Positions 1-64,000 of a stretch of DNA of 64,000 nt are shown one piece after another (the first letter of the stretch is position 1; each line of letters begins with the position of its first letter). Both the position numbers and the translations under genes were made by a program. The notes beneath the pieces were generated by a model. That model saw nothing but the letters and a program-made list of their open reading frames with translations, was not told the DNA's origin and searched no databases. This stretch comes from Deltaproteobacteria bacterium (lineage in GTDB: Bacteria; Myxococcota_C; UBA6777): positions 1 through 64,000 of the forward strand of contig PCBK01000120.1 in assembly GCA_002731275.1 (NCBI GenBank), written 5' to 3'.

Positions 1-96
1 GTTTTTTGCGTCTTCACTTGCAATCATCCACCTCAACAAACTCACCACCCTGTCACTTCGTGACATCCCTCCTCTCAATCCTTTCGAGAGGAGGGA
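1..96. repeat. Composite repeat, module A (left copy)
   Basis: This stretch matches 45639-45734 almost base for base, differing mainly at scattered single positions. It ends in two back-to-back hairpins. The first is 52-64, GTCAC-TTC-GTGAC. The second has perfect 11-base arms, TCCCTCCTCTC at 66-76 and GAGAGGAGGGA at 86-96. The first hairpin is conserved as a structure but not as a sequence in the other copies. The module starts at the window edge, so it may extend further left. The open reading frames across it are hairpin shadows with no coding character. Confidence 0.85.
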
Positions 97-140
97 CCAA
101 ACAGCCCGATATATACGGGGGGGGAACTCGATTTCTGTTC

Positions 141-281
141 CGGCAGACGTTGCACTTGCGTCCAAAGCAAGCGCCCTCGTCGGGCTGATTTGCTTCGTGC
201 GCTTTGCAACATATGCCTCGACAAACTCACCACCCTGAGCCTTCGGCTCTTCCCTCCTCTCAAGCCTTTCGAGAGGAGGGA
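141..281. repeat. Composite repeat, module B (left copy)
   Basis: This matches 45334-45475 with only a few substitutions. It opens with a GACGTTGCA segment and contains the arms GTTGC and GCAAC. It ends with the same hairpin pair as module A: GAGCC-TTC-GGCTC at 237-249, then TCCCTCCTCTC (251-261) with GAGAGGAGGGA (271-281). The last 60 bases of modules A and B are therefore homologous, and their 5' parts differ. Between A and B at 117-124 is a run of eight G; the equivalent place in the right copy has four. Confidence 0.85.
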
Positions 282-307
282 ACATTTGCCCGATATATAC
301 GATAGTT

Positions 308-332
308 GAGGTCGGACACAAGGCCCGACCCT
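308..332. repeat. Composite repeat, module C (left copy)
   Basis: A 25-base segment identical to 45761-45785. It is itself a hairpin: GGTCGG pairs with CCGACC around a loop reading ACACAAGGC. A degenerate inverted version lies at 40111-40134 inside a separate inverted-repeat element. Confidence 0.85.
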
Positions 333-390
333 AATGAGATCCATTCGGTATACACGGAATGTTTGTTTGTATCGCGATATATCGTTTGAT

Positions 391-533
391 ATGCATCGCT
401 CCCCTTGCCAACGAAGTTGAGTGGGGGGAGCTGCCGACCACAAGGGAGGCTGAGGGGGTTCTTGTATCGCTCCTCTTGCCAACAAAGTTTGACAGCGGGT
501 GCTCTATCTGGGCGAAGACTGACTGAGGGGGTT
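391..533. repeat. Composite repeat, module D, two degenerate tandem units (left copy)
   Basis: Two tandem units begin with ATCGCTCC..CTTGCCAAC at about 391 and 465. Each ends in a G-rich arm (GGGGGAGC at 424-431 in the first) that pairs with GCTCCCC. The right copy at 45841-45960 keeps both units in better shape. The second unit here is more decayed. It is followed by about 190 bases with no recognisable gene before the first coding sequence, including a TATACT hexamer at 690-695 that could be a -10 element; no -35 partner was recognised. Confidence 0.75.
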
Positions 534-722
534 TTATGCTCCCTTCTTTTTTGCGTTCATTTCCAATGAGAATAAAAAATGTGCAAAAATGAAAACCTCT
601 TCGACTTGTTGCACAGAAGTCCTTGAAGAAAGTGACTTGATACACTCACTCTCTTTTGTACGGACTCTCACTCGCTGCGTCTGGCGCGGTATACTTTTGG
701 CTCTGAACTTCTAGGAGAATCT

Positions 723-2252
723 ATGAACGTTCTACGTACTCGTCGTTATGTCCCCCTTTTATTCGCTGGTTGCCTCGCGCTCTTCTCTGGCTGGACCACG
801 CAGAGTGCGTGGGCAGAGGCATCCGTTGACACATTGAAGAAGCAAGCGCGAACAGGTTCGCGTGAGGAGCGCATCACAGCGTTGAAAGCACTCGTGAAGA
901 AGGGAAATGTTGCGCTGATTCCTCTTCGCGTGTCGATCCTCAACGGCGATTACAAAGTCCGTGAGGAGGCCGCTAAGATGATCGCGACCTTTGGAAAAGA
1001 GGCCGTCCCTCATCTCAAATATATCTTGAAAAATGGCAAGAACGCCGCAGTGATCGAGGCGCTTGAAGCGATCGCGAAGATCGGAAAAGATGCCAAAGAG
1101 CTGGAGCCGTTGCTCTTCGCATTTGTGAAGGCGTACAATTCGAGGATCCATGAATATGTACTGAAAGCGTACGCAAGTCTGGGGGCGGTGACCCTGAAGT
1201 CTCTCGTTAAAGGCGTAAAGACAGGGAAGACGAAGATCGTCGTGCCTTGTTTCCAGGCTCTTCGTGCGCTCGGGAAGACTGCGGCGCCTGCGCTGCGTGA
1301 GCTGATTCAACACAACCCTGCCAATATCCCTACAGTGCAAGATGCGGCGTGTATTCTCGCGACACTTGGACCTAAGCACGCGACATTTGCGATGCCTCAT
1401 CTGCTCAAGATCCTCAAGGGTAATCGTAGAGGTATGTACATTGATGTTTTCAAGGCGCTTGGAAAGACTGGTGCAGTTGGGAAACAAGCTGTTCCTGCGA
1501 TCGTTGCGTTCTTGGAAGACAAGAGCAAAGGGAAGCACTTCAAAAAATATGGACTCAAGGCGCTCCGGGGGATTGGGATTCATGCTGTTGAGGCGATCCC
1601 CACGTTGACGACATTTGCGAGAATGAAGAACATGCGTTACGCGTTCGCTGCGGCCTTTGCGATGTCGACGATGAAAGAGAAGGGGTTACGTGCGCTCGTG
1701 ACGTTGTTGCGCGCAAAAGAGAAGCGGACCGTGAAGGTCGCTCTTCGTGCCATCGGTAAAATGGGGAAAGAGGCGACACCTGCGTTGAAGTCGATCTATC
1801 CTATTTTGTTAGACAAAGATCTCTATGTGCGGGCATACGCTGTCGAAGCGCTGGGTTCGATTGGAGAGGCCGCTTCCTATCCCTACGTGCTCAAGATCGC
1901 TCAAGAAGAGAAAGACAAGATGATCTTGCGCGATGCCATTCGTGCGCTCTCGAAGCTCAAGCCAACAGATGCCAAGACCTTGAAGGTTCTGGAGAAGTCC
2001 TGTTGGCATGATAGCTGGTATGTGCGTCGTTTGGCCGTTCGATTGCTCGGAAAAGACGACAAAAAAGGACTCGCGATCCTGATCAAGCTCCTGAAGCAAG
2101 ATAACTTCAAAGAGAAGATCGCTGCTTTGAAAGTCATCGCCAAAATGGGCAAGAAAGCCAAAGCTGCATTGCCATTGCTGAAGAAGATGAAGAAGACGAC
2201 ATCTGGAAAATTGCATAACGCAGTTTTATCTGCGTACTTTGATGTAAAGTGA
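723..2252 (+). CDS. Exported HEAT-repeat protein
   Basis: A 509-residue protein with a Sec signal peptide: basic start, hydrophobic stretch at about 11-24, likely cleavage after Ala-Trp-Ala near residue 32. The rest is a run of about 12 helical HEAT-type repeats with the pattern Ala-Leu-x-x-Ile-Gly-x-x-Ala-x-x-x-Pro-x-Leu, so it should form a protein-binding solenoid in the periplasm. No catalytic motif is visible. The start is supported by AGGAG five bases before the ATG. The next gene, a lipoprotein, follows after about 60 bases on the same strand and may be co-transcribed. It is a distant relative by repeat type of the HEAT lipoprotein at 16803. The binding partner is unknown. Confidence 0.85.
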   Translation: MNVLRTRRYVPLLFAGCLALFSGWTTQSAWAEASVDTLKKQARTGSREERITALKALVKKGNVALIPLRVSILNGDYKVREEAAKMIATFGKEAVPHLKYILKNGKNAAVIEALEAIAKIGKDAKELEPLLFAFVKAYNSRIHEYVLKAYASLGAVTLKSLVKGVKTGKTKIVVPCFQALRALGKTAAPALRELIQHNPANIPTVQDAACILATLGPKHATFAMPHLLKILKGNRRGMYIDVFKALGKTGAVGKQAVPAIVAFLEDKSKGKHFKKYGLKALRGIGIHAVEAIPTLTTFARMKNMRYAFAAAFAMSTMKEKGLRALVTLLRAKEKRTVKVALRAIGKMGKEATPALKSIYPILLDKDLYVRAYAVEALGSIGEAASYPYVLKIAQEEKDKMILRDAIRALSKLKPTDAKTLKVLEKSCWHDSWYVRRLAVRLLGKDDKKGLAILIKLLKQDNFKEKIAALKVIAKMGKKAKAALPLLKKMKKTTSGKLHNAVLSAYFDVK

Positions 2253-2314
2253 GTCTTTTTCAGGTTGTCTTTGACAACTTTGCCTTGAACGTAATGAAAG
2301 GAAGGAGCGTGTTG

Positions 2315-3058
2315 ATGCGTGTTGTAAAATCGATTGTTGGACTTGGAGTGCTCGTGATGGCTGTGGGCTGTTCGAGCAAGATGGTGAAAAAGAGTGAGAT
2401 CGTAAAGGCCGAGAAGCGCTTTCGGACTGTTGAGATGAGCGCGAAGATGTTGCGCTCAAAAATGGACGTTCGGCTCAAGAAGATCACGGACTCCAAGCTC
2501 AAACCGAGCAGTAAGTATGCGTTTCGTCGTCAGGCGTTGCTCAAGTTGACCTCTGACGCACGTAAAGTTCTCAAGGATTACGTCGACATCACAGCGTCTG
2601 TTCCTGCGGATAAGCATCCTCATGAGTGGGTGTATGCGTCCTTCACACAGGGGGCATTTGTTTCAGAGGAGATCGCACGCTACGCGAGATTGCTGAAGAG
2701 GCGGTATGAACGTGCCAGTCAGAAAGGAGCTGTCGAACACTTCGGGAAGTTTGAGCGCGCCTACCTCAAGAATGCCTATCGCGGTTACATGTCCGTTTTG
2801 TTTTTGGGCTATTACTACCACAAGTTGGCGCCGAAGGAGAGCACCCACACCCGAGCTGGAAACACTTGGCTTGGACGTTCACAACGTCGGCGTTGTCTCG
2901 TCTCCAAAAAGCTCGGCCTGAAGAAAGTTGAACACAGCAACATCACTTGGGGGATGTTTGACAAGGTGAAGTCAGGCTACTTGGGGATAGACAAGAGTGA
3001 GTTGCGCAGCCAATTGATGGAATTTATGAAGGGCAAAGATGTGCAGCACTGTGAATAG
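2315..3058 (+). CDS. Lipoprotein of unknown function
   Basis: A 247-residue lipoprotein. I chose the ATG at 2315, not the longer frame start at 2249, because GGAAGGAG lies seven bases upstream and because the resulting N-terminus is a compact lipoprotein signal (basic start, hydrophobic core, Ala-Val-Gly-Cys lipobox with Cys at about residue 19). The mature part is basic and probably helical, with no domain I recognise. It lies downstream of the exported HEAT protein in the same direction, so the two may act together in the envelope. Its end almost touches the end of the convergent gene at 3062, and no terminator hairpin is visible between them. Confidence 0.75.
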   Translation: MRVVKSIVGLGVLVMAVGCSSKMVKKSEIVKAEKRFRTVEMSAKMLRSKMDVRLKKITDSKLKPSSKYAFRRQALLKLTSDARKVLKDYVDITASVPADKHPHEWVYASFTQGAFVSEEIARYARLLKRRYERASQKGAVEHFGKFERAYLKNAYRGYMSVLFLGYYYHKLAPKESTHTRAGNTWLGRSQRRRCLVSKKLGLKKVEHSNITWGMFDKVKSGYLGIDKSELRSQLMEFMKGKDVQHCE

Positions 3059-3061
3059 GGG

Positions 3062-4465
3062 CTAGTTTTTGCAGCAGAGGGAGCGAGCGGGGATGGCGCG
3101 GACGCGTTTGTTCTTGGGGGTGCTCCAGAGGAGTCTAAAGTGGGATGGTCCTGAGTGTTCGTACATCTCCGCTTTGATGGGGTGCCAACCTTTTCTCAAC
3201 AACAGACGCTTACATCGTCTTCTCAAGAATCCACCTTTCCAGGCGTTGATCAACAGATTCTTGCCGTAGTACAGCCGTCCACCATCATCCATATAGAGAC
3301 AGAGCCGATATTCTCCATCCCTGGGGGCGTTGAAGTATCCATTCCATCGGACGCTGAAGTGGTCTTTGGGGACTTTGCTGTGTGGTTTGTTGCGCCAGAA
3401 ATAGTCGATCCCTCTGTCGAGACGACGTCCTTTGAGTGTCTCGAAGTTGCGTCCTTTGTAGTAAGCGCCACGAATACCGCCAGCGCGTTTACTGTGGGCA
3501 AATCCTTTGATCGCGGGCTTGTAGGAAGCGTAGTGTTTGATCAACATCCAAGCCATGGGGGTGGCGAGTAAGATCAGCGCGGTGATTGTGAGCCAGATAA
3601 ATCTGCTGCGTCTTTTTTTGTCCCGTTGTGGTGTCGGGTAGAGCTGGTGAGCTTGTTTTTTGCTGACTTTGATCGCTTCACGTAGGGGGATGATCAGTTC
3701 ACTCAGTTCGAGATCATTTTCGCCGTATTGTTGGGGCAACAGCGTGGCGAGCGCTTTGTGTCGTTCGATCGTCGCTTGTAGACGAAGGGGAAGGTGCTGA
3801 AGGGCTTCTGGGAGAGGACCATCTTGTGCACAGAGTGTGTCGAGTAAGGCCTTACGTGTATCGGCTGTATCTTCTTTACCGTGCATGGCGCACAACCATT
3901 GGAGATATTGCTGGTAGATGATCTCGACTTTTTCTGTGACACACCACATGTGCAGCCCAGAGGTCGGGAACTCAAGCTCGATCTGTTGAAGAATACGCTC
4001 GAACTCACCGAGCGCATGGAGGAGAAGGCGTCGGGCTTCGTAGGGTTCTTCTTGATCTTGTTTGAGCGCTGTGAGCATGTCGGCGGGGTGAAGAAGAGCG
4101 GCGTCTTGGGGCCAGTATGTGGCCTCTTGCTTTGTGAGGAAGAGGGGGGTGCAAGAGGCTGTGTTGTGTGCAGACCATGTGAAGAGGCGTTCGAGCACGC
4201 GCTCTTTGAGTTTGATATCGTAGGTCTGTACGATGATCTGAAGTGTATAGTGAGGCCGGTCCGTGGTCTCGGTCTCTTGTGGGAGGACGTGGACAGCTTC
4301 GATGGCCTGGAAGTCGTGTTGGAGTTGTTCTGCGAACGGTTGGATCATGTCTTGAACATCCCTATCATTCGGCGTTGGGTTTTGGTACAACGAATGGATT
4401 GGTGTCCAGAGGTGAGGCTTTGTGGTAGAGCGCTCCTGGTGTGGACACGAGCTGCAATCTAGCAT
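3062..4465 (-). CDS. Membrane protein with C-terminal PA14 domain
   Basis: A protein of about 467 residues. The ATG at 4465 is preferred over 4495 because GGGGAAG precedes it. The N-terminal 280 residues are soluble and unrecognised. A basic stretch (KKRRSR) and one transmembrane helix follow at about 285-308. The last 150 residues are a PA14-type beta domain with the typical sequence features: an FSVRWNGYF strand, a DGEYRLCLYMDDGGRLYYG segment, and a closing FRLLW strand. PA14 domains bind carbohydrate or act as adhesive modules outside the membrane. The positive-inside pattern puts the large N-terminal region in the cytoplasm and PA14 outside, so it could report an extracellular ligand. The start region overlaps the divergent methyltransferase's upstream region. 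Confidence 0.75.
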   Translation of the reverse strand: MLDCSSCPHQERSTTKPHLWTPIHSLYQNPTPNDRDVQDMIQPFAEQLQHDFQAIEAVHVLPQETETTDRPHYTLQIIVQTYDIKLKERVLERLFTWSAHNTASCTPLFLTKQEATYWPQDAALLHPADMLTALKQDQEEPYEARRLLLHALGEFERILQQIELEFPTSGLHMWCVTEKVEIIYQQYLQWLCAMHGKEDTADTRKALLDTLCAQDGPLPEALQHLPLRLQATIERHKALATLLPQQYGENDLELSELIIPLREAIKVSKKQAHQLYPTPQRDKKRRSRFIWLTITALILLATPMAWMLIKHYASYKPAIKGFAHSKRAGGIRGAYYKGRNFETLKGRRLDRGIDYFWRNKPHSKVPKDHFSVRWNGYFNAPRDGEYRLCLYMDDGGRLYYGKNLLINAWKGGFLRRRCKRLLLRKGWHPIKAEMYEHSGPSHFRLLWSTPKNKRVRAIPARSLCCKN

Positions 4466-4510
4466 ATTCTTCCCCGTTTGGGCAATCGACAACATGAAAG
4501 GTTTCTTCTG

Positions 4511-5338
4511 ATGGATATTGATGCGATCAGTGACGGGTTACGGCGGCATGAGGATGGGATCTGGTACAGCAAAGAGGTCTCGGAGGTTTCCTATCCCGAA
4601 GACGCGACATCTTTGTGTGCGGAGCTAGAGGAGGATTCTTTTTGGTTTCGCCATCGCAATCGATGTATTGCCTCGGTGGTTGAACGATATCGTCCGGACG
4701 GTGCGATCTTTGACATAGGCGGCGGCAATGGTTTTGTCTCAAAAGGTTTACAGGAAGCAGGTCATGAAGTGGTCTTGCTAGAGCCTAGCCTGGAGGGGGT
4801 GTTACGTGCACAGAAGAGAGGGATTGAGCAGTTGATCTGTGCGACCTTTCAGGACGCATCTTTTCGCGAGGAGAGCATGGCGGCGGTTGGGATGTTTGAT
4901 GTCGTAGAGCACATTGAAGATGATCTTGGTCTGTTGCGTGCATTGCGTCCTCTTATAAAGAAGGGAGGCTTCGTGTTTGTCACGGTTCCTGCGTATGAGC
5001 TGCTGTGGTCTGACCACGATGATGAGGCAGGTCACTTTCGTCGCTACACAAGGGCTTCGATGACAGGTCTGCTGACGAGCGCTGGGTTTGAGGTGAAGCA
5101 CGCGACGTACTTTTTTTCGTTGTTGCCGCTGCCGATCTTTTTGTTGCGCGCGTTGCCTGCCCGTTTGGGATTGGGGAAGGCCGGATCAAAGGAGCATACA
5201 AAGAAAGAGCATACGTCTGAAGGGATCGCGCAAACACTGTTGTCGAAGTTATGGGACAAGGAGTATGCGATGATCAAAAGGGGGCGTGCGCTTCCTGTTG
5301 GAGGGAGTTTGTTGATGGTCGCACAGCGCGTGAGGTAA
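4511..5338 (+). CDS. Class I SAM-dependent methyltransferase
   Basis: A 275-residue class I methyltransferase. Motif I (IFDIGGGNG) is at about residues 66-74 and the acidic post-I region (LEPS) follows, then GMFDVVEHIED as motif IV of the Methyltransf_11/23 type. After the Rossmann core comes a HFRRYT segment and a hydrophobic region near 195-215 that may touch the membrane; this arrangement is common in methyltransferases near glycan or lipid genes. The substrate cannot be read from the sequence. The start at 4511 is chosen over 4478 because AAAGG lies nine bases upstream. It is divergently oriented from the PA14 gene, with almost no space between their start sites. Confidence 0.8.
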   Translation: MDIDAISDGLRRHEDGIWYSKEVSEVSYPEDATSLCAELEEDSFWFRHRNRCIASVVERYRPDGAIFDIGGGNGFVSKGLQEAGHEVVLLEPSLEGVLRAQKRGIEQLICATFQDASFREESMAAVGMFDVVEHIEDDLGLLRALRPLIKKGGFVFVTVPAYELLWSDHDDEAGHFRRYTRASMTGLLTSAGFEVKHATYFFSLLPLPIFLLRALPARLGLGKAGSKEHTKKEHTSEGIAQTLLSKLWDKEYAMIKRGRALPVGGSLLMVAQRVR

Positions 5339-5508
5339 AGAGGCAAGGGGGAAGTCGCTGATCGGATCTTGCGAGGGGCGAATATGTGTTGAGCCAGAGG
5401 CAAAAACGGTCGATGAGGGAAACAATCTGAGGAGGGCTGAGGAAAAAAACGGTCGTTGGAATGTGCAAGCATTCCTTTGAAAAATGACGATTGGGTTGAT
5501 TCTTGGTA

Positions 5509-5537
5509 TTGACTTTCTTTTGATTCCTTGGTAATAG
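5509..5537 (+). promoter_or_regulatory. Sigma70-type promoter of aclBA
   Basis: TTGACT at 5509-5514, a 17-base spacer, then TAATAG at 5532-5537, about 65 bases before the aclB start. This is one of the clearest promoter matches in the window and fits the strong codon bias of the genes it would drive. Confidence 0.6.
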
Positions 5538-5603
5538 CGCTTGCGTTCTTGCTCTCACCGTAAAGAACAGACGTGTAACCCACCAGAAGTAAGGAGATGT
5601 GCG

Positions 5604-6863
5604 ATGGCACGACATGGAATCCGGGAGTACGATGCGAAACGGATGTTGGCGAAAGACCTCTCAAGCTACGATGGTCGAGTCGCTATGGTTGGCCCTGGCG
5701 ATGACATCAACGCAGTCGCAGAGCAAAACCCTTGGATGAAAGAAGAAAAACTCGTCGCAAAGCCAGACCAATTGTTTGGTAAGCGCGGGAAAAACGGTCT
5801 CGTTTTGTTGAACAAAGATCTCGCGGAGACTTCCGCATGGATCGAAGAGAAAAGAAATAAAGAGAAGACCCTCCTCAGTGGCGTCACTGGCACATTGTCT
5901 CACTTTATCATTGAGCCCTTCACAGAGCTTGATGGTGATTTTGAGTACTATCTCTCCATCGAAATGGACGCACACGGGGATATCCTCCGTCTGTCCAACA
6001 AAGGTGGTGTGGATGTTGAGGAGAATTGGGACCTCGTCGTTGAGACAGTCGTCGATCCCCTCAAAGGGTACGAAGCAGATGCGATCCAAAAAGTGATCGA
6101 TGATCTGTACCCCGAAGGCCAACGTGCAGGCATCGCGAAGTTTGTGAAAGAAGTCTTCGACCACTACGAAAAAGGTGGATACACATACCTCGAGATCAAC
6201 CCATTCACCATCGCTGGTGGTGAGGTGATTCCTCTCGATATGGTCGCCAAAGTGGACGGCACGGCAGAGTTTGAATGTCGTGGTATGTGGGGCAAGTTGG
6301 ACTTCCCCGCGCCCTTCGGTCAAAAATTGACTGACGAAGAGGAATTTATCCGCGAAGTCGACTCCAAAACAGGTTCTTCCTTGAAATTGACAGTACTGAA
6401 TCCCAAAGGCCGCATCTGGAACATGGTCGCTGGTGGTGGTGCTTCTGTTGTCTATGCAGACACAGTGTGTGACTTGGGCGCATCCAAAGAGCTCGCAATC
6501 TACGGCGAGTACTCTGGTAACCCCAACAAGCAAAACACCTACCAATACGCCAAGACCGTGATCGATATGATGACCCGTGAAAAAGACGCACAAGGTCGCC
6601 CCAAGATCCTCTTGATCGGTGGTGGTATCGCGAACTTCACGGATGTCGCGAAGACCTTTACAGGGATCATCATGGCGATCGAAGAGTACGCAGCGAAGCT
6701 CAAAGAAGTCGACGCGCGTATCTATGTCCGTCGTGGTGGACCCAACTACAAAGAAGGTCTCGCCAAGATCAAAGCGGCTGTGGAAAAAGTGGGCCTTCCC
6801 ATCGAAGTCCACGGACCAGAAGCACACATGACTCAAATTGTTGCCGACGCGCTCGGGCAATAA
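5604..6863 (+). CDS. aclB: ATP-citrate lyase, small subunit (AclB, N-terminal half of eukaryotic ACLY)
   Basis: A 419-residue subunit that with AclA cleaves citrate with CoA and ATP to acetyl-CoA and oxaloacetate. It aligns by eye along its whole length with the N-terminal part of animal ACLY. Shared blocks include WLxxxxLVxKPDQL near the start, GGVDVE, TYLEINPF, LKLTxLNPKGRIWxMVAGGGASVVY, YGEYSG and FVRRGGPNY. This is the ATP-grasp/succinyl-CoA-synthetase-like half. The ATG at 5604 is chosen over 5541 because AAGGAG sits seven bases upstream. Codon use is strongly biased to C-ending codons, as in highly expressed genes. aclA follows after 27 bases. In Chlorobium the same aclBA order serves the reductive TCA cycle; lipid synthesis from citrate is the other possible role here. 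Confidence 0.92.
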   Translation: MARHGIREYDAKRMLAKDLSSYDGRVAMVGPGDDINAVAEQNPWMKEEKLVAKPDQLFGKRGKNGLVLLNKDLAETSAWIEEKRNKEKTLLSGVTGTLSHFIIEPFTELDGDFEYYLSIEMDAHGDILRLSNKGGVDVEENWDLVVETVVDPLKGYEADAIQKVIDDLYPEGQRAGIAKFVKEVFDHYEKGGYTYLEINPFTIAGGEVIPLDMVAKVDGTAEFECRGMWGKLDFPAPFGQKLTDEEEFIREVDSKTGSSLKLTVLNPKGRIWNMVAGGGASVVYADTVCDLGASKELAIYGEYSGNPNKQNTYQYAKTVIDMMTREKDAQGRPKILLIGGGIANFTDVAKTFTGIIMAIEEYAAKLKEVDARIYVRRGGPNYKEGLAKIKAAVEKVGLPIEVHGPEAHMTQIVADALGQ

Positions 6864-6890
6864 ACATATAGAGAAGGGAGAAAGACGAAC

Positions 6891-8735
6891 ATGAGTCGAC
6901 CAAGCTATCAGCTCTTCGATCGGGATTCGACCGCCTTTATCTTTGGATTGCAAGCAAACGCGATCCAACGTATGTTGGACTTTGACACCGCATGTAAGCG
7001 TGAAAAGCCCTCCGTCTCGGCGATCATCAACCCCGGACGCACCGGAAACCACAAAGTCTTCTGGGGCACCAAAGAGATTTTGTTGCCCATCTACCCAGAT
7101 GTTGCCTCCGCTGTGGCTGATTTCCCAGAAGTAGACGTGATGATCAACTTTGCATCATTCCGCTCTGCTTACTCCACTACGCTCGAAGCGATGGATCACG
7201 AGCAACTTCGTACCATCGTCATCATCGCAGAAGGGATGCCCGAGCGTCGCGCACGACACCTTCGTCACCTCGCTCGCGAGAAAAAAATCAACATCATCGG
7301 ACCCGCAACGGTCGGTGGTGTCAAAGCTGGATGTTTCCGTATCGCCAACACTGGTGGTACCATCGAAAACATCATCAACTCCAAACTTCACCGTCCCGGT
7401 TCCGTCGGATTTGTCTCCAAGTCCGGTGGTATGTCCAACGAGATGTACAACGTCCTCGCACAATGGACTGACGGTATCAACGAAGGGATCGCTATCGGTG
7501 GTGACGCATTCCCATGCTCCACCCTCCTCGATCACTTGTTGCGCTACCAAGCCAACCCAGACATCAAAATGCTCGTATGTCTCGGTGAGGTCGGTGGTGA
7601 AGAGGAATACCGTATCGCTGAAGCGATCAAAAGCGGTCAAATCACCAAGCCCGTCGTTGTATGGGTCACTGGTACTGCACTCGGATACCTCCCACAAGGT
7701 GTTCAGTTCGGTCACGCTGGTGCAAAAGCTGACGCTGATCGCGAAACAGCACCCGCGAAGAACAAAGCACTCCGCGAAGCTGGCGCGCTTGTTCCCGAGT
7801 CCTACAACGACTTTGCGGAAATCATCAAGAAAGCCTACGACAAGTTGGTCGCTGATGGTGACCACACTCCAGTCGAAGAAGTTGCAGCACCCGTTGTGCC
7901 CATCGACTTCAAGGCTGCAAAAGCACTCGGCCAAGTTCGTCGCAACACCAACTTCATCAGCACCATCTGTGATGACTCTGGTGATGAGCTGTCCTACGCT
8001 GGTCACAAAATCAGCAAGGTCATCGGTGAAAACTACGCGCTCGGTGATGTCATCTCCTTGTTGTGGTTCAAAGAGAAACTTCCCTCCTGGGCCACACAAT
8101 TCATGGAGATCGTCGTCAAGCTGACTGCTGACCACGGACCCGCTGTCTCCGGTGCACACAACGCGATCGTCACTGCTCGCGCAGGTCGTGACCTGATGAG
8201 CGCCGTCGCATCCGGTATGTTGACCATTGGACCACGCTTTGGTGGTGCTGTCGCTGGCGCGGCTGTCATGTTCAAAGAAGCATATGACAACGGCTGGAGC
8301 CCAGAAGAATTCGTCAACATCAAGAAAAAACAAAAGATCAATATCCAAGGGATTGGACACCGTATCAAATCCTTGCGCAACCCTGACCAACGTGTCGAGC
8401 TGCTCAAAGAATACGCGTTCAACAACTTTGCGAAGCACGATCTGCTCAACTACGCTCTCGAAGTCGAGCAAGTCACAACCAAGAAGAAAGACACACTCAT
8501 CCTCAACGTCGACGGTGCCATCGGTATCCTCATGATCGACATGATGGCTGCTTGTGGATTCTCCGGTGAGCGTATCCAGGAAGTCGTCGACTCCGGTGGT
8601 CTCAACGGATTCTTCTTGCTCGGACGTACCATCGGTATGATCGGACACTACATGGACCAAAAACGTCTCAAGTCCGCTCTCTACCGTCACCCATGGGACG
8701 ACATCCTCTACCTGCTTCCCGAAGTCAACGAGTAA
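6891..8735 (+). CDS. aclA: ATP-citrate lyase, large subunit (AclA, C-terminal half of eukaryotic ACLY)
   Basis: A 614-residue subunit matching the C-terminal part of animal ACLY. The first half is succinyl-CoA-synthetase-alpha-like and carries the phosphohistidine motif VQFGHAGA with His at about residue 275, equivalent to the phosphorylated His of ACLY. The second half is citrate-synthase-like, with ADHGPAVSGAHN near 413 and GIGHRxKSxxNPDxR near 488, and it ends in the conserved YRHPWDDI block. All expected catalytic blocks are present, so the enzyme should be functional. GAAGGGAG lies about ten bases before the start. It is co-transcribed with aclB and closed by a terminator at 8750-8783. 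No other reductive TCA enzyme is visible in the window. Confidence 0.93.
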   Translation: MSRPSYQLFDRDSTAFIFGLQANAIQRMLDFDTACKREKPSVSAIINPGRTGNHKVFWGTKEILLPIYPDVASAVADFPEVDVMINFASFRSAYSTTLEAMDHEQLRTIVIIAEGMPERRARHLRHLAREKKINIIGPATVGGVKAGCFRIANTGGTIENIINSKLHRPGSVGFVSKSGGMSNEMYNVLAQWTDGINEGIAIGGDAFPCSTLLDHLLRYQANPDIKMLVCLGEVGGEEEYRIAEAIKSGQITKPVVVWVTGTALGYLPQGVQFGHAGAKADADRETAPAKNKALREAGALVPESYNDFAEIIKKAYDKLVADGDHTPVEEVAAPVVPIDFKAAKALGQVRRNTNFISTICDDSGDELSYAGHKISKVIGENYALGDVISLLWFKEKLPSWATQFMEIVVKLTADHGPAVSGAHNAIVTARAGRDLMSAVASGMLTIGPRFGGAVAGAAVMFKEAYDNGWSPEEFVNIKKKQKINIQGIGHRIKSLRNPDQRVELLKEYAFNNFAKHDLLNYALEVEQVTTKKKDTLILNVDGAIGILMIDMMAACGFSGERIQEVVDSGGLNGFFLLGRTIGMIGHYMDQKRLKSALYRHPWDDILYLLPEVNE

Positions 8736-8749
8736 TTGTTGTTCCCCCA

Positions 8750-8783
8750 CGAAGCGTCCATCCAGGGCGCTTCGGTCTTTTTT
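8750..8783 (+). terminator. Rho-independent terminator after aclA
   Basis: CGAAGCG at 8750-8756 pairs with CGCTTCG at 8768-8774, followed by GTCTTTTTT. It lies 15 bases after the aclA stop. It separates aclBA from the next gene, which then needs its own promoter somewhere in 8784-8970; no convincing -35/-10 pair was found there. Confidence 0.75.
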
Positions 8784-8982
8784 CTCCTCCATCCGAACGG
8801 TTTGTAAACCGGCGCACGGGAGATGCAGACCAAACTTTCCCATTTATATCCATCACATGTTGCACACCTCATACAGTGGAGCTGGAGAATACGGTCCTGT
8901 GTGGGGGAGATGTAACAACATTGAACATACAAGCACGGTGCGACCCTTTTGACTCGGCGCACCTGTTGTCTAGGAGGACACG

Positions 8983-10722
8983 ATGGCTAACGATATTAAC
9001 GTATTGTACTTCCCTGGTGATGACCGCGCTGAAGACGCAAGTGAAGTGGTCAAAGATGTCGCAGATGCTGCGATCGCACGCGCAAGCGAAGTCTTGGGCA
9101 AAGACCACGGCTTCAACTGGCTCTCCGAAGACGAAGACAACCGACTCACCGTCGGTCTGCGCGTCCTCAAGCGTATGGAAAGTCTCGGCATCAACATGCT
9201 CGACGACCAAAATCGCAGAAATCCTGAAGTCCTCGACTTCTTGATCGACTCCGATCTCGCGACGATCCAAGGCAAGTACGCCAAAGTCACAGACGCTGAC
9301 ATCAACTTCGTCAAAGATGCTGCTGCGTCCCTCAAAACACTCAACGTTCTCGTCCCCGCAGATAGCGTCCTCAACAAAATCAAAGAAGTTGGATACGCGT
9401 TCAAAGGTGCGACCGGTACACTCTCCGGAAAAGGCACACCTTCCAGTATCAACGTCTTCATCCGTAAAAAATTGTTCTCCGACGCTTGTGTTCGTGACTT
9501 CAAAAACGTCGCGCCCCGCACGTTCCACGAAGTGGACGTGAACATGGCTGTCTTCGTCGGAACCGAAGGTGTCGTCTCCGATACACCTCACATCGAAGGC
9601 ACGGACTACACTGATGCAAAAATCATCACCCAAAAGTCCGAAGCGATCGTTCAAAAAGCATTTGAATACGCAAAAGAAAAAGGTATCGACAAAGTCTACG
9701 TCGCGCAAAAAGGAAACATCCTCAAGCAATCCGACAATGCTTTCGTCGAGTTTGGACGCAAATGGTCCGCTGAGACAGGAATCGAGATGGAATACATCAT
9801 CTTCGACAACTTCCTCCAGCGTATCACTAAAAACCCTGACTGGTTCCGCGTCGTTGTGACCACAAACTTCTACGGCTCTGACTTCCTCGTGCCCCTCGCT
9901 GGCGCGATGTTCACCGAAGTTGAGAGCAACGACCTTGGCACTGACGTTGGTAACTTTGTCCGCTTTGAAGGCAAAAACACCGACTTCACCCAAACCAAAC
10001 TCGACACTCGTTGCTATCGACAAAACAACGAAGGATTCTACATCGGTGAAGACAAAAGCACTGACACTGAATCCATCAACTTCCGTCGTATCACACGTCA
10101 GATGTCTGAGAACATCGTAAAGTACGCGCTCGATGACACGCTTGCTCGTAACAAAAAAGTTCTCTACGTCCTCTACTCACCCAACCTCAAAGGTGATGAG
10201 CTCTTCTTGTCCGTTGCAAAAGAAATCGCTGCGGATGACAAGTACAAAGCGCTCGACATCCGCTTCACCACCATCAAAGACTACTGCAAAGACTCCGTCA
10301 CCAAACCGACTGAGATCGACGCCGTTGTTGGTACCAACTTGACCATGGACTTCTTGACTGACGCAGAAGCTTCCAAAATCGGTGGTATCGGAATGATGCC
10401 TAGCTTTAACTACACACTCTCCACAGGAACAGTGATCTCCGAGCCCGGACACGGAACTGCGCCTGACCTGCAACCCAACCAGATCAACCCCGGCGCCTCC
10501 ATGTGGGCAATGGCTGCTCTGCTTGAGCACATGGGGAACGACAACAGCGGACGTCTCGACGAGAGCCAACGTCAAACGTGCCTCAAAGCTTCCGAGCTGA
10601 TGTACGAAGCCACTACGCAATTCTACGCAGCTGGCGAAGGCCTCACTGGTGACCTTGGTGGTAACGGTTCCACCACTGGTGTTGGCGAAGGCATCAAAAA
10701 GATCATGGCGACCCTCAGCTAA
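8983..10722 (+). CDS. Isocitrate/isopropylmalate dehydrogenase-family protein with internal duplication (probable isocitrate dehydrogenase)
   Basis: A 579-residue protein, longer than the usual 330-480 of the dimeric isocitrate dehydrogenase family. Family signatures are a GTPSSIN segment near 146, KGNILKQSDNAF at about 243-254, TNFYGSD near 294, MMPSFNY near 466 and EPGHGTAPDL at about 487. Residues about 215-310 recur at about 370-465 with a constant offset near 155: KSEAIV/MSENIV, GNILKQSDNAF/PNLKGDELF, TTNFYGSDFL/GTNLTMDFL. I infer a tandem duplication of part of the catalytic domain. AGGAGG precedes the ATG. It shares the heavy codon bias of aclBA and lies next to it, supporting a role in isocitrate/2-oxoglutarate conversion. 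Cofactor and substrate are not proven by sequence alone. Confidence 0.7.
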   Translation: MANDINVLYFPGDDRAEDASEVVKDVADAAIARASEVLGKDHGFNWLSEDEDNRLTVGLRVLKRMESLGINMLDDQNRRNPEVLDFLIDSDLATIQGKYAKVTDADINFVKDAAASLKTLNVLVPADSVLNKIKEVGYAFKGATGTLSGKGTPSSINVFIRKKLFSDACVRDFKNVAPRTFHEVDVNMAVFVGTEGVVSDTPHIEGTDYTDAKIITQKSEAIVQKAFEYAKEKGIDKVYVAQKGNILKQSDNAFVEFGRKWSAETGIEMEYIIFDNFLQRITKNPDWFRVVVTTNFYGSDFLVPLAGAMFTEVESNDLGTDVGNFVRFEGKNTDFTQTKLDTRCYRQNNEGFYIGEDKSTDTESINFRRITRQMSENIVKYALDDTLARNKKVLYVLYSPNLKGDELFLSVAKEIAADDKYKALDIRFTTIKDYCKDSVTKPTEIDAVVGTNLTMDFLTDAEASKIGGIGMMPSFNYTLSTGTVISEPGHGTAPDLQPNQINPGASMWAMAALLEHMGNDNSGRLDESQRQTCLKASELMYEATTQFYAAGEGLTGDLGGNGSTTGVGEGIKKIMATLS

Positions 10723-10826
10723 TCCCTTCCGACTCCCTTCCTCTGTAAACATCCCGACTTCCCCCACAACAAACACTCCTCTCCTCTTTCTCTCTGCAAC
10801 TTCGGAGATCACTTCTCTTGGGGTTG

Positions 10827-10854
10827 TTGAAAATGAGAACATGTGTACTATATT
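10827..10854 (+). promoter_or_regulatory. Possible promoter of the L,D-transpeptidase-like gene
   Basis: TTGAAA at 10827-10832, a 16-base spacer and TATATT at 10849-10854, about 77 bases before the chosen start. It is a reasonable match to the housekeeping consensus with no experimental support. Confidence 0.4.
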
Positions 10855-10931
10855 GAAGAAAACGTCTTCTGGGACGGGGGTGAACGCTTTGTCTCCATAT
10901 CCCCTGAAGTCTTTGCACATGAGAGGTGAAG

Positions 10932-11672
10932 ATGAGAGTGCACTTGATCGTGTTGATGGCAGGAATATACGTGCTTTGTGGGGGAGGGCTTGTACCTGCC
11001 GCCGCCCACGCCAAAGGTAAAGTGTCGAAGAGACAGTCTGACTTGGCCAAAAAGAAGCGGACATTGACCTGTCGTTTTGCGCGCAAGAAGGGGAAGAAGA
11101 GCCGAACATGTCGTAGGTTCGCGAAGAAAAAGAAACCCAATGAGATCTTCATCGCGGCGATAGGAAAGCGTCGCCGCTTTTATTTGTGTCGTGGTGGACG
11201 TCTTTTGCGTTCCTATCCGGCAGGCCACGGACGACGTGGTTATGGCAAGCAACGTGAAGGGGACAAAAAGACGCCCATTGGCAGTTATCGGATCTCCTGG
11301 ATGGCGGCTCGTCATGAACCCAAACGCCCAAAGGCTGAAGAGGAAAAGTTACAGCGATTTCAGATCCGCGACAAACGCGCGTATTGCAAACCCGACCCCA
11401 AGACAAAATTCAGTCATTTTCGACGCAAAGATGGTCCTCGTGATGAGCGACTTTGGCGTCGTCCGTATGGCGGGAAACGTGCGACCGTTATGGCGATCAA
11501 TTACCCCAATGAGAAGGACATGAAGGCTGGGAAGACAGGGTCTTGTATCGAGATCCATGCCTCCTATCATGTCCGTACATCCGCTGGTTGTGTGCTGTTA
11601 TGGCCTAAGCATATCTTTGAAGTGTACAACTGTGTCGCGCCTGGCACACGCGTGGAGCTGCGTTATCGTTGA
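10932..11672 (+). CDS. Exported YkuD-type L,D-transpeptidase
   Basis: A 246-residue exported protein with a signal peptide ending near Ala-His-Ala at residue 28, then a very basic Cys-containing linker. The catalytic domain has the GDKKTPIG block typical of YkuD enzymes near residue 115, then EIHASYHVRTSAGC with His at 209 and the nucleophile Cys at 220. This matches the family His...SxGC active site, though the usual His before Gly-Cys is replaced by Ala. YkuD enzymes make 3-3 cross-links in peptidoglycan or attach proteins to it in the periplasm. The ATG at 10932 is preferred over the GTG at 10926 because GAGAGG lies five bases upstream. Confidence 0.82.
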   Translation: MRVHLIVLMAGIYVLCGGGLVPAAAHAKGKVSKRQSDLAKKKRTLTCRFARKKGKKSRTCRRFAKKKKPNEIFIAAIGKRRRFYLCRGGRLLRSYPAGHGRRGYGKQREGDKKTPIGSYRISWMAARHEPKRPKAEEEKLQRFQIRDKRAYCKPDPKTKFSHFRRKDGPRDERLWRRPYGGKRATVMAINYPNEKDMKAGKTGSCIEIHASYHVRTSAGCVLLWPKHIFEVYNCVAPGTRVELRYR

Positions 11673-11880
11673 CGTGTGTACACAAGGAGAGCGAGGTTAC
11701 TGTGTTTGTGTTGTGGGAGCGTTGTAGCAGGGGAGTGGGTGCCTTCGGGACTTGCACCTGTGTGCGTTCTCTGGTAGAAAAAAGAGCTTGTGAAAAAGAT
11801 GATGTTCCACCACGAGTCTTGATGTGACGAGATGTCCTTGTGAGGGGTGGAATGCACAATAGATTGAAAGGCTGACACTG

Positions 11881-13728
11881 ATGAATATTCTTTACGCCAT
11901 CCTTGCTCTGGGTCTCCTCATCGTATTGCATGAGGCTGGCCACTTTTTGGCAGCGCGTTGGTGTGGGATGAAGGTCCACGAATTTGCGGTAGGGTTTGGT
12001 CCAAAAATCTTTAGCTTCGAGGCTGGTGGGACGACGTACACTCTGCGCGCGATTTTCTTGGGAGGATACGTACGCATAGCAGGGATGCACCCTGCAGAGG
12101 AAGACGCTGGTGAACCTGACAGCTTCCTTGGGAGTGCACCATGGAAGCGCTTCGTCGCGATTCTCGCAGGTCCTGTGGCCAATTACATCACCGCCTTTCT
12201 GATCTTTATCGCGATTTACTCCATTTGGGGGGTGCGGACAGATTACGCCCATGTCAAAGAGGTCAAAGGGGGCTCAGCGCTCGCCAAGATCGGCGTTAAA
12301 CCTGGTGATCAGATCGTCATGGTCGACAAAACAGTCGTCAAAGGCCAATTTGGCTATGGTCCAGAGCTGGCCTTCTTGCAGATGCTCTCATCTGCTGAAT
12401 CCCCTGAAGTCACGCTGAAAATTCTTCGTGATGGGAAACAACACGACGTCAAGCTCTCGCTTCCCAAAAAAGATGCGAAGAGCAAGAAAAACAAAATGGA
12501 GCTCGGTGTCAAAGCCAAGCTCCACCAAAAACTCTGGCTGAAAGAGATCAAACCCGACTCTTTTGCTGCGAAGATGAAGCTGCAAAAAGGCGATCGTCTG
12601 CTCAAGATTGCAGACCACAAGATCGAAGGTCTTCACACCTACCTGCGTTATCGCAAGCTGCGCAAAAAAGACGCCGTAAAGCTCGAAGTCATGCGCGCTG
12701 GCAAACGCGTTGTTGTCTCCTTACCTGCTGTCAAAAAGGGACTGAAGGACAACAACGATCTGCCTCTCAAGAGCGAAGACATTGTTGTCCTCTCTGAGGT
12801 GAAGCCTGGCTCGCTTGGGCAGGCCGCAGGACTTCAGGTCGGGGATCAAGTGCTCTCTGTGGACAAAAAACCTCTCAAGCGCGTGAAGGGGTACTCATAC
12901 GAGGAACGCCTTAAGAGTCTGCTCGCCGGATGTGCGAAGAAGCCACTTAAACTTGGGATCGTTCGCGGAGACAAAGATCTCGTCTTGACCCTCCCTCAAA
13001 AGAAAGAGGCCGCGCTCTGTACGCAAGGCGTCGACCTCAAGCCTCTCGTCCGTGTCGTCGTTTCTGAGGTCCTTCCTGGCTCGACTGCCAAGAAGGTTGG
13101 TCTACGCCCTGGAGATTGGTTGCAGCGGATCGATGGGCAATCTATCCACAAGATCGAAGAACTGTTGACACTGCTCAAAGCCAGATCATATCGTCCTGTG
13201 ACGTTGACGTTGATGAGACAAGGCAAGATCGTGAAGAAGAAGGTCCCAATGTCCAAAAAGGCTGGTGACTGGAAGCTGGGTTTTCGGCCCGTCCCGATCT
13301 TTGCGAGACATCGTCAGGGGCTTGGTGCCTCGATGAAACTCGCAGCGCTCCAAACATGGCAGTTTAACGTCCGGATTTGGAAAGGGCTTCAGCGGATCTT
13401 TAGTGGGCAGGATAAAGCCAACCTGACTGGACCTGTGGGGATTGTAAACCAGACACAACAAGCCGTGCAGTTTGGTTTTGATTACTTTTTGATGTTTGTG
13501 TCATTGATCAGCATCCATCTCGCGTTTTTCAACTTGTTGCCCATCCCTGCGCTGGATGGTGGACGTATCGTCTTCTTGTTTGCACAGCAAGTGATTCGTT
13601 TGTTCGGATGGAAGGACGATGTTGGCGTGAAAATAGAGACGATCGCCAACGTGATTAGCTTTGTTTTGTTGTTTGGGTTGTTGATTTTGATCACATTTAA
13701 CGATATTTATCGATTGATATTTGGTTAA
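11881..13728 (+). CDS. rseP: RseP-like site-2 metalloprotease with multiple PDZ domains
   Basis: A 615-residue M50 intramembrane protease. HEAGH (His17, Glu18, His21) in the first membrane helix is the zinc site. The third ligand is in NLLPIPALDGG near residue 558, between C-terminal membrane helices. E. coli RseP has about 450 residues and two PDZ domains; here the periplasmic insert is longer, with about four PDZ-like units, each recognisable by a hydrophobic-Lys-Pro-Gly-(Asp/Ser) turn (VKPGDQ, IKPDSF, VKPGSL, VLPGST). RseP enzymes cut anti-sigma factors and remnant signal peptides in the membrane. The two FHA/TPR-type genes follow on the same strand. The 208 bases before the gene hold nothing I recognise. 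Confidence 0.88.
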   Translation: MNILYAILALGLLIVLHEAGHFLAARWCGMKVHEFAVGFGPKIFSFEAGGTTYTLRAIFLGGYVRIAGMHPAEEDAGEPDSFLGSAPWKRFVAILAGPVANYITAFLIFIAIYSIWGVRTDYAHVKEVKGGSALAKIGVKPGDQIVMVDKTVVKGQFGYGPELAFLQMLSSAESPEVTLKILRDGKQHDVKLSLPKKDAKSKKNKMELGVKAKLHQKLWLKEIKPDSFAAKMKLQKGDRLLKIADHKIEGLHTYLRYRKLRKKDAVKLEVMRAGKRVVVSLPAVKKGLKDNNDLPLKSEDIVVLSEVKPGSLGQAAGLQVGDQVLSVDKKPLKRVKGYSYEERLKSLLAGCAKKPLKLGIVRGDKDLVLTLPQKKEAALCTQGVDLKPLVRVVVSEVLPGSTAKKVGLRPGDWLQRIDGQSIHKIEELLTLLKARSYRPVTLTLMRQGKIVKKKVPMSKKAGDWKLGFRPVPIFARHRQGLGASMKLAALQTWQFNVRIWKGLQRIFSGQDKANLTGPVGIVNQTQQAVQFGFDYFLMFVSLISIHLAFFNLLPIPALDGGRIVFLFAQQVIRLFGWKDDVGVKIETIANVISFVLLFGLLILITFNDIYRLIFG

Positions 13729-13766
13729 GTCGGTTCTGTTGGAAGGCTGGCAAAAAAGGGTAAGGT

Positions 13767-15560
13767 ATGTATAAGCTGATCATCGAAGATGATGAGGGCA
13801 AAACCACCACTGTTCCTCTTATTCGGAATCAGATCGTCATTGGTCGAGATGATGGGAACACGGTGCGTTTGACGGAGCGCAATGTTTCGAGGCGACACGC
13901 CCGGCTGCGGATTGAGAACGGTCACATCTTCGTAGAAGATCTCCAAAGCTACAATGGTTCGTGGGTCAATGGCGATCGAGTCGAGGGTGAATTTGAAGTC
14001 CGTCCAGGTGATCTTCTGGTGATAGGTGATTACCACCTGACGTTGGAGAGTGATGAGGGCGGTGCGACAGACGATGCGATGCCTTCGCTCCCACCCCGAG
14101 GACAACAGATCACACCTCCAACAGGTGTCCCTCTTGTGACGCCCTCTGGTGAGCTACAGCCTGCTCGTCTGCAAATCCTCAACACATCTTTCTCTGGTCA
14201 GGAGTTTTCGCTCGACAAGGACGAAGTTCTGATCGGACGTACCGACGAAAACGACATCGGTATTGACCACCCCTCCGTCTCTAGACACCACGCCCGCATT
14301 GTTAAGCAAGTCGACACCTATCAAATCGTCGACTTGGAGAGCGCAAACGGCGTTTGTGTCAACGGCGAAGATTACTCTATCTGTGATCTGCGTTGGGGTG
14401 ACATCATCGAGCTTGGTCACGTGCGTATTCGCTTTGTCGCCCCGCTGGAGTCCGAAAACGTCGTCGTGAACTTCGACGACGCAGCCGCAGCGCCTGGGAT
14501 GAATGGTGACACTATTGAGATCACACAGCTCGACGCCATCGAGGCGATGTCGCCACCTTCACGTACAAACCCGGCGCTCTTTGTGGGCATCGGAGGGTTT
14601 GTCTTGTTGCTCGTCGGTGGGTTGTTTTGGGTCATAGGCTCAACGCCACAAGAGAGCAACCACAAAAAGCCTCAAAAACGCATCTCAGAACCTACATTCT
14701 CGTCAGATGAGCAGATCAAACAAGCGCAACAAAGTCTCAAAAACTACGAGTTTGGAAACGCGATCGCCATCCTCAACGAGATTCTTCGTCAAAACCCCCA
14801 ACAAACAGAAGCGCTCGCGTTGAAAAAACACGCGCTGGTTCTGCAAAAAGAGCACGGTTTGTTGAGGAAAGCCACGACGCAGCAGGCTTCTGAAAAGTGG
14901 AAGGATGCGCTCGAAACACTCAGCAAACTCGGAACTGCGAGCCCGTTCTACGAAAAAGCCCGGGCGGACAAGAAGTCGATTCTCGAGTTGTTGGCCAAAA
15001 AGGTCGCCAAGTTGGATGGTGAAGAGAAATACAACGAAGCTTTGCAATACAACTCGTTGATTATGGAGCACGCACCTGACGATGAGGAGGCCAAAAAGCG
15101 CCGTGATGCGCTCGAAGCCAAGATGAACCCAACACCTCGCGTTGCACCTGTGCCACGTCCTGATATTCGTATCCGACCTGCGCCTTTTCGTATTCGCAAG
15201 AAGCCAATGCGACGACGGATTCGTCGTCGCATTGTTCGCAAGCGTCCACTCATTCGCCGACGAGTGAAACCACCTGTTCGGACTGTGGATATGTCACAAA
15301 AGTGCCTCAATCACTTCAAGAAAAGCAGATTGCTCTCTGCGACAACATGCTACCGCCGTTTAGTGAAGAAAAAACCCAAACACGCAGCAGGCCACTACAT
15401 GTTAGGAGTGTTGTTCTCCCGCAGGGGACACTGCAACAATCCTGAACACGAGAAATACAAGCCTTCCTTGTGTACAGAAGCATCCATTCACTACAGAAAG
15501 TATGTCAAACTTGAGCCCCACACAAAGCGAGCCGCAAAGTTGAGAAAGATGCTCAAGTAA
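13767..15560 (+). CDS. Double-FHA membrane protein with C-terminal TPR region
   Basis: A 597-residue protein. Two FHA domains lie at about 25-85 (IGRDDGN...SRRHARL...YNGSWVNG) and 145-210 (IGRTDEN...SRHHARI...ANGVCVNG); both keep the Arg, Ser and Asn used to bind phosphothreonine. One membrane helix is at about 270-291. TPR-like helices follow, then an Arg-rich segment at about 465-506 and a final Cys-containing TPR block (about 510-597). The FHA half should be cytoplasmic and the TPR half periplasmic, suggesting transmission of Ser/Thr kinase signals across the membrane. AGGG lies before the start. The gene lies 38 bases after rseP. The C-terminal half is paralogous to the next gene. Confidence 0.85.
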   Translation: MYKLIIEDDEGKTTTVPLIRNQIVIGRDDGNTVRLTERNVSRRHARLRIENGHIFVEDLQSYNGSWVNGDRVEGEFEVRPGDLLVIGDYHLTLESDEGGATDDAMPSLPPRGQQITPPTGVPLVTPSGELQPARLQILNTSFSGQEFSLDKDEVLIGRTDENDIGIDHPSVSRHHARIVKQVDTYQIVDLESANGVCVNGEDYSICDLRWGDIIELGHVRIRFVAPLESENVVVNFDDAAAAPGMNGDTIEITQLDAIEAMSPPSRTNPALFVGIGGFVLLLVGGLFWVIGSTPQESNHKKPQKRISEPTFSSDEQIKQAQQSLKNYEFGNAIAILNEILRQNPQQTEALALKKHALVLQKEHGLLRKATTQQASEKWKDALETLSKLGTASPFYEKARADKKSILELLAKKVAKLDGEEKYNEALQYNSLIMEHAPDDEEAKKRRDALEAKMNPTPRVAPVPRPDIRIRPAPFRIRKKPMRRRIRRRIVRKRPLIRRRVKPPVRTVDMSQKCLNHFKKSRLLSATTCYRRLVKKKPKHAAGHYMLGVLFSRRGHCNNPEHEKYKPSLCTEASIHYRKYVKLEPHTKRAAKLRKMLK

Positions 15561-15728
15561 CAAAGCATCTGTGCTCTCGACACTTCCCACTCCTCACGAC
15601 CCTATTTTCGTTGCTCTTCGTTCTTTTCTCCCTACGCCCCCTTTTCCTTCTACGTGGTAGTGTTGTATGATGCCGACCTGTAACAGGGCTTTTTCGTAAC
15701 AATCGATACAAAAGGATACAATAAAACG

Positions 15729-16784
15729 GTGAGAGCCTTTTCACAAACATGGTTACTTTGGGGTGGGTTACTTTTGCTCTCTGCTGGAGGCGTTTTTTGG
15801 GGGGTGATGCAAGGCGCGTCGAAGCAAAATCGACCTGCAGGCTTCCAATCCCACCAGCTTCAACTCGATGTTGTCTCTACCTATATCAAGGATAAACAGT
15901 TTTCTCGGGCACTTCGTCTGTTGGAGAGTATGCTAAAGAAAAGACCTCGTTGGCCCGAGGCGTTACTCTTGTTGCGACAGGTGAAGTTCGAGCTGGGTAA
16001 TGAGCAACTCTTGCGCAAGGCGATCGCGCTCAAGGTCAAAAAGAAGTGGAAGAAGTCCTTCCGCGCATTTGGTAAAGTCAGCGCGAGTAGTCTTTGGCGC
16101 ACACGCGCCATTCAAGAGCGCGAAGATATCCTCGTGCGACTCAATGCGTATGCTCGCGTTGAGCTTGCGGCCAAAAACTTGCAGAAGGCGGTGATGTACA
16201 ACTTACTTCTGCTCGAACTCTTTCCCCAACACAGAGACGCCGAGAAGCGACAGGATGAGCTGCTCAAAATCATCGAATCGACCCACCAAAAGAGCGCACA
16301 CAAGCAACTCTCTGCCTTGATCAACAAAGAAAAACGACGCCGAAAGATCCGACACCGCAGAAGACGTAAGAGGAAGCGCTTTCGTTCGCACAAGAAGTTG
16401 ATTCGTTTGATGGCTCCGAAAGTTCGCGCGCCAGTTGCCAGACCTGTCAAGAAGGTCGTCACAAAGACCTACCCGACACTTCGGCCACCTGTGCGTCGTC
16501 GTCTTAATTGGAACAAGTATTGTCGTGGGTTGTACAACAGCGGAAGGCTGCGTCGTGCGCGGTACTGTTACAAAGAGCTGCTCGACCGAAATGAAAAACA
16601 TGCGGTCGCACATTACATGTTGGGGTCGATTTATACGCGCCTTGGTTACTGTTCACAGCATGGAAGTCCTCGATTTGATATGCGTCTGTGTGTGAAGGCA
16701 AACGATCACTTTAAGCGGTTTGTGACATTAGACCCTACAAACCCAACAGCTCGTAAATTGCGTCGTATTTTGCGGATGAAGTGA
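15729..16784 (+). CDS. Membrane-anchored TPR protein, paralogue of the FHA protein's C-terminal half
   Basis: A 351-residue protein beginning with a GTG codon, then a single membrane anchor at about 8-27. The periplasmic part has TPR-like helices, an Arg/Lys-rich linker (about 200-245) and a C-terminal block matching the preceding gene: HYMLG, a Cys-rich turn, and a final hydrophobic-xLxPxxxxAxKLRxxL segment. It therefore looks like a duplicate of the neighbour without FHA domains. Both may be subunits of one envelope assembly. No catalytic residues are visible. The 168 bases between the two genes hold no recognised signal. Confidence 0.75.
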   Translation: MRAFSQTWLLWGGLLLLSAGGVFWGVMQGASKQNRPAGFQSHQLQLDVVSTYIKDKQFSRALRLLESMLKKRPRWPEALLLLRQVKFELGNEQLLRKAIALKVKKKWKKSFRAFGKVSASSLWRTRAIQEREDILVRLNAYARVELAAKNLQKAVMYNLLLLELFPQHRDAEKRQDELLKIIESTHQKSAHKQLSALINKEKRRRKIRHRRRRKRKRFRSHKKLIRLMAPKVRAPVARPVKKVVTKTYPTLRPPVRRRLNWNKYCRGLYNSGRLRRARYCYKELLDRNEKHAVAHYMLGSIYTRLGYCSQHGSPRFDMRLCVKANDHFKRFVTLDPTNPTARKLRRILRMK

Positions 16785-16802
16785 GTGGATGGGGGAGGAA
16801 GC

Positions 16803-18869
16803 TCAGTCCTTCATGATCTCGACGGCTTTGTTGGCGAGTTTGCGGAGTTTGGGGTTGCGGCTCTTGAGGAAGGGCTTGATCTTGGGGAGCGCGCCTTTGG
16901 CTTTGATACCAAATTGTACGAGCAGCGCGAGTGCTGCTTCTTGGACCTGATAATACGAGTTCGAGAGTGCTTTTGTGAGCGCAGGAATGATTTGCACTGC
17001 GTCAGGGACGAATTTTCTGAGGGTTTTCACAGCAAATAGCGATTCGTAGCGTCCTTTGGCTTTTTCGATGTACTCAGCCAGAACACTGGCCGCAGGGAGA
17101 CCCATGTTGCCGAGTGCTTTGATGATCTCGCGAACATAGCGTGGTCTGCTACTTTGTAGCATTTGGGTCAAGTTGGGTAGCGCACCACTGGCTGCTTCTC
17201 CAAGGCTGCCGATCGCTTTAAGCAGCTGTCTTCTGTTGCGCCTTCCTGATTGGTTGAGCTTTTGGATCAAGAGCGGCGCGAGAGGAGCGGCGCCTTTTCC
17301 TATACCAGCGATTGCTTCGTAAAGATACCGCGTCAACCTTGCTTTTTGTGGTGCGAGCATCATGGTTTGGAGCTTTGGCACTGCGATAGAAGCTTTTGGG
17401 CCGATTTTTGCGATCGCTCTCAGAGCTGAATATTTGAGGTAGGAGACGTCGGAGTTCAGAAAGCTGATCGCCGTGGTCGCTGCGAGCGTTGAGTCTTTTC
17501 CAACATTTCCGAGGAGATAGAGAAGTTGTCGTTGGGTCTTCTTGTCAGTAGATTGACGGAGGACGCGGGTGACGACTGGGAGCGCAGGAGGTCCCATTTT
17601 CGCCAACACTCTCATCGCCTTGCTTCTTGTCCTGCGGTGGGAAGACATCAACGCCTCTTCGAGTTCTTTTGTCAACTCTGCGACCTCTGGTCCCATATTT
17701 TCCATGACTTGAAGCAATTGGAGCCGGTCTGTTTGGTTACCTTTGGCCCACTTCTTTTTGATGAAGGGGAGCGCGGCTTTACCTATCCGACCGATGGCTT
17801 TAATGACATAGCGTCGAAAGTAGCGACTCTTGTCGGAGAGCACGCGTATTAAATCGGGGAGCGCGGGCGTAGCTGCTGGACCCATGTAGCTGAGCATCAT
17901 GGCTGCGTCCATACGTGCCCCACTGTCGGCAAAGCCCAAACGCTTGCGAAAATAAGGAACGAGCCCTTTGAGTTGTGGTCCCAGCGCTCTGATCATGCCT
18001 AGCGCTGCGCTCCTTGTTCCTCTTTTGCAGGTCTCAAGGCATTTGAGCAGAAACGTCTGAATGGTAGGGGTTACGATGCCTATTTTGCGAATGGCGTAGA
18101 TTGCAGCACCTGCAAGTTTTTGGTTGGTGAGGAGCTTCTCTAGCTTGGGAAGCGCTTTGTCTGCGCGAGGTCCAATCTCTCCGAGCGCGCGTAGGACTCC
18201 CTTTTGTACTCTCTCATTGGGATCGGAGAGGCTATTTCCCAGCGCGAGAACGATCTCTGGGACATGTTTCTCCGCGAGTGTTTCGTCCTTTTTGATCAGG
18301 CTCCGAGCAATGTGTCCAAGCGCTTGTGCCGAGAGTCTCCGTGCGCCAGGACCTTTATCCTTCAATCCTTTGTACAAGGTATTGAGCCTTGCGGTGGAAA
18401 AGCCTCGTAGGAGACTGATCGCGTAAAAGCAAGCTCGTCTCTCTCTGACTTGCTTGGATTTGCAGGCTTGCAAGACATGAGGTTCAGCTTCTGGACCCGC
18501 TTTATATATCATTCGGTAGAAGGTTCGCAGTTGCCATCCCTTGTACTTGGCGAAGGCGTTGAGATAGTATGGAACAGCGCGGGCTCCGTATCGTTGGAAC
18601 GTGTACTGAAACCCACGTAGTGCACCCCGCCCACGTTCTCTCATATACTGATCGATGATCTGTGGGATGATTTTTTTGTCGAGGCTGGCGTCCATCTTTT
18701 GAAGCTCTCTCGACGCACTGACTCTCTGCTTCCAATTGGGCGCGCGGAGCTGGACTTGCAATCGCTTGAGTTTGGCTCTTCGCTCAATGACTTCTTTGGG
18801 AACACAGCCTGACAGTGTGAATAATGTGAGGCATATCGATACAGCGATGGACCATTTGTTTTTTGTCAT
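16803..18869 (-). CDS. HEAT-repeat lipoprotein
   Basis: A 688-residue lipoprotein. I chose the ATG at 18869, not 19088, because AAAGG lies upstream and the product starts with a typical lipoprotein signal ending in Leu-Ser-Gly-Cys (Cys at about residue 19). The mature protein is an almost continuous HEAT solenoid of about 15 or more repeats with the recurring pattern Ala-Leu-Gly-x-Ile-Gly-x-x-Ala-x-x-x-hydrophobic-Pro-x-Leu. The size suggests a large scaffold on the periplasmic face of a membrane. It is convergent with the TPR gene and divergent from the lipoprotein at 19072. Function beyond protein binding is unknown. Confidence 0.85.
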   Translation of the reverse strand: MTKNKWSIAVSICLTLFTLSGCVPKEVIERRAKLKRLQVQLRAPNWKQRVSASRELQKMDASLDKKIIPQIIDQYMRERGRGALRGFQYTFQRYGARAVPYYLNAFAKYKGWQLRTFYRMIYKAGPEAEPHVLQACKSKQVRERRACFYAISLLRGFSTARLNTLYKGLKDKGPGARRLSAQALGHIARSLIKKDETLAEKHVPEIVLALGNSLSDPNERVQKGVLRALGEIGPRADKALPKLEKLLTNQKLAGAAIYAIRKIGIVTPTIQTFLLKCLETCKRGTRSAALGMIRALGPQLKGLVPYFRKRLGFADSGARMDAAMMLSYMGPAATPALPDLIRVLSDKSRYFRRYVIKAIGRIGKAALPFIKKKWAKGNQTDRLQLLQVMENMGPEVAELTKELEEALMSSHRRTRSKAMRVLAKMGPPALPVVTRVLRQSTDKKTQRQLLYLLGNVGKDSTLAATTAISFLNSDVSYLKYSALRAIAKIGPKASIAVPKLQTMMLAPQKARLTRYLYEAIAGIGKGAAPLAPLLIQKLNQSGRRNRRQLLKAIGSLGEAASGALPNLTQMLQSSRPRYVREIIKALGNMGLPAASVLAEYIEKAKGRYESLFAVKTLRKFVPDAVQIIPALTKALSNSYYQVQEAALALLVQFGIKAKGALPKIKPFLKSRNPKLRKLANKAVEIMKD

Positions 18870-19071
18870 CACATGGACCTTTTTTGTGGTTTTGTATGTT
18901 CTGGAACAGTGCAGGTGCAATATGTACACACTGCTTGGCCTCGTCTTTGACGAGCTGTCTCTCTTGTAGCATATCTTCTCTCGAAACAGGATGGCTTTGT
19001 TATTGCTTTTGTACGATTCTTTGTGTATTTTCCATAGATACACGCGAATGAACTTGTCGAGCAGGACGAAG

Positions 19072-19896
19072 ATGCCACCTGCGTTCATGAGAGAGAGGAT
19101 TGTTTTCTTGAGATATCTCCGAGCATGCTATCGCTTTTTATGCCGTTGGTTGGGTGGATGGACTGGGCTGTTGGGATTATTCCTCATTGTCACACTCTCT
19201 GGATGTCCTGGCTATTCCGATCGAGTCGTGTTTATCTTGGAAGAGGATGGTAACTTCCCGTGTCTTGGGGTGATTCGCTGGCAGTTTACAGTGAAAGATG
19301 ACACAGGGGCGGTCGCCTTTCAACAATCGACTTTCGCAAAAGGAGCCGCGCAAGGGCAACTTTTTTGGGATCAGGAGTCCAAGTCCAACAAGTGTCGGTT
19401 TGGTGACACTATTTCATTCAAATCGGCCTTGCCTTTTGGTGGTCGCCGTGTCTTTGAGGCTGTTGGCTACGACTCCGCAAACCAAACAGTCGCAGTCGGC
19501 TCCTCTACACCTATCGACTTTGAACCCAAACAACTCAGCGATGGTGCCAATGGTCTCTTTGTCAATGTGGAGTTGAAGAGAGTACAAGGGGTGACGCGCG
19601 GTACGCTGGTGTTGTTATGGACACAGCTTCCTGTTGGGACAACAGGGTTGCAACTTGTTCTCAAAGCGCACGCTGAGAGCGGACAAAATCTCAAGGAGCG
19701 CTCCATCCCCATTCGCCTCACCCAAGACTCCCCTACATTCGCGATTGTTTCAGGGATTGCCTCTGCGACAGGCCGAAAATTCACGGTGAACGCGCTAAGT
19801 GGGCAGCAGATCCTGAAGACCTCAAGTGAACAAACATTTGATATCCAGGCCAGTGTGCCAGGAAAAATCGTCTCTCTCTCCAGGATCTCTTTTTAA
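19072..19896 (+). CDS. Lipoprotein of unknown function
   Basis: A lipoprotein of about 274 residues. The N-terminus has an Arg-rich start, a hydrophobic core and an LSGC lipobox. Two starts are possible: 19072, with AGGA five bases upstream, and 19087 with no clear ribosome site; I prefer the first. The mature part looks all-beta and Ser/Thr-rich, with alternating hydrophobic residues, consistent with one or two immunoglobulin-like or lipocalin-like domains, but I recognise no family. It is divergent from the HEAT lipoprotein. Confidence 0.7.
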   Translation: MPPAFMRERIVFLRYLRACYRFLCRWLGGWTGLLGLFLIVTLSGCPGYSDRVVFILEEDGNFPCLGVIRWQFTVKDDTGAVAFQQSTFAKGAAQGQLFWDQESKSNKCRFGDTISFKSALPFGGRRVFEAVGYDSANQTVAVGSSTPIDFEPKQLSDGANGLFVNVELKRVQGVTRGTLVLLWTQLPVGTTGLQLVLKAHAESGQNLKERSIPIRLTQDSPTFAIVSGIASATGRKFTVNALSGQQILKTSSEQTFDIQASVPGKIVSLSRISF

Positions 19897-19989
19897 GGCT
19901 TCTCCAATTGACGTTGTTACTTGCAATCGCCTAAGACGATCTCAACACCGCGCCTCTGTGTCATCGGTCAAGGCTGTCTCATTTTCCGT

Positions 19990-20013
19990 ATCCTTTTTCC
20001 ATCCGGCGGTCTA
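19990..20013 (-). repeat. Stop-codon-linked 3' element, copy 1
   Basis: On the minus strand the gene's TAG stop is followed at once by ACCGCCGGATGGAAAAAGG. The same arrangement, stop codon then (G/A)CC(G/A)(T/C)CGGATGGAAAAA, follows the stop codons of the genes ending at 37274 and 40219. Confidence 0.65.
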
Positions 20014-20472
20014 AGATGCTGGATGACGACGCTTGCGAACACCAAGCGCGAGCAGCACGACAAACAGCAGTAAAAACATCGTCGGTCGGTGTGTTGAGGG
20101 AAGTCCTTGGCAGCCACATGCTGATGGGGAGATACATACACTTACACTTTGGCAGTCGCCAACTGCGCAGCTACCGCCCTCTGTACACGTCCCAGTGACA
20201 TTTTTGGAGGTATAATCTTGCCCATCTCGTCCCTGGTAAGTCGTTGTTTTCACACATCGATAGACTTGTTGACAGGTCATACCAGCTTCGCAGTCTGTAT
20301 CTTTTGTACAAGTGTTTGGGCTGCAGTATGGACCTAGATGAGAGGAGGAAGGCGTGGAGCCGGAGGGGCATGAGCTTGGCGGGGGACCCACCACATCCGC
20401 AGAGGCTGTCAGCGAAAACACACACAATATGGACAAGCAAACGGTTAAAAACAGTGGACGATGGGTGGACAT
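20011..20472 (-). CDS. Small exported Cys-rich protein with MYXO-CTERM-like tail
   Basis: A 153-residue protein. The ATG at 20472 is chosen over 20775 because GAGG precedes it and a signal peptide follows (hydrophobic residues about 7-20, ending Ala-Ser-Ala). The middle is Cys-rich with a CTKDTDCEAGMTC motif typical of myxobacterial surface proteins. The C-terminus is ACGCQG, then a hydrophobic helix and the basic end RKRRHPAS, which fits the MYXO-CTERM sorting signal. MYXO-CTERM proteins are processed and anchored at the outer surface in Myxococcota. No enzymatic motif is seen. Confidence 0.8.
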   Translation of the reverse strand: MSTHRPLFLTVCLSILCVFSLTASADVVGPPPSSCPSGSTPSSSHLGPYCSPNTCTKDTDCEAGMTCQQVYRCVKTTTYQGRDGQDYTSKNVTGTCTEGGSCAVGDCQSVSVCISPSACGCQGLPSTHRPTMFLLLFVVLLALGVRKRRHPAS

Positions 20473-20686
20473 GGGGACCTCACTTGGTAAAGGAAATGAT
20501 GTGGAGCGCTCTATTATATTGATTATGCTGTCTATATCAACAAGACGGCGAAAGAGAGTCTTTCCCTTCTGTTGAGAATAGGCTATGCTACGCTTTCGGC
20601 TTTGTCGTGCTGGAAGCTTTGATAAAAAACGACCAGAGTACACGGCTTTATAGAGATAGAGATGGATGGGAGAGAGGTTTGTGTCA

Positions 20687-22546
20687 ATGAGAGCCTTATT
20701 GGTGACTTCGGATGCTACACTCACGCGATGTACCCGCGAAGTGTTCGAGAATGTCACTGGAAGTGTTGTGGACATGTTTACATCCGAGAGCGTATCTGAT
20801 GAAGTCCCTGCTGTGTGGATCGTGGACGCTCAATATGAAGGTGTGCAAGAGATTGATTTTTCAAGTGGTGAAGTGTGGCTCTGTGCGTCTGCATCCCAAT
20901 ACCAAGAGCAGTTGGCTTTTTGGGAGACGTGCTGTGAACGTTGGTTCCTTTGGCCCGCTGATGAGATGTCTCTGAAGAGCCAACTCTCTCGGGGACTTCG
21001 TCAGTTTCATCGTAAGAGCGAAGACCGCCATCGTCTCGCTCTTTACGAAAAGATCCTGGAGGACATGAACCAGGCCGTTGAGATCGCGAGTGACGATTTT
21101 CGCCTCGAATACGTCAACCCAGCGTTTTCGAGGATCTTTGGTTTCTCTCCAGAGGAAGTCCTCAAGCACACACCCAAAGAGTTGATGAGAAGCGGTCTCC
21201 ATGAGCCAGAGCATTTTGCCGAGATGGAAAAGTCTATCTTCTCAAATGGACATTGGAAAGGACGCCTCATCGGTCGGCGAAAAGACAACTCTCTCTCCTT
21301 CTCAGAAGTCGAAGTTGGACAGGTCCCCTCACCTCTAGGGGACCGCTCGCTGCTTTATGCTCTGAAGCAAGATATGTTGCGTTTGCATCCGACCTTTCAA
21401 CCGACGTCTCCTGACCTTCGAGGTTTTGAAGAGTTGATGAGGATCAGCCGAGGGGCGATGTTGATCTGTAACCCTGACGGTGAGATCCTCGACTGTAATG
21501 AACGTGCAGCTGAACTTCTCGATTGTCAGCTCGAAGACCTGCACCAAAAAACCTACGATGACATCGACGCTGAGCTCAATCACTCTTTCCTTCGGGAGCT
21601 TGCGGAGTTTTTTCAGCCCGAGACTTTCCACTCTCGCGAGACGACGTTTCGCCGTGGAGACGCAGAGCTTCCAGTCCTCGCGAGATACAGTGTCTTCACC
21701 ATCGGACAGCGAGCCTTCCTGCTGATTTTGTTCCAAGACATCACACCTCTACGTATTGCCGAGAGCAAGCTCAAAAAGCTCAACAAGGAGCTCGAAGCTG
21801 CGATTGAAGAAGCGGAGCGCGCAAACCGGACCAAGAGCGTCTTTCTCGCCAGTATGAGTCACGAAATTCGCACACCACTCAACGCGATCATTGGCTACTC
21901 TCAGCTCCTGCAAGAGGAGATGTATGATGCTGAGCACACGATGTATGCAGAGGATATGAAGCGCGTCGAGATGGCCTCTGCGCTGTTGCTCTCGCTGATT
22001 AACGATATCCTCGATCTCTCCAAAATTGAAGCCAACCAGGTCGAACTCCTCGAAGAACAGATCCATGTTTCGACACTCTTCGATGAGTCGATTACTTCGA
22101 TTCAGCCAGTGCTTCAAAAGAAAGGTCTGGAGCTGTCCATTGAGCTCGCCCAGCAAGACATGAGCTTCAGCAGCGATCGCAATCGTGTAAGGCAGATCAT
22201 CATCAATTTGCTCTCCAACGCTTGCAAATTCACTGAGCAAGGAGAGGTGTCGTTGCGCGCTTCTTTTGAGGGCGTTGGAGATGAACACATCGTGTTTGAA
22301 GTTGCAGATACAGGGATCGGTATTCCACTGGACATGCAGGCGCACCTTTTCGATCCTTTTGTGAGAGTCAACACACAACACCACCGCAAAGAGAAGGGGA
22401 CCGGGCTTGGTCTCGCGATATGCCACTCTCTATGCGAATTACTTGGCGGTGAGATCTCTGTTGAAAGTCAGCCTGGAGAGGGCGCAACCTTCCGCGTTGT
22501 GTTTCCACGACAGCCTGATTTTCACCGCGAAGAAAAACCACTGTAG
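20687..22546 (+). CDS. PAS-domain sensor histidine kinase with degenerate receiver-like N-terminus
   Basis: A 619-residue soluble kinase. Residues 1-110 look like a receiver fold (an MRALLVTSD start and an IVDAQYEG strand) but lack the usual Lys and acidic pocket. Two PAS domains follow at about 120-225 and 240-355, a coiled coil at 355-380, HisKA with HEIRTPLN (His392), and HATPase with NLLSNACKF (N box), DTGIGIP (G1) and GTGLGLAI (G2). No membrane helix is present, so it senses a cytoplasmic signal. No cognate response regulator gene is adjacent. The start at 20687 is preferred because GAGAGG lies nine bases upstream. Confidence 0.87.
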   Translation: MRALLVTSDATLTRCTREVFENVTGSVVDMFTSESVSDEVPAVWIVDAQYEGVQEIDFSSGEVWLCASASQYQEQLAFWETCCERWFLWPADEMSLKSQLSRGLRQFHRKSEDRHRLALYEKILEDMNQAVEIASDDFRLEYVNPAFSRIFGFSPEEVLKHTPKELMRSGLHEPEHFAEMEKSIFSNGHWKGRLIGRRKDNSLSFSEVEVGQVPSPLGDRSLLYALKQDMLRLHPTFQPTSPDLRGFEELMRISRGAMLICNPDGEILDCNERAAELLDCQLEDLHQKTYDDIDAELNHSFLRELAEFFQPETFHSRETTFRRGDAELPVLARYSVFTIGQRAFLLILFQDITPLRIAESKLKKLNKELEAAIEEAERANRTKSVFLASMSHEIRTPLNAIIGYSQLLQEEMYDAEHTMYAEDMKRVEMASALLLSLINDILDLSKIEANQVELLEEQIHVSTLFDESITSIQPVLQKKGLELSIELAQQDMSFSSDRNRVRQIIINLLSNACKFTEQGEVSLRASFEGVGDEHIVFEVADTGIGIPLDMQAHLFDPFVRVNTQHHRKEKGTGLGLAICHSLCELLGGEISVESQPGEGATFRVVFPRQPDFHREEKPL

Positions 22547-22615
22547 GCCTCTTCCTCGCGCTGGGGCTGGATATCATAACCTGGGGGCGTGTGCGCCTTT
22601 GACTGGAGCTATTGG

Positions 22616-23371
22616 ATGGATATGGAACGTTGGAGAGGACGTGTCGCGCTGGTGACGGGTGCGTCAAGTGGGATTGGTGCGGCTGTCGCTGCTGGGCTTT
22701 ACCGTGCAGGCCTTAAAGTCGCTGTGTGTGCTCGTCGGCTTGAAAAGCTCGAAGATGTAAGACGCTCTTTGGACGCAACTGAGGAGCAGATGTTGTGTAT
22801 GCAAGTCGATCTTCGGAGTGAAGAGTCTATCCTCTCGATGTTTGAGCATATCCGAAAAGTGTGGGGTGGAGTGGACGTCCTCGTGAATAATGCGGGGCTT
22901 GGTCATAACGCTTCTTTGATCGACGGTGATGTTGGCCTTTGGCGTGAAATGCTCGACGTCAACGTGCTCGCGTTGTGTATCTGCACACAGCAGGCTGTAC
23001 AGGATATGTTGCGTCGTGGACAAGAGGGACATGTCATCCATCTCTCTTCGATGTCAGGACACCGTGTCCCCAAAGCGAGTGGTGTGTATTCGGCGAGCAA
23101 GTACGCAGTGCGTTCCTTGACAGAAGGATTGCGAAAAGAACTGCGTGAGCGAGAGGCAAATATTCGGATATCGTCGATCAGTCCAGGCTTCGTGCAAACA
23201 GAGTTCGCCGAAAAATACCATCAAAGTAAAGAGGCCGCGGAGGAGATCTACGGACAGTACCAGACGCTTCGCGCTGAAGATCTTGCAGAGACTGTTTGCT
23301 TTGTCCTCAGCGCGCCAGCTCATATGCAGGTGCATGATATCTTGATGAGACCAACAAGTCAGGAGAGCTGA
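22616..23371 (+). CDS. Short-chain dehydrogenase/reductase
   Basis: A 251-residue classical SDR. Motifs are TGASSGIG for the nucleotide site near residue 15, an NNAG block near 90, Ser near 140, and YSASKYA with the catalytic Tyr and Lys near 155. The basic residues after the first strand (CARRLEKL) suggest NADP(H). It resembles clan 41 short-chain enzymes of the YdfG type, but the substrate is unknown. GGAG lies seven bases before the ATG at 22616. It follows the histidine kinase after about 70 bases in the same direction; a shared transcript is possible. Confidence 0.85.
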   Translation: MDMERWRGRVALVTGASSGIGAAVAAGLYRAGLKVAVCARRLEKLEDVRRSLDATEEQMLCMQVDLRSEESILSMFEHIRKVWGGVDVLVNNAGLGHNASLIDGDVGLWREMLDVNVLALCICTQQAVQDMLRRGQEGHVIHLSSMSGHRVPKASGVYSASKYAVRSLTEGLRKELREREANIRISSISPGFVQTEFAEKYHQSKEAAEEIYGQYQTLRAEDLAETVCFVLSAPAHMQVHDILMRPTSQES

Positions 23372-23387
23372 GTTTGGGGAGAGGGGG

Positions 23388-24653
23388 TCAAGGCTGGAGC
23401 GCCATGAGCGCAAAAGCTGTCGCAGTGTCGGGCATAAATTGCTTGACCTCGCCACTTGTGCGCTTTGCGTTGAGGGAGAAGCCGGGCCAACTTCCATCTT
23501 CATTTTGATGTGTGTGTAACCACTTCAGTCCGCGCTGGAAGGAGTCTTGTTGTGTGTCTTGTCCTGCCAAGCGCAAGACGTAGAGCACAAGACCTGTCGC
23601 GTATCCATCGCTGCCCGCTGGTATTGTTGAAGAGTCTCTTCGTTTCCACGTCCCCATCGAAGCCAAGCGCCAACCACCATCTGCTTGTTGTGCTTTTTGG
23701 ATTTGCTGGATGAGTGACGCCTTCTCCTCTTTGTTGAGCAGCGCTTCCCAAGTCGTCGCAGCCCACAACAACATCGTTTTTTCGTGAAGGTCGAGACGCC
23801 CTGTTGTAAAGCCTCCACGCAAAAAGGTCCGCAAGTCTTTCACGCGGCTCTGGATGGACTGGCTGTAAGTGTATTGCTGAGCTGCGCGAGTGAGTGTTCG
23901 ATATCCTCCTGGTGTGATTCCCACAGCGACGGCCGCGAGTGTTGCTCCCCAATATTCAGCCTTTTTGGTCTCAAAGGGGGCGAGTCCAAAGTGCAACCAT
24001 GCCCAACTGCCTTTCTCTGCGCCATCTTTGCGTTGCTCTTTCCAGAGATTGTCCAGCGCTTGTAATGTGCTCCCTCTCGGTGTTGTTCGTTTCTCTTGTG
24101 CGTCTCTCATCGCAAGCACGACCGCGTTAAGGACCGCCTCTGTTCCTTTGGACTCGGCGATCTTTTGAGCGCTTGATGCGTACCATGCAGGTGCTTCATC
24201 CCAACGGGCAACACGCTTCTCAAGCTGCGCAAAAAGAGTCTCCTCAAGTGTCGAAGAGTTCGTGTGTTTTTTGATATAAGGACGAGACAGTAAGTAGGGG
24301 AAGGTCGTGTGACAGGAGAGGCACGCGGACTTACCGACGCTTGTATCCCGCAACCGGCTCTTATGCCAACTCTCCGCACGCCCTCTCAAATAGGCGATCC
24401 CCTTTTGAAGATCGTAATCCCTCTGTGTGTCTTCGGGGTCTTGCTCTCTGGTTCTTTGATCTGGTAACTCGGTGGTTTGTGTTTCCTGTGGGGGGCGCTC
24501 GTCTTGTGTTGAAGGTTCACCGACGTGGGGTTCTTTTGTTTGTCCATCTGTTTGGTTGGTTTCATATGGATGGATCGGCGTACCACACGCAATACACAAA
24601 GAAGCAGACATACACATCACAACAAACATCCATACAAACTTTTCTTTCGACAT
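23388..24653 (-). CDS. Lipoprotein with CxxCH motif and prenyltransferase/cyclase-like alpha-barrel
   Basis: A 421-residue lipoprotein with a CIAC lipobox (Cys near residue 23), a Pro/Thr/Glu-rich spacer, a single CLSCH haem c-type motif near residue 117, and a C-terminal alpha/alpha barrel with two QW-like motifs: QQADGGWRL and HQNEDGSWPG. QW motifs mark terpene cyclases and prenyltransferases, but the Asp-rich catalytic motifs of those enzymes are not visible, so a binding or electron-transfer role is more likely. The ATG at 24653 is chosen because it gives the lipoprotein signal. Convergent with the SDR gene. Confidence 0.72.
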   Translation of the reverse strand: MSKEKFVWMFVVMCMSASLCIACGTPIHPYETNQTDGQTKEPHVGEPSTQDERPPQETQTTELPDQRTREQDPEDTQRDYDLQKGIAYLRGRAESWHKSRLRDTSVGKSACLSCHTTFPYLLSRPYIKKHTNSSTLEETLFAQLEKRVARWDEAPAWYASSAQKIAESKGTEAVLNAVVLAMRDAQEKRTTPRGSTLQALDNLWKEQRKDGAEKGSWAWLHFGLAPFETKKAEYWGATLAAVAVGITPGGYRTLTRAAQQYTYSQSIQSRVKDLRTFLRGGFTTGRLDLHEKTMLLWAATTWEALLNKEEKASLIQQIQKAQQADGGWRLASMGTWKRRDSSTIPAGSDGYATGLVLYVLRLAGQDTQQDSFQRGLKWLHTHQNEDGSWPGFSLNAKRTSGEVKQFMPDTATAFALMALQP

Positions 24654-24927
24654 GAGACTTCCTATTGTTTTTTCCCCAACTCTGCTGAGAGATCGGGGCG
24701 TTTTGCACTGTAGCAGATCACCTTTGGTGACGGCTTTGTTTCTTTGGATCTGTTGTGGGAGATATTTTGGGGATTTTTTTTCAGGGGAGTGTGATCTTTT
24801 CCACAAAAATCACCATGTGAATCATTTCACAAGCCTGATGTGAAGGGTGCCACGGTCAAGAACGCCATTGTCGCGTAAGGTGTTTGTATACAGCAAACAC
24901 ATCACTCTTTTTGGCGGAGATAGGACC

Positions 24928-25425
24928 ATGGAAAGACAGGCACGAAGACAAAATAGGCGTCGAGATATTCATCTGGTGACAATGTTATTATTTCTCGTGG
25001 GGGCCGTTTGTTTGGTCGGATGTGCAGCCCAAACAAAAGGGACTCGGGCGATGAGTCAACAAGCTCACCTAAGTGGACCTGCGAACACCCTCTCAGAGGC
25101 GATGACACAATGCCTTCGTCACAAAGAAGGCTTTTCTTGTTATGAGGTCGCGAAGGCATACAACACAGGCCACGGCCTCAGTAAGGACCGAAAGCGAGCA
25201 CAAGTGTACTTTCAAAAGGCATGTGATTATCACAGCAGTTTGTGTTCATTTGTACCGAGGGATGTGTTGCAGAACCATACGAACAGAAAGCTCGAAGAGG
25301 TACGTCGTCAACGTCTCGCGAAGTTGATGGCGGAGAGAGAGAAGCGAATGAGAGAGAGAAAGGTCCAGAAGGTCTCGAACAGACACGGGCAGGGTGTTGT
25401 GACGGTCTCTGTAACGACGGATTAG
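24928..25425 (+). CDS. Small Sel1-like lipoprotein
   Basis: A 165-residue lipoprotein with a CLVGC lipobox near residue 28. One Sel1-type repeat is visible at about 75-105 (CYEVAKAYNTGHGLSKDRKRAQVYFQKAC, split here by family spacing), flanked by Cys residues as in Cys-rich Sel1 proteins. A basic coiled-coil segment and a short hydrophobic end follow. Sel1 repeats bind other proteins. The start at 24928 is preferred because GGAG is eight bases upstream. Its stop overlaps the end of the convergent metalloprotease gene by four bases. Confidence 0.72.
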   Translation: MERQARRQNRRRDIHLVTMLLFLVGAVCLVGCAAQTKGTRAMSQQAHLSGPANTLSEAMTQCLRHKEGFSCYEVAKAYNTGHGLSKDRKRAQVYFQKACDYHSSLCSFVPRDVLQNHTNRKLEEVRRQRLAKLMAEREKRMRERKVQKVSNRHGQGVVTVSVTTD

Positions 25426-27290
25426 CGCTCTCTTTTGGTCCGGCTTCGTCGCAACCCAAAGAGGAAAAAGAGTCCTAACAACAACCACGTTGAAGGAGGA
25501 TGTGTTGACTGACAACCACATCCTCCTTTTGGTGTGGTTGTGTCTTTCGTTTGTGTGTTCTCTGTTGTGTTTTGATCAGGTGCTTGTGGTTCGGACTGTG
25601 TCGAGGCGTCTGGTGTTTGCTCTTGTGTGGATTCACTGTTTGTTGTCGCGACTTGGCAGATGTCACCTCGTGATGGGTGGTTGATACACTGATAGCTGGG
25701 GGGGCATGCTTGCTGTGCTGAGCATGTTTTGGTGCAGTATGTTTGTGAATCAGTGGAGAGCTTCTCACAGATTTGGTTGACACATTCATCGTCCTGGGTA
25801 CACGTCTCGCCAAATCCCTTTTTGGGTTGCTCGATACATCGTCCGTGTTGGCAGATCTCGTCATTTTGGCAATCTTGATCATCTTGGCAAGGAGGGGGAG
25901 CGACGCACTTGCCTGCACTACAGACTTGGTCTGCGGAGCAATCACTGTCTTGCGTGCAGGCGGGAGGTGGTGTTTGACATGTCCCGGATTGGCAGGTCTT
26001 TCCACCTGTACAGTCCGTATCCTTTTGGCAAAAACCAGGTTTTGTGAAGCAATTTCTGTTGTGGCAGCGTTGTCCTGGTCCACAGTCGGCGTCACTGTCG
26101 CAAGCACAAAACTGACTCCCGCTCGTTGTTTTGAAACAATTGCCTCCATTTGGACAGGCACCACTCTGGCATAACTCAAAACAGAAGACACCCGCACCTG
26201 TTTTGCCTACACAGATCATGGGACTGTTGCACGTCGCGCCGTTGGCGCTGCTGCCACACAAGGCACCACGTGTTCCTTCTGGGACGATACAGGAGCCGTT
26301 GTTACATGTCTGATTGTTTCCACATTCTTCGTCTTTTTGGCATCCCGTTGGGGATTTGATCTTGCAGGAGCCATTATCACAGACTTGATCGTTAGCGCAC
26401 TCGGAGTCTTGGGTACAGTAAGATGGGTCTTTGACACAATTGCGCCCCTGGCACAATTGCCCTGTGTTGCAATCGGCGTTGCTGTCACAGGCGCAAAATT
26501 GGTCTCCACTTGTCGTGTTGAGGCAGTTTCCCCCGTTAGGACAGGCACCATTTTGACACAGCTCGACACAATAGGCACCGATGCCTGTCTTGCTAACGCA
26601 GAGTAATCCACTATCACACTGTGCGCCATTGGCGCTGCTACCGCAAAGAGAACCTCTCTTGCCTGTTGGATTGGAAGTCGAAGAGGACGGGTAGAGCGTA
26701 CATAGTCCGTTGATGTCATCCTGGTCGAGGAAGCGTCTTTGGCTTGGTCCTGAGCTGGTCGTCGAGTACATCGTCGCAGCGCTTACGCTGCTATGTCCTA
26801 GCCCCAACAAGTGACCGATCTCATGTGTCGCAGTGCCTCTCAGATCGAGCTGAGAAGAGGAGGGGTTGATCGACCAGGGCTTGGTCTTGCGAAAAACGAT
26901 GTCGGCGTCAGTGTACTCTTTGTTTCCAGACGTCCAGCGGGTGTAAGTGATCGCTGTCGTCGCGCTGCCTGCGCTCAGATAGCCAAAGAGCAAGACGTTG
27001 GTTTTGTCACTGCTGTTACCACGCGTTGTGGTCCCTTTGTATATGGAGCGGAATTTAGAGCAGGAAGGCTGCGCCCACTGTTGGAACCCGTGTTTGAACG
27101 CGGTCTCGGCGTCTGTGTCGGAGATGCCTGTGAAACCATTCATATTCATGTACCAGGAGATTGGGATCGATGCATCGGACCACCTGAGCATCTTGCCGCC
27201 TGAAGTGTTGATTTTGTAAGCCCACGTCGGCGAGGCGAGGACAAGTATGATGCTGAGTACACAAAGCTGTACCGTGCGAATGTTAGTCAT
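25422..27290 (-). CDS. Secreted matrixin-type metalloprotease with Cys-rich repeats and MYXO-CTERM tail
   Basis: A 622-residue exported protease. A signal peptide (ending Thr-Trp-Ala) is followed by a metzincin domain with HEIGHLLGLGH near residues 156-166, the HExxHxxGxxH zinc site. After about residue 220 come many short Cys-rich modules (CxxDxDCxxxQxC), two longer ones being near-duplicates of each other (GALCGSSANGA... and ...CDSDADCGPGQ...). The C-terminus has a Thr/Gln-rich spacer, GGCGCQS, a hydrophobic helix and RRSRTKRER, a MYXO-CTERM signal. It should be displayed on the outer surface or released. AAGGA precedes the ATG at 27290. It is followed upstream by another exported protein and an M4 protease on the same strand. 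Confidence 0.88.
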   Translation of the reverse strand: MTNIRTVQLCVLSIILVLASPTWAYKINTSGGKMLRWSDASIPISWYMNMNGFTGISDTDAETAFKHGFQQWAQPSCSKFRSIYKGTTTRGNSSDKTNVLLFGYLSAGSATTAITYTRWTSGNKEYTDADIVFRKTKPWSINPSSSQLDLRGTATHEIGHLLGLGHSSVSAATMYSTTSSGPSQRRFLDQDDINGLCTLYPSSSTSNPTGKRGSLCGSSANGAQCDSGLLCVSKTGIGAYCVELCQNGACPNGGNCLNTTSGDQFCACDSNADCNTGQLCQGRNCVKDPSYCTQDSECANDQVCDNGSCKIKSPTGCQKDEECGNNQTCNNGSCIVPEGTRGALCGSSANGATCNSPMICVGKTGAGVFCFELCQSGACPNGGNCFKTTSGSQFCACDSDADCGPGQRCHNRNCFTKPGFCQKDTDCTGGKTCQSGTCQTPPPACTQDSDCSADQVCSAGKCVAPPPCQDDQDCQNDEICQHGRCIEQPKKGFGETCTQDDECVNQICEKLSTDSQTYCTKTCSAQQACPPSYQCINHPSRGDICQVATTNSESTQEQTPDASTQSEPQAPDQNTTENTQTKDTTTPKGGCGCQSTHPPSTWLLLGLFFLFGLRRSRTKRER

Positions 27291-27327
27291 CAGAAGATCC
27301 TTCTTGGACAAAATCTCGTCAAGTTGT

Positions 27328-28002
27328 CTATCGTTTGGTGTGCGGTAGGAGCGGGGTCTTCTTCACGCGTGTTTGTGTGCGTGATGTTTTCGACAGGCGT
27401 CGCGCTTGTAGCGTCTTGATCGTTGTCTGGAGTGTTTTGAGGTAAGTCGACATCAAGATCGGAGCTGGCGAGGCGTTCACCTCTTTGAAGCTCCACGTGC
27501 CTTTTGCCGTGCGTGTCAGCTGTGTAGGACGATCTTGGGGTCTGAGCAACACAACTTGCTTTGTGTGGGGATCGTGTTTGATGGTGTATCGCCCATGAGA
27601 CATACTCGTCACGTAGTAGTAATCAGGGGCCTTGTCGAATGGAGTGGGTCGGGCCGCGACAAGGTAGAGCAGCACTCGCTCACCTACACGAAAGCTGTTT
27701 TCGCTGTGCACATGAGTGTTGATGTTCCCTATCTTTCCACCCATGCGACGGACTTTGAGTGTACGTGTTGCGGTGCGTCCTTTGAGGAAGCGCGAGACGT
27801 TGACCTGGACGTCCGTTACGATATGCTTGTTGCGTTTTCCTACATACCGGGCAGATCGTTTGGTGATGGTGCCTGTGACGATCAAATTGGAGTGACGCAC
27901 CATCGCTGTTTGCGACAATTGCATGACGATAGAGGCGTCCGCTTGTGTGCCCGAGAGCAGTAAAAATGAAAAAAACAGCGAGGGGATGAGATGTCGTGTC
28001 AT
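27328..28002 (-). CDS. Exported protein of unknown function in a metalloprotease cluster
   Basis: A 224-residue protein with a signal peptide ending near Ala-Asp-Ala. The mature part resembles small beta-rich proteins common in Myxococcota: a VTGTITKRSARYV strand, a long T/V-rich region, and GERVLLYLV. The C-terminus is basic and low in complexity. The ATG at 28002 lies two bases from the stop of the upstream M4 protease gene, so the two are likely translated from one message. No catalytic motif is visible; a chaperone or inhibitor of the linked proteases is only a guess from position. Confidence 0.68.
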   Translation of the reverse strand: MTRHLIPSLFFSFLLLSGTQADASIVMQLSQTAMVRHSNLIVTGTITKRSARYVGKRNKHIVTDVQVNVSRFLKGRTATRTLKVRRMGGKIGNINTHVHSENSFRVGERVLLYLVAARPTPFDKAPDYYYVTSMSHGRYTIKHDPHTKQVVLLRPQDRPTQLTRTAKGTWSFKEVNASPAPILMSTYLKTLQTTIKTLQARRLSKTSRTQTRVKKTPLLPHTKR

Positions 28003-28004
28003 GA

Positions 28005-29240
28005 TCAGGACTTGTCCCCGAACCCAAACAATCCCCAGAGCCATGCCCAAAAACCTTTCTTTTTGGGCGCTTCTGTGGGAGCGATGGCTGTTGCTTCTGT
28101 GGGCGCACTCGTCTCTGTTGGGGTGGATACACTTGTGGGGGTGCGTGCTTCTGGTGTGAGCAGGCCGACACCTTTCCAAGCGTTGCGCACGGCTTTCTCT
28201 TCTGTGCTTCCTGCACCGTGTAGTTTACCAGCGGTTTGAACGGTTCGCTCTGCCCACTCATCGAATGTTGCGGAGGAATTGTTCAACTCTTGCAGGGCGT
28301 TGTACCAGATCGTCCCTGGAACTTGCCATGCATATCCACCAAGCTCCATGCACAACAAAAAGAAGGCGTGGTTTGGGATTCCTGAGTTGATGTGTACACC
28401 GCCATTATCGCGGCTGGTGTTGACGTATTGTTCCATGTGTTTGGGTTGGGGATCTTTGCCGAGGAGTGGGTCGTTGTATGCGCTGCCTGGTGACTTCATG
28501 GAGCGCAGAGCGTCGCCCTTGATACCTTTGGCCAAGATCTCTTTTCCAACAAGCCAATCCGAGGCTTTGGCTTGTTGGTTGTGTTTGTGTTGGTGTGTGA
28601 GGACACCGAAGACGTCCGCGATGTGCTCGTTGAGCGCACCTGATTGCCCTCTGTACGTCAAACCACCGGAAAATTGGACGACACCGTGGGATAATTCGTG
28701 GCCAATGACCGTGAGTGATTGTGTGAAGCGCGTGAAGATGCGTCCGTCACCATCGCCGTATGCCATCTGCGAACCGTTCCAAAAGGCGTTGTTGTATTTG
28801 CGTCTGACGTGCACGCTGGAGACGAGAGGAAGTCCCTTGTTGTCGAGAGAGTCGCGGTTGTAGGACTCTTTGAAGAAGTTGTACGTCGCCCCTGCGCCGT
28901 CATAAGCTTCGTTGACTGCGTCGTCGCTGTGGGGATCTTCGCCTTCAGAGCGTGCGAGGGTTTTTTGTAAGTCTGTGGACTCTTCTGCGTTGTACACACG
29001 TCTGTTGAGTCCTGTCTGGGGACCGGCAAACACACCGCCTTCTACTGCAAACAATCCCTCGACAAAACCCCACGCCATGTCATCTGTTGTATCATGTCGC
29101 TGGCTACGTAGCTCATCCGAATACAACTCGATCTCTTCGATCGCCTTTTGGACGTCTTCATCTCCATTTTCCTTCATGGAGTCGAGCATGTGGGGGGGGA
29201 TAATACATTGAATCGGGTGGCGGTGATGGTGACATCCCAT
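28005..29240 (-). CDS. M4 (thermolysin-family, protealysin-like) metalloprotease
   Basis: A 411-residue M4 peptidase. VIGHELSHGVVQ holds the HExxH zinc site and GALNEHIADVFG supplies the third ligand Glu. The N-terminus, CHHHRHPIQCIIPPHML, matches the short protealysin-type propeptide rather than a signal peptide, so it may stay inside the cell or leave by a non-Sec route. About 60 residues after the catalytic domain are rich in Thr, Glu and Ala and end in a Trp/Phe-rich stretch. The ATG at 29240 is preferred over 29327 because GGAG lies seven bases upstream and the product starts at the conserved propeptide. Confidence 0.87.
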   Translation of the reverse strand: MGCHHHRHPIQCIIPPHMLDSMKENGDEDVQKAIEEIELYSDELRSQRHDTTDDMAWGFVEGLFAVEGGVFAGPQTGLNRRVYNAEESTDLQKTLARSEGEDPHSDDAVNEAYDGAGATYNFFKESYNRDSLDNKGLPLVSSVHVRRKYNNAFWNGSQMAYGDGDGRIFTRFTQSLTVIGHELSHGVVQFSGGLTYRGQSGALNEHIADVFGVLTHQHKHNQQAKASDWLVGKEILAKGIKGDALRSMKSPGSAYNDPLLGKDPQPKHMEQYVNTSRDNGGVHINSGIPNHAFFLLCMELGGYAWQVPGTIWYNALQELNNSSATFDEWAERTVQTAGKLHGAGSTEEKAVRNAWKGVGLLTPEARTPTSVSTPTETSAPTEATAIAPTEAPKKKGFWAWLWGLFGFGDKS

Positions 29241-29458
29241 AGACATTCTCCGTGAACTCAAAAAACACATCGTCAAGGCGCGTGTTTTACGATTCGTGAA
29301 TGTTCCCGTCTTGTGGTCTTGAGACAAGAGACGAAAACGTGGTAAGTGATCTCTTTCTTCGCAAAAAGATCATGGCTATGGATGTATTTTGCCTACCAAT
29401 CGAGGAAAATTCAAGCGCAAGACTGTCTGAGGATGTCCGGAAGGGGAGGGGGTGTTGC

Positions 29459-30373
29459 CTAATGTGTACTTGAAGGGGTTGGATGGACAATCTGTTCAGA
29501 ACTCGCTCTTGTCGCACCTGACGAACGAATCATCAAATATGCGACAGGTAATCCTGTCCAAAATCCAGACTCCGGGATCAAAAAGACACCGAAGAGACAA
29601 AATAACAAAAATCCCCACCCGGCTGACGAAGGCAGCGTTTGGTTTTGTTCAAAGGCCCATTGGACAAGGCTTCCGTAGAGATACATCATAACACCTGTGG
29701 CCAAAAACCAAAACGCAACGTTTCTCATTGGGTTGAGCTGAATACTGTTCCAGACACCTGCAAAGAGGATATCCCGCAAGATCTTCGAGAAAATAAAGAC
29801 CCCAAGGACATTGTGGACGATCGCGATCCCCATGAGCAGGTGCCCTGCGTGGCGACGAAAGAGACTCGGAGCGTGTGGGTTTTTTGCGGCCGAGAGGGCC
29901 ATCTGCCATACCACGATGTGGTGAAAAGGCCGGATAACCTGAAAGTAGACGCGCCCTGAGAAGGTATGAAAATGCACGATCGTTATGACATGATAGCGGT
30001 ACATTCCCGAAGGCAGGTTTTCTTGGACGATCGCGATGTGTGCTGTGAGATGGGACTCTGTGATGCCAGCGAGCCAGTGCTCACCTTCCTTGGCGCTTTT
30101 GACTGTAAAGAACGCTGCCTCTTCACCTGCTTTCATCGGGAAGCTGGTCATATCATATTGCACCAAACTTTCTTCTGTCTGTGGAATCCCCAACACCCGA
30201 ATCAATACACTCCTGATCGCGTACAGCGTCTTCAGCCACCAAGGGGCGTAAGAGAGCAAGCCCGCCGCAAACGCAGGTAGCTCCTCTCGACTTTCAATCG
30301 TTTTAACGTCGATATGATCTGCTCCTTCTGCACATGATTTGAGGGCGTCGATGTGAAAAATCGTCTGGTCCAT
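29459..30373 (-). CDS. DUF2867/DUF6463 fusion membrane protein
   Basis: A 304-residue protein. Residues 1-165 match the DUF2867 family (YRYHVITIVHFHTFSGRVYFQVIRPFHHIV as its late strand block, given here only in part by position 122-152). Residues about 170-290 hold four membrane helices like the DUF6463 family. The two are usually separate proteins, so this is a fusion. The start codon overlaps the stop of the upstream tetR gene (TGATG), giving translational coupling. Expression is therefore probably repressed by that regulator. The function of both families is unknown; a link to lipophilic compounds is an inference from the TetR pairing. Confidence 0.75.
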   Translation of the reverse strand: MDQTIFHIDALKSCAEGADHIDVKTIESREELPAFAAGLLSYAPWWLKTLYAIRSVLIRVLGIPQTEESLVQYDMTSFPMKAGEEAAFFTVKSAKEGEHWLAGITESHLTAHIAIVQENLPSGMYRYHVITIVHFHTFSGRVYFQVIRPFHHIVVWQMALSAAKNPHAPSLFRRHAGHLLMGIAIVHNVLGVFIFSKILRDILFAGVWNSIQLNPMRNVAFWFLATGVMMYLYGSLVQWAFEQNQTLPSSAGWGFLLFCLFGVFLIPESGFWTGLPVAYLMIRSSGATRASSEQIVHPTPSSTH

Positions 30374-30915
30374 CAGGCTGTCTCCTTTGTGATCTGTTCA
30401 AACAGGATATCAAACAGATGTTGTAATTCTGCTGGTTTGAGTGGTGGGAGTAACTCTGCGCTGCCGAGCAACGCGGTGTAGAGCAATCTAGCATATCCCA
30501 TCGCTTCTTCCTCCTCCTCGCAAAAATGAGCTGTCAGAGAGCAAAGGTAGGCGATTCTTTTTTGGTCTACACGTTCGATGTATTCACTCGCCAAAGGTGA
30601 GGTCTTGGCCCACGCTCGTAGACGAACTTCTTGTGGGCCTGATGTCCGCGCGACAAGCTCTAAGAGGTGATATAGTCGCTCTTTTGGTGTGTTTTCCTCT
30701 TCACTCTCTTCAATGTACATCTCCGTGTAGCGCTCTTCCCAGTATGTCAGGATCGCTTTCAGATACGCCGTTCTGTTCTGAAAGTGGTGGTAAAATGAGC
30801 CCTTTGTCACCTCCAGCCTCTTGCACATGGGTTCAACTTTGATCGCGTTGATCCCTTCTTCAATGAGCGCTTGTAGACCGCTCTTTAACCAATCCTTTCG
30901 GCTTAATCGACTCAT
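30373..30915 (-). CDS. TetR-family transcriptional regulator
   Basis: A 180-residue TetR-type repressor. The helix-turn-helix is at about 24-45 (IKVEPMCKRLEVTKGSFYHHF with Tyr-His-His-Phe as the usual end). The C-terminal ligand domain is Glu-rich and resembles small TetR proteins controlling one or two linked genes. It overlaps the DUF2867/DUF6463 gene by one base. The operator-like palindrome at 30962-30990 lies just upstream of its start, so autoregulation is likely. Confidence 0.87.
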   Translation of the reverse strand: MSRLSRKDWLKSGLQALIEEGINAIKVEPMCKRLEVTKGSFYHHFQNRTAYLKAILTYWEERYTEMYIEESEEENTPKERLYHLLELVARTSGPQEVRLRAWAKTSPLASEYIERVDQKRIAYLCSLTAHFCEEEEEAMGYARLLYTALLGSAELLPPLKPAELQHLFDILFEQITKETA

Positions 30916-30961
30916 TTTTTGTCGCTCTCTCCTCTATGTTACAAGATGAAACATACGCTTT

Positions 30962-30990
30962 GGTATGGAAACCATACTGTATGGTATGGT
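30962..30990. promoter_or_regulatory. Palindromic operator, probably for the adjacent TetR regulator
   Basis: ACCATAC-T-GTATGGT (30971-30985) is a perfect 15-base palindrome. It overlaps a second one, GTATGG-AAA-CCATAC (30963-30977), and a further GTATGG follows. The array lies 50-75 bases upstream of tetR and about 110 bases upstream of the divergent lipoprotein gene, so it could control both directions. Confidence 0.7.
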
Positions 30991-31095
30991 TCTGTGTTGA
31001 GTTGTCAACCAAAACAAGTGATTGCCTTGTTGCTGTAAGGATGAAGGACGTCAGGCGTTATGGTAATGTCTTTGAACACAAGAAAGGAGTCGATA

Positions 31096-31542
31096 ATGAA
31101 GAGAGGTATGTGTGTTGTGTTGTGTATGATTGGTTTGTTGTTGACAGGTTGTCCTATCCCTGTGCCACGGACTGCGGTGATCCAGCCAGCGTTGACGATA
31201 CAAGTGCTCGACGAGAAGGGGCGTCCGCTCGTTAATCAAGAGGTACGGTTTTCGTGGTACTCCCATCCCCATCGTCGGTTTCACCGAGCAGACGTGTATC
31301 GAACCAATAAATACGGAAAGATTACATTTGCAAAGAAGACCAAGCGTGAGTGGGTGATGCCGTTGATGATGCACGGGGTTCCACAGCATTATTGGGTCGT
31401 ATGTCTTAATCGAAAAGGCTACGATACACTCGCGCGTTCGTATTATATTCGTTCTAAGCGAAGGGCGCAGGATGTGTGGGTCTTACGTCTGAAAAAAGGA
31501 AAGTATTTTCGGACCTGTAAGGAGTCAAAGAGGGGGCAGTAA
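31096..31542 (+). CDS. Small lipoprotein of unknown function
   Basis: A 148-residue lipoprotein with an LTGC lipobox near residue 19 and AAAGGAG six bases before the ATG at 31096. The mature part begins with an Ig-like or transthyretin-like strand pattern (LTIQVLDEKGRPLVNQEVRFSWYS is typical of carboxypeptidase-regulatory-like folds; shown here only as residues 35-58). The rest is very basic. It is divergent from tetR and shares its upstream region. Confidence 0.72.
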   Translation: MKRGMCVVLCMIGLLLTGCPIPVPRTAVIQPALTIQVLDEKGRPLVNQEVRFSWYSHPHRRFHRADVYRTNKYGKITFAKKTKREWVMPLMMHGVPQHYWVVCLNRKGYDTLARSYYIRSKRRAQDVWVLRLKKGKYFRTCKESKRGQ

Positions 31543-31687
31543 GGGGAGATTTGTCACAGAATTGAAACAAATTGCCATTCCGTGTCACTGAGTGTTGTGA
31601 TACAACGCAGGAGATATTTGGGTGATTGTCATGGTCGATCGCCAAAATAAATGTCTTCATTGTATGTGCATACGTTTGGAGAAGTCG

Positions 31688-34573
31688 ATGTTTCAGTTTT
31701 TTCGTGTTTGTATGTTGATCTTATTGATGTGTTTGGGATGGGGCTGTGCGGACAAGCAAGTCGATCCTTGTTCTCTTGTTGAATGTGGTGTGGGTTTTAA
31801 ATGTATCGAGGGACGATGTGTGAGCGATTGTCCTTCTGGGATGATTTTGTGTGGGGGGCTTTGTGCGGACGTCTCCTTTTCCAACATCCACTGCGGTTCG
31901 TGTGGTAACGAGTGCGCAAAGGGCGAAACTTGTATCGCCCGTCAGTGTGAGTCTCTGTGTTCTTCTAACGAGACCCTCTGCTCGGACACTTGTGTCGACA
32001 CCAAGACCGATCTGGAGAACTGTGGTTCATGTGGCAACAAGTGCGGTGCCTCAGCGAAATGTGAAGGCGGAACATGCACATTGAGCTGTCCACTCCCGCT
32101 GTCCAAGTGTGGTGGTGATTGTGTGAACCTTGTGACCTCAAGAGAGCACTGTGGTACATGTGGAAAAGCCTGTCAGGACGGCGAAATCTGTGAAGCTGGT
32201 GCATGTATTCTCAACTGTCAGAGCGGTTTGCTCGCGTGTGATGGGAAGTGTGTCGACGCAACGGTCAACCCCAATCATTGTGGTGCTTGTGGTAAGGCGT
32301 GTACAGGTGGAGCTGTCTGTACGAGTGGGACATGTGAGTCGAAGTGCCCAACTGGACAGACTAACTGTTCAGGTTCATGTGTGAACACACAGGAGAGCCT
32401 CAAACACTGTGGTGCATGTGGAAAAGCCTGTCAGGATGGAGAGATTTGCAGCGCTGGTGTGTGCAAAAAGACAGGCTGTGCTTCTGGGAAGACGCTGTGT
32501 TTGGGAACATGTACGGATCTCTTCACTGATGTGACACATTGTGGTGCATGTGGAAACGCATGTGGTAGTGGTCAGTTGTGTTGTCAGGGTGTATGTCGAG
32601 ATACCAAAACAGATACGGCACACTGTGGAGCGTGTGGTCTCGCTTGTGGGACCGGACAGATCTGTCAAGGTGGGAGCTGTGACTGCCCCAGCGGATTGCA
32701 GCAATGTAGTGGTCAATGTGTCGATACATCTAACGATCCAAAACATTGTGGTGGATGTGGAGCTGCTTGCCAGAGCGGTGAGACATGTTCGAGTGGGAAA
32801 TGTGGCGTTGTATGTAAGGCTGGACAGACAAATTGTTCGGGGTCATGTGTCGATGTGCAACAATCATTACTTCATTGTGGTGGGTGTGGAAAAACCTGTG
32901 GAAGTGGTGCCTCAGCCTGTAACAATGGGCAATGTGCATGTCCTTCTGGATTGTCGTATTGTTCGAATGCCTGTGTGAACACACAGTCCGAGTTAAAGCA
33001 CTGTGGCGGTTGTGGGAAGAGCTGTGGTGCAGGGGCTGTGTCATGTCAGGGGGGCGAGTGTATCTGTCCCTCAGGGAAGGCTTACTGTAGCGGTCGTTGC
33101 ATCGACATCCTCTCGGATACAAATAACTGTGGTGGTTGTGGAAAGACCTGTCCAACTGGTGAGAAGTGCACCAACGGAACGTGTGGTGTCGTGTGTACTG
33201 GTGGTGGGGTCAAGTGTGGAAACATTTGCGTGGATACACGTTCAGATCTCAAGCACTGTGGTGGTTGCAACAAAGCCTGTGGCAGTGGGGCGACGTCTTG
33301 TATCACAGGACAGTGTGTCTGTCCTTCTGGCGAGGGGTATTGTAACGGCAATTGTATCGATATCCTCTCGGACACAAAAAACTGTGGTGGCTGTGGAAAG
33401 ACCTGTCCCTCTGGAGAAGTCTGTAACGCTGGAACGTGTAAGCCTCCTGTGACAGCATCTTCCATTCAATTGTATAGTGGACGAACCTCTTTTACACACT
33501 GTCTTGTCTCAAGTGGAAAGGCGAAATGTTGGGGGGATAACACAAAAGGAGAGCTGGGGATCGGGACAACCTCTCGTTTGAAGGAACCTTCGACCAAGAC
33601 GATTGATGTGGGGGCTGGACGAACAGTCAAACAGATGGCGCTTGGCCGGTACCATGTCTGCGCGATCCTCGACAACGGGAGTGTCAAGTGTTGGGGATAC
33701 AACGCATATGGTCAGCTCGGCTATGGGAACACGACGACTCTGACACGTCCCTCCTCAAACACTGTGAATCTTGGCACAGGTCGAACAGCCGTCCAAATCG
33801 CGGCTGGATACTATACGACATGTGTTGTCCTCGACGACGCGACCGCAAAGTGTTGGGGGAAAAATAACGACGGTCAGCTCGGGATTGGAAACACCATCGA
33901 TCAGAAGGTTCCGCCTTCTACGCCTATCAATGTCGGCGCTGGACGGACGGTGAAGAAGATCTCGGCAGCTCGTGATGTCGTGTGTGCGTTGTTGGACAAC
34001 AACTCCATCAAGTGTTGGGGAGAGGGACAGTATGGAACATTGGGACTCGGTAATGTCGACTCTCTCAAGGCTCCAGGAGCTGCCATCTCATTTGGTACAC
34101 TCACCGCCAAAGATCTCGAATGTGGTCGCTATCATTGCTGCGCGATCTTAAGTGATGATTCTATGCGTTGTTGGGGACAAGGAGGTGACGGTCAGCTCGG
34201 CAACGGCGCGAAGGCAAACGCCAACGCACCACAGAGCACTTCGATAACAGGTCTTGGTCCGGTGATGCAGATTGGGACGGCGTATCAGAGTTCTTGTGCC
34301 TTGATGAAAGATGGGACCCTCAAGTGTTGGGGATACAACCGCTATGGTCATTTGGGGCAGGGAAACACGACCTCTCTGTCTCAACCCCCTACGACCGCGA
34401 TCGATGTTGGTACAGGACGTTCGGTCAAGCAGTTTGGTTTGGGTCGGTCTTCTGTCTGTGCCTTGCTCGACGACAATACTGTAAAGTGTTGGGGGCGAAA
34501 CGATTACAATCAGCTTGGTTATGGTGATAGCACCCACCGCTACAAACCGTCTGCAACCACGATTGTGTTTTGA
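31688..34573 (+). CDS. Lipoprotein with 13 CGxCG Cys-rich modules and a seven-repeat RCC1 propeller
   Basis: A 961-residue lipoprotein. The ATG at 31688 gives a signal ending LGWGC, and GGAG precedes it. Thirteen tandem modules follow, each with the core HCGxCGxxC-x5-8-C and a C-x6-C-x-G linker. They resemble the STIG1-like modules found in many myxobacterial surface proteins. From about residue 600, seven RCC1-type repeats occur, each with CWG-x-N/G-x-x-x-x-LG-x-G, which should form a seven-bladed propeller. The modules differ at the DNA level yet several are near copies (for example around 32150-32210 and 32400-32460), suggesting expansion by recombination. It is likely an adhesive or ligand-binding surface protein. 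Confidence 0.85.
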   Translation: MFQFFRVCMLILLMCLGWGCADKQVDPCSLVECGVGFKCIEGRCVSDCPSGMILCGGLCADVSFSNIHCGSCGNECAKGETCIARQCESLCSSNETLCSDTCVDTKTDLENCGSCGNKCGASAKCEGGTCTLSCPLPLSKCGGDCVNLVTSREHCGTCGKACQDGEICEAGACILNCQSGLLACDGKCVDATVNPNHCGACGKACTGGAVCTSGTCESKCPTGQTNCSGSCVNTQESLKHCGACGKACQDGEICSAGVCKKTGCASGKTLCLGTCTDLFTDVTHCGACGNACGSGQLCCQGVCRDTKTDTAHCGACGLACGTGQICQGGSCDCPSGLQQCSGQCVDTSNDPKHCGGCGAACQSGETCSSGKCGVVCKAGQTNCSGSCVDVQQSLLHCGGCGKTCGSGASACNNGQCACPSGLSYCSNACVNTQSELKHCGGCGKSCGAGAVSCQGGECICPSGKAYCSGRCIDILSDTNNCGGCGKTCPTGEKCTNGTCGVVCTGGGVKCGNICVDTRSDLKHCGGCNKACGSGATSCITGQCVCPSGEGYCNGNCIDILSDTKNCGGCGKTCPSGEVCNAGTCKPPVTASSIQLYSGRTSFTHCLVSSGKAKCWGDNTKGELGIGTTSRLKEPSTKTIDVGAGRTVKQMALGRYHVCAILDNGSVKCWGYNAYGQLGYGNTTTLTRPSSNTVNLGTGRTAVQIAAGYYTTCVVLDDATAKCWGKNNDGQLGIGNTIDQKVPPSTPINVGAGRTVKKISAARDVVCALLDNNSIKCWGEGQYGTLGLGNVDSLKAPGAAISFGTLTAKDLECGRYHCCAILSDDSMRCWGQGGDGQLGNGAKANANAPQSTSITGLGPVMQIGTAYQSSCALMKDGTLKCWGYNRYGHLGQGNTTSLSQPPTTAIDVGTGRSVKQFGLGRSSVCALLDDNTVKCWGRNDYNQLGYGDSTHRYKPSATTIVF

Positions 34574-34588
34574 GCGTTGGCGACGTGT

Positions 34589-35611
34589 TCAGCTGAGTGA
34601 GGCCTCAAAGGTCGTCAGCATCTCGTGAAGTGCCGAGACCCAGGCATCGTCGCTGTTGATGCAAGGGATCAATCTGTATGCTTCTCCACCACCTTCCAAA
34701 AACTCGTCTCTGACTTCCATCCCAATCTCTTCGATCGTTTCGAGACAATCCGCGACAAATGAAGGACACAGCACGGCGAGGCGTTTGACACCTTTTTCGA
34801 GCAATGCTTCGACGTGTTCATCTGTGTAAGGCTGGATCCAGGGGGTCTTGCCTAGACGAGATTGAAAGGAGACGCTGAATTTGTCTTCGGGGATGTTGAG
34901 CGCTTCTGCAAGTGCTCTAGAGGTTGCATAGCAGTGGGCGCGGTAGCAATTGGGATAGGTGTCGAATACTTTGGGGCAGGGGGTTTGTTTTTGAACGCAC
35001 TCGTGGTTGGTGTCATGTGCACAGGGGAGCTGATGGACGGGGAGTCCGTGGTAGCTCATCAAGACGTGATCGTAATCAAAGTCTTGCAGATGTGCTTTGG
35101 TGACAGAGGCTGTCGCGTTGATGTAATGATGGTCTTCGTAGAAAGGTGGCAAGGAGTGAACGCGGGCATTTGGGTGATGTGCTTTGATCGCTTCGTCGAG
35201 TTTGTCGAGGACTGTCTGTGTTGTGGCGCCTGCGTACTGTGGATAAAGAGGGACCGCGAAGATCTCATCACAATCACGTAAGTCTTTCACACCAGAGGCG
35301 ATGGAGGGGTTTCCGTAACGCATCCCGATCGCGACTTTTGTTTCTTCTCCGACAAGCGCTTGTAACTTCTCTTGTAGGTGAACGGTGTGGATCATCAACG
35401 GGGAACCTTCATCTGTCCAGACTTTTTGGTATGCCTTTGTGCTCTTTGGTGAGCGGAAAGGAGCGATGATCAGGTTGACGAGGAGCCATCGGCTGATTGG
35501 GTTGATATCGATGACATATGGATCGCTCAAAAACTCACGAAGGTATCGACGAACAGCTGGAACAGTCGCTTCATCAGGGGTGCCCAGGTTGATCAAGAGA
35601 ATGCCTTTCAA
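34589..35611 (-). CDS. hemH: Ferrochelatase with internal [2Fe-2S]-type Cys insert
   Basis: A 340-residue ferrochelatase, inserting ferrous iron into protoporphyrin (or coproporphyrin) in the last steps of haem synthesis. The N-terminus GILLINLGTP, the catalytic SYHGLP (His188) and DCLETIEEI match the family. Between SYHGLP and the YRAHCYATSRALAE helix there is an insert with Cys at 197, 205, 212, 222 and 227. Four internal Cys are known to bind a [2Fe-2S] cluster in some bacterial ferrochelatases, including myxobacterial ones. No ATG fits: the start is TTG at 35611 with AAGGAGG five bases upstream. The frame convergent at 34573 is the Cys-rich lipoprotein. Confidence 0.92.
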   Translation of the reverse strand: MKGILLINLGTPDEATVPAVRRYLREFLSDPYVIDINPISRWLLVNLIIAPFRSPKSTKAYQKVWTDEGSPLMIHTVHLQEKLQALVGEETKVAIGMRYGNPSIASGVKDLRDCDEIFAVPLYPQYAGATTQTVLDKLDEAIKAHHPNARVHSLPPFYEDHHYINATASVTKAHLQDFDYDHVLMSYHGLPVHQLPCAHDTNHECVQKQTPCPKVFDTYPNCYRAHCYATSRALAEALNIPEDKFSVSFQSRLGKTPWIQPYTDEHVEALLEKGVKRLAVLCPSFVADCLETIEEIGMEVRDEFLEGGGEAYRLIPCINSDDAWVSALHEMLTTFEASLS

Positions 35612-35796
35612 AAGAACCTCCTTTTTTCGGGTGTGGTCGTGCTTCCCTACACAGAACAGTGCTGGGTTGACCAACGATAAGCATTCCCATATGGGTTTTC
35701 CACCCTTGTAGGTTGCTTCGAGGAAAAAAGTAAGCAGAGAAAGGGATGTTGAGAGGGAATATGATGAGGGGGATTGGAGGGAGGAAGAAGAGAGCG

Positions 35797-36165
35797 TTAC
35801 CAGCGATTGCCGCCACCGCCGCCGCCGTATCCACCACCGCCGTAGCCGCCACCGCCGTAGCCACCGCCACCTCCGCGGTGACCGCCGCCACGATGACCAC
35901 CGCCGCCGCCACGACGTTGTCTTTCTTGGGCCTCGTTGACCTTGATGGTACGACCGTCAAGATCTGTACCGTCGAGGCTTTGAATCGCTTCTTCTGCATC
36001 GGCGTCGTTTGCAAATGTAACAAACCCAAAGCCTCTTGAGCGACCTGTTTCTCTGTCTGTGATGATCTTGGCCTCTTCGACATCACCAAATTGTGAGAAC
36101 GCATCGAGGAGTGTGTCCTCAGTTGTTCCCCATCGCAAACCACCAACGAAAAGTTTTTTTGACAT
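35797..36165 (-). CDS. Gly-rich RRM RNA-binding protein
   Basis: A 122-residue protein with one RRM at residues 1-80: RNP2 LFVGGL near the start and RNP1 RGFGFVTF near residue 45. The tail is Arg/Gly/Tyr-rich (RGGG and GGGGY repeats), like cyanobacterial Rbp and plant Gly-rich RNA chaperones that rise in the cold. It probably binds single-stranded RNA. Downstream, 35612-35796 holds no gene. Upstream an inverted repeat (CTATGGT at 36287-36293, ACCATAG at 36315-36321) encloses a TATACT on the minus strand that could be its -10 element. Confidence 0.9.
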   Translation of the reverse strand: MSKKLFVGGLRWGTTEDTLLDAFSQFGDVEEAKIITDRETGRSRGFGFVTFANDADAEEAIQSLDGTDLDGRTIKVNEAQERQRRGGGGGHRGGGHRGGGGGYGGGGYGGGGYGGGGGGNRW

Positions 36166-36572
36166 AGCTCTCTCTCATCTTTCCAAGAACGGACGCAACG
36201 GTTTGACATCGCGTCAAAAGCAATGAACACAAACGAAAAAGCTTTGCCATCTCAAAATGGGGACGCTTCTTTGTTTGTTGCAACCACTATGGTTACTTGA
36301 GTGCGAAAAAGTATACCATAGCCAAATTGGATCGCCATACTCTTTTTTCTCGCGTGCTTTTTTCCTTGCAGTCTCCCCACATATTCTTCGTCCTTTTTTC
36401 GAGGATATTTGGTTTGGAAAAGAACCTTTTCACAGCTCTGATCTTTTGCTATCCTCCAAAAAATCAGATCATGATGTGCAGTTTTCGTAGGTCTTTCGAC
36501 CTTCCAATGAAAAATGAGCTTTTTCAACAATAACTCTATTTGATAGGTTTTTTTTACCTAAAGGATGGTTTG

Positions 36573-37274
36573 ATGTCTTCTTGGCGGTTGTTGATGGGTT
36601 GGTGTTGTCTGTCGTTTTTTTCGCTCCTGTTTTCTGGGTGTGTCCCGCTCCCTGCGGTGGTTGTCCCTGAAAAAAATGCGCCCATCATTCAAAGACTCAA
36701 CGCTTACAAGAAATACAGAGGTGAGCAAAGATCCGGTGGTTTTATCCTTGCGAACGGTCTTTTTTACAAAGATCCGATGGAGCTGCTCCCATTTGTTGAT
36801 GAGGTCTCAAAGACCGCAGAATCAGCAAGAACATACGCTCGCCTTCAGAGAGCATACTTGGTCGTGTATTGGTCTGGTTTTGTTGTGGGGATTGGTGGTG
36901 CCACTTTGGCTACTCTCAACATCAACACGGTGTTTGGTCAAAATCCTTCAGCTGCAAATGTCGCAGGGTTTTGGATTGGGGGAGGGCTGGCTCTCGCTGG
37001 GGCTGTTGGCGTTTTGCTTGCCAATCCTGTTCTCCGTCAGCCGTCGTATCGTTTCAAAAAAATGGCGTTTTATTCGTATAACCAGGATCTACTGCGCCGT
37101 TTAAAGCTGACAAAAGCGCAAACGGAGCGATTTTTACGTATACGTAAAAATCGTTCGCCACAGCGAAGAGCGCCGAAGATAAAAGAGTACTTTGAGGATG
37201 CAAAACCAAAACATCAGGGACCCAAACGCGAAATTCTCTTTATCTTTCCGTCAAATGGTCTTCTTGTGAAGTAA
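36573..37274 (+). CDS. Lipoprotein with two Gly-rich membrane segments
   Basis: A 233-residue lipoprotein with an FSGC lipobox near residue 23. After a soluble region come two hydrophobic Gly/Ala-rich helices at about 115-135 and 148-170, then a basic tail. AAGGA precedes the ATG at 36573. The next gene has the same layout (lipobox, 90-100 soluble residues, two Gly-rich helices, YNQDLL/YHPDLL motif, basic tail), so the pair are distant paralogues. No family is recognised. The stop codon is the first part of a conserved 3' element. Confidence 0.72.
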   Translation: MSSWRLLMGWCCLSFFSLLFSGCVPLPAVVVPEKNAPIIQRLNAYKKYRGEQRSGGFILANGLFYKDPMELLPFVDEVSKTAESARTYARLQRAYLVVYWSGFVVGIGGATLATLNINTVFGQNPSAANVAGFWIGGGLALAGAVGVLLANPVLRQPSYRFKKMAFYSYNQDLLRRLKLTKAQTERFLRIRKNRSPQRRAPKIKEYFEDAKPKHQGPKREILFIFPSNGLLVK

Positions 37275-37297
37275 GGCCATCGGATGGAAAAAAGCGA
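37272..37297 (+). repeat. Stop-codon-linked 3' element, copy 2
   Basis: The TAA stop is followed immediately by GGCCATCGGATGGAAAAAAG. Compare the elements at 19990-20013 and 40199-40221. This copy has no inverted partner nearby. Confidence 0.65.
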
Positions 37298-37386
37298 ACA
37301 CAAACCCCGGACCTATAGATAAAATGTAACATTGTTCTTGTACCCTGACTTTGTGAAAGAACCACCAAAGTAGGAGGTGAGTTTCC

Positions 37387-38067
37387 ATGTCTATGACATT
37401 CGTTTCTCGATGTGTTCTTGTATGCTGTGTTGGATTCTTGTCCCTGTGTTCAGCTGGGTGTTCTTTTCGCCCTTCTGCTCACTTGCGGCTTCCGCCGCCA
37501 AATGCGTCCTTTCGTAAGCGCGTAAAGGCCTTTCAGGAGCTACGGATCAAGAAACTTCACTTCTACATTCTCGTAGACCGTCGTACAGGTCAGACACTCA
37601 ATCGTGTCAAAAGACCTTCTGATTGGTACGCTCTTGAACTTGGTAATGGTGAAAAGGTTTACAACATCAAAGATTTGACTCCGCTTGTGCCACCTGATTC
37701 AAAGACAGCTCGTTCTATACGTAATTATAAACACAATAGCCGAGTGGGTGCGTTGTCTTTTGGTATCGGCATACCTGCTGCAGGCGTGATTGGGACGGGA
37801 GTCATGATCGCGGGACTCTTTCAAAAGGATACAAACTTGATCTTGCCTATCTTCGGTGTTGGGGTGGCTGTATTTCTCGGAGGTATGATAGGCTCGACTG
37901 TCATGGGATTTGTCCATAAAGGGCGCGCTCATTTTTACAGGGGGGAGATCATTACCTCGTATCATCCAGATCTACTCAAGAAACTTCAGATTAAAATCAA
38001 GCGGATGCCCGAGATAGGAGGTCTACAACAACAGCGCCCGACACCAGGCCCCTCAACAGAGTACTGA
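37387..38067 (+). CDS. Lipoprotein with two Gly-rich membrane segments (paralogue of the preceding gene)
   Basis: A 226-residue lipoprotein with an SAGC lipobox near residue 25 and a strong AGGAGGTGAG site upstream. The soluble part after the lipobox is followed by two hydrophobic segments (about 120-140 and 150-172) rich in Gly, then YHPDLLKKL and a basic Pro-rich end. Layout and the YxxDLL motif are shared with the gene at 36573. They could form a membrane-spanning pair of one complex. Function unknown. Confidence 0.75.
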   Translation: MSMTFVSRCVLVCCVGFLSLCSAGCSFRPSAHLRLPPPNASFRKRVKAFQELRIKKLHFYILVDRRTGQTLNRVKRPSDWYALELGNGEKVYNIKDLTPLVPPDSKTARSIRNYKHNSRVGALSFGIGIPAAGVIGTGVMIAGLFQKDTNLILPIFGVGVAVFLGGMIGSTVMGFVHKGRAHFYRGEIITSYHPDLLKKLQIKIKRMPEIGGLQQQRPTPGPSTEY

Positions 38068-38231
38068 GAGCTTACTCTCTCTTCTGCGTCTCTTCGAACT
38101 TCCTCTCTTACAAAGACCTTACATCCTTTTGAACTCTTTCTGACCCTTTCCTTTGACCTCCCTTGTATCTTCTTCATATCCAAAGAGTATTCACGATCCA
38201 TGTGAATGTCACAAAGAACGAGGAGAGTCAG

Positions 38232-40046
38232 ATGAAGAGACAGTGTTTCTTGGCGGCACTTGTTGTCGGGACGATGTGTTGTGTTGGGAGTGCGTCCGTT
38301 TGGGCACAGCAGAAGGCGAGAGGGAAGGTCACAGAGGTGACCCTGTACAGAGGAGAGGCGCAGATTACGCGCCTCATCCCACTCAAAGGCAAGAAGGGAA
38401 CGATGGAGTTTGTTGTCCACGGACTTCCCGAGAAGATCGTGAGTTCTTCGTTGGTCGCAGAGGGAGAGAATGGCGTCTTGATTCGGGCTGTCCGCTATAA
38501 AAGACGCCTGGTTCGTCACGCTCCACGTAAAGAGGTGCGTGTGATCGATACAAAGCTCTCGGGGCTTGGAGAGAAACTTCGGCAGCTCCGGCAGACATTA
38601 CAGATCCTGCGCAAACAACTTCAATACTTGCAGCGTCTCGAAGGTTTTGTCACACCTTCTGCGAAGGCCGGTTTGATGAAAGGAACCTTCGATCCCAAGA
38701 AGCTGATCCAGATGACCTCTTACTTGTTTCAACAACGAGAGAAGTTGATGCTTCGGATCGGTGGACTCAAAAAACGCACAAAGTCACTTCGTCACGAACG
38801 ACGTCAGCTCAAGTACCAGCGCGCTCAACTGACGGCGAGCGCAGCTCACTATGAGCGTGAGGCGATCGTGTTCCTGGAGAAATCAGACGCCAAAGAGGCG
38901 TCCTTTCGGCTGACGTATCGTGTGGGGGGTTGTGGTTGGTCTCCTATGTACACAGTGAGAGGAGATGCCAAAAAGAAGTTCGTTGATCTCGAATACAGCG
39001 CCTTGATTAGACAGGCTAGTGGCGAAGACTGGAAGGATGTGAAGCTGCAATTATCGACCGCACAACCTTCTTTGAGTGCGACGGCCCCAGGGCTCGCACC
39101 ATTCCAAGTGCGGCTCGTCTCTGGAGCGATGGGGAGGCGTCAGCAACACTCTTTGCTTCGTCGTTATAAGAGGATCCGTCGACGTTACAGAGATGCACAG
39201 CTGCGCTACAACAACGTCCAATCCCTTCATGGAAATGAAATCCACAGTTGGAGCCTGAATAAGTCCGCGAAAAAGTCACAGATCTTTGAGCTTAATTACA
39301 AGCAAAGTACCCTGAGTTGGCTCAACAAACAGATGAACAAAAAACAACAGCCGGCGCTCGATTATCATCTGACAACGCCACAAACACTGCCGAGTCGCGG
39401 TGAAAAGCAGATGCTCCGCATCATGAGGAAGCGCTTGAAGGCCTCTTTCTTCTATCTTGCGTCCCCTGTGCTGACCAACTTTATCCACCGAGAAGCTGAG
39501 ATCGTCAACAACAGCCCTTACGCATTGCTCGCGGGTCCTGTCGCTGTGTATCTTCATCATCGATTTGTCGGACGTACAGAGCTTCCAACGATCTCCAAAG
39601 GTGAGCGCTTCTCTCTTGGATTTGGTGCTGATCCTACACTGCGTACGACACGTAAGTTGATCAACAAGACCGTCCACCGAGAAGGTGGTAACCGTATGCT
39701 CGCGTTTGTCTATCGTCTGAAGATCGAGAATTATAGAGGTGAATCGCTTCCCGTCCGTCTGTTCGATCGTATCCCTTATGTCGGGTCTGGTTCACATGCG
39801 AGTATCAAGCTGACATCGATAAGCCAACCCCTCAGCAAAGATAAGATGTACCTTCAACTTGAGCGTAACAAAGGCATTCTGCGTTGGGATACGAGCGTAA
39901 AGGGGAACGCACATGGCAAGAAGGCGACGACGATCGAGTATAGCTACACGATGACCTTTGATCGACAATATCACCTCGAAGGTGTCAATAACCAAAAGAC
40001 GCGTATGCAATTCTTTAAACAACAACGCCGTCGATGGAGACGTTAG
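38232..40046 (+). CDS. MuiA-type (DUF4140/DUF4139) exported protein
   Basis: A 604-residue protein with a signal peptide ending Ala-Gln. Residues about 30-130 match DUF4140 (VTEVTLYRGEAQITR at the start), a long coiled coil spans about 110-215, and the rest matches DUF4139: LTYRVGGCGWSPMYTVR, a VDLEYSALIRQASGEDWKDVKLQLSTA block (position only), and a C-terminal beta region. Members are called mucoidy inhibitor MuiA homologues; their molecular role is not established. GAGGAG lies six bases before the ATG at 38232. A long inverted repeat and a hairpin follow the gene. Confidence 0.85.
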   Translation: MKRQCFLAALVVGTMCCVGSASVWAQQKARGKVTEVTLYRGEAQITRLIPLKGKKGTMEFVVHGLPEKIVSSSLVAEGENGVLIRAVRYKRRLVRHAPRKEVRVIDTKLSGLGEKLRQLRQTLQILRKQLQYLQRLEGFVTPSAKAGLMKGTFDPKKLIQMTSYLFQQREKLMLRIGGLKKRTKSLRHERRQLKYQRAQLTASAAHYEREAIVFLEKSDAKEASFRLTYRVGGCGWSPMYTVRGDAKKKFVDLEYSALIRQASGEDWKDVKLQLSTAQPSLSATAPGLAPFQVRLVSGAMGRRQQHSLLRRYKRIRRRYRDAQLRYNNVQSLHGNEIHSWSLNKSAKKSQIFELNYKQSTLSWLNKQMNKKQQPALDYHLTTPQTLPSRGEKQMLRIMRKRLKASFFYLASPVLTNFIHREAEIVNNSPYALLAGPVAVYLHHRFVGRTELPTISKGERFSLGFGADPTLRTTRKLINKTVHREGGNRMLAFVYRLKIENYRGESLPVRLFDRIPYVGSGSHASIKLTSISQPLSKDKMYLQLERNKGILRWDTSVKGNAHGKKATTIEYSYTMTFDRQYHLEGVNNQKTRMQFFKQQRRRWRR

Positions 40047-40054
40047 CTCGCTTC

Positions 40055-40170
40055 TAAGTGGTCCTCTCGCGAAGTAAGTGCATGAGTATGATGTTGCATT
40101 TTTTTTCGTAGGTTCAGGCCTTGTGTCCGACCTCTATGTTGTATGCCTTTTTCGCGAGAGGACCACTTAG
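40055..40170. repeat. 116-base element with perfect 20-base terminal inverted repeats
   Basis: The arms are 40055-40074 (CTAAGTGGTCC...) and 40151-40170 (...GGACCACTTAG), complementary at all 20 positions. The 76-base interior carries at 40111-40134 a degenerate inverted copy of composite-repeat module C. No target duplication or reading frame is visible. It lies between the stop of the MuiA-like gene and a terminator-like hairpin, so it could be a small non-autonomous element or a long-stem transcript end. Confidence 0.7.
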
Positions 40171-40221
40171 GTCGTCAGATGAAAAAAGCGAAGACAAGAC
40201 TTTTTTCCATCCGACGGCCTA
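40167..40221. terminator. Bidirectional terminator built from two inverted copies of the 3' element
   Basis: TTAGGTCGTCAGATGAAAAA (from 40167) is matched on the opposite strand by TTAGGCCGTCGGATGGAAAA (from about 40222 leftwards). The two pair through most of their length and leave an A-run on one side and a T-run on the other, as in an intrinsic terminator usable in both directions. It lies between convergent genes. The right arm contains the TAG stop of the gene at 40219. Confidence 0.7.
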
Positions 40222-40941
40222 AAAGAAAAGTACAGATTCCATCTCGGCAGTGGAGAGTGTGAGTTGTTGATCCAGTCGGTCTGCTCTGTTGAAGAGTGTG
40301 TTAAGGAGTTGGATACGTGAGAGGGAGACATATTCGTGTAGGAAGAGAAAGTGTTCACATTGCCATTGATATTCTTTTGTCTCAATGGGGTTCGTCACGG
40401 CGGTCGAGTCCCAGGCCTGTTGCCATTTCTGGTTGTAGCGTGTGCGCCTGTAAGAGGTGCGAGATGCATATTTGGAGAGCCATGTGACGTTCTCGTCTTC
40501 ATAGCGTTTCCAGTGGAGGACGGCTCTGGATTTGATCACGGAGAGAGCAAAACGAGAAGAGCTCCAAGCTGCTTGTCCTGGAGAATCATCTCGTATCACT
40601 TTGAGCGCCTCTTCGTATGTGCGGACGATACTCGCTGTGTGTGGATCCAGTCTGTAAGGTGGCCGATGTACACCGGGGAGCGCTTGTTTTGCTCGGATGT
40701 AAGCGGCTTCGCGATCTTTTGTGCTGAGCTTGCCATCGATCCACTGTTGTTGAAGGCGCAGATAGTCCCACAACTCTTCGGGAACGTCGACATCTGTATC
40801 GCGCTCGACTTCCAGCATTCTCTGCACACAATCACATGCAAAAATACGTAGCATCTTAGGCGTCAAGAGTCCCTTCAGACAAGCCTGTCGCAATCGTACA
40901 GGGTTGTGCAAAAGGTGAGAGAGTTGAAGATTTTGTTCCAT
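40219..40941 (-). CDS. Hypothetical protein
   Basis: A protein of about 240 residues when started at 40941, where AAGGT precedes the ATG. The frame runs on to 41055, but there the start has no ribosome site and lies inside an inverted repeat. A helical region with MLRIFACDCVQRML recalls the LRLFACACCRRI segment of a helical family abundant in planctomycetes, but that resemblance is weak. The rest is rich in Arg, Trp and Tyr with a KWQQAW segment, and I recognise no domain. The gene is isolated between a terminator and a divergent propeller lipoprotein. Confidence 0.6.
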   Translation of the reverse strand: MEQNLQLSHLLHNPVRLRQACLKGLLTPKMLRIFACDCVQRMLEVERDTDVDVPEELWDYLRLQQQWIDGKLSTKDREAAYIRAKQALPGVHRPPYRLDPHTASIVRTYEEALKVIRDDSPGQAAWSSSRFALSVIKSRAVLHWKRYEDENVTWLSKYASRTSYRRTRYNQKWQQAWDSTAVTNPIETKEYQWQCEHFLFLHEYVSLSRIQLLNTLFNRADRLDQQLTLSTAEMESVLFF

Positions 40942-41049
40942 GGGTACATACCTTGTCTGTCGAGGGATGGAGCCAGTGTACGTCGAGAAGTTGTACGTAC
41001 CAACGCTGTGAAAGTTCGTCGGCGAGTTGTATTCGCGAAAGTGGATGGA

Positions 41050-41089
41050 CATCAAATCATTGATGTGGCAAGCTGAATCTCAATGATTT
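41050..41089. promoter_or_regulatory. Nested inverted repeats in a divergent intergenic region
   Basis: AAATCATTGA (41054-41063) pairs perfectly with TCAATGATTT (41080-41089). ACATCA (41050-41055) also pairs with TGATGT (41061-41066). The site lies between the divergent genes starting at 40941 and 41169, a natural place for an operator. Confidence 0.45.
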
Positions 41090-41168
41090 TCTCCGGCAAT
41101 CACCAGACAGAGGCTCTTTGGTGCTCTTGTTGCGCCAAGTATCCCCGCTGTAGATAGAGAGTGCGTTT

Positions 41169-42566
41169 ATGTTTTGTTTCATCCACATTCGTCATATGTG
41201 TCTGTTGGCTTTTGTCTCTTTGTGTTTCTTCGTTGGATTTGGGCCTGGTTGTGCCGCGACTCCTCAAGGTGAAAAGACTCATGAACCTGCTGGCCAAGAA
41301 GCTTTGGTTGAGAAGGTCTCGGAGCCTGCTCAAATAGAGCGCGTCTCTGAACCGATCGTGGAAGAGCCTCTTGCAGACGCGGCTTCCGAGAGTATTGAGC
41401 CTGAGCCTGTCCCTGAGCGGAGCGTTGAACGTGGTGTTCCTGAGCTGACGAAGGAAGAGAGTCCCGAACAAGTGCGAGATGTCTGGGAGGAGCAAATCCC
41501 CGAGGCTGCTAAGGAGGCGTCACCTGAGACCATCGTTGAGAAGGCACCTGTTGGCAAACCGTTCTTGTACACATCACAGACGGACGGCAAGATCTTCACA
41601 TATGAAGTGGACACGACCAACGGTCAACTCAAGAGGCTACATCAGCATCAAGGTGGGGCGTTGATGAGGTTCTTGTCCTTCCACCCGAAGAAAACACACG
41701 TCTATGCTGTCAGTGGGAACAAAGTACAGTCCTTTAAGATCAACCAAAAGACCGGCGCATTAAGCTTCTTAAATGAAGCAAAGAGCGGCGAGTTTGGTAC
41801 ACATCTCGAAGTCGATCACACTGGACGCTTTGTGTTCGTCGCGAGTTACGGTGGGAATCAGGTCTCAATGTTGCCGATCAAGGCAAATGGCCGTGTGTCT
41901 GCTGCGACTTTCCAAAAAGGCGGCCAGAACAATACATCTTTTTGTGTGAAAGCCCACCAAGTACGGGTTCATCCGAGCAACAAGTTTGTCTACGTTCCTT
42001 GTTTGGGTTCGGATTATATTTTGCGGTTCGCGTTTGATGCGGCGACCGGGACACTGACCCAAAAAGGCAAGCACAGCGTGATCAAGGGCGCGGGACCAAG
42101 ACACATGGATTTTCACCCGACACAGCCGTGGGCTTATGTTGTCAACGAGCTCGACAGTTCTGTGGTGGTCTTTGATGTCAATACAAACAATGGCGCGCTT
42201 ACACAAAAACAGACGGTCCGAACACTCCCTCTTCAGGTGAGCGCACCGAGTAAGTCTTCGGATATTCACGTCTCACCTGATGGCAAGTATCTCTACGCCA
42301 TCAACCGCGAACCGCTCAACAATGTCGCGATGTTTTCGATTGGTGGACAAGGGAAGTTGAAGCTACTTGGACACGTCTCGACAAACGGACAACACGCGCG
42401 AAGTTTTGTCATCGATCCATTTTTGCCATATATGTATATTGCCAACGCAAATAGCCAGAATCTTGGACACTTTCAAGTGGATGCGGCTGGTAAGCTCACA
42501 CACACAAAGACGTACGGTGGATTCACCAACAGGTTGTTCTTTGTGGGGATCTTGCGGCTCCCTTGA
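41169..42566 (+). CDS. Lactonase-type beta-propeller lipoprotein
   Basis: A 465-residue lipoprotein with a GPGC lipobox (Cys near residue 28). A Glu/Pro-rich spacer with repeated Val-Ser-Glu-Pro runs to about residue 125. The C-terminal 330 residues are a seven-bladed propeller of the lactonase/YncE type: repeated (V)HPSNKFVYV, HPTQPWAYVVNE and SPDGKYLYAINRE blade motifs. The family includes 6-phosphogluconolactonase, but exported members with such spacers are mostly of unknown function. The start has only a weak GAGAG upstream. Confidence 0.8.
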   Translation: MFCFIHIRHMCLLAFVSLCFFVGFGPGCAATPQGEKTHEPAGQEALVEKVSEPAQIERVSEPIVEEPLADAASESIEPEPVPERSVERGVPELTKEESPEQVRDVWEEQIPEAAKEASPETIVEKAPVGKPFLYTSQTDGKIFTYEVDTTNGQLKRLHQHQGGALMRFLSFHPKKTHVYAVSGNKVQSFKINQKTGALSFLNEAKSGEFGTHLEVDHTGRFVFVASYGGNQVSMLPIKANGRVSAATFQKGGQNNTSFCVKAHQVRVHPSNKFVYVPCLGSDYILRFAFDAATGTLTQKGKHSVIKGAGPRHMDFHPTQPWAYVVNELDSSVVVFDVNTNNGALTQKQTVRTLPLQVSAPSKSSDIHVSPDGKYLYAINREPLNNVAMFSIGGQGKLKLLGHVSTNGQHARSFVIDPFLPYMYIANANSQNLGHFQVDAAGKLTHTKTYGGFTNRLFFVGILRLP

Positions 42567-42684
42567 CCTTGCGAGGGCGTAGGAAAAGGATGATGGGGGA
42601 GATTTGGGAACGATCGGGTGGGTGTGTGTTCACTACAACATCGTAACAGCGATTCGTTTCGACATGACAATCAAAGGAGTGCTC

Positions 42685-43332
42685 ATGAATCATCAAGACA
42701 CAAACAACAACCCACACCATCCAAACAGAAGGCGTTTTTTGGGGGCGTGTGCGAAGTGGTGTGCTGGATTTGCGGCGATGTGGTTTCCTGTGTCTGCTTT
42801 TGGCTGTGCAAACAAAAAGCAATGCAAACCCACAGAGGATAACATCGAGGGCCCTTATTACAGGGGAGGTGCTCCCTGGAAAACACATCTCGTCCCAAAA
42901 GGAGAGGGTGGTGTCCCGCTGGAGATCTCTGGAGTCGTGTACGCGGCTGATTGTAAAACGCCATTGGCGAATTGCCTCGTCGATGTCTGGCATGCAGACG
43001 CCAAAGGGTCCTATGATAACGATGGTGTCGATGATCCACCCAAACAAACGACAAAGTATCGTGGTCGTATGCGAACCAACGCCAAGGGCGAGTATCGATA
43101 CACAACTGTGGTCCCTGGACGCTACTTGAACGGACCAACATATCGACCTGCCCATATCCACTACAAGGTCGAAGCCAAAGGCCACGAGCCACTCACCACG
43201 CAGCTGTACTTTGCAGGGGATCCATATATCAAGGGAGACGCGTTTGTGCGCGCTTCATTGGTGATCTCTCTTTACTCTCATGGTAAGGGAAAGAAGGGCG
43301 TGTTCAATATCGTCCTCGCAAAAAAGCAGTGA
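42685..43332 (+). CDS. Tat-exported intradiol ring-cleavage dioxygenase-like protein
   Basis: A 215-residue protein. The N-terminus NRRRFLGAC is a twin-arginine signal, with a Phe-Gly-Cys possible lipobox near residue 32. The body matches the intradiol dioxygenase fold: IEGPYYRGGAP, VDVWHADAKGSYD, a Tyr in PGRYLNG and RPAHIHYKV, which supply the two Tyr and two His ligands of non-haem Fe(III). Known cytoplasmic members cleave catechol or protocatechuate; exported ones occur but their substrates are unclear. AAAGGAG lies five bases before the ATG at 42685. Confidence 0.85.
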   Translation: MNHQDTNNNPHHPNRRRFLGACAKWCAGFAAMWFPVSAFGCANKKQCKPTEDNIEGPYYRGGAPWKTHLVPKGEGGVPLEISGVVYAADCKTPLANCLVDVWHADAKGSYDNDGVDDPPKQTTKYRGRMRTNAKGEYRYTTVVPGRYLNGPTYRPAHIHYKVEAKGHEPLTTQLYFAGDPYIKGDAFVRASLVISLYSHGKGKKGVFNIVLAKKQ

Positions 43333-43448
43333 CACTGACGAGACAGGCGGAGGGATTGATCTTCGTCAAATGGGTTTGAGGGTGTTCTTGTTATCTTCTG
43401 TGATGTATCCACTTGTTGTCCATTACCAACGTAGATAGGGAGTCCTAT

Positions 43449-45332
43449 ATGCCATCACCCAAAGGTCCTGTTGCGGAGTTGAGCTTCCGAGTTGTCGTCT
43501 TAGGTATCATTTTGTCTGTCGTGATGGGGGCGGCGAACGTCTACCTTGGCTTGAAGGCTGGGATGACCGTCTCGGCTTCTATTCCTGCGGCGGTGCTTGC
43601 GATGTTGATCTTCCGAGGCATCATGCGTGACGGGACGATCTTGGAAGCCAATCAGGTCCAGACGACTGCGTCAGCGGGAGAATCGCTGGCTGCAGGGATT
43701 ATCTTTACTGTTCCGGCGCTTGTGTTGCTCGGTACGTGGCAGAAGTTCGACATGGTGATGACGACGTTGATCGCCTTCACTGGTGGGCTTTTGGGTATTT
43801 TGATGATGATCCCAATGAGGCGAGTCTTTGTGACAGGGGATAACGATGAGTTGACCTTCCCCGAAGGTGTCGCGTGTGCCTCTGTGTTGGAGGCCAGCTC
43901 TGATGAATCAGGTGACCATCGGGATGCACTCGGTGTTGTCTATGGTGCGATTGTTGGGGGCTTGTTTAAGTTTCTCGCGAGTTTTCTGGGGTTGTTTCAC
44001 GCGACACTCGAAGGTGCAATGACATGGGGACGTCGGATCTTTTATTTTGGCAGTGACAGCGCGCCTTTGCTCGTCGGTGTCGGTTTTATCGTCCGTCTGA
44101 ATGTCGCGTTCTTATTGTTCTTGGGCGGAACCATTGGTTGGTTGATCGCGATCCCTTTGTTGGGCGGAACAGAGGCGATGTTAGCCGATCCGCTTGGTGG
44201 TGCGTGGTCTCTATGGAAGGCGAAGATTCGTTTTATCGGTGTCGGTGCGATGGTGATTGGTGGGATCGCGTCTATCGTCAAGGTGCGTCATGGTCTCGTG
44301 CAGGCGGTTCGTGAGCTGAGGAAGTCATCGTCAGGGCAGGAAGATGTGCCTGAGACGGATCGGGATCTGCCTTCTCGTGTGATCGTGGGGTTGGCGATTT
44401 TGTGTATCACTTTGATTGGGATTGTGTACGCGATCTTGACGAAGCACATCGCTGTCGCGATCGCTGCGACGGTCATTATGGTTGTGATGTCGTTCTTTTT
44501 TACGGCCGTCGCGAGTTATATTGTGGGGCTTGTCGGGAACTCGAACAGTCCAGTCTCAGGGATGACCATTACGGCAGTGTTATTCACTGGTGGGATGTTG
44601 ATGGTCTTTGGTTTCTCTGGTGAGGCGGGGATGTTGTCGACATTAGGGGTGGCGGCGATAGTGTGTTGTACAGCGTGTACCTCTGGAGATGTCTGTAATG
44701 ACCTGAAGACCGGCCAGATTGTAGGAGCATCACCTTATAAACAGCAGACGATGCAGATCGTGGGTGTGGCTGTTGCGGCCGTCGTGATGGCACCTGTGAT
44801 GCAACTCTTACACAACAACACACCTGGTGGGATTGGTGGGAAGTTGTTGGCTGCGCCGCAAGCGGGTTTATTCGCAAGTCTCGCGAAGGGTTTGTTCGGG
44901 GATGGCAAGTTGCCTTGGGATATGGTGGGGATTGGCGCAGGGGTTGGTGTGGTGATTCTGATCGTGGATGCGATTCTTGAGCGTCGGAAGTCATCATTTC
45001 GCGCACACATCATGCCCATCGCAGTTGGGATTTATCTGCCTTTTGGGTTGGCCATTCCGATCTTGATAGGTGGTTTGTTGGCGCACTTTCTTGCGGGAGG
45101 TGCAAAGGAGAAGGAGGCCGAGCAGCGTCTTCATCGTGGTGTGTTATTCTCATCAGGTGTGATCGCCGGAGAGTCGTTGATGGGTGTCGGGCTTGCCTTA
45201 CTCGCGAGTATGGGGCTCAAACAGTTAAAGCTGGGTATCCCTGGTGGCGTACTCTCTTGGTTGACATTTGTGGGGATGTTGTCGATGGTCGGTGTGTTCT
45301 ACTTCCTCTCTAAACCTCGTCAGCAGAACTGA
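43449..45332 (+). CDS. OPT-family oligopeptide transporter
   Basis: A 627-residue membrane protein with about 14 or more hydrophobic helices. The opening ELSFRVVVLGIILSVVMG segment (positions 9-26), YLGLKAGMTVSASIPAAV, and the NQVQTTASAGESLAAG motif are typical of bacterial OPT transporters, which move oligopeptides or metal chelates with protons. AGGGAG lies six bases before the ATG at 43449. The TGA stop is part of the CTGATCCGGCGGAC start of the composite repeat downstream, so the natural C-terminus may have been altered by the repeat. Confidence 0.9.
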   Translation: MPSPKGPVAELSFRVVVLGIILSVVMGAANVYLGLKAGMTVSASIPAAVLAMLIFRGIMRDGTILEANQVQTTASAGESLAAGIIFTVPALVLLGTWQKFDMVMTTLIAFTGGLLGILMMIPMRRVFVTGDNDELTFPEGVACASVLEASSDESGDHRDALGVVYGAIVGGLFKFLASFLGLFHATLEGAMTWGRRIFYFGSDSAPLLVGVGFIVRLNVAFLLFLGGTIGWLIAIPLLGGTEAMLADPLGGAWSLWKAKIRFIGVGAMVIGGIASIVKVRHGLVQAVRELRKSSSGQEDVPETDRDLPSRVIVGLAILCITLIGIVYAILTKHIAVAIAATVIMVVMSFFFTAVASYIVGLVGNSNSPVSGMTITAVLFTGGMLMVFGFSGEAGMLSTLGVAAIVCCTACTSGDVCNDLKTGQIVGASPYKQQTMQIVGVAVAAVVMAPVMQLLHNNTPGGIGGKLLAAPQAGLFASLAKGLFGDGKLPWDMVGIGAGVGVVILIVDAILERRKSSFRAHIMPIAVGIYLPFGLAIPILIGGLLAHFLAGGAKEKEAEQRLHRGVLFSSGVIAGESLMGVGLALLASMGLKQLKLGIPGGVLSWLTFVGMLSMVGVFYFLSKPRQQN

Positions 45333-45475
45333 TCCGGCGGACGTTGCAGTTGCGTCCAAGGCAAGCGCCCTCGTCGGGCTGATTTGCCTCGTACGCTTTG
45401 CAACATACGCCTCAACAAACTCTCCACCCTGAGCCTTCGGCTCTTCCCTCCTCTCAACCCTTTCGAGAGGAGGGA
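45330..45475. repeat. Composite repeat, module B (right copy)
   Basis: Homologous to 141-281. The hairpins are GAGCC-TTC-GGCTC (45431-45443), then TCCCTCCTCTC (45445-45455) with GAGAGGAGGGA (45465-45475). It starts exactly at the stop codon of the OPT gene. The G-run that is eight long in the left copy is four long here (near 45494). Confidence 0.85.
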
Positions 45476-45510
45476 CAAACCAACCGATATGTACGGGGAA
45501 TTCTAGAGTT

Positions 45511-45638
45511 CTGATCCGGCGGACGTTGCACTTGTGTCTCCGCAAACTCCCCTGATTCCACCAAATCATCCCCTCCTTCCAGGCGGATATAGCAAGGCCA
45601 TATCCTTGGATTCCCTTTTGCTTACGAACTTGCAGTGG
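45511..45638. repeat. Truncated module B followed by a unique insert
   Basis: 45511-45539 repeats the first 29 bases of module B. It then changes into about 100 bases not seen elsewhere in the window, which include a small inverted repeat GGATAT...ATATCC near 45585-45605. The break marks a past recombination or insertion inside the repeat array. Confidence 0.7.
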
Positions 45639-45734
45639 GTTTTTTGCGTCTTCACTTGCAATCATCCGCCTCAACAAACTCTCCTCCCTGTCGCTTCGCG
45701 ACTTCCCTCCTCTCAACCCTTTCGAGAGGAGGGA
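45639..45734. repeat. Composite repeat, module A (right copy)
   Basis: Homologous to 1-96. The first hairpin is GTCGC-TTC-GCGAC (45690-45702), with a paired change relative to GTCAC-TTC-GTGAC in the left copy. The second hairpin is unchanged (45704-45714 with 45724-45734). Confidence 0.85.
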
Positions 45735-45760
45735 CTACTCTGCCGATATGGTCGTATATT

Positions 45761-45785
45761 GAGGTCGGACACAAGGCCCGACCCT
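45761..45785. repeat. Composite repeat, module C (right copy)
   Basis: Identical to 308-332. The spacing to the next module is also similar, so C and D were probably copied together. Confidence 0.85.
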
Positions 45786-45840
45786 ACTGACATCCGTACG
45801 ATATACACGGAATTCTTGTTTATATCGCGATATCTTGTTT

Positions 45841-45960
45841 GATATGCATCGCTCCCCTTGCCAACGAAGTTGTGCAGGGGGAGCTGGCGGGCGAAGCCCG
45901 TCTGAGGGGGTCTTGCATCGCTCCCCTTGCCAACGAAGTTGAACTGCAGGGGGAGCTGGA
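45841..45960. repeat. Composite repeat, module D, two tandem units (right copy)
   Basis: Two units beginning GCATCGCTCCCCTTGCCAAC at 45845 and 45915, each closed by GGGGGAGCTGG. Between them, CGGGC-GAA-GCCCG is another five-base stem with a three-base loop. The arms GCTCCCC and GGGGGAGC pair. No gene is visible between here and 46148; an inverted repeat GGATAC-AAT-GTATCC lies at 45983-45997. Confidence 0.8.
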
Positions 45961-46147
45961 CTCTCATCTTTTTACATCGATCGGATACAATGTATCCTCT
46001 TGTCCACAAAATGGTAAAAACTATCCTCTTCTATGAGTCGATGGTTTCATGTTGATGTCTTTGTTTTATATGGTTTTGTTTGTTTTTCTGTGAGATGGTC
46101 TGTCATGTGCAACATAAGAGTATAAACGCTCAATGATGGAGAAGGAT

Positions 46148-48835
46148 ATGAGACATTTCATTCATTTTTGTTTGGTATTGTGTTTGGTTGCATGTGTGGG
46201 TTTTGGGACAGGTTGTCATACATCTGTGGAGATCCCGCCTGTTGGGAATGAGAAGGATCCTGGCAAGCCGCCTGTCACGAAAGAAGTCATCCCAAGGCAG
46301 GCTGTCACATCGCCATTGCGTAAGGATTGGTCCTTTCTGAGTGGAGAAGGAGCGAATACATCGGTTCACTATACGGCTATCAGTCCTGATGATGGGAGTG
46401 TGTATGTCGCAGGGAACTACCGTTTTATCGCGCACTTTGGCAAGTGGACGATCAAGAGCGAGTCCGAAAAAGGTGTGTTCTTGTTCAAGGCCGACGCCAA
46501 AGGACAGATTGAATGGGTCAAGTCCTTTGATCAAGCGCAGGTTGGTGGTTTGGATCTTGATACTGCTGGCAATCCAGTGATCGCTTTTGGTCGGTTCTTG
46601 TTAAAGTACAGCTCCGAAGGAAAACTCTTAAAACAAAAACAATTTGAGCGATTGTATGGATTTGGTGGCATTCGTGTGGGGAGTGATGGCTCTGTGTTGT
46701 TTCGTGCGTTGGTACAGGGTGGGGGGGTGACATTTGGTAAGTCCAAATTCATAGGTGGAAATACACGTATGGAGACGACCTTTCTCGGGAAGCTCAATGC
46801 GGAGTGGGAGCCTCAGTGGGCCTTTCATATTCGCTCCCAATACAACAATGGTTTTTCCAGTCTGCTTCACTTCGAATGGAGTTCAGGCAACACAATTTGG
46901 CTTGCAGGGAACGAAGCGGTGAGTGCATCGACGGCGCCCTACAGTGCTGCATCACTTCCTGCCTTTGTTGGGAAAGTTCCAGACACCTTCAAGGGTGGTG
47001 CTTTTGTCGCGATATTAAGTCCAGAGGGCGTTGTTGGTTTTGTGTACACAGGCGATTCGATCACAGGGCACGGAAAATCATTTGATGGACAGAAGATCCA
47101 CCATTTGTCTGTCGACAAAGAGGGACGAGCCCATGTGATCGGTATCAGTTCATTTGATGGGGCATTCTACGGGCGGAAGATCCCATCAAATTGTCTCTTT
47201 CGGATGATCTTTGATAAAACCAAGACAATCACATTGAACACAGTCCCTTTTACACTTCCTGTTGCAGGTCTTCTTCACTCATTTGCCTTTGATCTGGAAG
47301 GGAAAAAAGTCTTCCTTTGGGGACGCAGCACAAACTTGAGCTTCACTCTCCTTGATGGGAGCAAAATCACCCCAGAAGACCCTGAACTTCACGGTGTATG
47401 GTCTATCTCGAAAGGGAGCCTTCAGTGGAGTCAGGAGTCCAACAAAAGGAGCGTTACACAGCTGACATTTTCGAAGCAGAGTGGTCAACTGTTGTTGAGC
47501 GGCGCGCTCTCTGAAGAGGCTGGCCAGGATATCTTTCACTCGGTCGGGGGGAACGCGTTTGTGGAGCAGCGCTCATTGGATAGAAAAGTGCAATGGTCTG
47601 TGAAGAGTGAGGGGCAGGCGATGCTGTATCCCTTGTGGATGAAGTCTCTTCAAGATGGAGGTCTTGCCGCGCTTATCGAATGGAATGGTCGTGTTGGGAA
47701 GACAACCTATTACAACCCAAGACAGGCTCCAAAGCAGATGTTGTTGCGCGTCGATAAAGAAGGCAAATCAACGCTGCACGAGACCACACCTGAAGCGCTT
47801 CTTTCCGCCGAGTCATTGCCGTTTTACTTGGCCAAAGACAAAGAGAAAGTCCTCTCGACGATCACTGTCCCCAAAGACCATCTTGCGATCTTCCACCCCA
47901 AACAAAAAGCCGGAGAGAAGGCGACCGCGACCATCATTCCAGCGCAAAATGTCCGCGTCGAGCATGCTGTCACGAAGAAGGATGGTACTGTGGTCATCTC
48001 GGGATTTTGGACCGGAGGACGTGGCGTCATCGGGAGTCAAGCTGGAGCTGGTAGCCCTGAAAAGTACCATGAGAGATTGTTTCTCGCCGCATTTTCCAAG
48101 GAAGGGAAGACACTTTGGTACAAGCAATTTGATGTCTTCAGTGTTATCCAACAGAAGGCTACGTTCCATATCGCAGCAAATGGGACGATCTATCTCTTTA
48201 GTCGATTTTACGTGAACAAGAAGCTCGATAGTATTCCGTTTGGTGACAAAACCATCGTCACTGATGGTGTGAATGATGGTGCATATATCGCGACATTCAG
48301 TGCAAAAGGTGAGCTATTGACGGTGAAGGGGATGAAGCAGCTCCCCTGTACACTGTCCACCACGCACATCGTCCCGGCAGGCGAAGCTGATATTGTACTT
48401 TCAGGTCTTTGCTTTGAGCCACCCAATGCGAGAACAAGCAAGGTGTTTCGTCTCAATACGCAGATTGACGTCGTTTGGTCACAGGCGACGCATGATGACG
48501 AGAATCCCGAATACACAGCGATTGTTGTCGATGCTGAGGGGCGTCTTCAGGTGGTTGGGACAAGAACAGAAAAGACACAGGGTGCAGAGCCCGTCATCAC
48601 GAAAGAGTTGTTTGTAGTGTCACTCTCAATGGATGGCCAATTGTCGAAGCGGTCTTTATTCCAGTTGCAAAGCAATGATCTCGTCACGAGCGCGACGTTG
48701 TTTGGGGATACACTCTTCGTGGCAGGGACAACGCGCTCATCGATCGAGCTCGGAGAATCGAAAGCGAAGAGCAATGGGGGACAATCGATGTTTGTTGTGC
48801 GTGCGTCCTTGAAGGAAATGAACCAGACACCTTAG
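46148..48835 (+). CDS. Large beta-propeller-repeat lipoprotein
   Basis: An 895-residue lipoprotein. The ATG at 46148 gives a signal ending GTGC, with GGAG six bases upstream; the frame begins 15 bases earlier without a site. The rest is a chain of blade-like repeats with the pattern Gly-x-hydrophobic-Tyr/Val-Val-Ala-Gly...Phe-Gly...Phe-hydrophobic-Ala-Lys-hydrophobic...Gly-x-x-x-Trp, as in the SBBP/Delta-60-type propellers abundant in Myxococcota. It probably forms one or two propellers on the cell surface. No enzyme site is visible. It stands alone between the repeat region and a convergent gene. Confidence 0.8.
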   Translation: MRHFIHFCLVLCLVACVGFGTGCHTSVEIPPVGNEKDPGKPPVTKEVIPRQAVTSPLRKDWSFLSGEGANTSVHYTAISPDDGSVYVAGNYRFIAHFGKWTIKSESEKGVFLFKADAKGQIEWVKSFDQAQVGGLDLDTAGNPVIAFGRFLLKYSSEGKLLKQKQFERLYGFGGIRVGSDGSVLFRALVQGGGVTFGKSKFIGGNTRMETTFLGKLNAEWEPQWAFHIRSQYNNGFSSLLHFEWSSGNTIWLAGNEAVSASTAPYSAASLPAFVGKVPDTFKGGAFVAILSPEGVVGFVYTGDSITGHGKSFDGQKIHHLSVDKEGRAHVIGISSFDGAFYGRKIPSNCLFRMIFDKTKTITLNTVPFTLPVAGLLHSFAFDLEGKKVFLWGRSTNLSFTLLDGSKITPEDPELHGVWSISKGSLQWSQESNKRSVTQLTFSKQSGQLLLSGALSEEAGQDIFHSVGGNAFVEQRSLDRKVQWSVKSEGQAMLYPLWMKSLQDGGLAALIEWNGRVGKTTYYNPRQAPKQMLLRVDKEGKSTLHETTPEALLSAESLPFYLAKDKEKVLSTITVPKDHLAIFHPKQKAGEKATATIIPAQNVRVEHAVTKKDGTVVISGFWTGGRGVIGSQAGAGSPEKYHERLFLAAFSKEGKTLWYKQFDVFSVIQQKATFHIAANGTIYLFSRFYVNKKLDSIPFGDKTIVTDGVNDGAYIATFSAKGELLTVKGMKQLPCTLSTTHIVPAGEADIVLSGLCFEPPNARTSKVFRLNTQIDVVWSQATHDDENPEYTAIVVDAEGRLQVVGTRTEKTQGAEPVITKELFVVSLSMDGQLSKRSLFQLQSNDLVTSATLFGDTLFVAGTTRSSIELGESKAKSNGGQSMFVVRASLKEMNQTP

Positions 48836-48880
48836 GCCGTGATATTTTGCAGGGAGATGGGGGAGGCTGAAGGAAAAGGG

Positions 48881-49807
48881 TCAGGGGGAGCAGTCAGAGC
48901 AGGTCATCTTGTGTTGTTTGGGGTCGAATGAGGTGGGCCATTGTGTCGCGCTGTTGTAGCTCGCGCCCTTCAAGTTTGTGTTTTTCAGTGTCGCGCCTTT
49001 GAAGTTTGCGTAGTCGAGTGTGGTCTCGCTTAGATCTGCGTGAGAAAAGTCGGCACCTAACAAGGCTCCCGAGAGCTTCGCGCCTCTCAGTTTTGCGTGG
49101 GTGAGTGAGGCGTTTGTCAGGTTTGTGTACTGAAGGTCGGCTTTGGTCAGCTCTGTATGCTTGAGGTTGGCACCCTGAAGAGAGGCACCACGTAAGATCG
49201 CACCAGAGAGGTTCGCGTGTGTGAAGTTGGCGCGCTTGAGCGTGGCGCCAAGCATGAGAACGCCTGGCATGTATGCGTCTGAGAAGTCAGCCATTGGGAA
49301 GCTCGCGTCGATGAGATTTGAGCGGATCATGATCCTTTGAAAGGACATCTTGGGGGGGCATTGTAAACGCTTGATCTGGTGCTTATTCCCCTTCTTTTTG
49401 AAGTGTTTGTTCACGATGTCGTCGATATCTTTGAATGTTTTTTTTGTACGTTTTGCATTTGGTGCCAGCTCATAGAGGACTTTGAGGGCAATACATGCGG
49501 CTGTTCCATCTGGTGGATGTTCGACAAGAGAGACAAGTGTCGCTTTTGATGTTTTTTGTAGGTAAGGGGTGGATGTGAAGTAGGCGATGGCTTTCTTCAT
49601 GTGTTGTTTGTAGGTGTGTGGATGTGTTGCCTTTTGGATGTAGGCTTCGATTTTTTCCTTGGTCGTTCTTGGCCGGATATATGGATAGGCAAACCAAAGG
49701 GCCGGCACACCCACGACGAGCGAGAAGACAATGAGAACCCATTTGGTGGGGATGGGTTGTTGGAGTGTGTCGAGGAGTGTTCGTTTATTAGGTGTGTTGT
49801 CTTCCAT
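48881..49807 (-). CDS. Membrane-anchored pentapeptide-repeat protein
   Basis: A 308-residue protein with one membrane helix at about 23-45, a helical region of about 100 residues with Lys-rich segments, and a right-handed beta-helix at about 170-290 made of A(N/D)LxX pentapeptides (ANFTHANLSG, AKLRGAKLSG and so on). Pentapeptide proteins bind partners or mimic DNA. The positively charged N-terminus suggests the helix domain is outside the cytoplasm. AGGGAG lies just before the ATG. The stretch 49808-50119 beyond it holds no gene I trust. Confidence 0.82.
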   Translation of the reverse strand: MEDNTPNKRTLLDTLQQPIPTKWVLIVFSLVVGVPALWFAYPYIRPRTTKEKIEAYIQKATHPHTYKQHMKKAIAYFTSTPYLQKTSKATLVSLVEHPPDGTAACIALKVLYELAPNAKRTKKTFKDIDDIVNKHFKKKGNKHQIKRLQCPPKMSFQRIMIRSNLIDASFPMADFSDAYMPGVLMLGATLKRANFTHANLSGAILRGASLQGANLKHTELTKADLQYTNLTNASLTHAKLRGAKLSGALLGADFSHADLSETTLDYANFKGATLKNTNLKGASYNSATQWPTSFDPKQHKMTCSDCSP

Positions 49808-50119
49808 CTTCTCCCTTTCGTCGCTTTTGTGTTCATGGCTTTAGGACGGTACGTGCGCGAGGTGTGTTTTGGATGTCATTTTCTGGAACGACAATTCTTA
49901 CGGATTCTTGTGTTTTTTGTCGGTTGCCTTTTGTCCTGTGAGGTCGTTAGGGGTGGAGAAGTGTGCAAGATCGGCTCTAGTGGCCCAAAAGCAAGAAGTG
50001 TTGCGCATAGACGTTGATGTTGTCAATCTACGGGGGATATGCGATGGTGTGCGTGTGTAGATGTTGTCAGGTGGACATTCTATCTGGTGGATGATTGACT
50101 TTTACCACAAAGTGTTGTG

Positions 50120-52255
50120 ATGCAAGATTCTTTAGCTTCTATGAGAGGTGAGCATTCCGTTGATCCTTTCGGTGATACAGACGCTCTTTTGATAAACTCG
50201 TCTGGTCCGGATGGTGTACCTTTACCGCAGATGACGGGGAGGACACTTTGGATTGCCAGGACGTTGTGGGGTGCCGCGATACTGCTCGCGGCGAGTTTGA
50301 TGTTCATCTACCTATATCATGTCCCTGTGATCCTACAGAATCCCGAGTCATCGGATTTATTTGAGAACATCACCAATCAGTACCTGTCCCAAACAGTCTT
50401 TCCTACAGTATCGATGATCCGTCGTTTGTTTTTGGCGACGTGTGGTTGGTTTATGGCGTTGATGATTTGTTGGCGTCGTACGGATCGAGCGCTGGTGCTT
50501 TGGACATCTTTGGCGATTGTGGGGATCAGCACCTATCCGCTCAATATCGAGTTTTTGGAGCGATTGATGTTCCGCGATGAGTTGGGGGAGATTTGGCGGG
50601 CGATGGCGGCTGTCCAGGCTGTGTTGGGGGCGTCTATTGGGATTGGGATTATGCTCGTGATGCCGAGTGGACGGCTTATGCGAGGATGGGGGAGATGGCT
50701 CTATCCGTTTGTGCTCATCTTTCCTACAATATACGCTTGGGTCTGGTGGGCTGAATATCGTGCGTATCGTCCTGCGATGGTTGGTAACGTGTTGACGATC
50801 ACTGTGGCCGCGCTGGTGATCTTTTTCCGGTATTGGGAGACGACGCAACCACGCGAGAAGCTGCAGCTGCGTTGGTTGTTGTTGGGTAATGTTGTTTGTG
50901 CGGTGGTTTTTGCGCTGTATGTTGTGCTGGTGTTGAGCCCGACGCCAACAAGTGAGACTTTGTTGATCGCAAAGAGGTTCAGCCAAGACGTGATCTTGTT
51001 GCTTGGTTACTCTGCGCCGCTGTTGACGTTCTTTTTGGTGATCTCTCGTTACAAGCTGTGGTCTTTTCACGTCACGATCAACCGTTCACTTGTTTACAGT
51101 ACGCTGACGTTATCGCTTGCTGTGGTCTTTTTGCTTGGGTTTTTGTTGCTCAGGAAGGTCTTTCGGCTTGTTGGTATAGAACAGGACCTTTGGGCTGTGG
51201 CGATCCTGATCGTGAGTATCATGTTGTTGTACCAACCTTTGAGGACGCGTTTTCGTCGCTTTATCGATAGGCGTTTTTACGGGATCGACATCGACTACGA
51301 GGAGGCCAACCGTCTCGAAGTTCTCTCGGGGAGAACTCGACTCGCGCCACAAAAGCCACTCTCTCGGTTTGGGGAGTATGAGGAGCTCAGGTGGCTTGGT
51401 CGTGGTGGGATGGGAGAAGTGTTTCGTGCGAAGCATCCGATCTTGGAGCGTGATGTCGCGATCAAGTTGCTCGCAAAAGCACACAAGTTCGACAAGAAAG
51501 TGCAGGAGCGATTTACCCGCGAAGCGCAGGCGTTGGCCAAGCTCAACCATCCACATATCATTAAACTCCACGACTTTGGCGAAGAGAGTGGCCAATCGTT
51601 TATGGTGATGGAGTATATCGATGGGGAGGAGCTACGTGACAGGCTACAAAAGGGGGAGAGGTTACCGCTTGAGGAGGTTCTGAAGATTGTCGGACCATTG
51701 GCTTCAGCGTTGGATCATGTGCATCAACATGGGATCATTCATCGCGATATTAAGCCAAACAATGTGATGCTTGAACGCAATCCATCTGAGCCTTCGGAGC
51801 CTCGTGTGATCTTGATGGATTTTGGGATTGCGCGTATCCATTCGATGGAGACCTTGACGGAAGCGGGTGGGGAGGCGATTTTGGGGACGCTCTCGTACAT
51901 TCCTCCTGAGCAGGTGAAGGGGGACAAGAATATCGATGGCAGGGCTGATCTGTATTCATTGGCGTGTATGGTGTACCGGATGCTTACGGGACAGATGCCA
52001 TTTGTGCAAAAGGATCCCATCTCGATCGTGATGGCCCATCTCATGCATATCCCACCTTCGCCGAAGTTGTATGCTCCGGAGCTCCCTGAGTATGTGGCAG
52101 AAGCGATCCTCAAGGCGCTCTCAAAAGAACCAAAAGATCGTTTTGCGACTGTGGGTGAGTTTTTTGAGGCGATAAAGGGCGAGACTCCTGCGTTGGAGAC
52201 ACTCGACTTTGGGGCTGCCAATTCTCTCTTTACGGATCTCGACAAGTTACTTTGA
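50120..52255 (+). CDS. Membrane Ser/Thr protein kinase with 7TM-type N-terminus
   Basis: A 711-residue protein. Residues 1-380 contain about eight hydrophobic segments, ending in RRFIDRRFYGIDIDYEEA, a linker that also follows the 7TM sensor part of many histidine kinases. The kinase domain begins near 415: LGRGGMGEVF (Gly loop), VAIKLL (Lys), IIHRDIKPNN (catalytic Asp) and LMDFGIAR (Mg site). All catalytic residues are present. So a sensor usually paired with His kinases has been joined to a eukaryotic-type kinase. Such kinases may feed FHA proteins like that at 13767. The ATG at 50120 has no good ribosome site. Confidence 0.85.
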   Translation: MQDSLASMRGEHSVDPFGDTDALLINSSGPDGVPLPQMTGRTLWIARTLWGAAILLAASLMFIYLYHVPVILQNPESSDLFENITNQYLSQTVFPTVSMIRRLFLATCGWFMALMICWRRTDRALVLWTSLAIVGISTYPLNIEFLERLMFRDELGEIWRAMAAVQAVLGASIGIGIMLVMPSGRLMRGWGRWLYPFVLIFPTIYAWVWWAEYRAYRPAMVGNVLTITVAALVIFFRYWETTQPREKLQLRWLLLGNVVCAVVFALYVVLVLSPTPTSETLLIAKRFSQDVILLLGYSAPLLTFFLVISRYKLWSFHVTINRSLVYSTLTLSLAVVFLLGFLLLRKVFRLVGIEQDLWAVAILIVSIMLLYQPLRTRFRRFIDRRFYGIDIDYEEANRLEVLSGRTRLAPQKPLSRFGEYEELRWLGRGGMGEVFRAKHPILERDVAIKLLAKAHKFDKKVQERFTREAQALAKLNHPHIIKLHDFGEESGQSFMVMEYIDGEELRDRLQKGERLPLEEVLKIVGPLASALDHVHQHGIIHRDIKPNNVMLERNPSEPSEPRVILMDFGIARIHSMETLTEAGGEAILGTLSYIPPEQVKGDKNIDGRADLYSLACMVYRMLTGQMPFVQKDPISIVMAHLMHIPPSPKLYAPELPEYVAEAILKALSKEPKDRFATVGEFFEAIKGETPALETLDFGAANSLFTDLDKLL

Positions 52256-52304
52256 GCCCACCTATACGAAGCTCCCCTGTTTACGTTCTACCGTTTTCCG
52301 GAGG

Positions 52305-53687
52305 TTATGAGTTGCTTTCTTTTTGTTCAATCCACTGATTGAGTGTTTCAAGCACTTCATCTACCAATTCCTTGGTGATGAGTTCGATCTCCTCAGGTTG
52401 CAGTGTTTCATGGTAGAGCTTTTTGATCTTGGTTCGGCTTTTGTTGGAGCGGTCATTTATTCCGATGTGATACTGACGGAAAACGATATCCAAGTCTTGT
52501 CCTGTTTGAAAGGCTTCTGTACCAGAGGTTATCAAACCATCCCACCAGAATTGCAATGCTAGTTTGCTCGGAAGCTCCTTGTCTGAATTTTTTTCAAAGT
52601 ATTCTTCCAGATATCCTGGTCTCATGATTTGTTTGTCGAACAGGTCAACAGTCGTCCAATTCGACACATTTACGTTGTATTTTGCGCTTTGTTCGTGAAA
52701 GAGATCGTTAAACTTGCTCAATTCTGTGACAAGTGATCTTGTGAGTGGAGCGATAGAAGAGACACAAAACTGCAGTGTATTCTCAAAAGTGCGCTTCTCT
52801 TTGATTGGCTTTTGGCCGAGTCCTTGGAGTCGGCGTTTGAGTAAGTCGAGTTTTTTGTCAACATCACCTGCTTCGTCGATATTTTCGCCCTTGGCGCCCT
52901 TGAGCATCAGCTCAAGAGAGTGGACAAGTTGCTCACCAATGTACGAAACAAAAGCCTCAATGTCTCCACCATCGGCCTGTCTCAGCGCTCTGTAGTAGTT
53001 GTCCTTGTCCTCTGTTTTGACCACAACCATAGGAAGTCTATGATTCATGAGGACAAGATTCATGAGGAGCCGTGAAATGCGACCATTTCCATCATCAAAA
53101 GGGTGTATTCTCACGAAGCTATAGTGAAGCTTTGCTGCGATGAAGAGAGGGTGTACCTGTTCTTCGCGATCTTTTTGGTATGCTCGAAGCATATCATCCA
53201 TCTTAGCAGGGACTTCGTGTGGTTCTGCAAAGTAGAAGATCTCTCCAGTCATTGTTCGTACATGATTGGGAGTCGTTTTGTACTGACCAACCTTGATTTT
53301 CTTCGGAATTTTATGACCTTCTGCGTTCTCTGTCCACGAATGTCCTGGGTCTTTCAAGATGAGCCTGTGAAGTTCTCGGATCAGGTTCTGAGTCAACGGA
53401 CGCTCGTCATCTTTTACAAGTTCTTCCAGGTATTTGATGGCTTCATCGTGACCTTGGATGTCGAGATGATCGCGAAGTGGTTTACCTTTGGCTGTGAGGC
53501 CATGCAACAAGAATGTCTTTGTTTCTCCAAAGTTGAGAGAGTTGCCTTCAATACTGTTGGAGTGGTAATTCCAGTCTAGACGAAATTTTTGCAGGATACG
53601 TCTCATTCTATCTGGAGGGATAGGACGCAATTCTTCGAGTTGTTTGTGAAGATGGTCTATTCGTTTGATGAGTGTTACCAAGTCCAT
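52305..53687 (-). CDS. Fic-family protein (self-inhibited class II)
   Basis: A 460-residue Fic protein. HPFDDGNGR at 195-203 is the catalytic motif that transfers AMP or another nucleotide part to target proteins. SNSIEGN at 43-49 is the inhibitory helix motif (S/TxxxE(G/N)), with Glu47 placed to block the ATP site, so the protein should control itself in cis. The C-terminal 200 residues are helical and probably recognise the target. AGAGG precedes the start. The gene stands alone between the kinase and tRNA-Arg, and its codon use looks less biased than its neighbours', which would fit horizontal acquisition. Confidence 0.9.
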   Translation of the reverse strand: MDLVTLIKRIDHLHKQLEELRPIPPDRMRRILQKFRLDWNYHSNSIEGNSLNFGETKTFLLHGLTAKGKPLRDHLDIQGHDEAIKYLEELVKDDERPLTQNLIRELHRLILKDPGHSWTENAEGHKIPKKIKVGQYKTTPNHVRTMTGEIFYFAEPHEVPAKMDDMLRAYQKDREEQVHPLFIAAKLHYSFVRIHPFDDGNGRISRLLMNLVLMNHRLPMVVVKTEDKDNYYRALRQADGGDIEAFVSYIGEQLVHSLELMLKGAKGENIDEAGDVDKKLDLLKRRLQGLGQKPIKEKRTFENTLQFCVSSIAPLTRSLVTELSKFNDLFHEQSAKYNVNVSNWTTVDLFDKQIMRPGYLEEYFEKNSDKELPSKLALQFWWDGLITSGTEAFQTGQDLDIVFRQYHIGINDRSNKSRTKIKKLYHETLQPEEIELITKELVDEVLETLNQWIEQKESNS

Positions 53688-53772
53688 CAGATACCTCTTG
53701 TGTACTTTTGGGTGGCTTTTTTGAGAGACGAATCTGGAAGGTCTTTAGGTCGTTTTGTATGTGATGCCTACA

Positions 53773-53808
53773 AAAAAAGCCAATCTCTCGAAAAAGATTG
53801 GCTTTTTT
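53773..53808. terminator. Strong intrinsic terminator between tRNA-Arg and the Fic gene
   Basis: AAAAAAGCCAATCT (53773-53786) pairs with AGATTGGCTTTTTT (53795-53808). The A- and T-runs let it work in both directions: downstream of the minus-strand tRNA, and against transcription towards it. It lies 115 bases before the Fic start. Confidence 0.8.
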
Positions 53809-53811
53809 AGT

Positions 53812-53884
53812 TACCCCTGGCAGGAATCGAACCTGCGACACCTGGATTAGGAATCCAGTGCTCTATCCCCTGAGCTACAGGGGC
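53812..53884 (-). tRNA. tRNA-Arg (anticodon CCU)
   Basis: 73 bases folding into a full cloverleaf: acceptor GCCCCTG with CAGGGGT (one G-U pair), D arm GCTC/GAGC, anticodon stem CTGGA/TCCAG with loop TTCCTAA, and T arm GCAGG-TTCGATT-CCTGC. CCA is not encoded. No repeat of its 3' end was found near the Fic gene, so no integration site is proposed. Confidence 0.95.
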
Positions 53885-54068
53885 AAATCACCGCTCATCA
53901 TACGCAAAGACCTGACCCTTTGCAACAACAATTTCTCCGCTTTGTGCTCCCGATCGTCAAGGAACTTTGCGCGGATACTGTCATTTGTGAGTTTTGTATG
54001 GATGTTTTTTGGGAAGAATGAATTGGAGAGGGGGAACGGTCTTTGGGATGGGCCTTGGAGACGGGGAT

Positions 54069-54581
54069 TTAGTACTTGACCAGGGAGAAGCTTGGGTGGG
54101 GATTCAGTTTCTCTTTACCGTTGAGGAACTCAAGCTCGATCACAAAGGCGAAACTCACAACTTCTGCGCCAAAGTCTTCGAGCAGCTTTCCAATTGCACC
54201 TGCAGTCCCACCCGTCGCGAGAAGGTCATCGATCACGAGGACGCGATCACCTTTGTCGATGGCGTCTTCGTGGATCTCAAGTGAATCCGTACCGTATTCC
54301 AACTCATAACTCATGCTTTTGGTGGCTGCGGGCAATTTGCCGGGTTTACGCGCGAGGACCAACCCACAGTCCAATGCGTGCGCGAGAGGTGCGCCAAACA
54401 AGAAGCCACGTGACTCGATCGCCACGATCTTGTCGAGCTCTTTTTCTCGGAACTCTGCGGCAAACATGTCTGTACAGTGACCGAACGCAGCGTGATCCAT
54501 CAACAACGTGGTGATGTCTTTAAAGGAGATGCCTGGCTTGGGGAAATCGGGTACTTCGCGAATATACTGTTTGAGATCCAT
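54069..54581 (-). CDS. apt: Adenine phosphoribosyltransferase
   Basis: A 170-residue enzyme converting adenine and PRPP to AMP in purine salvage. The PRPP loop VLVIDDLLATGGT is near residues 115-127, ESRGFLFGAPLA near 56-67 binds the base side, and the N-terminal PDFPKPGISFKDIT is typical. Length is normal. AAAGG lies before the ATG. It is the last of the surE-DUF368-apt run and 82 bases after the DUF368 gene. Confidence 0.95.
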   Translation of the reverse strand: MDLKQYIREVPDFPKPGISFKDITTLLMDHAAFGHCTDMFAAEFREKELDKIVAIESRGFLFGAPLAHALDCGLVLARKPGKLPAATKSMSYELEYGTDSLEIHEDAIDKGDRVLVIDDLLATGGTAGAIGKLLEDFGAEVVSFAFVIELEFLNGKEKLNPHPSFSLVKY

Positions 54582-54663
54582 CGGACTACCTTTCGTCAGT
54601 TACAAACCATGAGGTTCCAAAGAATAAAGAAGTCGGGCGAAAGTCAGGGGAGGCCGAGTCGCC

Positions 54664-55812
54664 TTATGCCTTCTGGCCAGCCTTCGAGCGGTTGGCGAAG
54701 ACGTGCATACTATACACAAGAAGAACCCCAACAAACACAAGCACCACCGCGAGGATATACTCTCCGCTCCATGTGCTCGGCCAAAAGTTGGTGTAGCTCT
54801 TGACGACAATTTTCTTGCCGATCTTGGCTTTAACGTATTCCTGGAAGGGCCAGATGCGTCTGAGTGAACCGATCATCAAGCCACTCAACAGCGCAAGTGT
54901 GACCGCTTGGTAGCGCGCGAGCAACCAGTTGAGGACACGGGAGAACATCAACAATCCGACACCACAACCTGCAGCAAAGATCACGACGATCACGAATTTG
55001 TCATCGAGCTGTCTCGTGTGCACGACATGGCGCAGTGATTCGAGGATGAAGGCGTACTTACCCATCAACAGCAAGATAAATGAGCCACTGATGCCAGGTA
55101 AGATCATTGCGATGATCGCGATGCTACCTGTCAAAAAGATGAAGGCGTGGTTGCTCGGCGTCTGGACTGGGATCATCCCCACAAGGAAATAAGAGGCGAT
55201 CGCGCCAACAACGAGAAGCGCGACTGTTGTCGCGTCGTGTTGTTCGACTTGGTTCCAGACGATCACGATACTCGCGAGGATCAATCCAAAAAACAAACCG
55301 TGAACAGGCGCTGGGTGTTTGGCGAGCAGCTGCGGGATGATCTTGGCGAGAGTGACAATCGCACCCATGATCCCTACACCGAGGAAGATCAAGAAAGGCA
55401 AGTTGACATGCTTGCTGAAGCCTTTGAGATCACCTTTCATAATGAGCCGTGCTGCGTCGAGGTCAAATGATCGGATACTCGCGATCAACTCTCTATAGAT
55501 CCCAAGGATCAGCGCCATTGTCCCACCGGAGACACCTGGGATGACGTCTGCACCGCCCATACACACACCGCGGAAGGTCACACCTACGTAGCCTGGAAGA
55601 TCGCGCTGTTGATACGCTTCGTTTCCGGGCTCTTCGTCGGCGTTTGTCTCTGCTTTGTCTTCGCTTGTGTCGGGTGTACTGTCTTTGGACTTGCTGTCCT
55701 GTACAGTCTCTTCGGATGCGTTGTCTTGTGTGGTCTCTTTGGCGGGTACGTTGGAGGATTTGCTCTTGGTTTTCTTTGAGGATTTTTTGTTTTTCTTTTT
55801 TTTGGCAGCCAT
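54664..55812 (-). CDS. DUF368 polytopic membrane protein (polyprenyl-phosphate transporter family)
   Basis: A 382-residue protein. The first 70 residues are a Lys-, then Ser/Asp/Glu/Thr-rich disordered tail not typical of the family. The DUF368 signature GVCMGGADVIPGVSGGTMALILGIY follows (positions about 81-105), then about nine membrane helices. Recent work assigns DUF368 proteins (PopT) to recycling of undecaprenyl phosphate across the membrane for cell-wall synthesis. The position between surE and apt gives no further clue. The low-complexity tail is unusual. Confidence 0.85.
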   Translation of the reverse strand: MAAKKKKNKKSSKKTKSKSSNVPAKETTQDNASEETVQDSKSKDSTPDTSEDKAETNADEEPGNEAYQQRDLPGYVGVTFRGVCMGGADVIPGVSGGTMALILGIYRELIASIRSFDLDAARLIMKGDLKGFSKHVNLPFLIFLGVGIMGAIVTLAKIIPQLLAKHPAPVHGLFFGLILASIVIVWNQVEQHDATTVALLVVGAIASYFLVGMIPVQTPSNHAFIFLTGSIAIIAMILPGISGSFILLLMGKYAFILESLRHVVHTRQLDDKFVIVVIFAAGCGVGLLMFSRVLNWLLARYQAVTLALLSGLMIGSLRRIWPFQEYVKAKIGKKIVVKSYTNFWPSTWSGEYILAVVLVFVGVLLVYSMHVFANRSKAGQKA

Positions 55813-55845
55813 GTGTCTTGTACCTTCGTGGGAGATGGATGGGCG

Positions 55846-56598
55846 CTATGTCGATGAATCGTCCCACGAGGCGAGCATGTCGTGATCTGTCAGATCGAGC
55901 TGCAGTGGGGTGATCGACACCTTGTCTTTCTGCTGGATAACAGCGCTGTCACTATTTGCCTGTGAACCATACACTGGTGGCAGGCCTCCGATCCAATAAT
56001 AGGGCTTTCCGTTAGGGTCGAGTCGTTTGTCGACCTGTGGAGGGTATTGGACGGTGCCAAGTCGTGTCATGGTGAAGGGAGTAGGGGAGGGCAGAGGTGC
56101 TTTGGGGATGTTGACGTTGAGCATCTTGCCCTTTGGCAGTGGTGAGTGTGTGAGGAACCAACGTAGGATGTCCTCTACAGCTCTTTTGGCGTGTACCCAG
56201 TCCTCTGCTGTCGGTGTGTACTCAGCGAGCGAGAAGGCGAGGGCTGGGATGCCATGCTGTGCGCCTTCCATCGCGCCTGCGACGGTCCCTGAATACAGGA
56301 CATCAATGCCAAGGTTGGCGCCGTGATTGATGCCAGAGAGGAGCAGATCAGGGTGTTGATCGAGGATGTGGTGCATCCCGATATAGGTGCAATCACTTGG
56401 CGTGCCTGTGACGGCGTACCAATTTGGTTTGATCTCTTTGACACGTAATGCGTGGTGGATGGTGATCGCGTGGCTGATGGCGCTACGGTTCTCGGAAGGG
56501 GCGATGACGGTGATGTCACCAAATTGAGAAGCGACTTCTGCGAGACATCGGAGTCCATCGGCGTGGATACCGTCGTCGTTTGTGAGCAAGATGTTCAT
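55846..56598 (-). CDS. surE: 5'/3'-nucleotidase SurE
   Basis: A 250-residue metal-dependent nucleotidase. NILLTNDDGIHADGL at the start holds the metal-binding Asp pair, APSENRSAISHAITIH and LLLSGINHGANLG complete the active site, and YSGTVAGAMEG is also conserved. SurE removes phosphate from nucleotides and is linked to stationary-phase survival. It starts the run with the DUF368 gene 34 bases downstream. tRNA-Pro lies about 75 bases upstream on the same strand. Confidence 0.95.
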   Translation of the reverse strand: MNILLTNDDGIHADGLRCLAEVASQFGDITVIAPSENRSAISHAITIHHALRVKEIKPNWYAVTGTPSDCTYIGMHHILDQHPDLLLSGINHGANLGIDVLYSGTVAGAMEGAQHGIPALAFSLAEYTPTAEDWVHAKRAVEDILRWFLTHSPLPKGKMLNVNIPKAPLPSPTPFTMTRLGTVQYPPQVDKRLDPNGKPYYWIGGLPPVYGSQANSDSAVIQQKDKVSITPLQLDLTDHDMLASWDDSST

Positions 56599-56672
56599 GA
56601 GAGGTAATCGCTCTTGGAGAATGTGTTTGGAAAAGAAAAGATTGGACTGGGGAGTTGGGGAGAGGAAAAAAA

Positions 56673-56749
<77 letters not shown>

Positions 56750-56758
56750 ACCAGGGTT

Positions 56759-56778
56759 GAGAATGACTCGTCATTCTC
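56759..56778 (-). other. Perfect hairpin between ihfA and tRNA-Pro
   Basis: GAGAATGAC and GTCATTCTC pair perfectly around two bases. No T-run follows, so it is more likely an RNA processing or stability hairpin than a terminator. Confidence 0.45.
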
Positions 56779-56809
56779 AGGGGGAACTCAACAACGTTTG
56801 ACTTGCGTC

Positions 56810-57103
56810 TCAGTTGTTAAGTGCATTCTTTAATACTTGACTTGGCTTAAATGTCAAGACTTTTCTTGCAGAAATTTCAATTTCCTCGCCAGTCTGCGGG
56901 TTTCTGCCGATACGTGCTTTCTTTTCACGGACGACAAAATTGCCAAAACCTGACACTTTGAGCTTCTCACCATTTTCGAGAGTCTCTTTGATCGTTTCGA
57001 AGACGAGATCAACCAGCTGTGCAGAATCCTTTTTGGAGAATCCAACGGCTTCGTATACTTCTTCGACGAGTTCAGCTTTTGTCATCGTTTTTCCTTTAGC
57101 CAT
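56810..57103 (-). CDS. ihfA: Integration host factor alpha subunit (HU/IHF family)
   Basis: A 97-residue DNA-bending protein. TKAELVEEVYEAVGFSKK at the start, SGFGNFVVREKKAR in the middle and GRNPQTGEEIEISARKVLTFKPS (the DNA-intercalating arm with Pro, positions about 66-88) match IhfA better than HU. It follows rplT after 56 bases, the position IhfA holds downstream of the translation operon in many proteobacteria, but pheS and pheT are absent. Confidence 0.87.
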   Translation of the reverse strand: MAKGKTMTKAELVEEVYEAVGFSKKDSAQLVDLVFETIKETLENGEKLKVSGFGNFVVREKKARIGRNPQTGEEIEISARKVLTFKPSQVLKNALNN

Positions 57104-57159
57104 GATACTTCACACACCTCTTTCTGTGTTGCTATGGGAACGCTATGAATGTCAGCGAC

Positions 57160-57516
57160 CTACTTGGAAAGATTTTCTTTCGCGAGGTTGGTCAACGCAG
57201 TAAAGGTCGCGGGATCACGTACAGCGATGTCCGCGAGGACTTTACGGTTGATCGTACAGTCAGCTTGTTTGAGCCCATGAATCATGCGGCTATAGGAGAT
57301 GCCGTTTGCTTTCGCAGCGGCGTTGATGCGAGCGATCCAGAGACGACGGAAGTCGCGTTTTTTCTGGCGGCGATCACGGTATGAGTAAGCAAGCGCACGG
57401 CGAAGTGTTTCCATGGCCTGACGATAGATACGGCGACGGCCCGCAACAAACCCGGATACTCGTTTGAGTTGACGGTTACGACGTCTACGGGTCTTAAATC
57501 CACCTTTAACCCTCAT
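57160..57516 (-). CDS. rplT: 50S ribosomal protein L20
   Basis: A 118-residue protein matching L20 throughout: the basic N-terminal tail with KTRRRR, YRDRRQKKRDFRRLWIARINAA (positions about 46-67) and DRKVLADIA-type block. It is needed to assemble the large subunit and in other bacteria represses its own operon by binding leader RNA. AAGGAGG is eight bases before the ATG. Confidence 0.97.
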   Translation of the reverse strand: MRVKGGFKTRRRRNRQLKRVSGFVAGRRRIYRQAMETLRRALAYSYRDRRQKKRDFRRLWIARINAAAKANGISYSRMIHGLKQADCTINRKVLADIAVRDPATFTALTNLAKENLSK

Positions 57517-57534
57517 GGTTACCTCCTTGGATAA

Positions 57535-57592
57535 AGACGATCTCGTTCGGAATGATCTCGATCATTCTTCGCTTGTTAAGATCAGATCGTCT
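57535..57592 (-). promoter_or_regulatory. Nested hairpins in the rplT leader (possible L20 control site)
   Basis: AGACGATCT (57535-57543) pairs with AGATCGTCT (57584-57592). Inside, GAATGATC (57550-57557) pairs with GATCATTC (57560-57567). The structure ends about 10 bases before the rplT ribosome site, the right place for translational autoregulation. Its similarity to known L20 sites has not been tested. Confidence 0.55.
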
Positions 57593-57921
57593 GCTCCAGT
57601 GTTTCAAAATGTATGTCAAAAGATGTCACATTGTTGATCTCATTTTGTGATCATAGTGTGACATAATTGTTGGCAAGATGCCGATTCATTAAGGAATATC
57701 AACAATGTAAAGGGGCATCCAGGTGGACGCCCCTTTGAACAGGCGAAGCAATATATCACCATCTCGACAACGATCTCAAGCCCAAAACGCAAACAATCTG
57801 GTTGATCGTCTCAAATGCGATCATTTCCGGTTTGGGTTTAGCGCTTTTTGGATGACAAAAGGGCGGGAGGAGTTCGCACTTTGGCAAACTCTTTCGAAGA
57901 TCGTTGTTGATGGGCGGCTGA
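57593..57921 (-). promoter_or_regulatory. Long rpmI-rplT spacer with hairpin and possible promoter
   Basis: rpmI and rplT are usually a few tens of bases apart; here about 400 bases lie between them. No gene is seen. A stem AAAGGGGC (57709-57716) with GCCCCTTT (57729-57736) follows rpmI and may end part of the transcription. Downstream on the minus strand, TTGCCA (57671-57676) and TATGAT (57650-57655), 15 bases apart, could be a separate rplT promoter. Confidence 0.4.
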
Positions 57922-58125
57922 TTACTTCTTGCCGTATGGCAACAACGCCTTCATGCGTGGTTCATCAGCAGCATCGACGATACCTGTTTGTCGCAGGTTG
58001 CGCTTGCGCTTGTTGCTCTTCTTGGTCAAGATGTGGTTTTTGAAGGCTTTCGCGCGACGAAGCTTTCCGCTTCCTGTGTAACGAAAGCGCTTGGCTGCGC
58101 CACGGCAAGTTTTGATCTTCGGCAT
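57922..58125 (-). CDS. rpmI: 50S ribosomal protein L35
   Basis: A 67-residue basic protein with the L35 signature [14 protein letters not shown] and a [11 protein letters not shown] block. The ATG at 58125 is used rather than 58134 because AGGAG has proper spacing and the product then begins at the conserved Met-Pro-Lys. It follows infC after 47 bases. Confidence 0.96.
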
Positions 58126-58172
58126 ATCTATCACTCCTGATTCTATGTTTCATTTGAGAAGGCGACGGAACA

Positions 58173-58709
58173 CTACTTTTTGGATTTCGGTCCAAGCAAC
58201 ATGATCATAGAGCGTCCTTCCATTTTGGGACGACTCTCCACGTTCACCTCATCTCCCAACTCTTCGAGAATACGTTCGAGCAACATCGAACCACGCTCTT
58301 TGTGCGTGATCTCACGTCCCCGAAATTGTACGGTTACCTTGGCTTTGTCTCCTGCCGCGATAAAACGTTGGATGTGACGAATTTTGACGTCAATGTCATG
58401 ATCGTCCGTTTTGGGGCGGAGCTTGACCTCTTTGACAGTGATACGTGTCGCGTTGGCCTTTGCTTCTTTGGCTTTTTGCTTTTGTTGGTATTTGTACTTT
58501 CCGTAATCCATGAGTTTGCAGACTGGAGGCTTCGCCTTGTCTGCAACCTCTACCAAGTCGAGCCCTTCTTCTTCTGCAAGTTGAAGCGCTTTTTCGGTGA
58601 GTAGGACTCCCAGCTGATCTCCATTCTCATGGATCACTCGTACTTCACGAGCTCTGATCTTGCGGTTCACTCTGGGTTCATTGTTCTTCTTTGAGCTTTG
58701 GTTGCTAAT
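58173..58709 (-). CDS. infC: Translation initiation factor IF-3, ATT start
   Basis: A 178-residue IF-3 that keeps free 30S subunits apart and checks the start codon. The N-domain block VRVIHENGDQLGVL and linker MDYGKYKYQQKQKAKEAK (positions about 75-92) and C-domain VTVQFRGREITHKE are present. No ATG fits; the start is ATT at 58709-58707 with AGAGGAG eight bases upstream. An ATT start is the classic way IF-3 limits its own synthesis, and it agrees with the length of known IF-3 proteins. The 23 upstream residues in the open frame are not part of it. Confidence 0.95.
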   Translation of the reverse strand: MSNQSSKKNNEPRVNRKIRAREVRVIHENGDQLGVLLTEKALQLAEEEGLDLVEVADKAKPPVCKLMDYGKYKYQQKQKAKEAKANATRITVKEVKLRPKTDDHDIDVKIRHIQRFIAAGDKAKVTVQFRGREITHKERGSMLLERILEELGDEVNVESRPKMEGRSMIMLLGPKSKK

Positions 58710-59083
58710 AGTACCGTCTCCTCTTGTTATCCCGAACTTTGGTTTGGTTTGTTGTGCACACACCAACGTACGCAACATCCCAATGCCTCTTCTTCACTCT
58801 GGGGGGTCCCTGCTAGACACTGTACATCATTTCATGACGATTTTTCCCTGAATTCAGGGAGAAAGGGGATGTCTGACGGGGGGAGGGGGTGCCTTGACGT
58901 GGCACTTTACGGTCTTGTTTATAGTGAGCTTTTTCTATCTTGTCAAGCAAAAATTCATCGTTTTTCACCCCGACATATGCGCTGTGAAAACGATCAGGGC
59001 CTCTCTTATCTCGACCTTGTACTTGCTTTTTCCCCTTTGATGTCGGACATTCTCATCGTTGACCTATCGCAAAGGAGAGCTAT
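58710..59083. promoter_or_regulatory. Divergent intergenic region with a perfect palindrome
   Basis: About 370 bases between infC and the plus-strand gene at 59084. It holds a perfect 14-base palindrome, CCCTGAATTCAGGG at 58846-58859, about 140 bases upstream of infC. It may be an operator. No clear -35/-10 pair was found for either direction. Confidence 0.35.
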
Positions 59084-59617
59084 GTGAACCTCACCAAATA
59101 CGAGAAAGATCTTCGCAGATGGATGCTCCAAACGTCCGATCTCGTTATGCACCAATTTGCCCTCTCATGTGCACAACACGCGATCTACGATGATCGGATC
59201 CTGGACTCCTTCCTCTTTCCACAAGCCGAACAACTCCTCCTCACAAAACAACAATGGCTCCTCACACCTCACTCTTTTTCTCAACAGCTCCACGACATGC
59301 AGTGGGCGCTTCACCTCGAAGTCGAACAGACACAAGGACTACCACAGGCCCTCTACCTCGCGTCGAGTGCCGTCTTTTGGGCTGCCGAACAGCAGCGCTT
59401 TGTCCAATGGTTCTCCACCCACATCCAGCTCTCCTTTTGGAAGTGTTCACAGGCGGTCTGCCTGCTCGCCGGACGACGACACTCCACACCCTACAAAGAG
59501 GAACTCGCTCGACAACAGCAAGTGCTTATCGAGCTGCGAGATGCACACCGGCGCGCGGCTTCTGATGACTCCATATTGCACTCACAACATGCTTGGGAAG
59601 AGGCGTTATTTTCTTGA
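59084..59617 (+). CDS. Hypothetical protein, all-helical
   Basis: A 177-residue protein, GTG start with GGAG six bases upstream. It is rich in Gln, Leu, Ala and His, probably all helical, with Trp residues at regular places (RRWMLQ, KQQWLL, MQWALH, FVQWFS). No signal peptide, membrane helix or known motif. It lies alone between infC and a convergent gene. Confidence 0.65.
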   Translation: MNLTKYEKDLRRWMLQTSDLVMHQFALSCAQHAIYDDRILDSFLFPQAEQLLLTKQQWLLTPHSFSQQLHDMQWALHLEVEQTQGLPQALYLASSAVFWAAEQQRFVQWFSTHIQLSFWKCSQAVCLLAGRRHSTPYKEELARQQQVLIELRDAHRRAASDDSILHSQHAWEEALFS

Positions 59618-59648
59618 ATCGAGAATGGAAAGGTTGGGGAACGCTGGA

Positions 59649-60128
59649 TTATTCTTCGTCACTCTCAACGGCAGGGGGAACCTGAGGGACTTCACTCGTT
59701 TGATTGCCTTCGTTTCCTGGAGAGGTTGGAGGCGCTTGAGGATTGTGCGATGCTGCCATCGGATCGGTTGGAGGATCACCTTCTGGATCTGGATCATCTT
59801 CTGGCACGACATTGAGCGCTGGAAGATCCACCAACGTCGCTGCACCGTCGACAACTGAATTGTCTGTGTCTGCTGTTGGTTGCAAATTCATCGCAGGGAG
59901 ATCTGTCATCGTCGATGTCTCAACCGTCTCATCTTGCACAAAGATCGAAGACTCCTCTGTCGCTGAAAACACAGGGATCTCATCCAATGTCGAAGTCTCC
60001 TCCCGTCCGACTTCCTCTGCTGCTGAAGGGGAAATGGCAGGAACTTCTGGGTTGGTCGACTCTGTTTCCTTAACCTTTACCGGAGCTTGGGTCTCTATTT
60101 CTTCTTTTGTTTGTTCTTTTGCTTCCAT
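59649..60128 (-). CDS. Acidic disordered protein
   Basis: A 159-residue protein with almost no order-promoting residues: Glu, Pro, Thr, Ser and Asp dominate, with a few short hydrophobic anchors such as DLPAMNL and DLPALNV, which are near repeats (about 77-83 and 103-109). No Cys or membrane helix. The ribosome site is weak. The two DLPAxNx repeats could be docking motifs. It lies upstream, in the minus direction, of nothing obviously related. Confidence 0.5.
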   Translation of the reverse strand: MEAKEQTKEEIETQAPVKVKETESTNPEVPAISPSAAEEVGREETSTLDEIPVFSATEESSIFVQDETVETSTMTDLPAMNLQPTADTDNSVVDGAATLVDLPALNVVPEDDPDPEGDPPTDPMAASHNPQAPPTSPGNEGNQTSEVPQVPPAVESDEE

Positions 60129-60286
60129 CTTTTTTTGTTCGTTTGGGGTGATAGGTGTTGCCTCTCATGTGCCTTTTGCATTACAGCACTCTTGTGCCGA
60201 TGTCAAGGGCATAAAGGCTTTTTGAATCTCAGAACACAAAGCGTTCTCTGTACTTAGCCAGATCCAGAGAACACCTTCGAACCGCT

Positions 60287-60448
60287 TCATCTATTGTTGA
60301 CCATTTGGTAGGCCCCGTAACCTGTCAGGCCCAAACCTACGACTGCCAATGCTGTGCCGCTGTTCGTTCCTATCAGGGCGAGCTTTCCACTCAAACCACC
60401 GATGATCATCACAATTCCTATCACGATATTCCAAATGGCTGCACCCAT
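60287..60448 (-). CDS. 53-residue membrane protein
   Basis: A small gene with an excellent ribosome site (CAGGAGGTGAACA then ATG at 60448). It has two predicted membrane helices, IWNIVIGIVMIIGGL at about 5-19 and LAVVGLGLTGYGAY at about 34-47, joined by a short loop and ending in NNR. Gly and Ala in the helices suggest tight packing. No known family. The plus-strand frame across the same DNA is a shadow. Confidence 0.75.
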   Translation of the reverse strand: MGAAIWNIVIGIVMIIGGLSGKLALIGTNSGTALAVVGLGLTGYGAYQMVNNR

Positions 60449-60667
60449 TGTTCACCTCCTGGTGATAATTGTTTGTATGATTTTCTGTACGAAGATATCG
60501 TGCATTTGCTTCTGCTTGGCAAGCTCTTTCCTTTTGGACGCCCCTTTTCTCATCTCAGCGCAAGGCTTGACATTCACAGGACTCCATTGATAGAACGCCT
60601 GCTGCAACGTCTTTGTGACGTTTGGACACATACACTTCTCCACTATCCTTATATAGAGAGTCGCGAC

Positions 60668-60883
60668 ATGCAAATTGTACTGCCTATCAAGATCGAAATC
60701 GAAGTCACATGGAATGAAGACGGTGAGACCAAAAGTCGACGTGATCGACTCAAAGAATATAAAGAACTTCCCGAAGGAGGCATGACCTACACCTTTGTCC
60801 GTGGTGAGCCTCTCACTCTCCAAGTCGATCATGAGGTGTTCAACGTCCAAAATGCCAGCCGTCAGACCTATCGCGTCGGCTGA
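60668..60883 (+). CDS. Small hypothetical protein
   Basis: A 71-residue protein starting at ATG 60668 with GAGAG upstream. It is mostly beta (IVLPIKIEIEVTW; TYTFVRGEPLTLQVDHEVFNV, position 40-60) with a charged central helix. It resembles small OB-like or Sm-like proteins by pattern only. The same frame runs upstream to 60305, but that part lies opposite the 53-residue gene and lacks coding character. Confidence 0.55.
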   Translation: MQIVLPIKIEIEVTWNEDGETKSRRDRLKEYKELPEGGMTYTFVRGEPLTLQVDHEVFNVQNASRQTYRVG

Positions 60884-61048
60884 AACCCTCTCTTTCTCCT
60901 CTCGCCCACCGATCATCACCTGCGCCCTCCATCCTCTCCACCACTTGTCGGGGATTGTCCTTTTTTTCGGGACGTCCTATCATAGATGGGCTCTTTCCAT
61001 TCGTCCAATGTCCAAACAAATTCTACAATGTGTGGTGGTTGAGATCTC

Positions 61049-62437
61049 ATGAGTGAAGAACAAAAGAGTGAAGAACAGAAAGAACGCGACACCCAAAAAC
61101 CCGTCAACAAGAGACAGCGCTTCTTTAAACTCGCTGGTATGACCGCCTCTGTTGCTGGTAATTATGCAAAGACGCGCATCTCCAATGTCTTTAAGTCCGC
61201 CGAACAGGCAGCCAAAGATCAAGCCGAAGCCCATAAGGCGAGTGGAGAGCGTATCGCTCAAACCCTCGGTGAGTTGAAGGGGGCCGTTATGAAGGTCGGA
61301 CAAATGGCCTCCATCGCCAAGGACATCCTCCCCAAAGAGCTCACCGATTCTTTGCGCACCCTGCAAAAAGAAGCCCCTCCCATGCCGTACGAGGTGATCG
61401 CCGAACAAATCAAGGCGGAGCTTGGTGCCGAACCACACGAAATATTCGAAGATTTTGATGAGGAACCGTTCGCCGCTGCGTCCATCGGTCAAGTCCACCG
61501 GGCACTCCTCCAAGATGGACGTGAGGTGATCGTCAAGATCCAATATCCTGGCGTCGATGAGTCTTGTGACTCCGATCTCGCTCACCTGAAGATGGCTTTT
61601 CGCGCGAGTGGTCTCGTCAAGGTCGATAAAAAGCAGCTTAATCAAGTCTTTGAAGAGATCAAAGAGCGCCTTCACGAAGAGCTCGACTACGAAAGTGAAG
61701 CCCGCCACGCCGCGATCTTCTACGAACACTACAAAGACAAACCTGGGATCGTCGTGCCGCAGGTTATCACCGAACATTCCTCCAAACGTGTGTTGACCCT
61801 CACGTATGAGCCTGGGGATACACTTGATAAGGTCAAAGAGCCACGTTACTCACAAGAGATCCGTGATCTGATCGGTGTGAACTTTTTTCGCCTCGTCTGT
61901 GATCAGATCTTTGTGCTGAAAGCCGTCCACGGTGATCCCAATCCGGGCAACTTTGCCTTCCGGGATGATGGCACGATCGTGATGTACGACTTTGGCTGTG
62001 TAAAGTTCCTCAAACAAGAGATCGTGACGGCCTACAAAAACACGATCGAGGCCGGTCTCGAAGAGCGATACGATATCGTCGAAGAAGGCCTGCTCGCCCT
62101 CGGCGTGAGAAAACCTGGTGGACCTGTCCCTGAACCTGAGTACTACAAGATCTTTCGGGACATCTTTTACGAGCCATTTGTGCAAGAGGAACCTTTTGAT
62201 TACGGTACATCCGAGATCCACAATGAGATCCTCAAGCTCGTCCCTGGTATTCTCAAGCGAATGGCTTCCTTCCAACCTCCCATCGAGCTGATCTACCTCG
62301 ACAGGATGATCGCAGGTCACTACGGCAATCTCCGCCGTATCGAGTGTCGTGGACGATATCTTGAGATCCTTCTGGAGTATCTCGCGCTCCCTCAGCCGCT
62401 CCCTGAGTCCGACGAAACACCCTCCGATGCCGAGTGA
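61049..62437 (+). CDS. ABC1/UbiB-family atypical kinase
   Basis: A 462-residue protein of the ADCK/UbiB family, linked to ubiquinone and other isoprenoid lipid metabolism. Family features: the KxGQ motif VMKVGQ near 80-86, the Ala-rich loop AAASIGQVHRA near 142-152 that replaces the Gly loop, VKIQYPG with the ATP-binding Lys, HGDPNPGN and YDFGCV for metal. The first 35 residues are Glu/Lys-rich and disordered. No C-terminal membrane helix is seen, unlike E. coli UbiB. The ribosome site is weak. Confidence 0.9.
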   Translation: MSEEQKSEEQKERDTQKPVNKRQRFFKLAGMTASVAGNYAKTRISNVFKSAEQAAKDQAEAHKASGERIAQTLGELKGAVMKVGQMASIAKDILPKELTDSLRTLQKEAPPMPYEVIAEQIKAELGAEPHEIFEDFDEEPFAAASIGQVHRALLQDGREVIVKIQYPGVDESCDSDLAHLKMAFRASGLVKVDKKQLNQVFEEIKERLHEELDYESEARHAAIFYEHYKDKPGIVVPQVITEHSSKRVLTLTYEPGDTLDKVKEPRYSQEIRDLIGVNFFRLVCDQIFVLKAVHGDPNPGNFAFRDDGTIVMYDFGCVKFLKQEIVTAYKNTIEAGLEERYDIVEEGLLALGVRKPGGPVPEPEYYKIFRDIFYEPFVQEEPFDYGTSEIHNEILKLVPGILKRMASFQPPIELIYLDRMIAGHYGNLRRIECRGRYLEILLEYLALPQPLPESDETPSDAE

Positions 62438-62628
62438 ACAACACCTTCGACGTATCATCTTCGTACTCTACGCCTGACGTTGCTACCTACCCTTACTGAC
62501 CTTCACGACTGTCTTCTTTTTTGACGCCACGATCTCTGGTTCTTTCAGTCCAAAACGGATCCACATTCATCCCCTTTTTGGGATAGACCTTTCTCGCTTG
62601 ACACTCGTTTCACGGGTTTGTTACCGTC

Positions 62629-62647
62629 TTGGATGTTCAACATCCAA
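62629..62647. promoter_or_regulatory. Perfect inverted repeat upstream of the SIR2-like gene
   Basis: TTGGATGTT and AACATCCAA around a single C. A TTGACA hexamer lies at 62598-62603, 25 bases upstream, but no good -10 follows it. The repeat is about 45 bases before the start of the SIR2-like gene and could be an operator. Confidence 0.4.
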
Positions 62648-62690
62648 AACAATCCGTGTGTGTATCTCAGATCCAATGGGGCGAGAACGA

Positions 62691-64000
62691 ATGTCATCGA
62701 AGACCTGGAAAGATCATCTGCCGTTGTTTGCCAAGAAAAATGAGCGCTGGCTACTTTACTGTGGTAGCCATCTCGGCGCCTCAAGTGGTGTTCCGCTGCC
62801 TTTTCACCGTACACCCTGGTCTCCATCGATCGCAGATCTCGTGCGCTATCATATTTTCCGCACACAAAGCCGTGATATCGCCGAGAGTGTCGAGAAGGCC
62901 TTGAGCGAAGAGCGGGCACCGCTTGGTTTTATCGCCGATTCGATCGATGAACAGCTCGCGTGGTTTCGTGACTACACCGATCAATTGAGCCCCCAACGTT
63001 CCATGATCCGCCTCGGTGATCTTGCGAGGAGTGGGATGTTTTCTGGGATCATCTCCAGCGCACCTGACGATCTTCTCGAACAGGCCTTGCATATGGTGCA
63101 GGTGGATTACACACTCCAATCACTCGAAAAACCAAATATCAAGACGGACTCACTTGTCCTCCTCAAAGAGTGGGATGATTTCATCTTTCAGGATCGCGAA
63201 GACCGACGGGCACGTGAGGCCGTCTTCGCCAAACATCGCCTCGAAGATCTACTCCAGCAAACAGACTCCGTGATGATCGTGGGGCAACCCGATTACACGA
63301 GCGATATGATGGAGAATTTAAAGCGCCTGTGTAAGTCCTTTCCTACACTTAAAATCGTCTGGGTCGAAGAGACACAGGCACATCCTATCTCAAAGACAAC
63401 CCCTTCCTCTACCGATGACGAGTTACCAGCGCACATGTGGTTTGCCGTCCACCACCCACACTTCACACACATCCAGGTTGAAGACATGGGGGATTTGTTT
63501 GATGGGATCGCTGAAACACGAGGCGTCGATCAGACAGCGCTCTTTACCCCAGAAGAGGCTGGCAAAGAGAGCCCACTCGCCGATCTTTTGAACCGGTCCT
63601 TTGATGTCCGACCCATTTTGATCTACGTCCCAGGGATGGCGATCTTCTCCGGTCTGATCAAGAAGATGCCACAAATTACACTCAAGACTGCGCTGAGTCT
63701 CTTTGCGTTGCTCGTGACGATCGTTGGTGTCCTGAATTATCAGTGGGTGCAGTCGTACGCAAAACGCTTTGAGCCGATCACCAGACAGCTCGCACAGGTC
63801 GAATCACTCCTCGCTGCAGAGCCCTCAGTCGAACAGCTCGTGCGTGCAGAGAAACTCCTCGACCAAACGCAGATGAAGTGGAAGCAGATCCCCCCACCAG
63901 TTGTCGCGTCGTACTCCGTGCCCTTTGTCTCCGGTCAGCTCACCAAAAAACGTGCGCAGTTTTCCAAACAAATCCAGCTGCTCAGAGGTGGGCGCGTGAT
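62691..64000 (+). CDS. SIR2-like membrane protein, 3' end outside the window
   Basis: An open frame of at least 436 codons running off the right edge. The ATG at 62691 is used; an in-frame ATG at 62676 is the alternative. Residues 20-40 read LLYCGSHLGASSGVPLPF, which resembles the GAGxS...SGxP NAD-binding loop of SIR2 proteins. Residues about 105-130 (LGDLARSGMFSGIISSAPDDLLEQAL) resemble the later SIR2 region L...G.F..I.T.N.D.LLE. A SVMIVGQPD strand follows near 197. One membrane helix is at about 330-350, and a coiled region follows. The typical catalytic His-Gly pair is not clear. SIR2-like NADases occur in anti-phage systems, but no defence partner lies to the left. Confidence 0.6.
   Translation, partial: MSSKTWKDHLPLFAKKNERWLLYCGSHLGASSGVPLPFHRTPWSPSIADLVRYHIFRTQSRDIAESVEKALSEERAPLGFIADSIDEQLAWFRDYTDQLSPQRSMIRLGDLARSGMFSGIISSAPDDLLEQALHMVQVDYTLQSLEKPNIKTDSLVLLKEWDDFIFQDREDRRAREAVFAKHRLEDLLQQTDSVMIVGQPDYTSDMMENLKRLCKSFPTLKIVWVEETQAHPISKTTPSSTDDELPAHMWFAVHHPHFTHIQVEDMGDLFDGIAETRGVDQTALFTPEEAGKESPLADLLNRSFDVRPILIYVPGMAIFSGLIKKMPQITLKTALSLFALLVTIVGVLNYQWVQSYAKRFEPITRQLAQVESLLAAEPSVEQLVRAEKLLDQTQMKWKQIPPPVVASYSVPFVSGQLTKKRAQFSKQIQLLRGGRV

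Follow-up and report, generated by a model that had tools for sequence, protein, structure and literature searches.

Class II intrastrand triplex motifs of the BoxC, PIT and TM_ECO type fold in vitro and occur in large numbers in some genomes (Holder et al. 2015, PMC4666352, which also cites earlier triplex-motif work by Maher and colleagues), but no associated mobility genes have been reported (PMC4666352) and a route by which BoxC/PIT repeats spread has so far been missing. Other short intergenic repeats have been described in relation to transposases, with CGTC repeats occurring without a dedicated one, and REPs are reported to avoid divergent intergenic regions (PMC3733652). DUF559 is still listed in Pfam as a 'protein of unknown function'; one report describes VsrA, a Caulobacter DUF559 protein that is needed for a DNA-damage response when a methylase is mutated and is proposed there to act in mismatch repair (PMC12907096). 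Here we examine a repeat, family A, which on balance we favour as a mobile DNA repeat that is constrained by folding and was probably spread by a DUF559-type nuclease.

The window, by which we mean the whole 64,000-nt stretch of DNA that was analysed, carries four copies of a two-hairpin unit at 52-96, 237-281, 45431-45475 and 45690-45734, as the initial annotation had noted, and all four have the stems and the TTC loop that it described. Each of these units extends upstream by a further 11-nt segment (Table 1), so that the G-rich strand reads TCCCTCCTCTC - loop - GAGAGGAGGGA - hairpin 1 - AGGGWGGWGAG, its final segment mirroring the purine arm GAGAGGAGGGA. In unit 4 this third segment is CTCTCCTCCCT, an exact mirror of the pyrimidine arm. 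Loop 1 is 9 nt long and loop 2 is 15 nt, the latter holding the 13-nt hairpin 1. Examination of ~0.8 Mb, mostly around copies of the repeat, yielded 104 complete 56-nt family-A units, of which 66 are distinct. Two positions of the third segment vary, toggling between A and T and only opposite A-T pairs, which matches the tolerance of an antiparallel purine-motif triplex (G.GC, A.AT, T.AT), and allowed triplets are found at 11/11 positions in 95 of the 104 units and at 10/11 in the other nine. Family A thus has the geometry of a class II intrastrand triplex (pyrimidine arm, purine arm, then a reverse-Hoogsteen third segment running antiparallel), and we predict from its sequence, with high confidence, that it folds with the architecture of the BoxC/PIT/TM_ECO type, with hairpin 1 placed inside loop 2.

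Table 1. Family-A and family-B repeats in the window.
Feature	Position	Strand	Description	Basis
Family-A unit 1	41..96	-	third segment 41-51, hairpin 1 52-64 (GTCAC/GTGAC), stem 2 66-96	sequence and class II triplex scan, 0 mismatches on the - strand
Family-A unit 2	226..281	-	third segment 226-236, hairpin 1 237-249 (GAGCC/GGCTC), stem 2 251-281	sequence and scan
Family-A unit 3	45420..45475	-	third segment 45420-45430, hairpin 1 45431-45443 (GAGCC/GGCTC), stem 2 45445-45475	sequence and scan
Family-A unit 4	45679..45734	-	third segment 45679-45689, hairpin 1 45690-45702 (GTCGC/GCGAC), stem 2 45704-45734	sequence and scan
Array context	1..360	.	two family-A units with alternating flanks GTTTTTTGCGTCTTCACTTGCAATCATCC and GACGTTGCACTTGCGTCC...GCAACATATGCC; contig begins inside repeat	
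Family-B element 1	399..458	+	same architecture, CTCCCC...GGGGGGAG - loop 2 - GAGGGGG	scan, 1 mismatch
Family-B element 2	45853..45911	+	loop 2 contains GGGC-GAA-GCCC	sequence and triplex scan

A second type of element, family B, adjoins the family-A array of the window with its first copy and also occurs twice downstream of the DUF559 gene of this genome. A weak triplex-like match with 2 mismatches at 58844-58890 (TTTCCCTGAATTCAGGGAGAAAGGGGATGTCTGACGGGGGGAGGGGGT) is possibly due to chance. Elsewhere in the window, ~162-nt tandem repeats at 33527-34518 encode TGTTGGGG...CAGCT and resemble RCC1-type (WGxNxxGQLG) repeats, while cysteine-rich coding repeats (CACTGTGGTxxxTGTGG...) at 31889-33434 probably belong to a large surface protein.

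Among the 104 units, three fully paired hairpin 1 haplotypes account for most copies (GAGCC/GGCTC in 52, GTCAC/GTGAC in 17 and GTCGC/GCGAC in 11), and the 80 fully paired units compare with 36.8 on average, and never more than 51, when right arms were shuffled 5000 times. Likewise, the covariation score for the whole structure over the 66 distinct rows was 0.187, as against 0.064 after shuffling and no more than 0.047 with slid partners, with three hairpin 1 pairs showing changes on both sides. However, the initial annotation had itself named stems that vary without compensation as evidence against its reading, and the recurrent hybrids GTCGC/GCTCC (12 units) and TCGCC/GGCTC (10 units), which lose two of the five pairs and make up 22/104 units, are partly of this kind; two further units lose one pair, so that 24/104 (23%) break hairpin 1. 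Compensation in hairpin 1 is therefore real but partial. The related claim that sequence drifts while structure is kept holds for the structure, but the variation consists of a few whole-arm haplotypes and two non-complementary hybrids, which would suit replacement of arms or template switching better than gradual drift; arm-copying by quasi-palindrome correction could give the same pattern. We rejected a tie between hairpin 1 alleles and flank type, as most haplotypes are found with both types. The unchanging stem 2 and TTC loop proposed at the outset are true of the four window units but not genome-wide, where stem 2 is slightly variable (11/11 Watson-Crick pairs in 85/104 units) and TTC or TCC predominates in the loop. 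Since pairing is kept above chance while the sequence changes, family-A units are not unconstrained repeats, and to that extent the suggestion of a structured RNA or DNA hairpin under selection, rather than a passive repeat, stands, although nothing points to RNA. This constraint may act on family A as a mobile element rather than through a host function.

The exact arms of stem 2 have 157 matches in the 10.75-Mb draft genome, and 181 copies are found when one end pair is left free, with none for the reversed control pattern. Four further genomes from the same family contain no copies, which fits recent spread, and the exact pattern had no matches in a wider genome-contig collection, from which this and very near genomes are possibly absent. 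Many contigs, including that of the window at its start, begin or stop inside a family-A repeat, and the copy number is therefore probably undercounted. Family-A arrays of 1-5 units lie in 63 places with differing neighbours, mostly at a unit spacing of 182-185 or 258-261, and sit between tandem or convergent genes, with none of the 28 scored lying between divergent genes. Beside the 63 arrays no gene family recurs beyond five lipoprotein-like ORFs (at 5/63 arrays), and there are no recurrent transposase families.

The sole DUF559 (PF04480) gene detected in this genome scores 118.2 bits against a Pfam cut-off of 20.6 and lies outside the window, on contig C69. It is directly flanked by class II triplex motifs of families other than A, and no family-A copy was found beside a DUF559 gene in the regions of the genome examined. 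Triplex motifs likewise flank the short DUF559 genes found in two further genomes of the family. Genome contigs of several phyla, among them Cyanobacteria, Chloroflexota, Gammaproteobacteria and Bacteroidota, yielded 80 DUF559 loci, of which 77 lie within 300 bp of a motif, and motif density is 6.7/kb within 150 bp as compared with 0.12-0.16/kb at 1-4 kb and essentially none in shuffled loci; distances were measured to the Pfam match rather than the gene end and carry ~8 bp of uncertainty for + strand motifs. In an independent sample of strong PF04480 hits from 274 genomes of one class, a motif lies within 300 bp at 66/70 loci, as against 0/20 for weak matches, which are mostly in large ORFs. 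Standalone DUF559 genes of Bacteroidota gave 14/16 within the same distance (16/16 by a 7-nt scan), and a crude mechanical-ORF control found a motif at 73/101 DUF559 genes and at 20/184 distant ORFs. The flanking motifs are complete repeats on both sides rather than one split repeat, and are inverted in 99 cases and direct in 22. At genome level, in counts that ignore phylogeny, at least three copies of a common motif subtype are present in 43/60 DUF559-positive genomes and in 20/214 without it (odds ratio 24.5). Cases of this link are found in E. coli, where ycjD lies next to TM_ECO, and in S. meliloti, N. gonorrhoeae and Deinococcus. Among open-access papers that mention DUF559 or PF04480, we found no connection to repeats or triplexes. 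The association of DUF559 with triplex repeats is strongly supported, the mechanism behind it being inferred, and we consider it likely that such repeats generally have DUF559 as their functional partner.

Two observations on individual lineages concern this neighbourhood. Between sapF and fabI of E. coli, ycjD and TM_ECO copies follow sapF in about 3362/5426 genomes (locus L310), while efflux genes follow it in three genomes lacking ycjD there (loci L311-L313), none of which offers a clean empty site. In cyanobacteria, the N-termini of DUF559 ORFs at loci L105-L137, for example PSSLAGRGLGGGVP and PHPLTPSPLAGRG, look like translated copies of triplex repeat.

The mirror segment in family A alone has a probability of about 0.003 given composition, and its generality was therefore tested beside DUF559 genes, using hairpins chosen blind to the third segment and arms swapped between loci as a control. 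A full 8/8 mirror was found in 36%, whereas swapped arms gave 8%, direct copies 9% and the opposite side 3%, these percentages being rates rather than independent counts as the hairpin list has overlapping registers. Furthermore, long-loop motifs beside DUF559 genes hold a hairpin of at least 4 bp in loop 2 in 52/92 cases, with 22.7 expected from shuffled loops, and the palindromes differ between neighbouring copies, such as CGCCGC/GCGGCG and CGACGC/GCGTCG at locus L235. The compensatory hairpin first noticed in the window is accordingly a recurring feature of this class of repeat.

A profile of 22 DUF559 proteins matches the endonuclease-like protein 3hrl (E 2.5e-33) and the mobile intron protein 3r3p (E 1.5e-4). 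Likewise, an AlphaFold model of DUF559 (pLDDT 87) gave Z scores of 15.8 to 3hrl, 13.4 to the EDxHD/Vsr-like homing endonuclease I-Bth0305I (PDB 3r3p_A; 2.2 A over 91 residues) and 10.7 to Vsr (1cw0_A; Vsr structures 1cw0, 1vsr). From these matches we assign DUF559 a Vsr/homing-endonuclease-like nuclease fold and would expect it to cleave DNA; the VsrA data support nuclease activity, yet offer an alternative function.

In Bacteroidota, DUF559 domains lie within long open frames, which we had considered as a domain-fusion negative control and rejected, as these are in-frame cassettes with motifs (11/11 within 300 bp). The interrupted genes identified carry motif-DUF559-motif cassettes in frame inside metH, leuS, hsdR (loci L349, L351) and an N6-methylase (locus L356), with the flanking motifs translated as protein. 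The cassette in metH (methionine synthase) occupies the same place in two genomes (loci L359, L363), where the alignment to Thermus MetH is split into 625-752 and 772-898 by about 152 residues, and that in leuS (leucyl-tRNA synthetase) separates T. thermophilus residues 236 and 240 by about 160 residues (loci L346, L348). Solved MetH and LeuS homologues have no insert at these sites.

We propose that the G-rich strand would fold back twice, from pyrimidine arm through a loop to the purine arm and then through the 13-nt hairpin to the mirror purine segment, giving a class II (purine-motif, antiparallel) intrastrand triplex that may form in vivo. A DUF559 gene, usually between inverted copies, would drive spread of the repeat: its product would recognise the folded or single-stranded repeat as DNA opens in replication and cut, and repair would then place a copy of the repeat, or of the repeat-gene-repeat cassette, at new sites. 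Stems and hairpin would stay paired because only folding copies would be recognised. For family A, the single DUF559 of the genome would have to act in trans, and that DUF559 spread this family is to us a close call that falls just short of even; against it stands that the only gene detected is flanked by other families. More broadly, we lean towards the view that BoxC/PIT-type triplex repeats across bacteria are the recognition and mobility ends of a new kind of mobile element driven by DUF559, an inverted triplex-gene-triplex cassette that can enter genes in frame and seeds non-autonomous repeats including family A, and that hairpin covariation reflects recognition of folded DNA. Such a link would give a reason for the persistence of paired stems and mirror segments and would suggest what intrastrand DNA triplexes may do biologically, and it provides a testable enzyme-substrate pair in laboratory strains of E. 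coli, ycjD with BoxC.

The reverse relationship, in which DUF559 is a parasite, a homing endonuclease that uses existing triplex repeats as harmless places to insert, the repeats themselves spreading by another route, accords with the homing-endonuclease-like fold and with the persistence of repeats in genomes without detected DUF559, 12 of which carry at least 10 motifs and also count against our preferred explanation. We regard it as unlikely, as complete inverted repeats rather than one split repeat lie on both sides, and the metH and leuS cassettes lie in frame with both repeats where solved homologues have no insert. Passive repeats, multiplied by recombination and array duplication, with haplotypes arising by gene conversion or quasi-palindrome template switching and neither an enzyme nor structural selection involved, would account for the small number of haplotypes, the recurrent non-complementary hybrids, the fixed spacing of arrays and the presence of most hairpin alleles with both flank types. 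The scatter of single units and small arrays over 63 places with different neighbours, and the recurrence beside DUF559 genes of the same anatomy of three segments in sequence families that are not related, make this explanation unlikely in our view.

A structured RNA or transcription terminator, as first suggested for the window, would have its hairpins act in the transcript, and hairpin 1 covariation and the position of arrays between tandem or convergent genes, where many may be transcribed, are in keeping with it. We nonetheless rejected it as a candidate and give it little credence: Rfam 15 gave nothing above gathering score at the units (the only matches in the window are two tRNAs), 23% of units break hairpin 1, four genomes from the same family carry no family-A copies, and an RNA hairpin leaves the mirror segment without a role. 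The DNA reading is preferred because RNA reportedly does not form purine-motif triplexes (PMC4666352). Movement as a REP-like element by a RAYT/Y1 (IS200-type) transposase was also rejected, and we hold it to be highly improbable. Family A is intergenic, palindromic, high in copy number, arrayed and sparing of divergent intergenic regions, as REPs are (PMC3733652), but its repeats do not flank a Y1 (RAYT) transposase gene, the genome's own Y1_Tnp genes whose surroundings were examined look IS605-type with a TnpB-like neighbour, and of 30 Y1_Tnp loci sampled from a class none (0/30) lies within 300 bp of a triplex motif at the strict setting. By inspection of aligned units, no GTAG or CGTC tag was evident at the palindrome end. 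Y1 transposase genes on contigs C11, C23, C42 and C114 of genome G000 (loci L032-L035) have an adjacent TnpB-like ORF, and three of the four loci are near-copies of one element.

Among known systems, the vsr gene lies beside a cytosine methylase gene, whereas DUF559 sits between triplex repeats, and unlike I-Bth0305I the DUF559 protein is small, single-domain and located between such repeats rather than in a group I intron. REP/BIME elements with RAYT (GTAG and CGTC families) are likewise short palindromic intergenic repeats in mosaic arrays in tandem or convergent contexts, for which mobilisation by a linked enzyme gene is proposed (PMC3733652), but family A has a mirror third segment and no linked Y1 transposase, and the proposed partner gene encodes a Vsr-like nuclease. 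Rickettsia RPEs are also tolerated in frame inside proteins, yet are palindromes without a cognate enzyme (PMC3733652), whereas the Bacteroidota inserts carry a nuclease gene. BoxC/PIT/TM_ECO are closest, sharing with family A the order of pyrimidine arm, purine arm and reverse-Hoogsteen segment, the G.GC, A.AT and T.AT triplets, an intergenic position, many copies, the occurrence of inverted pairs and frequent replacement of third-segment A by T. They differ in sequence, and family A lies mostly in direct arrays and has loops (9 nt, and 15 nt with a hairpin) beyond the published limits (1-6 nt; 0-10 nt in an earlier search; PMC4666352); their description found no mobility genes nearby (PMC4666352), whereas DUF559 adjacency is found here. 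The arms and loops of family A depart from the TM_ECO/BoxC consensus CCCTCNCCC N3-6 GGGNGAGGG N3 GGGNGAGGG, and family A is thus predicted to work like TM_ECO/BoxC without being a member of that sequence family, and is a new variant of the class II triplex repeats.
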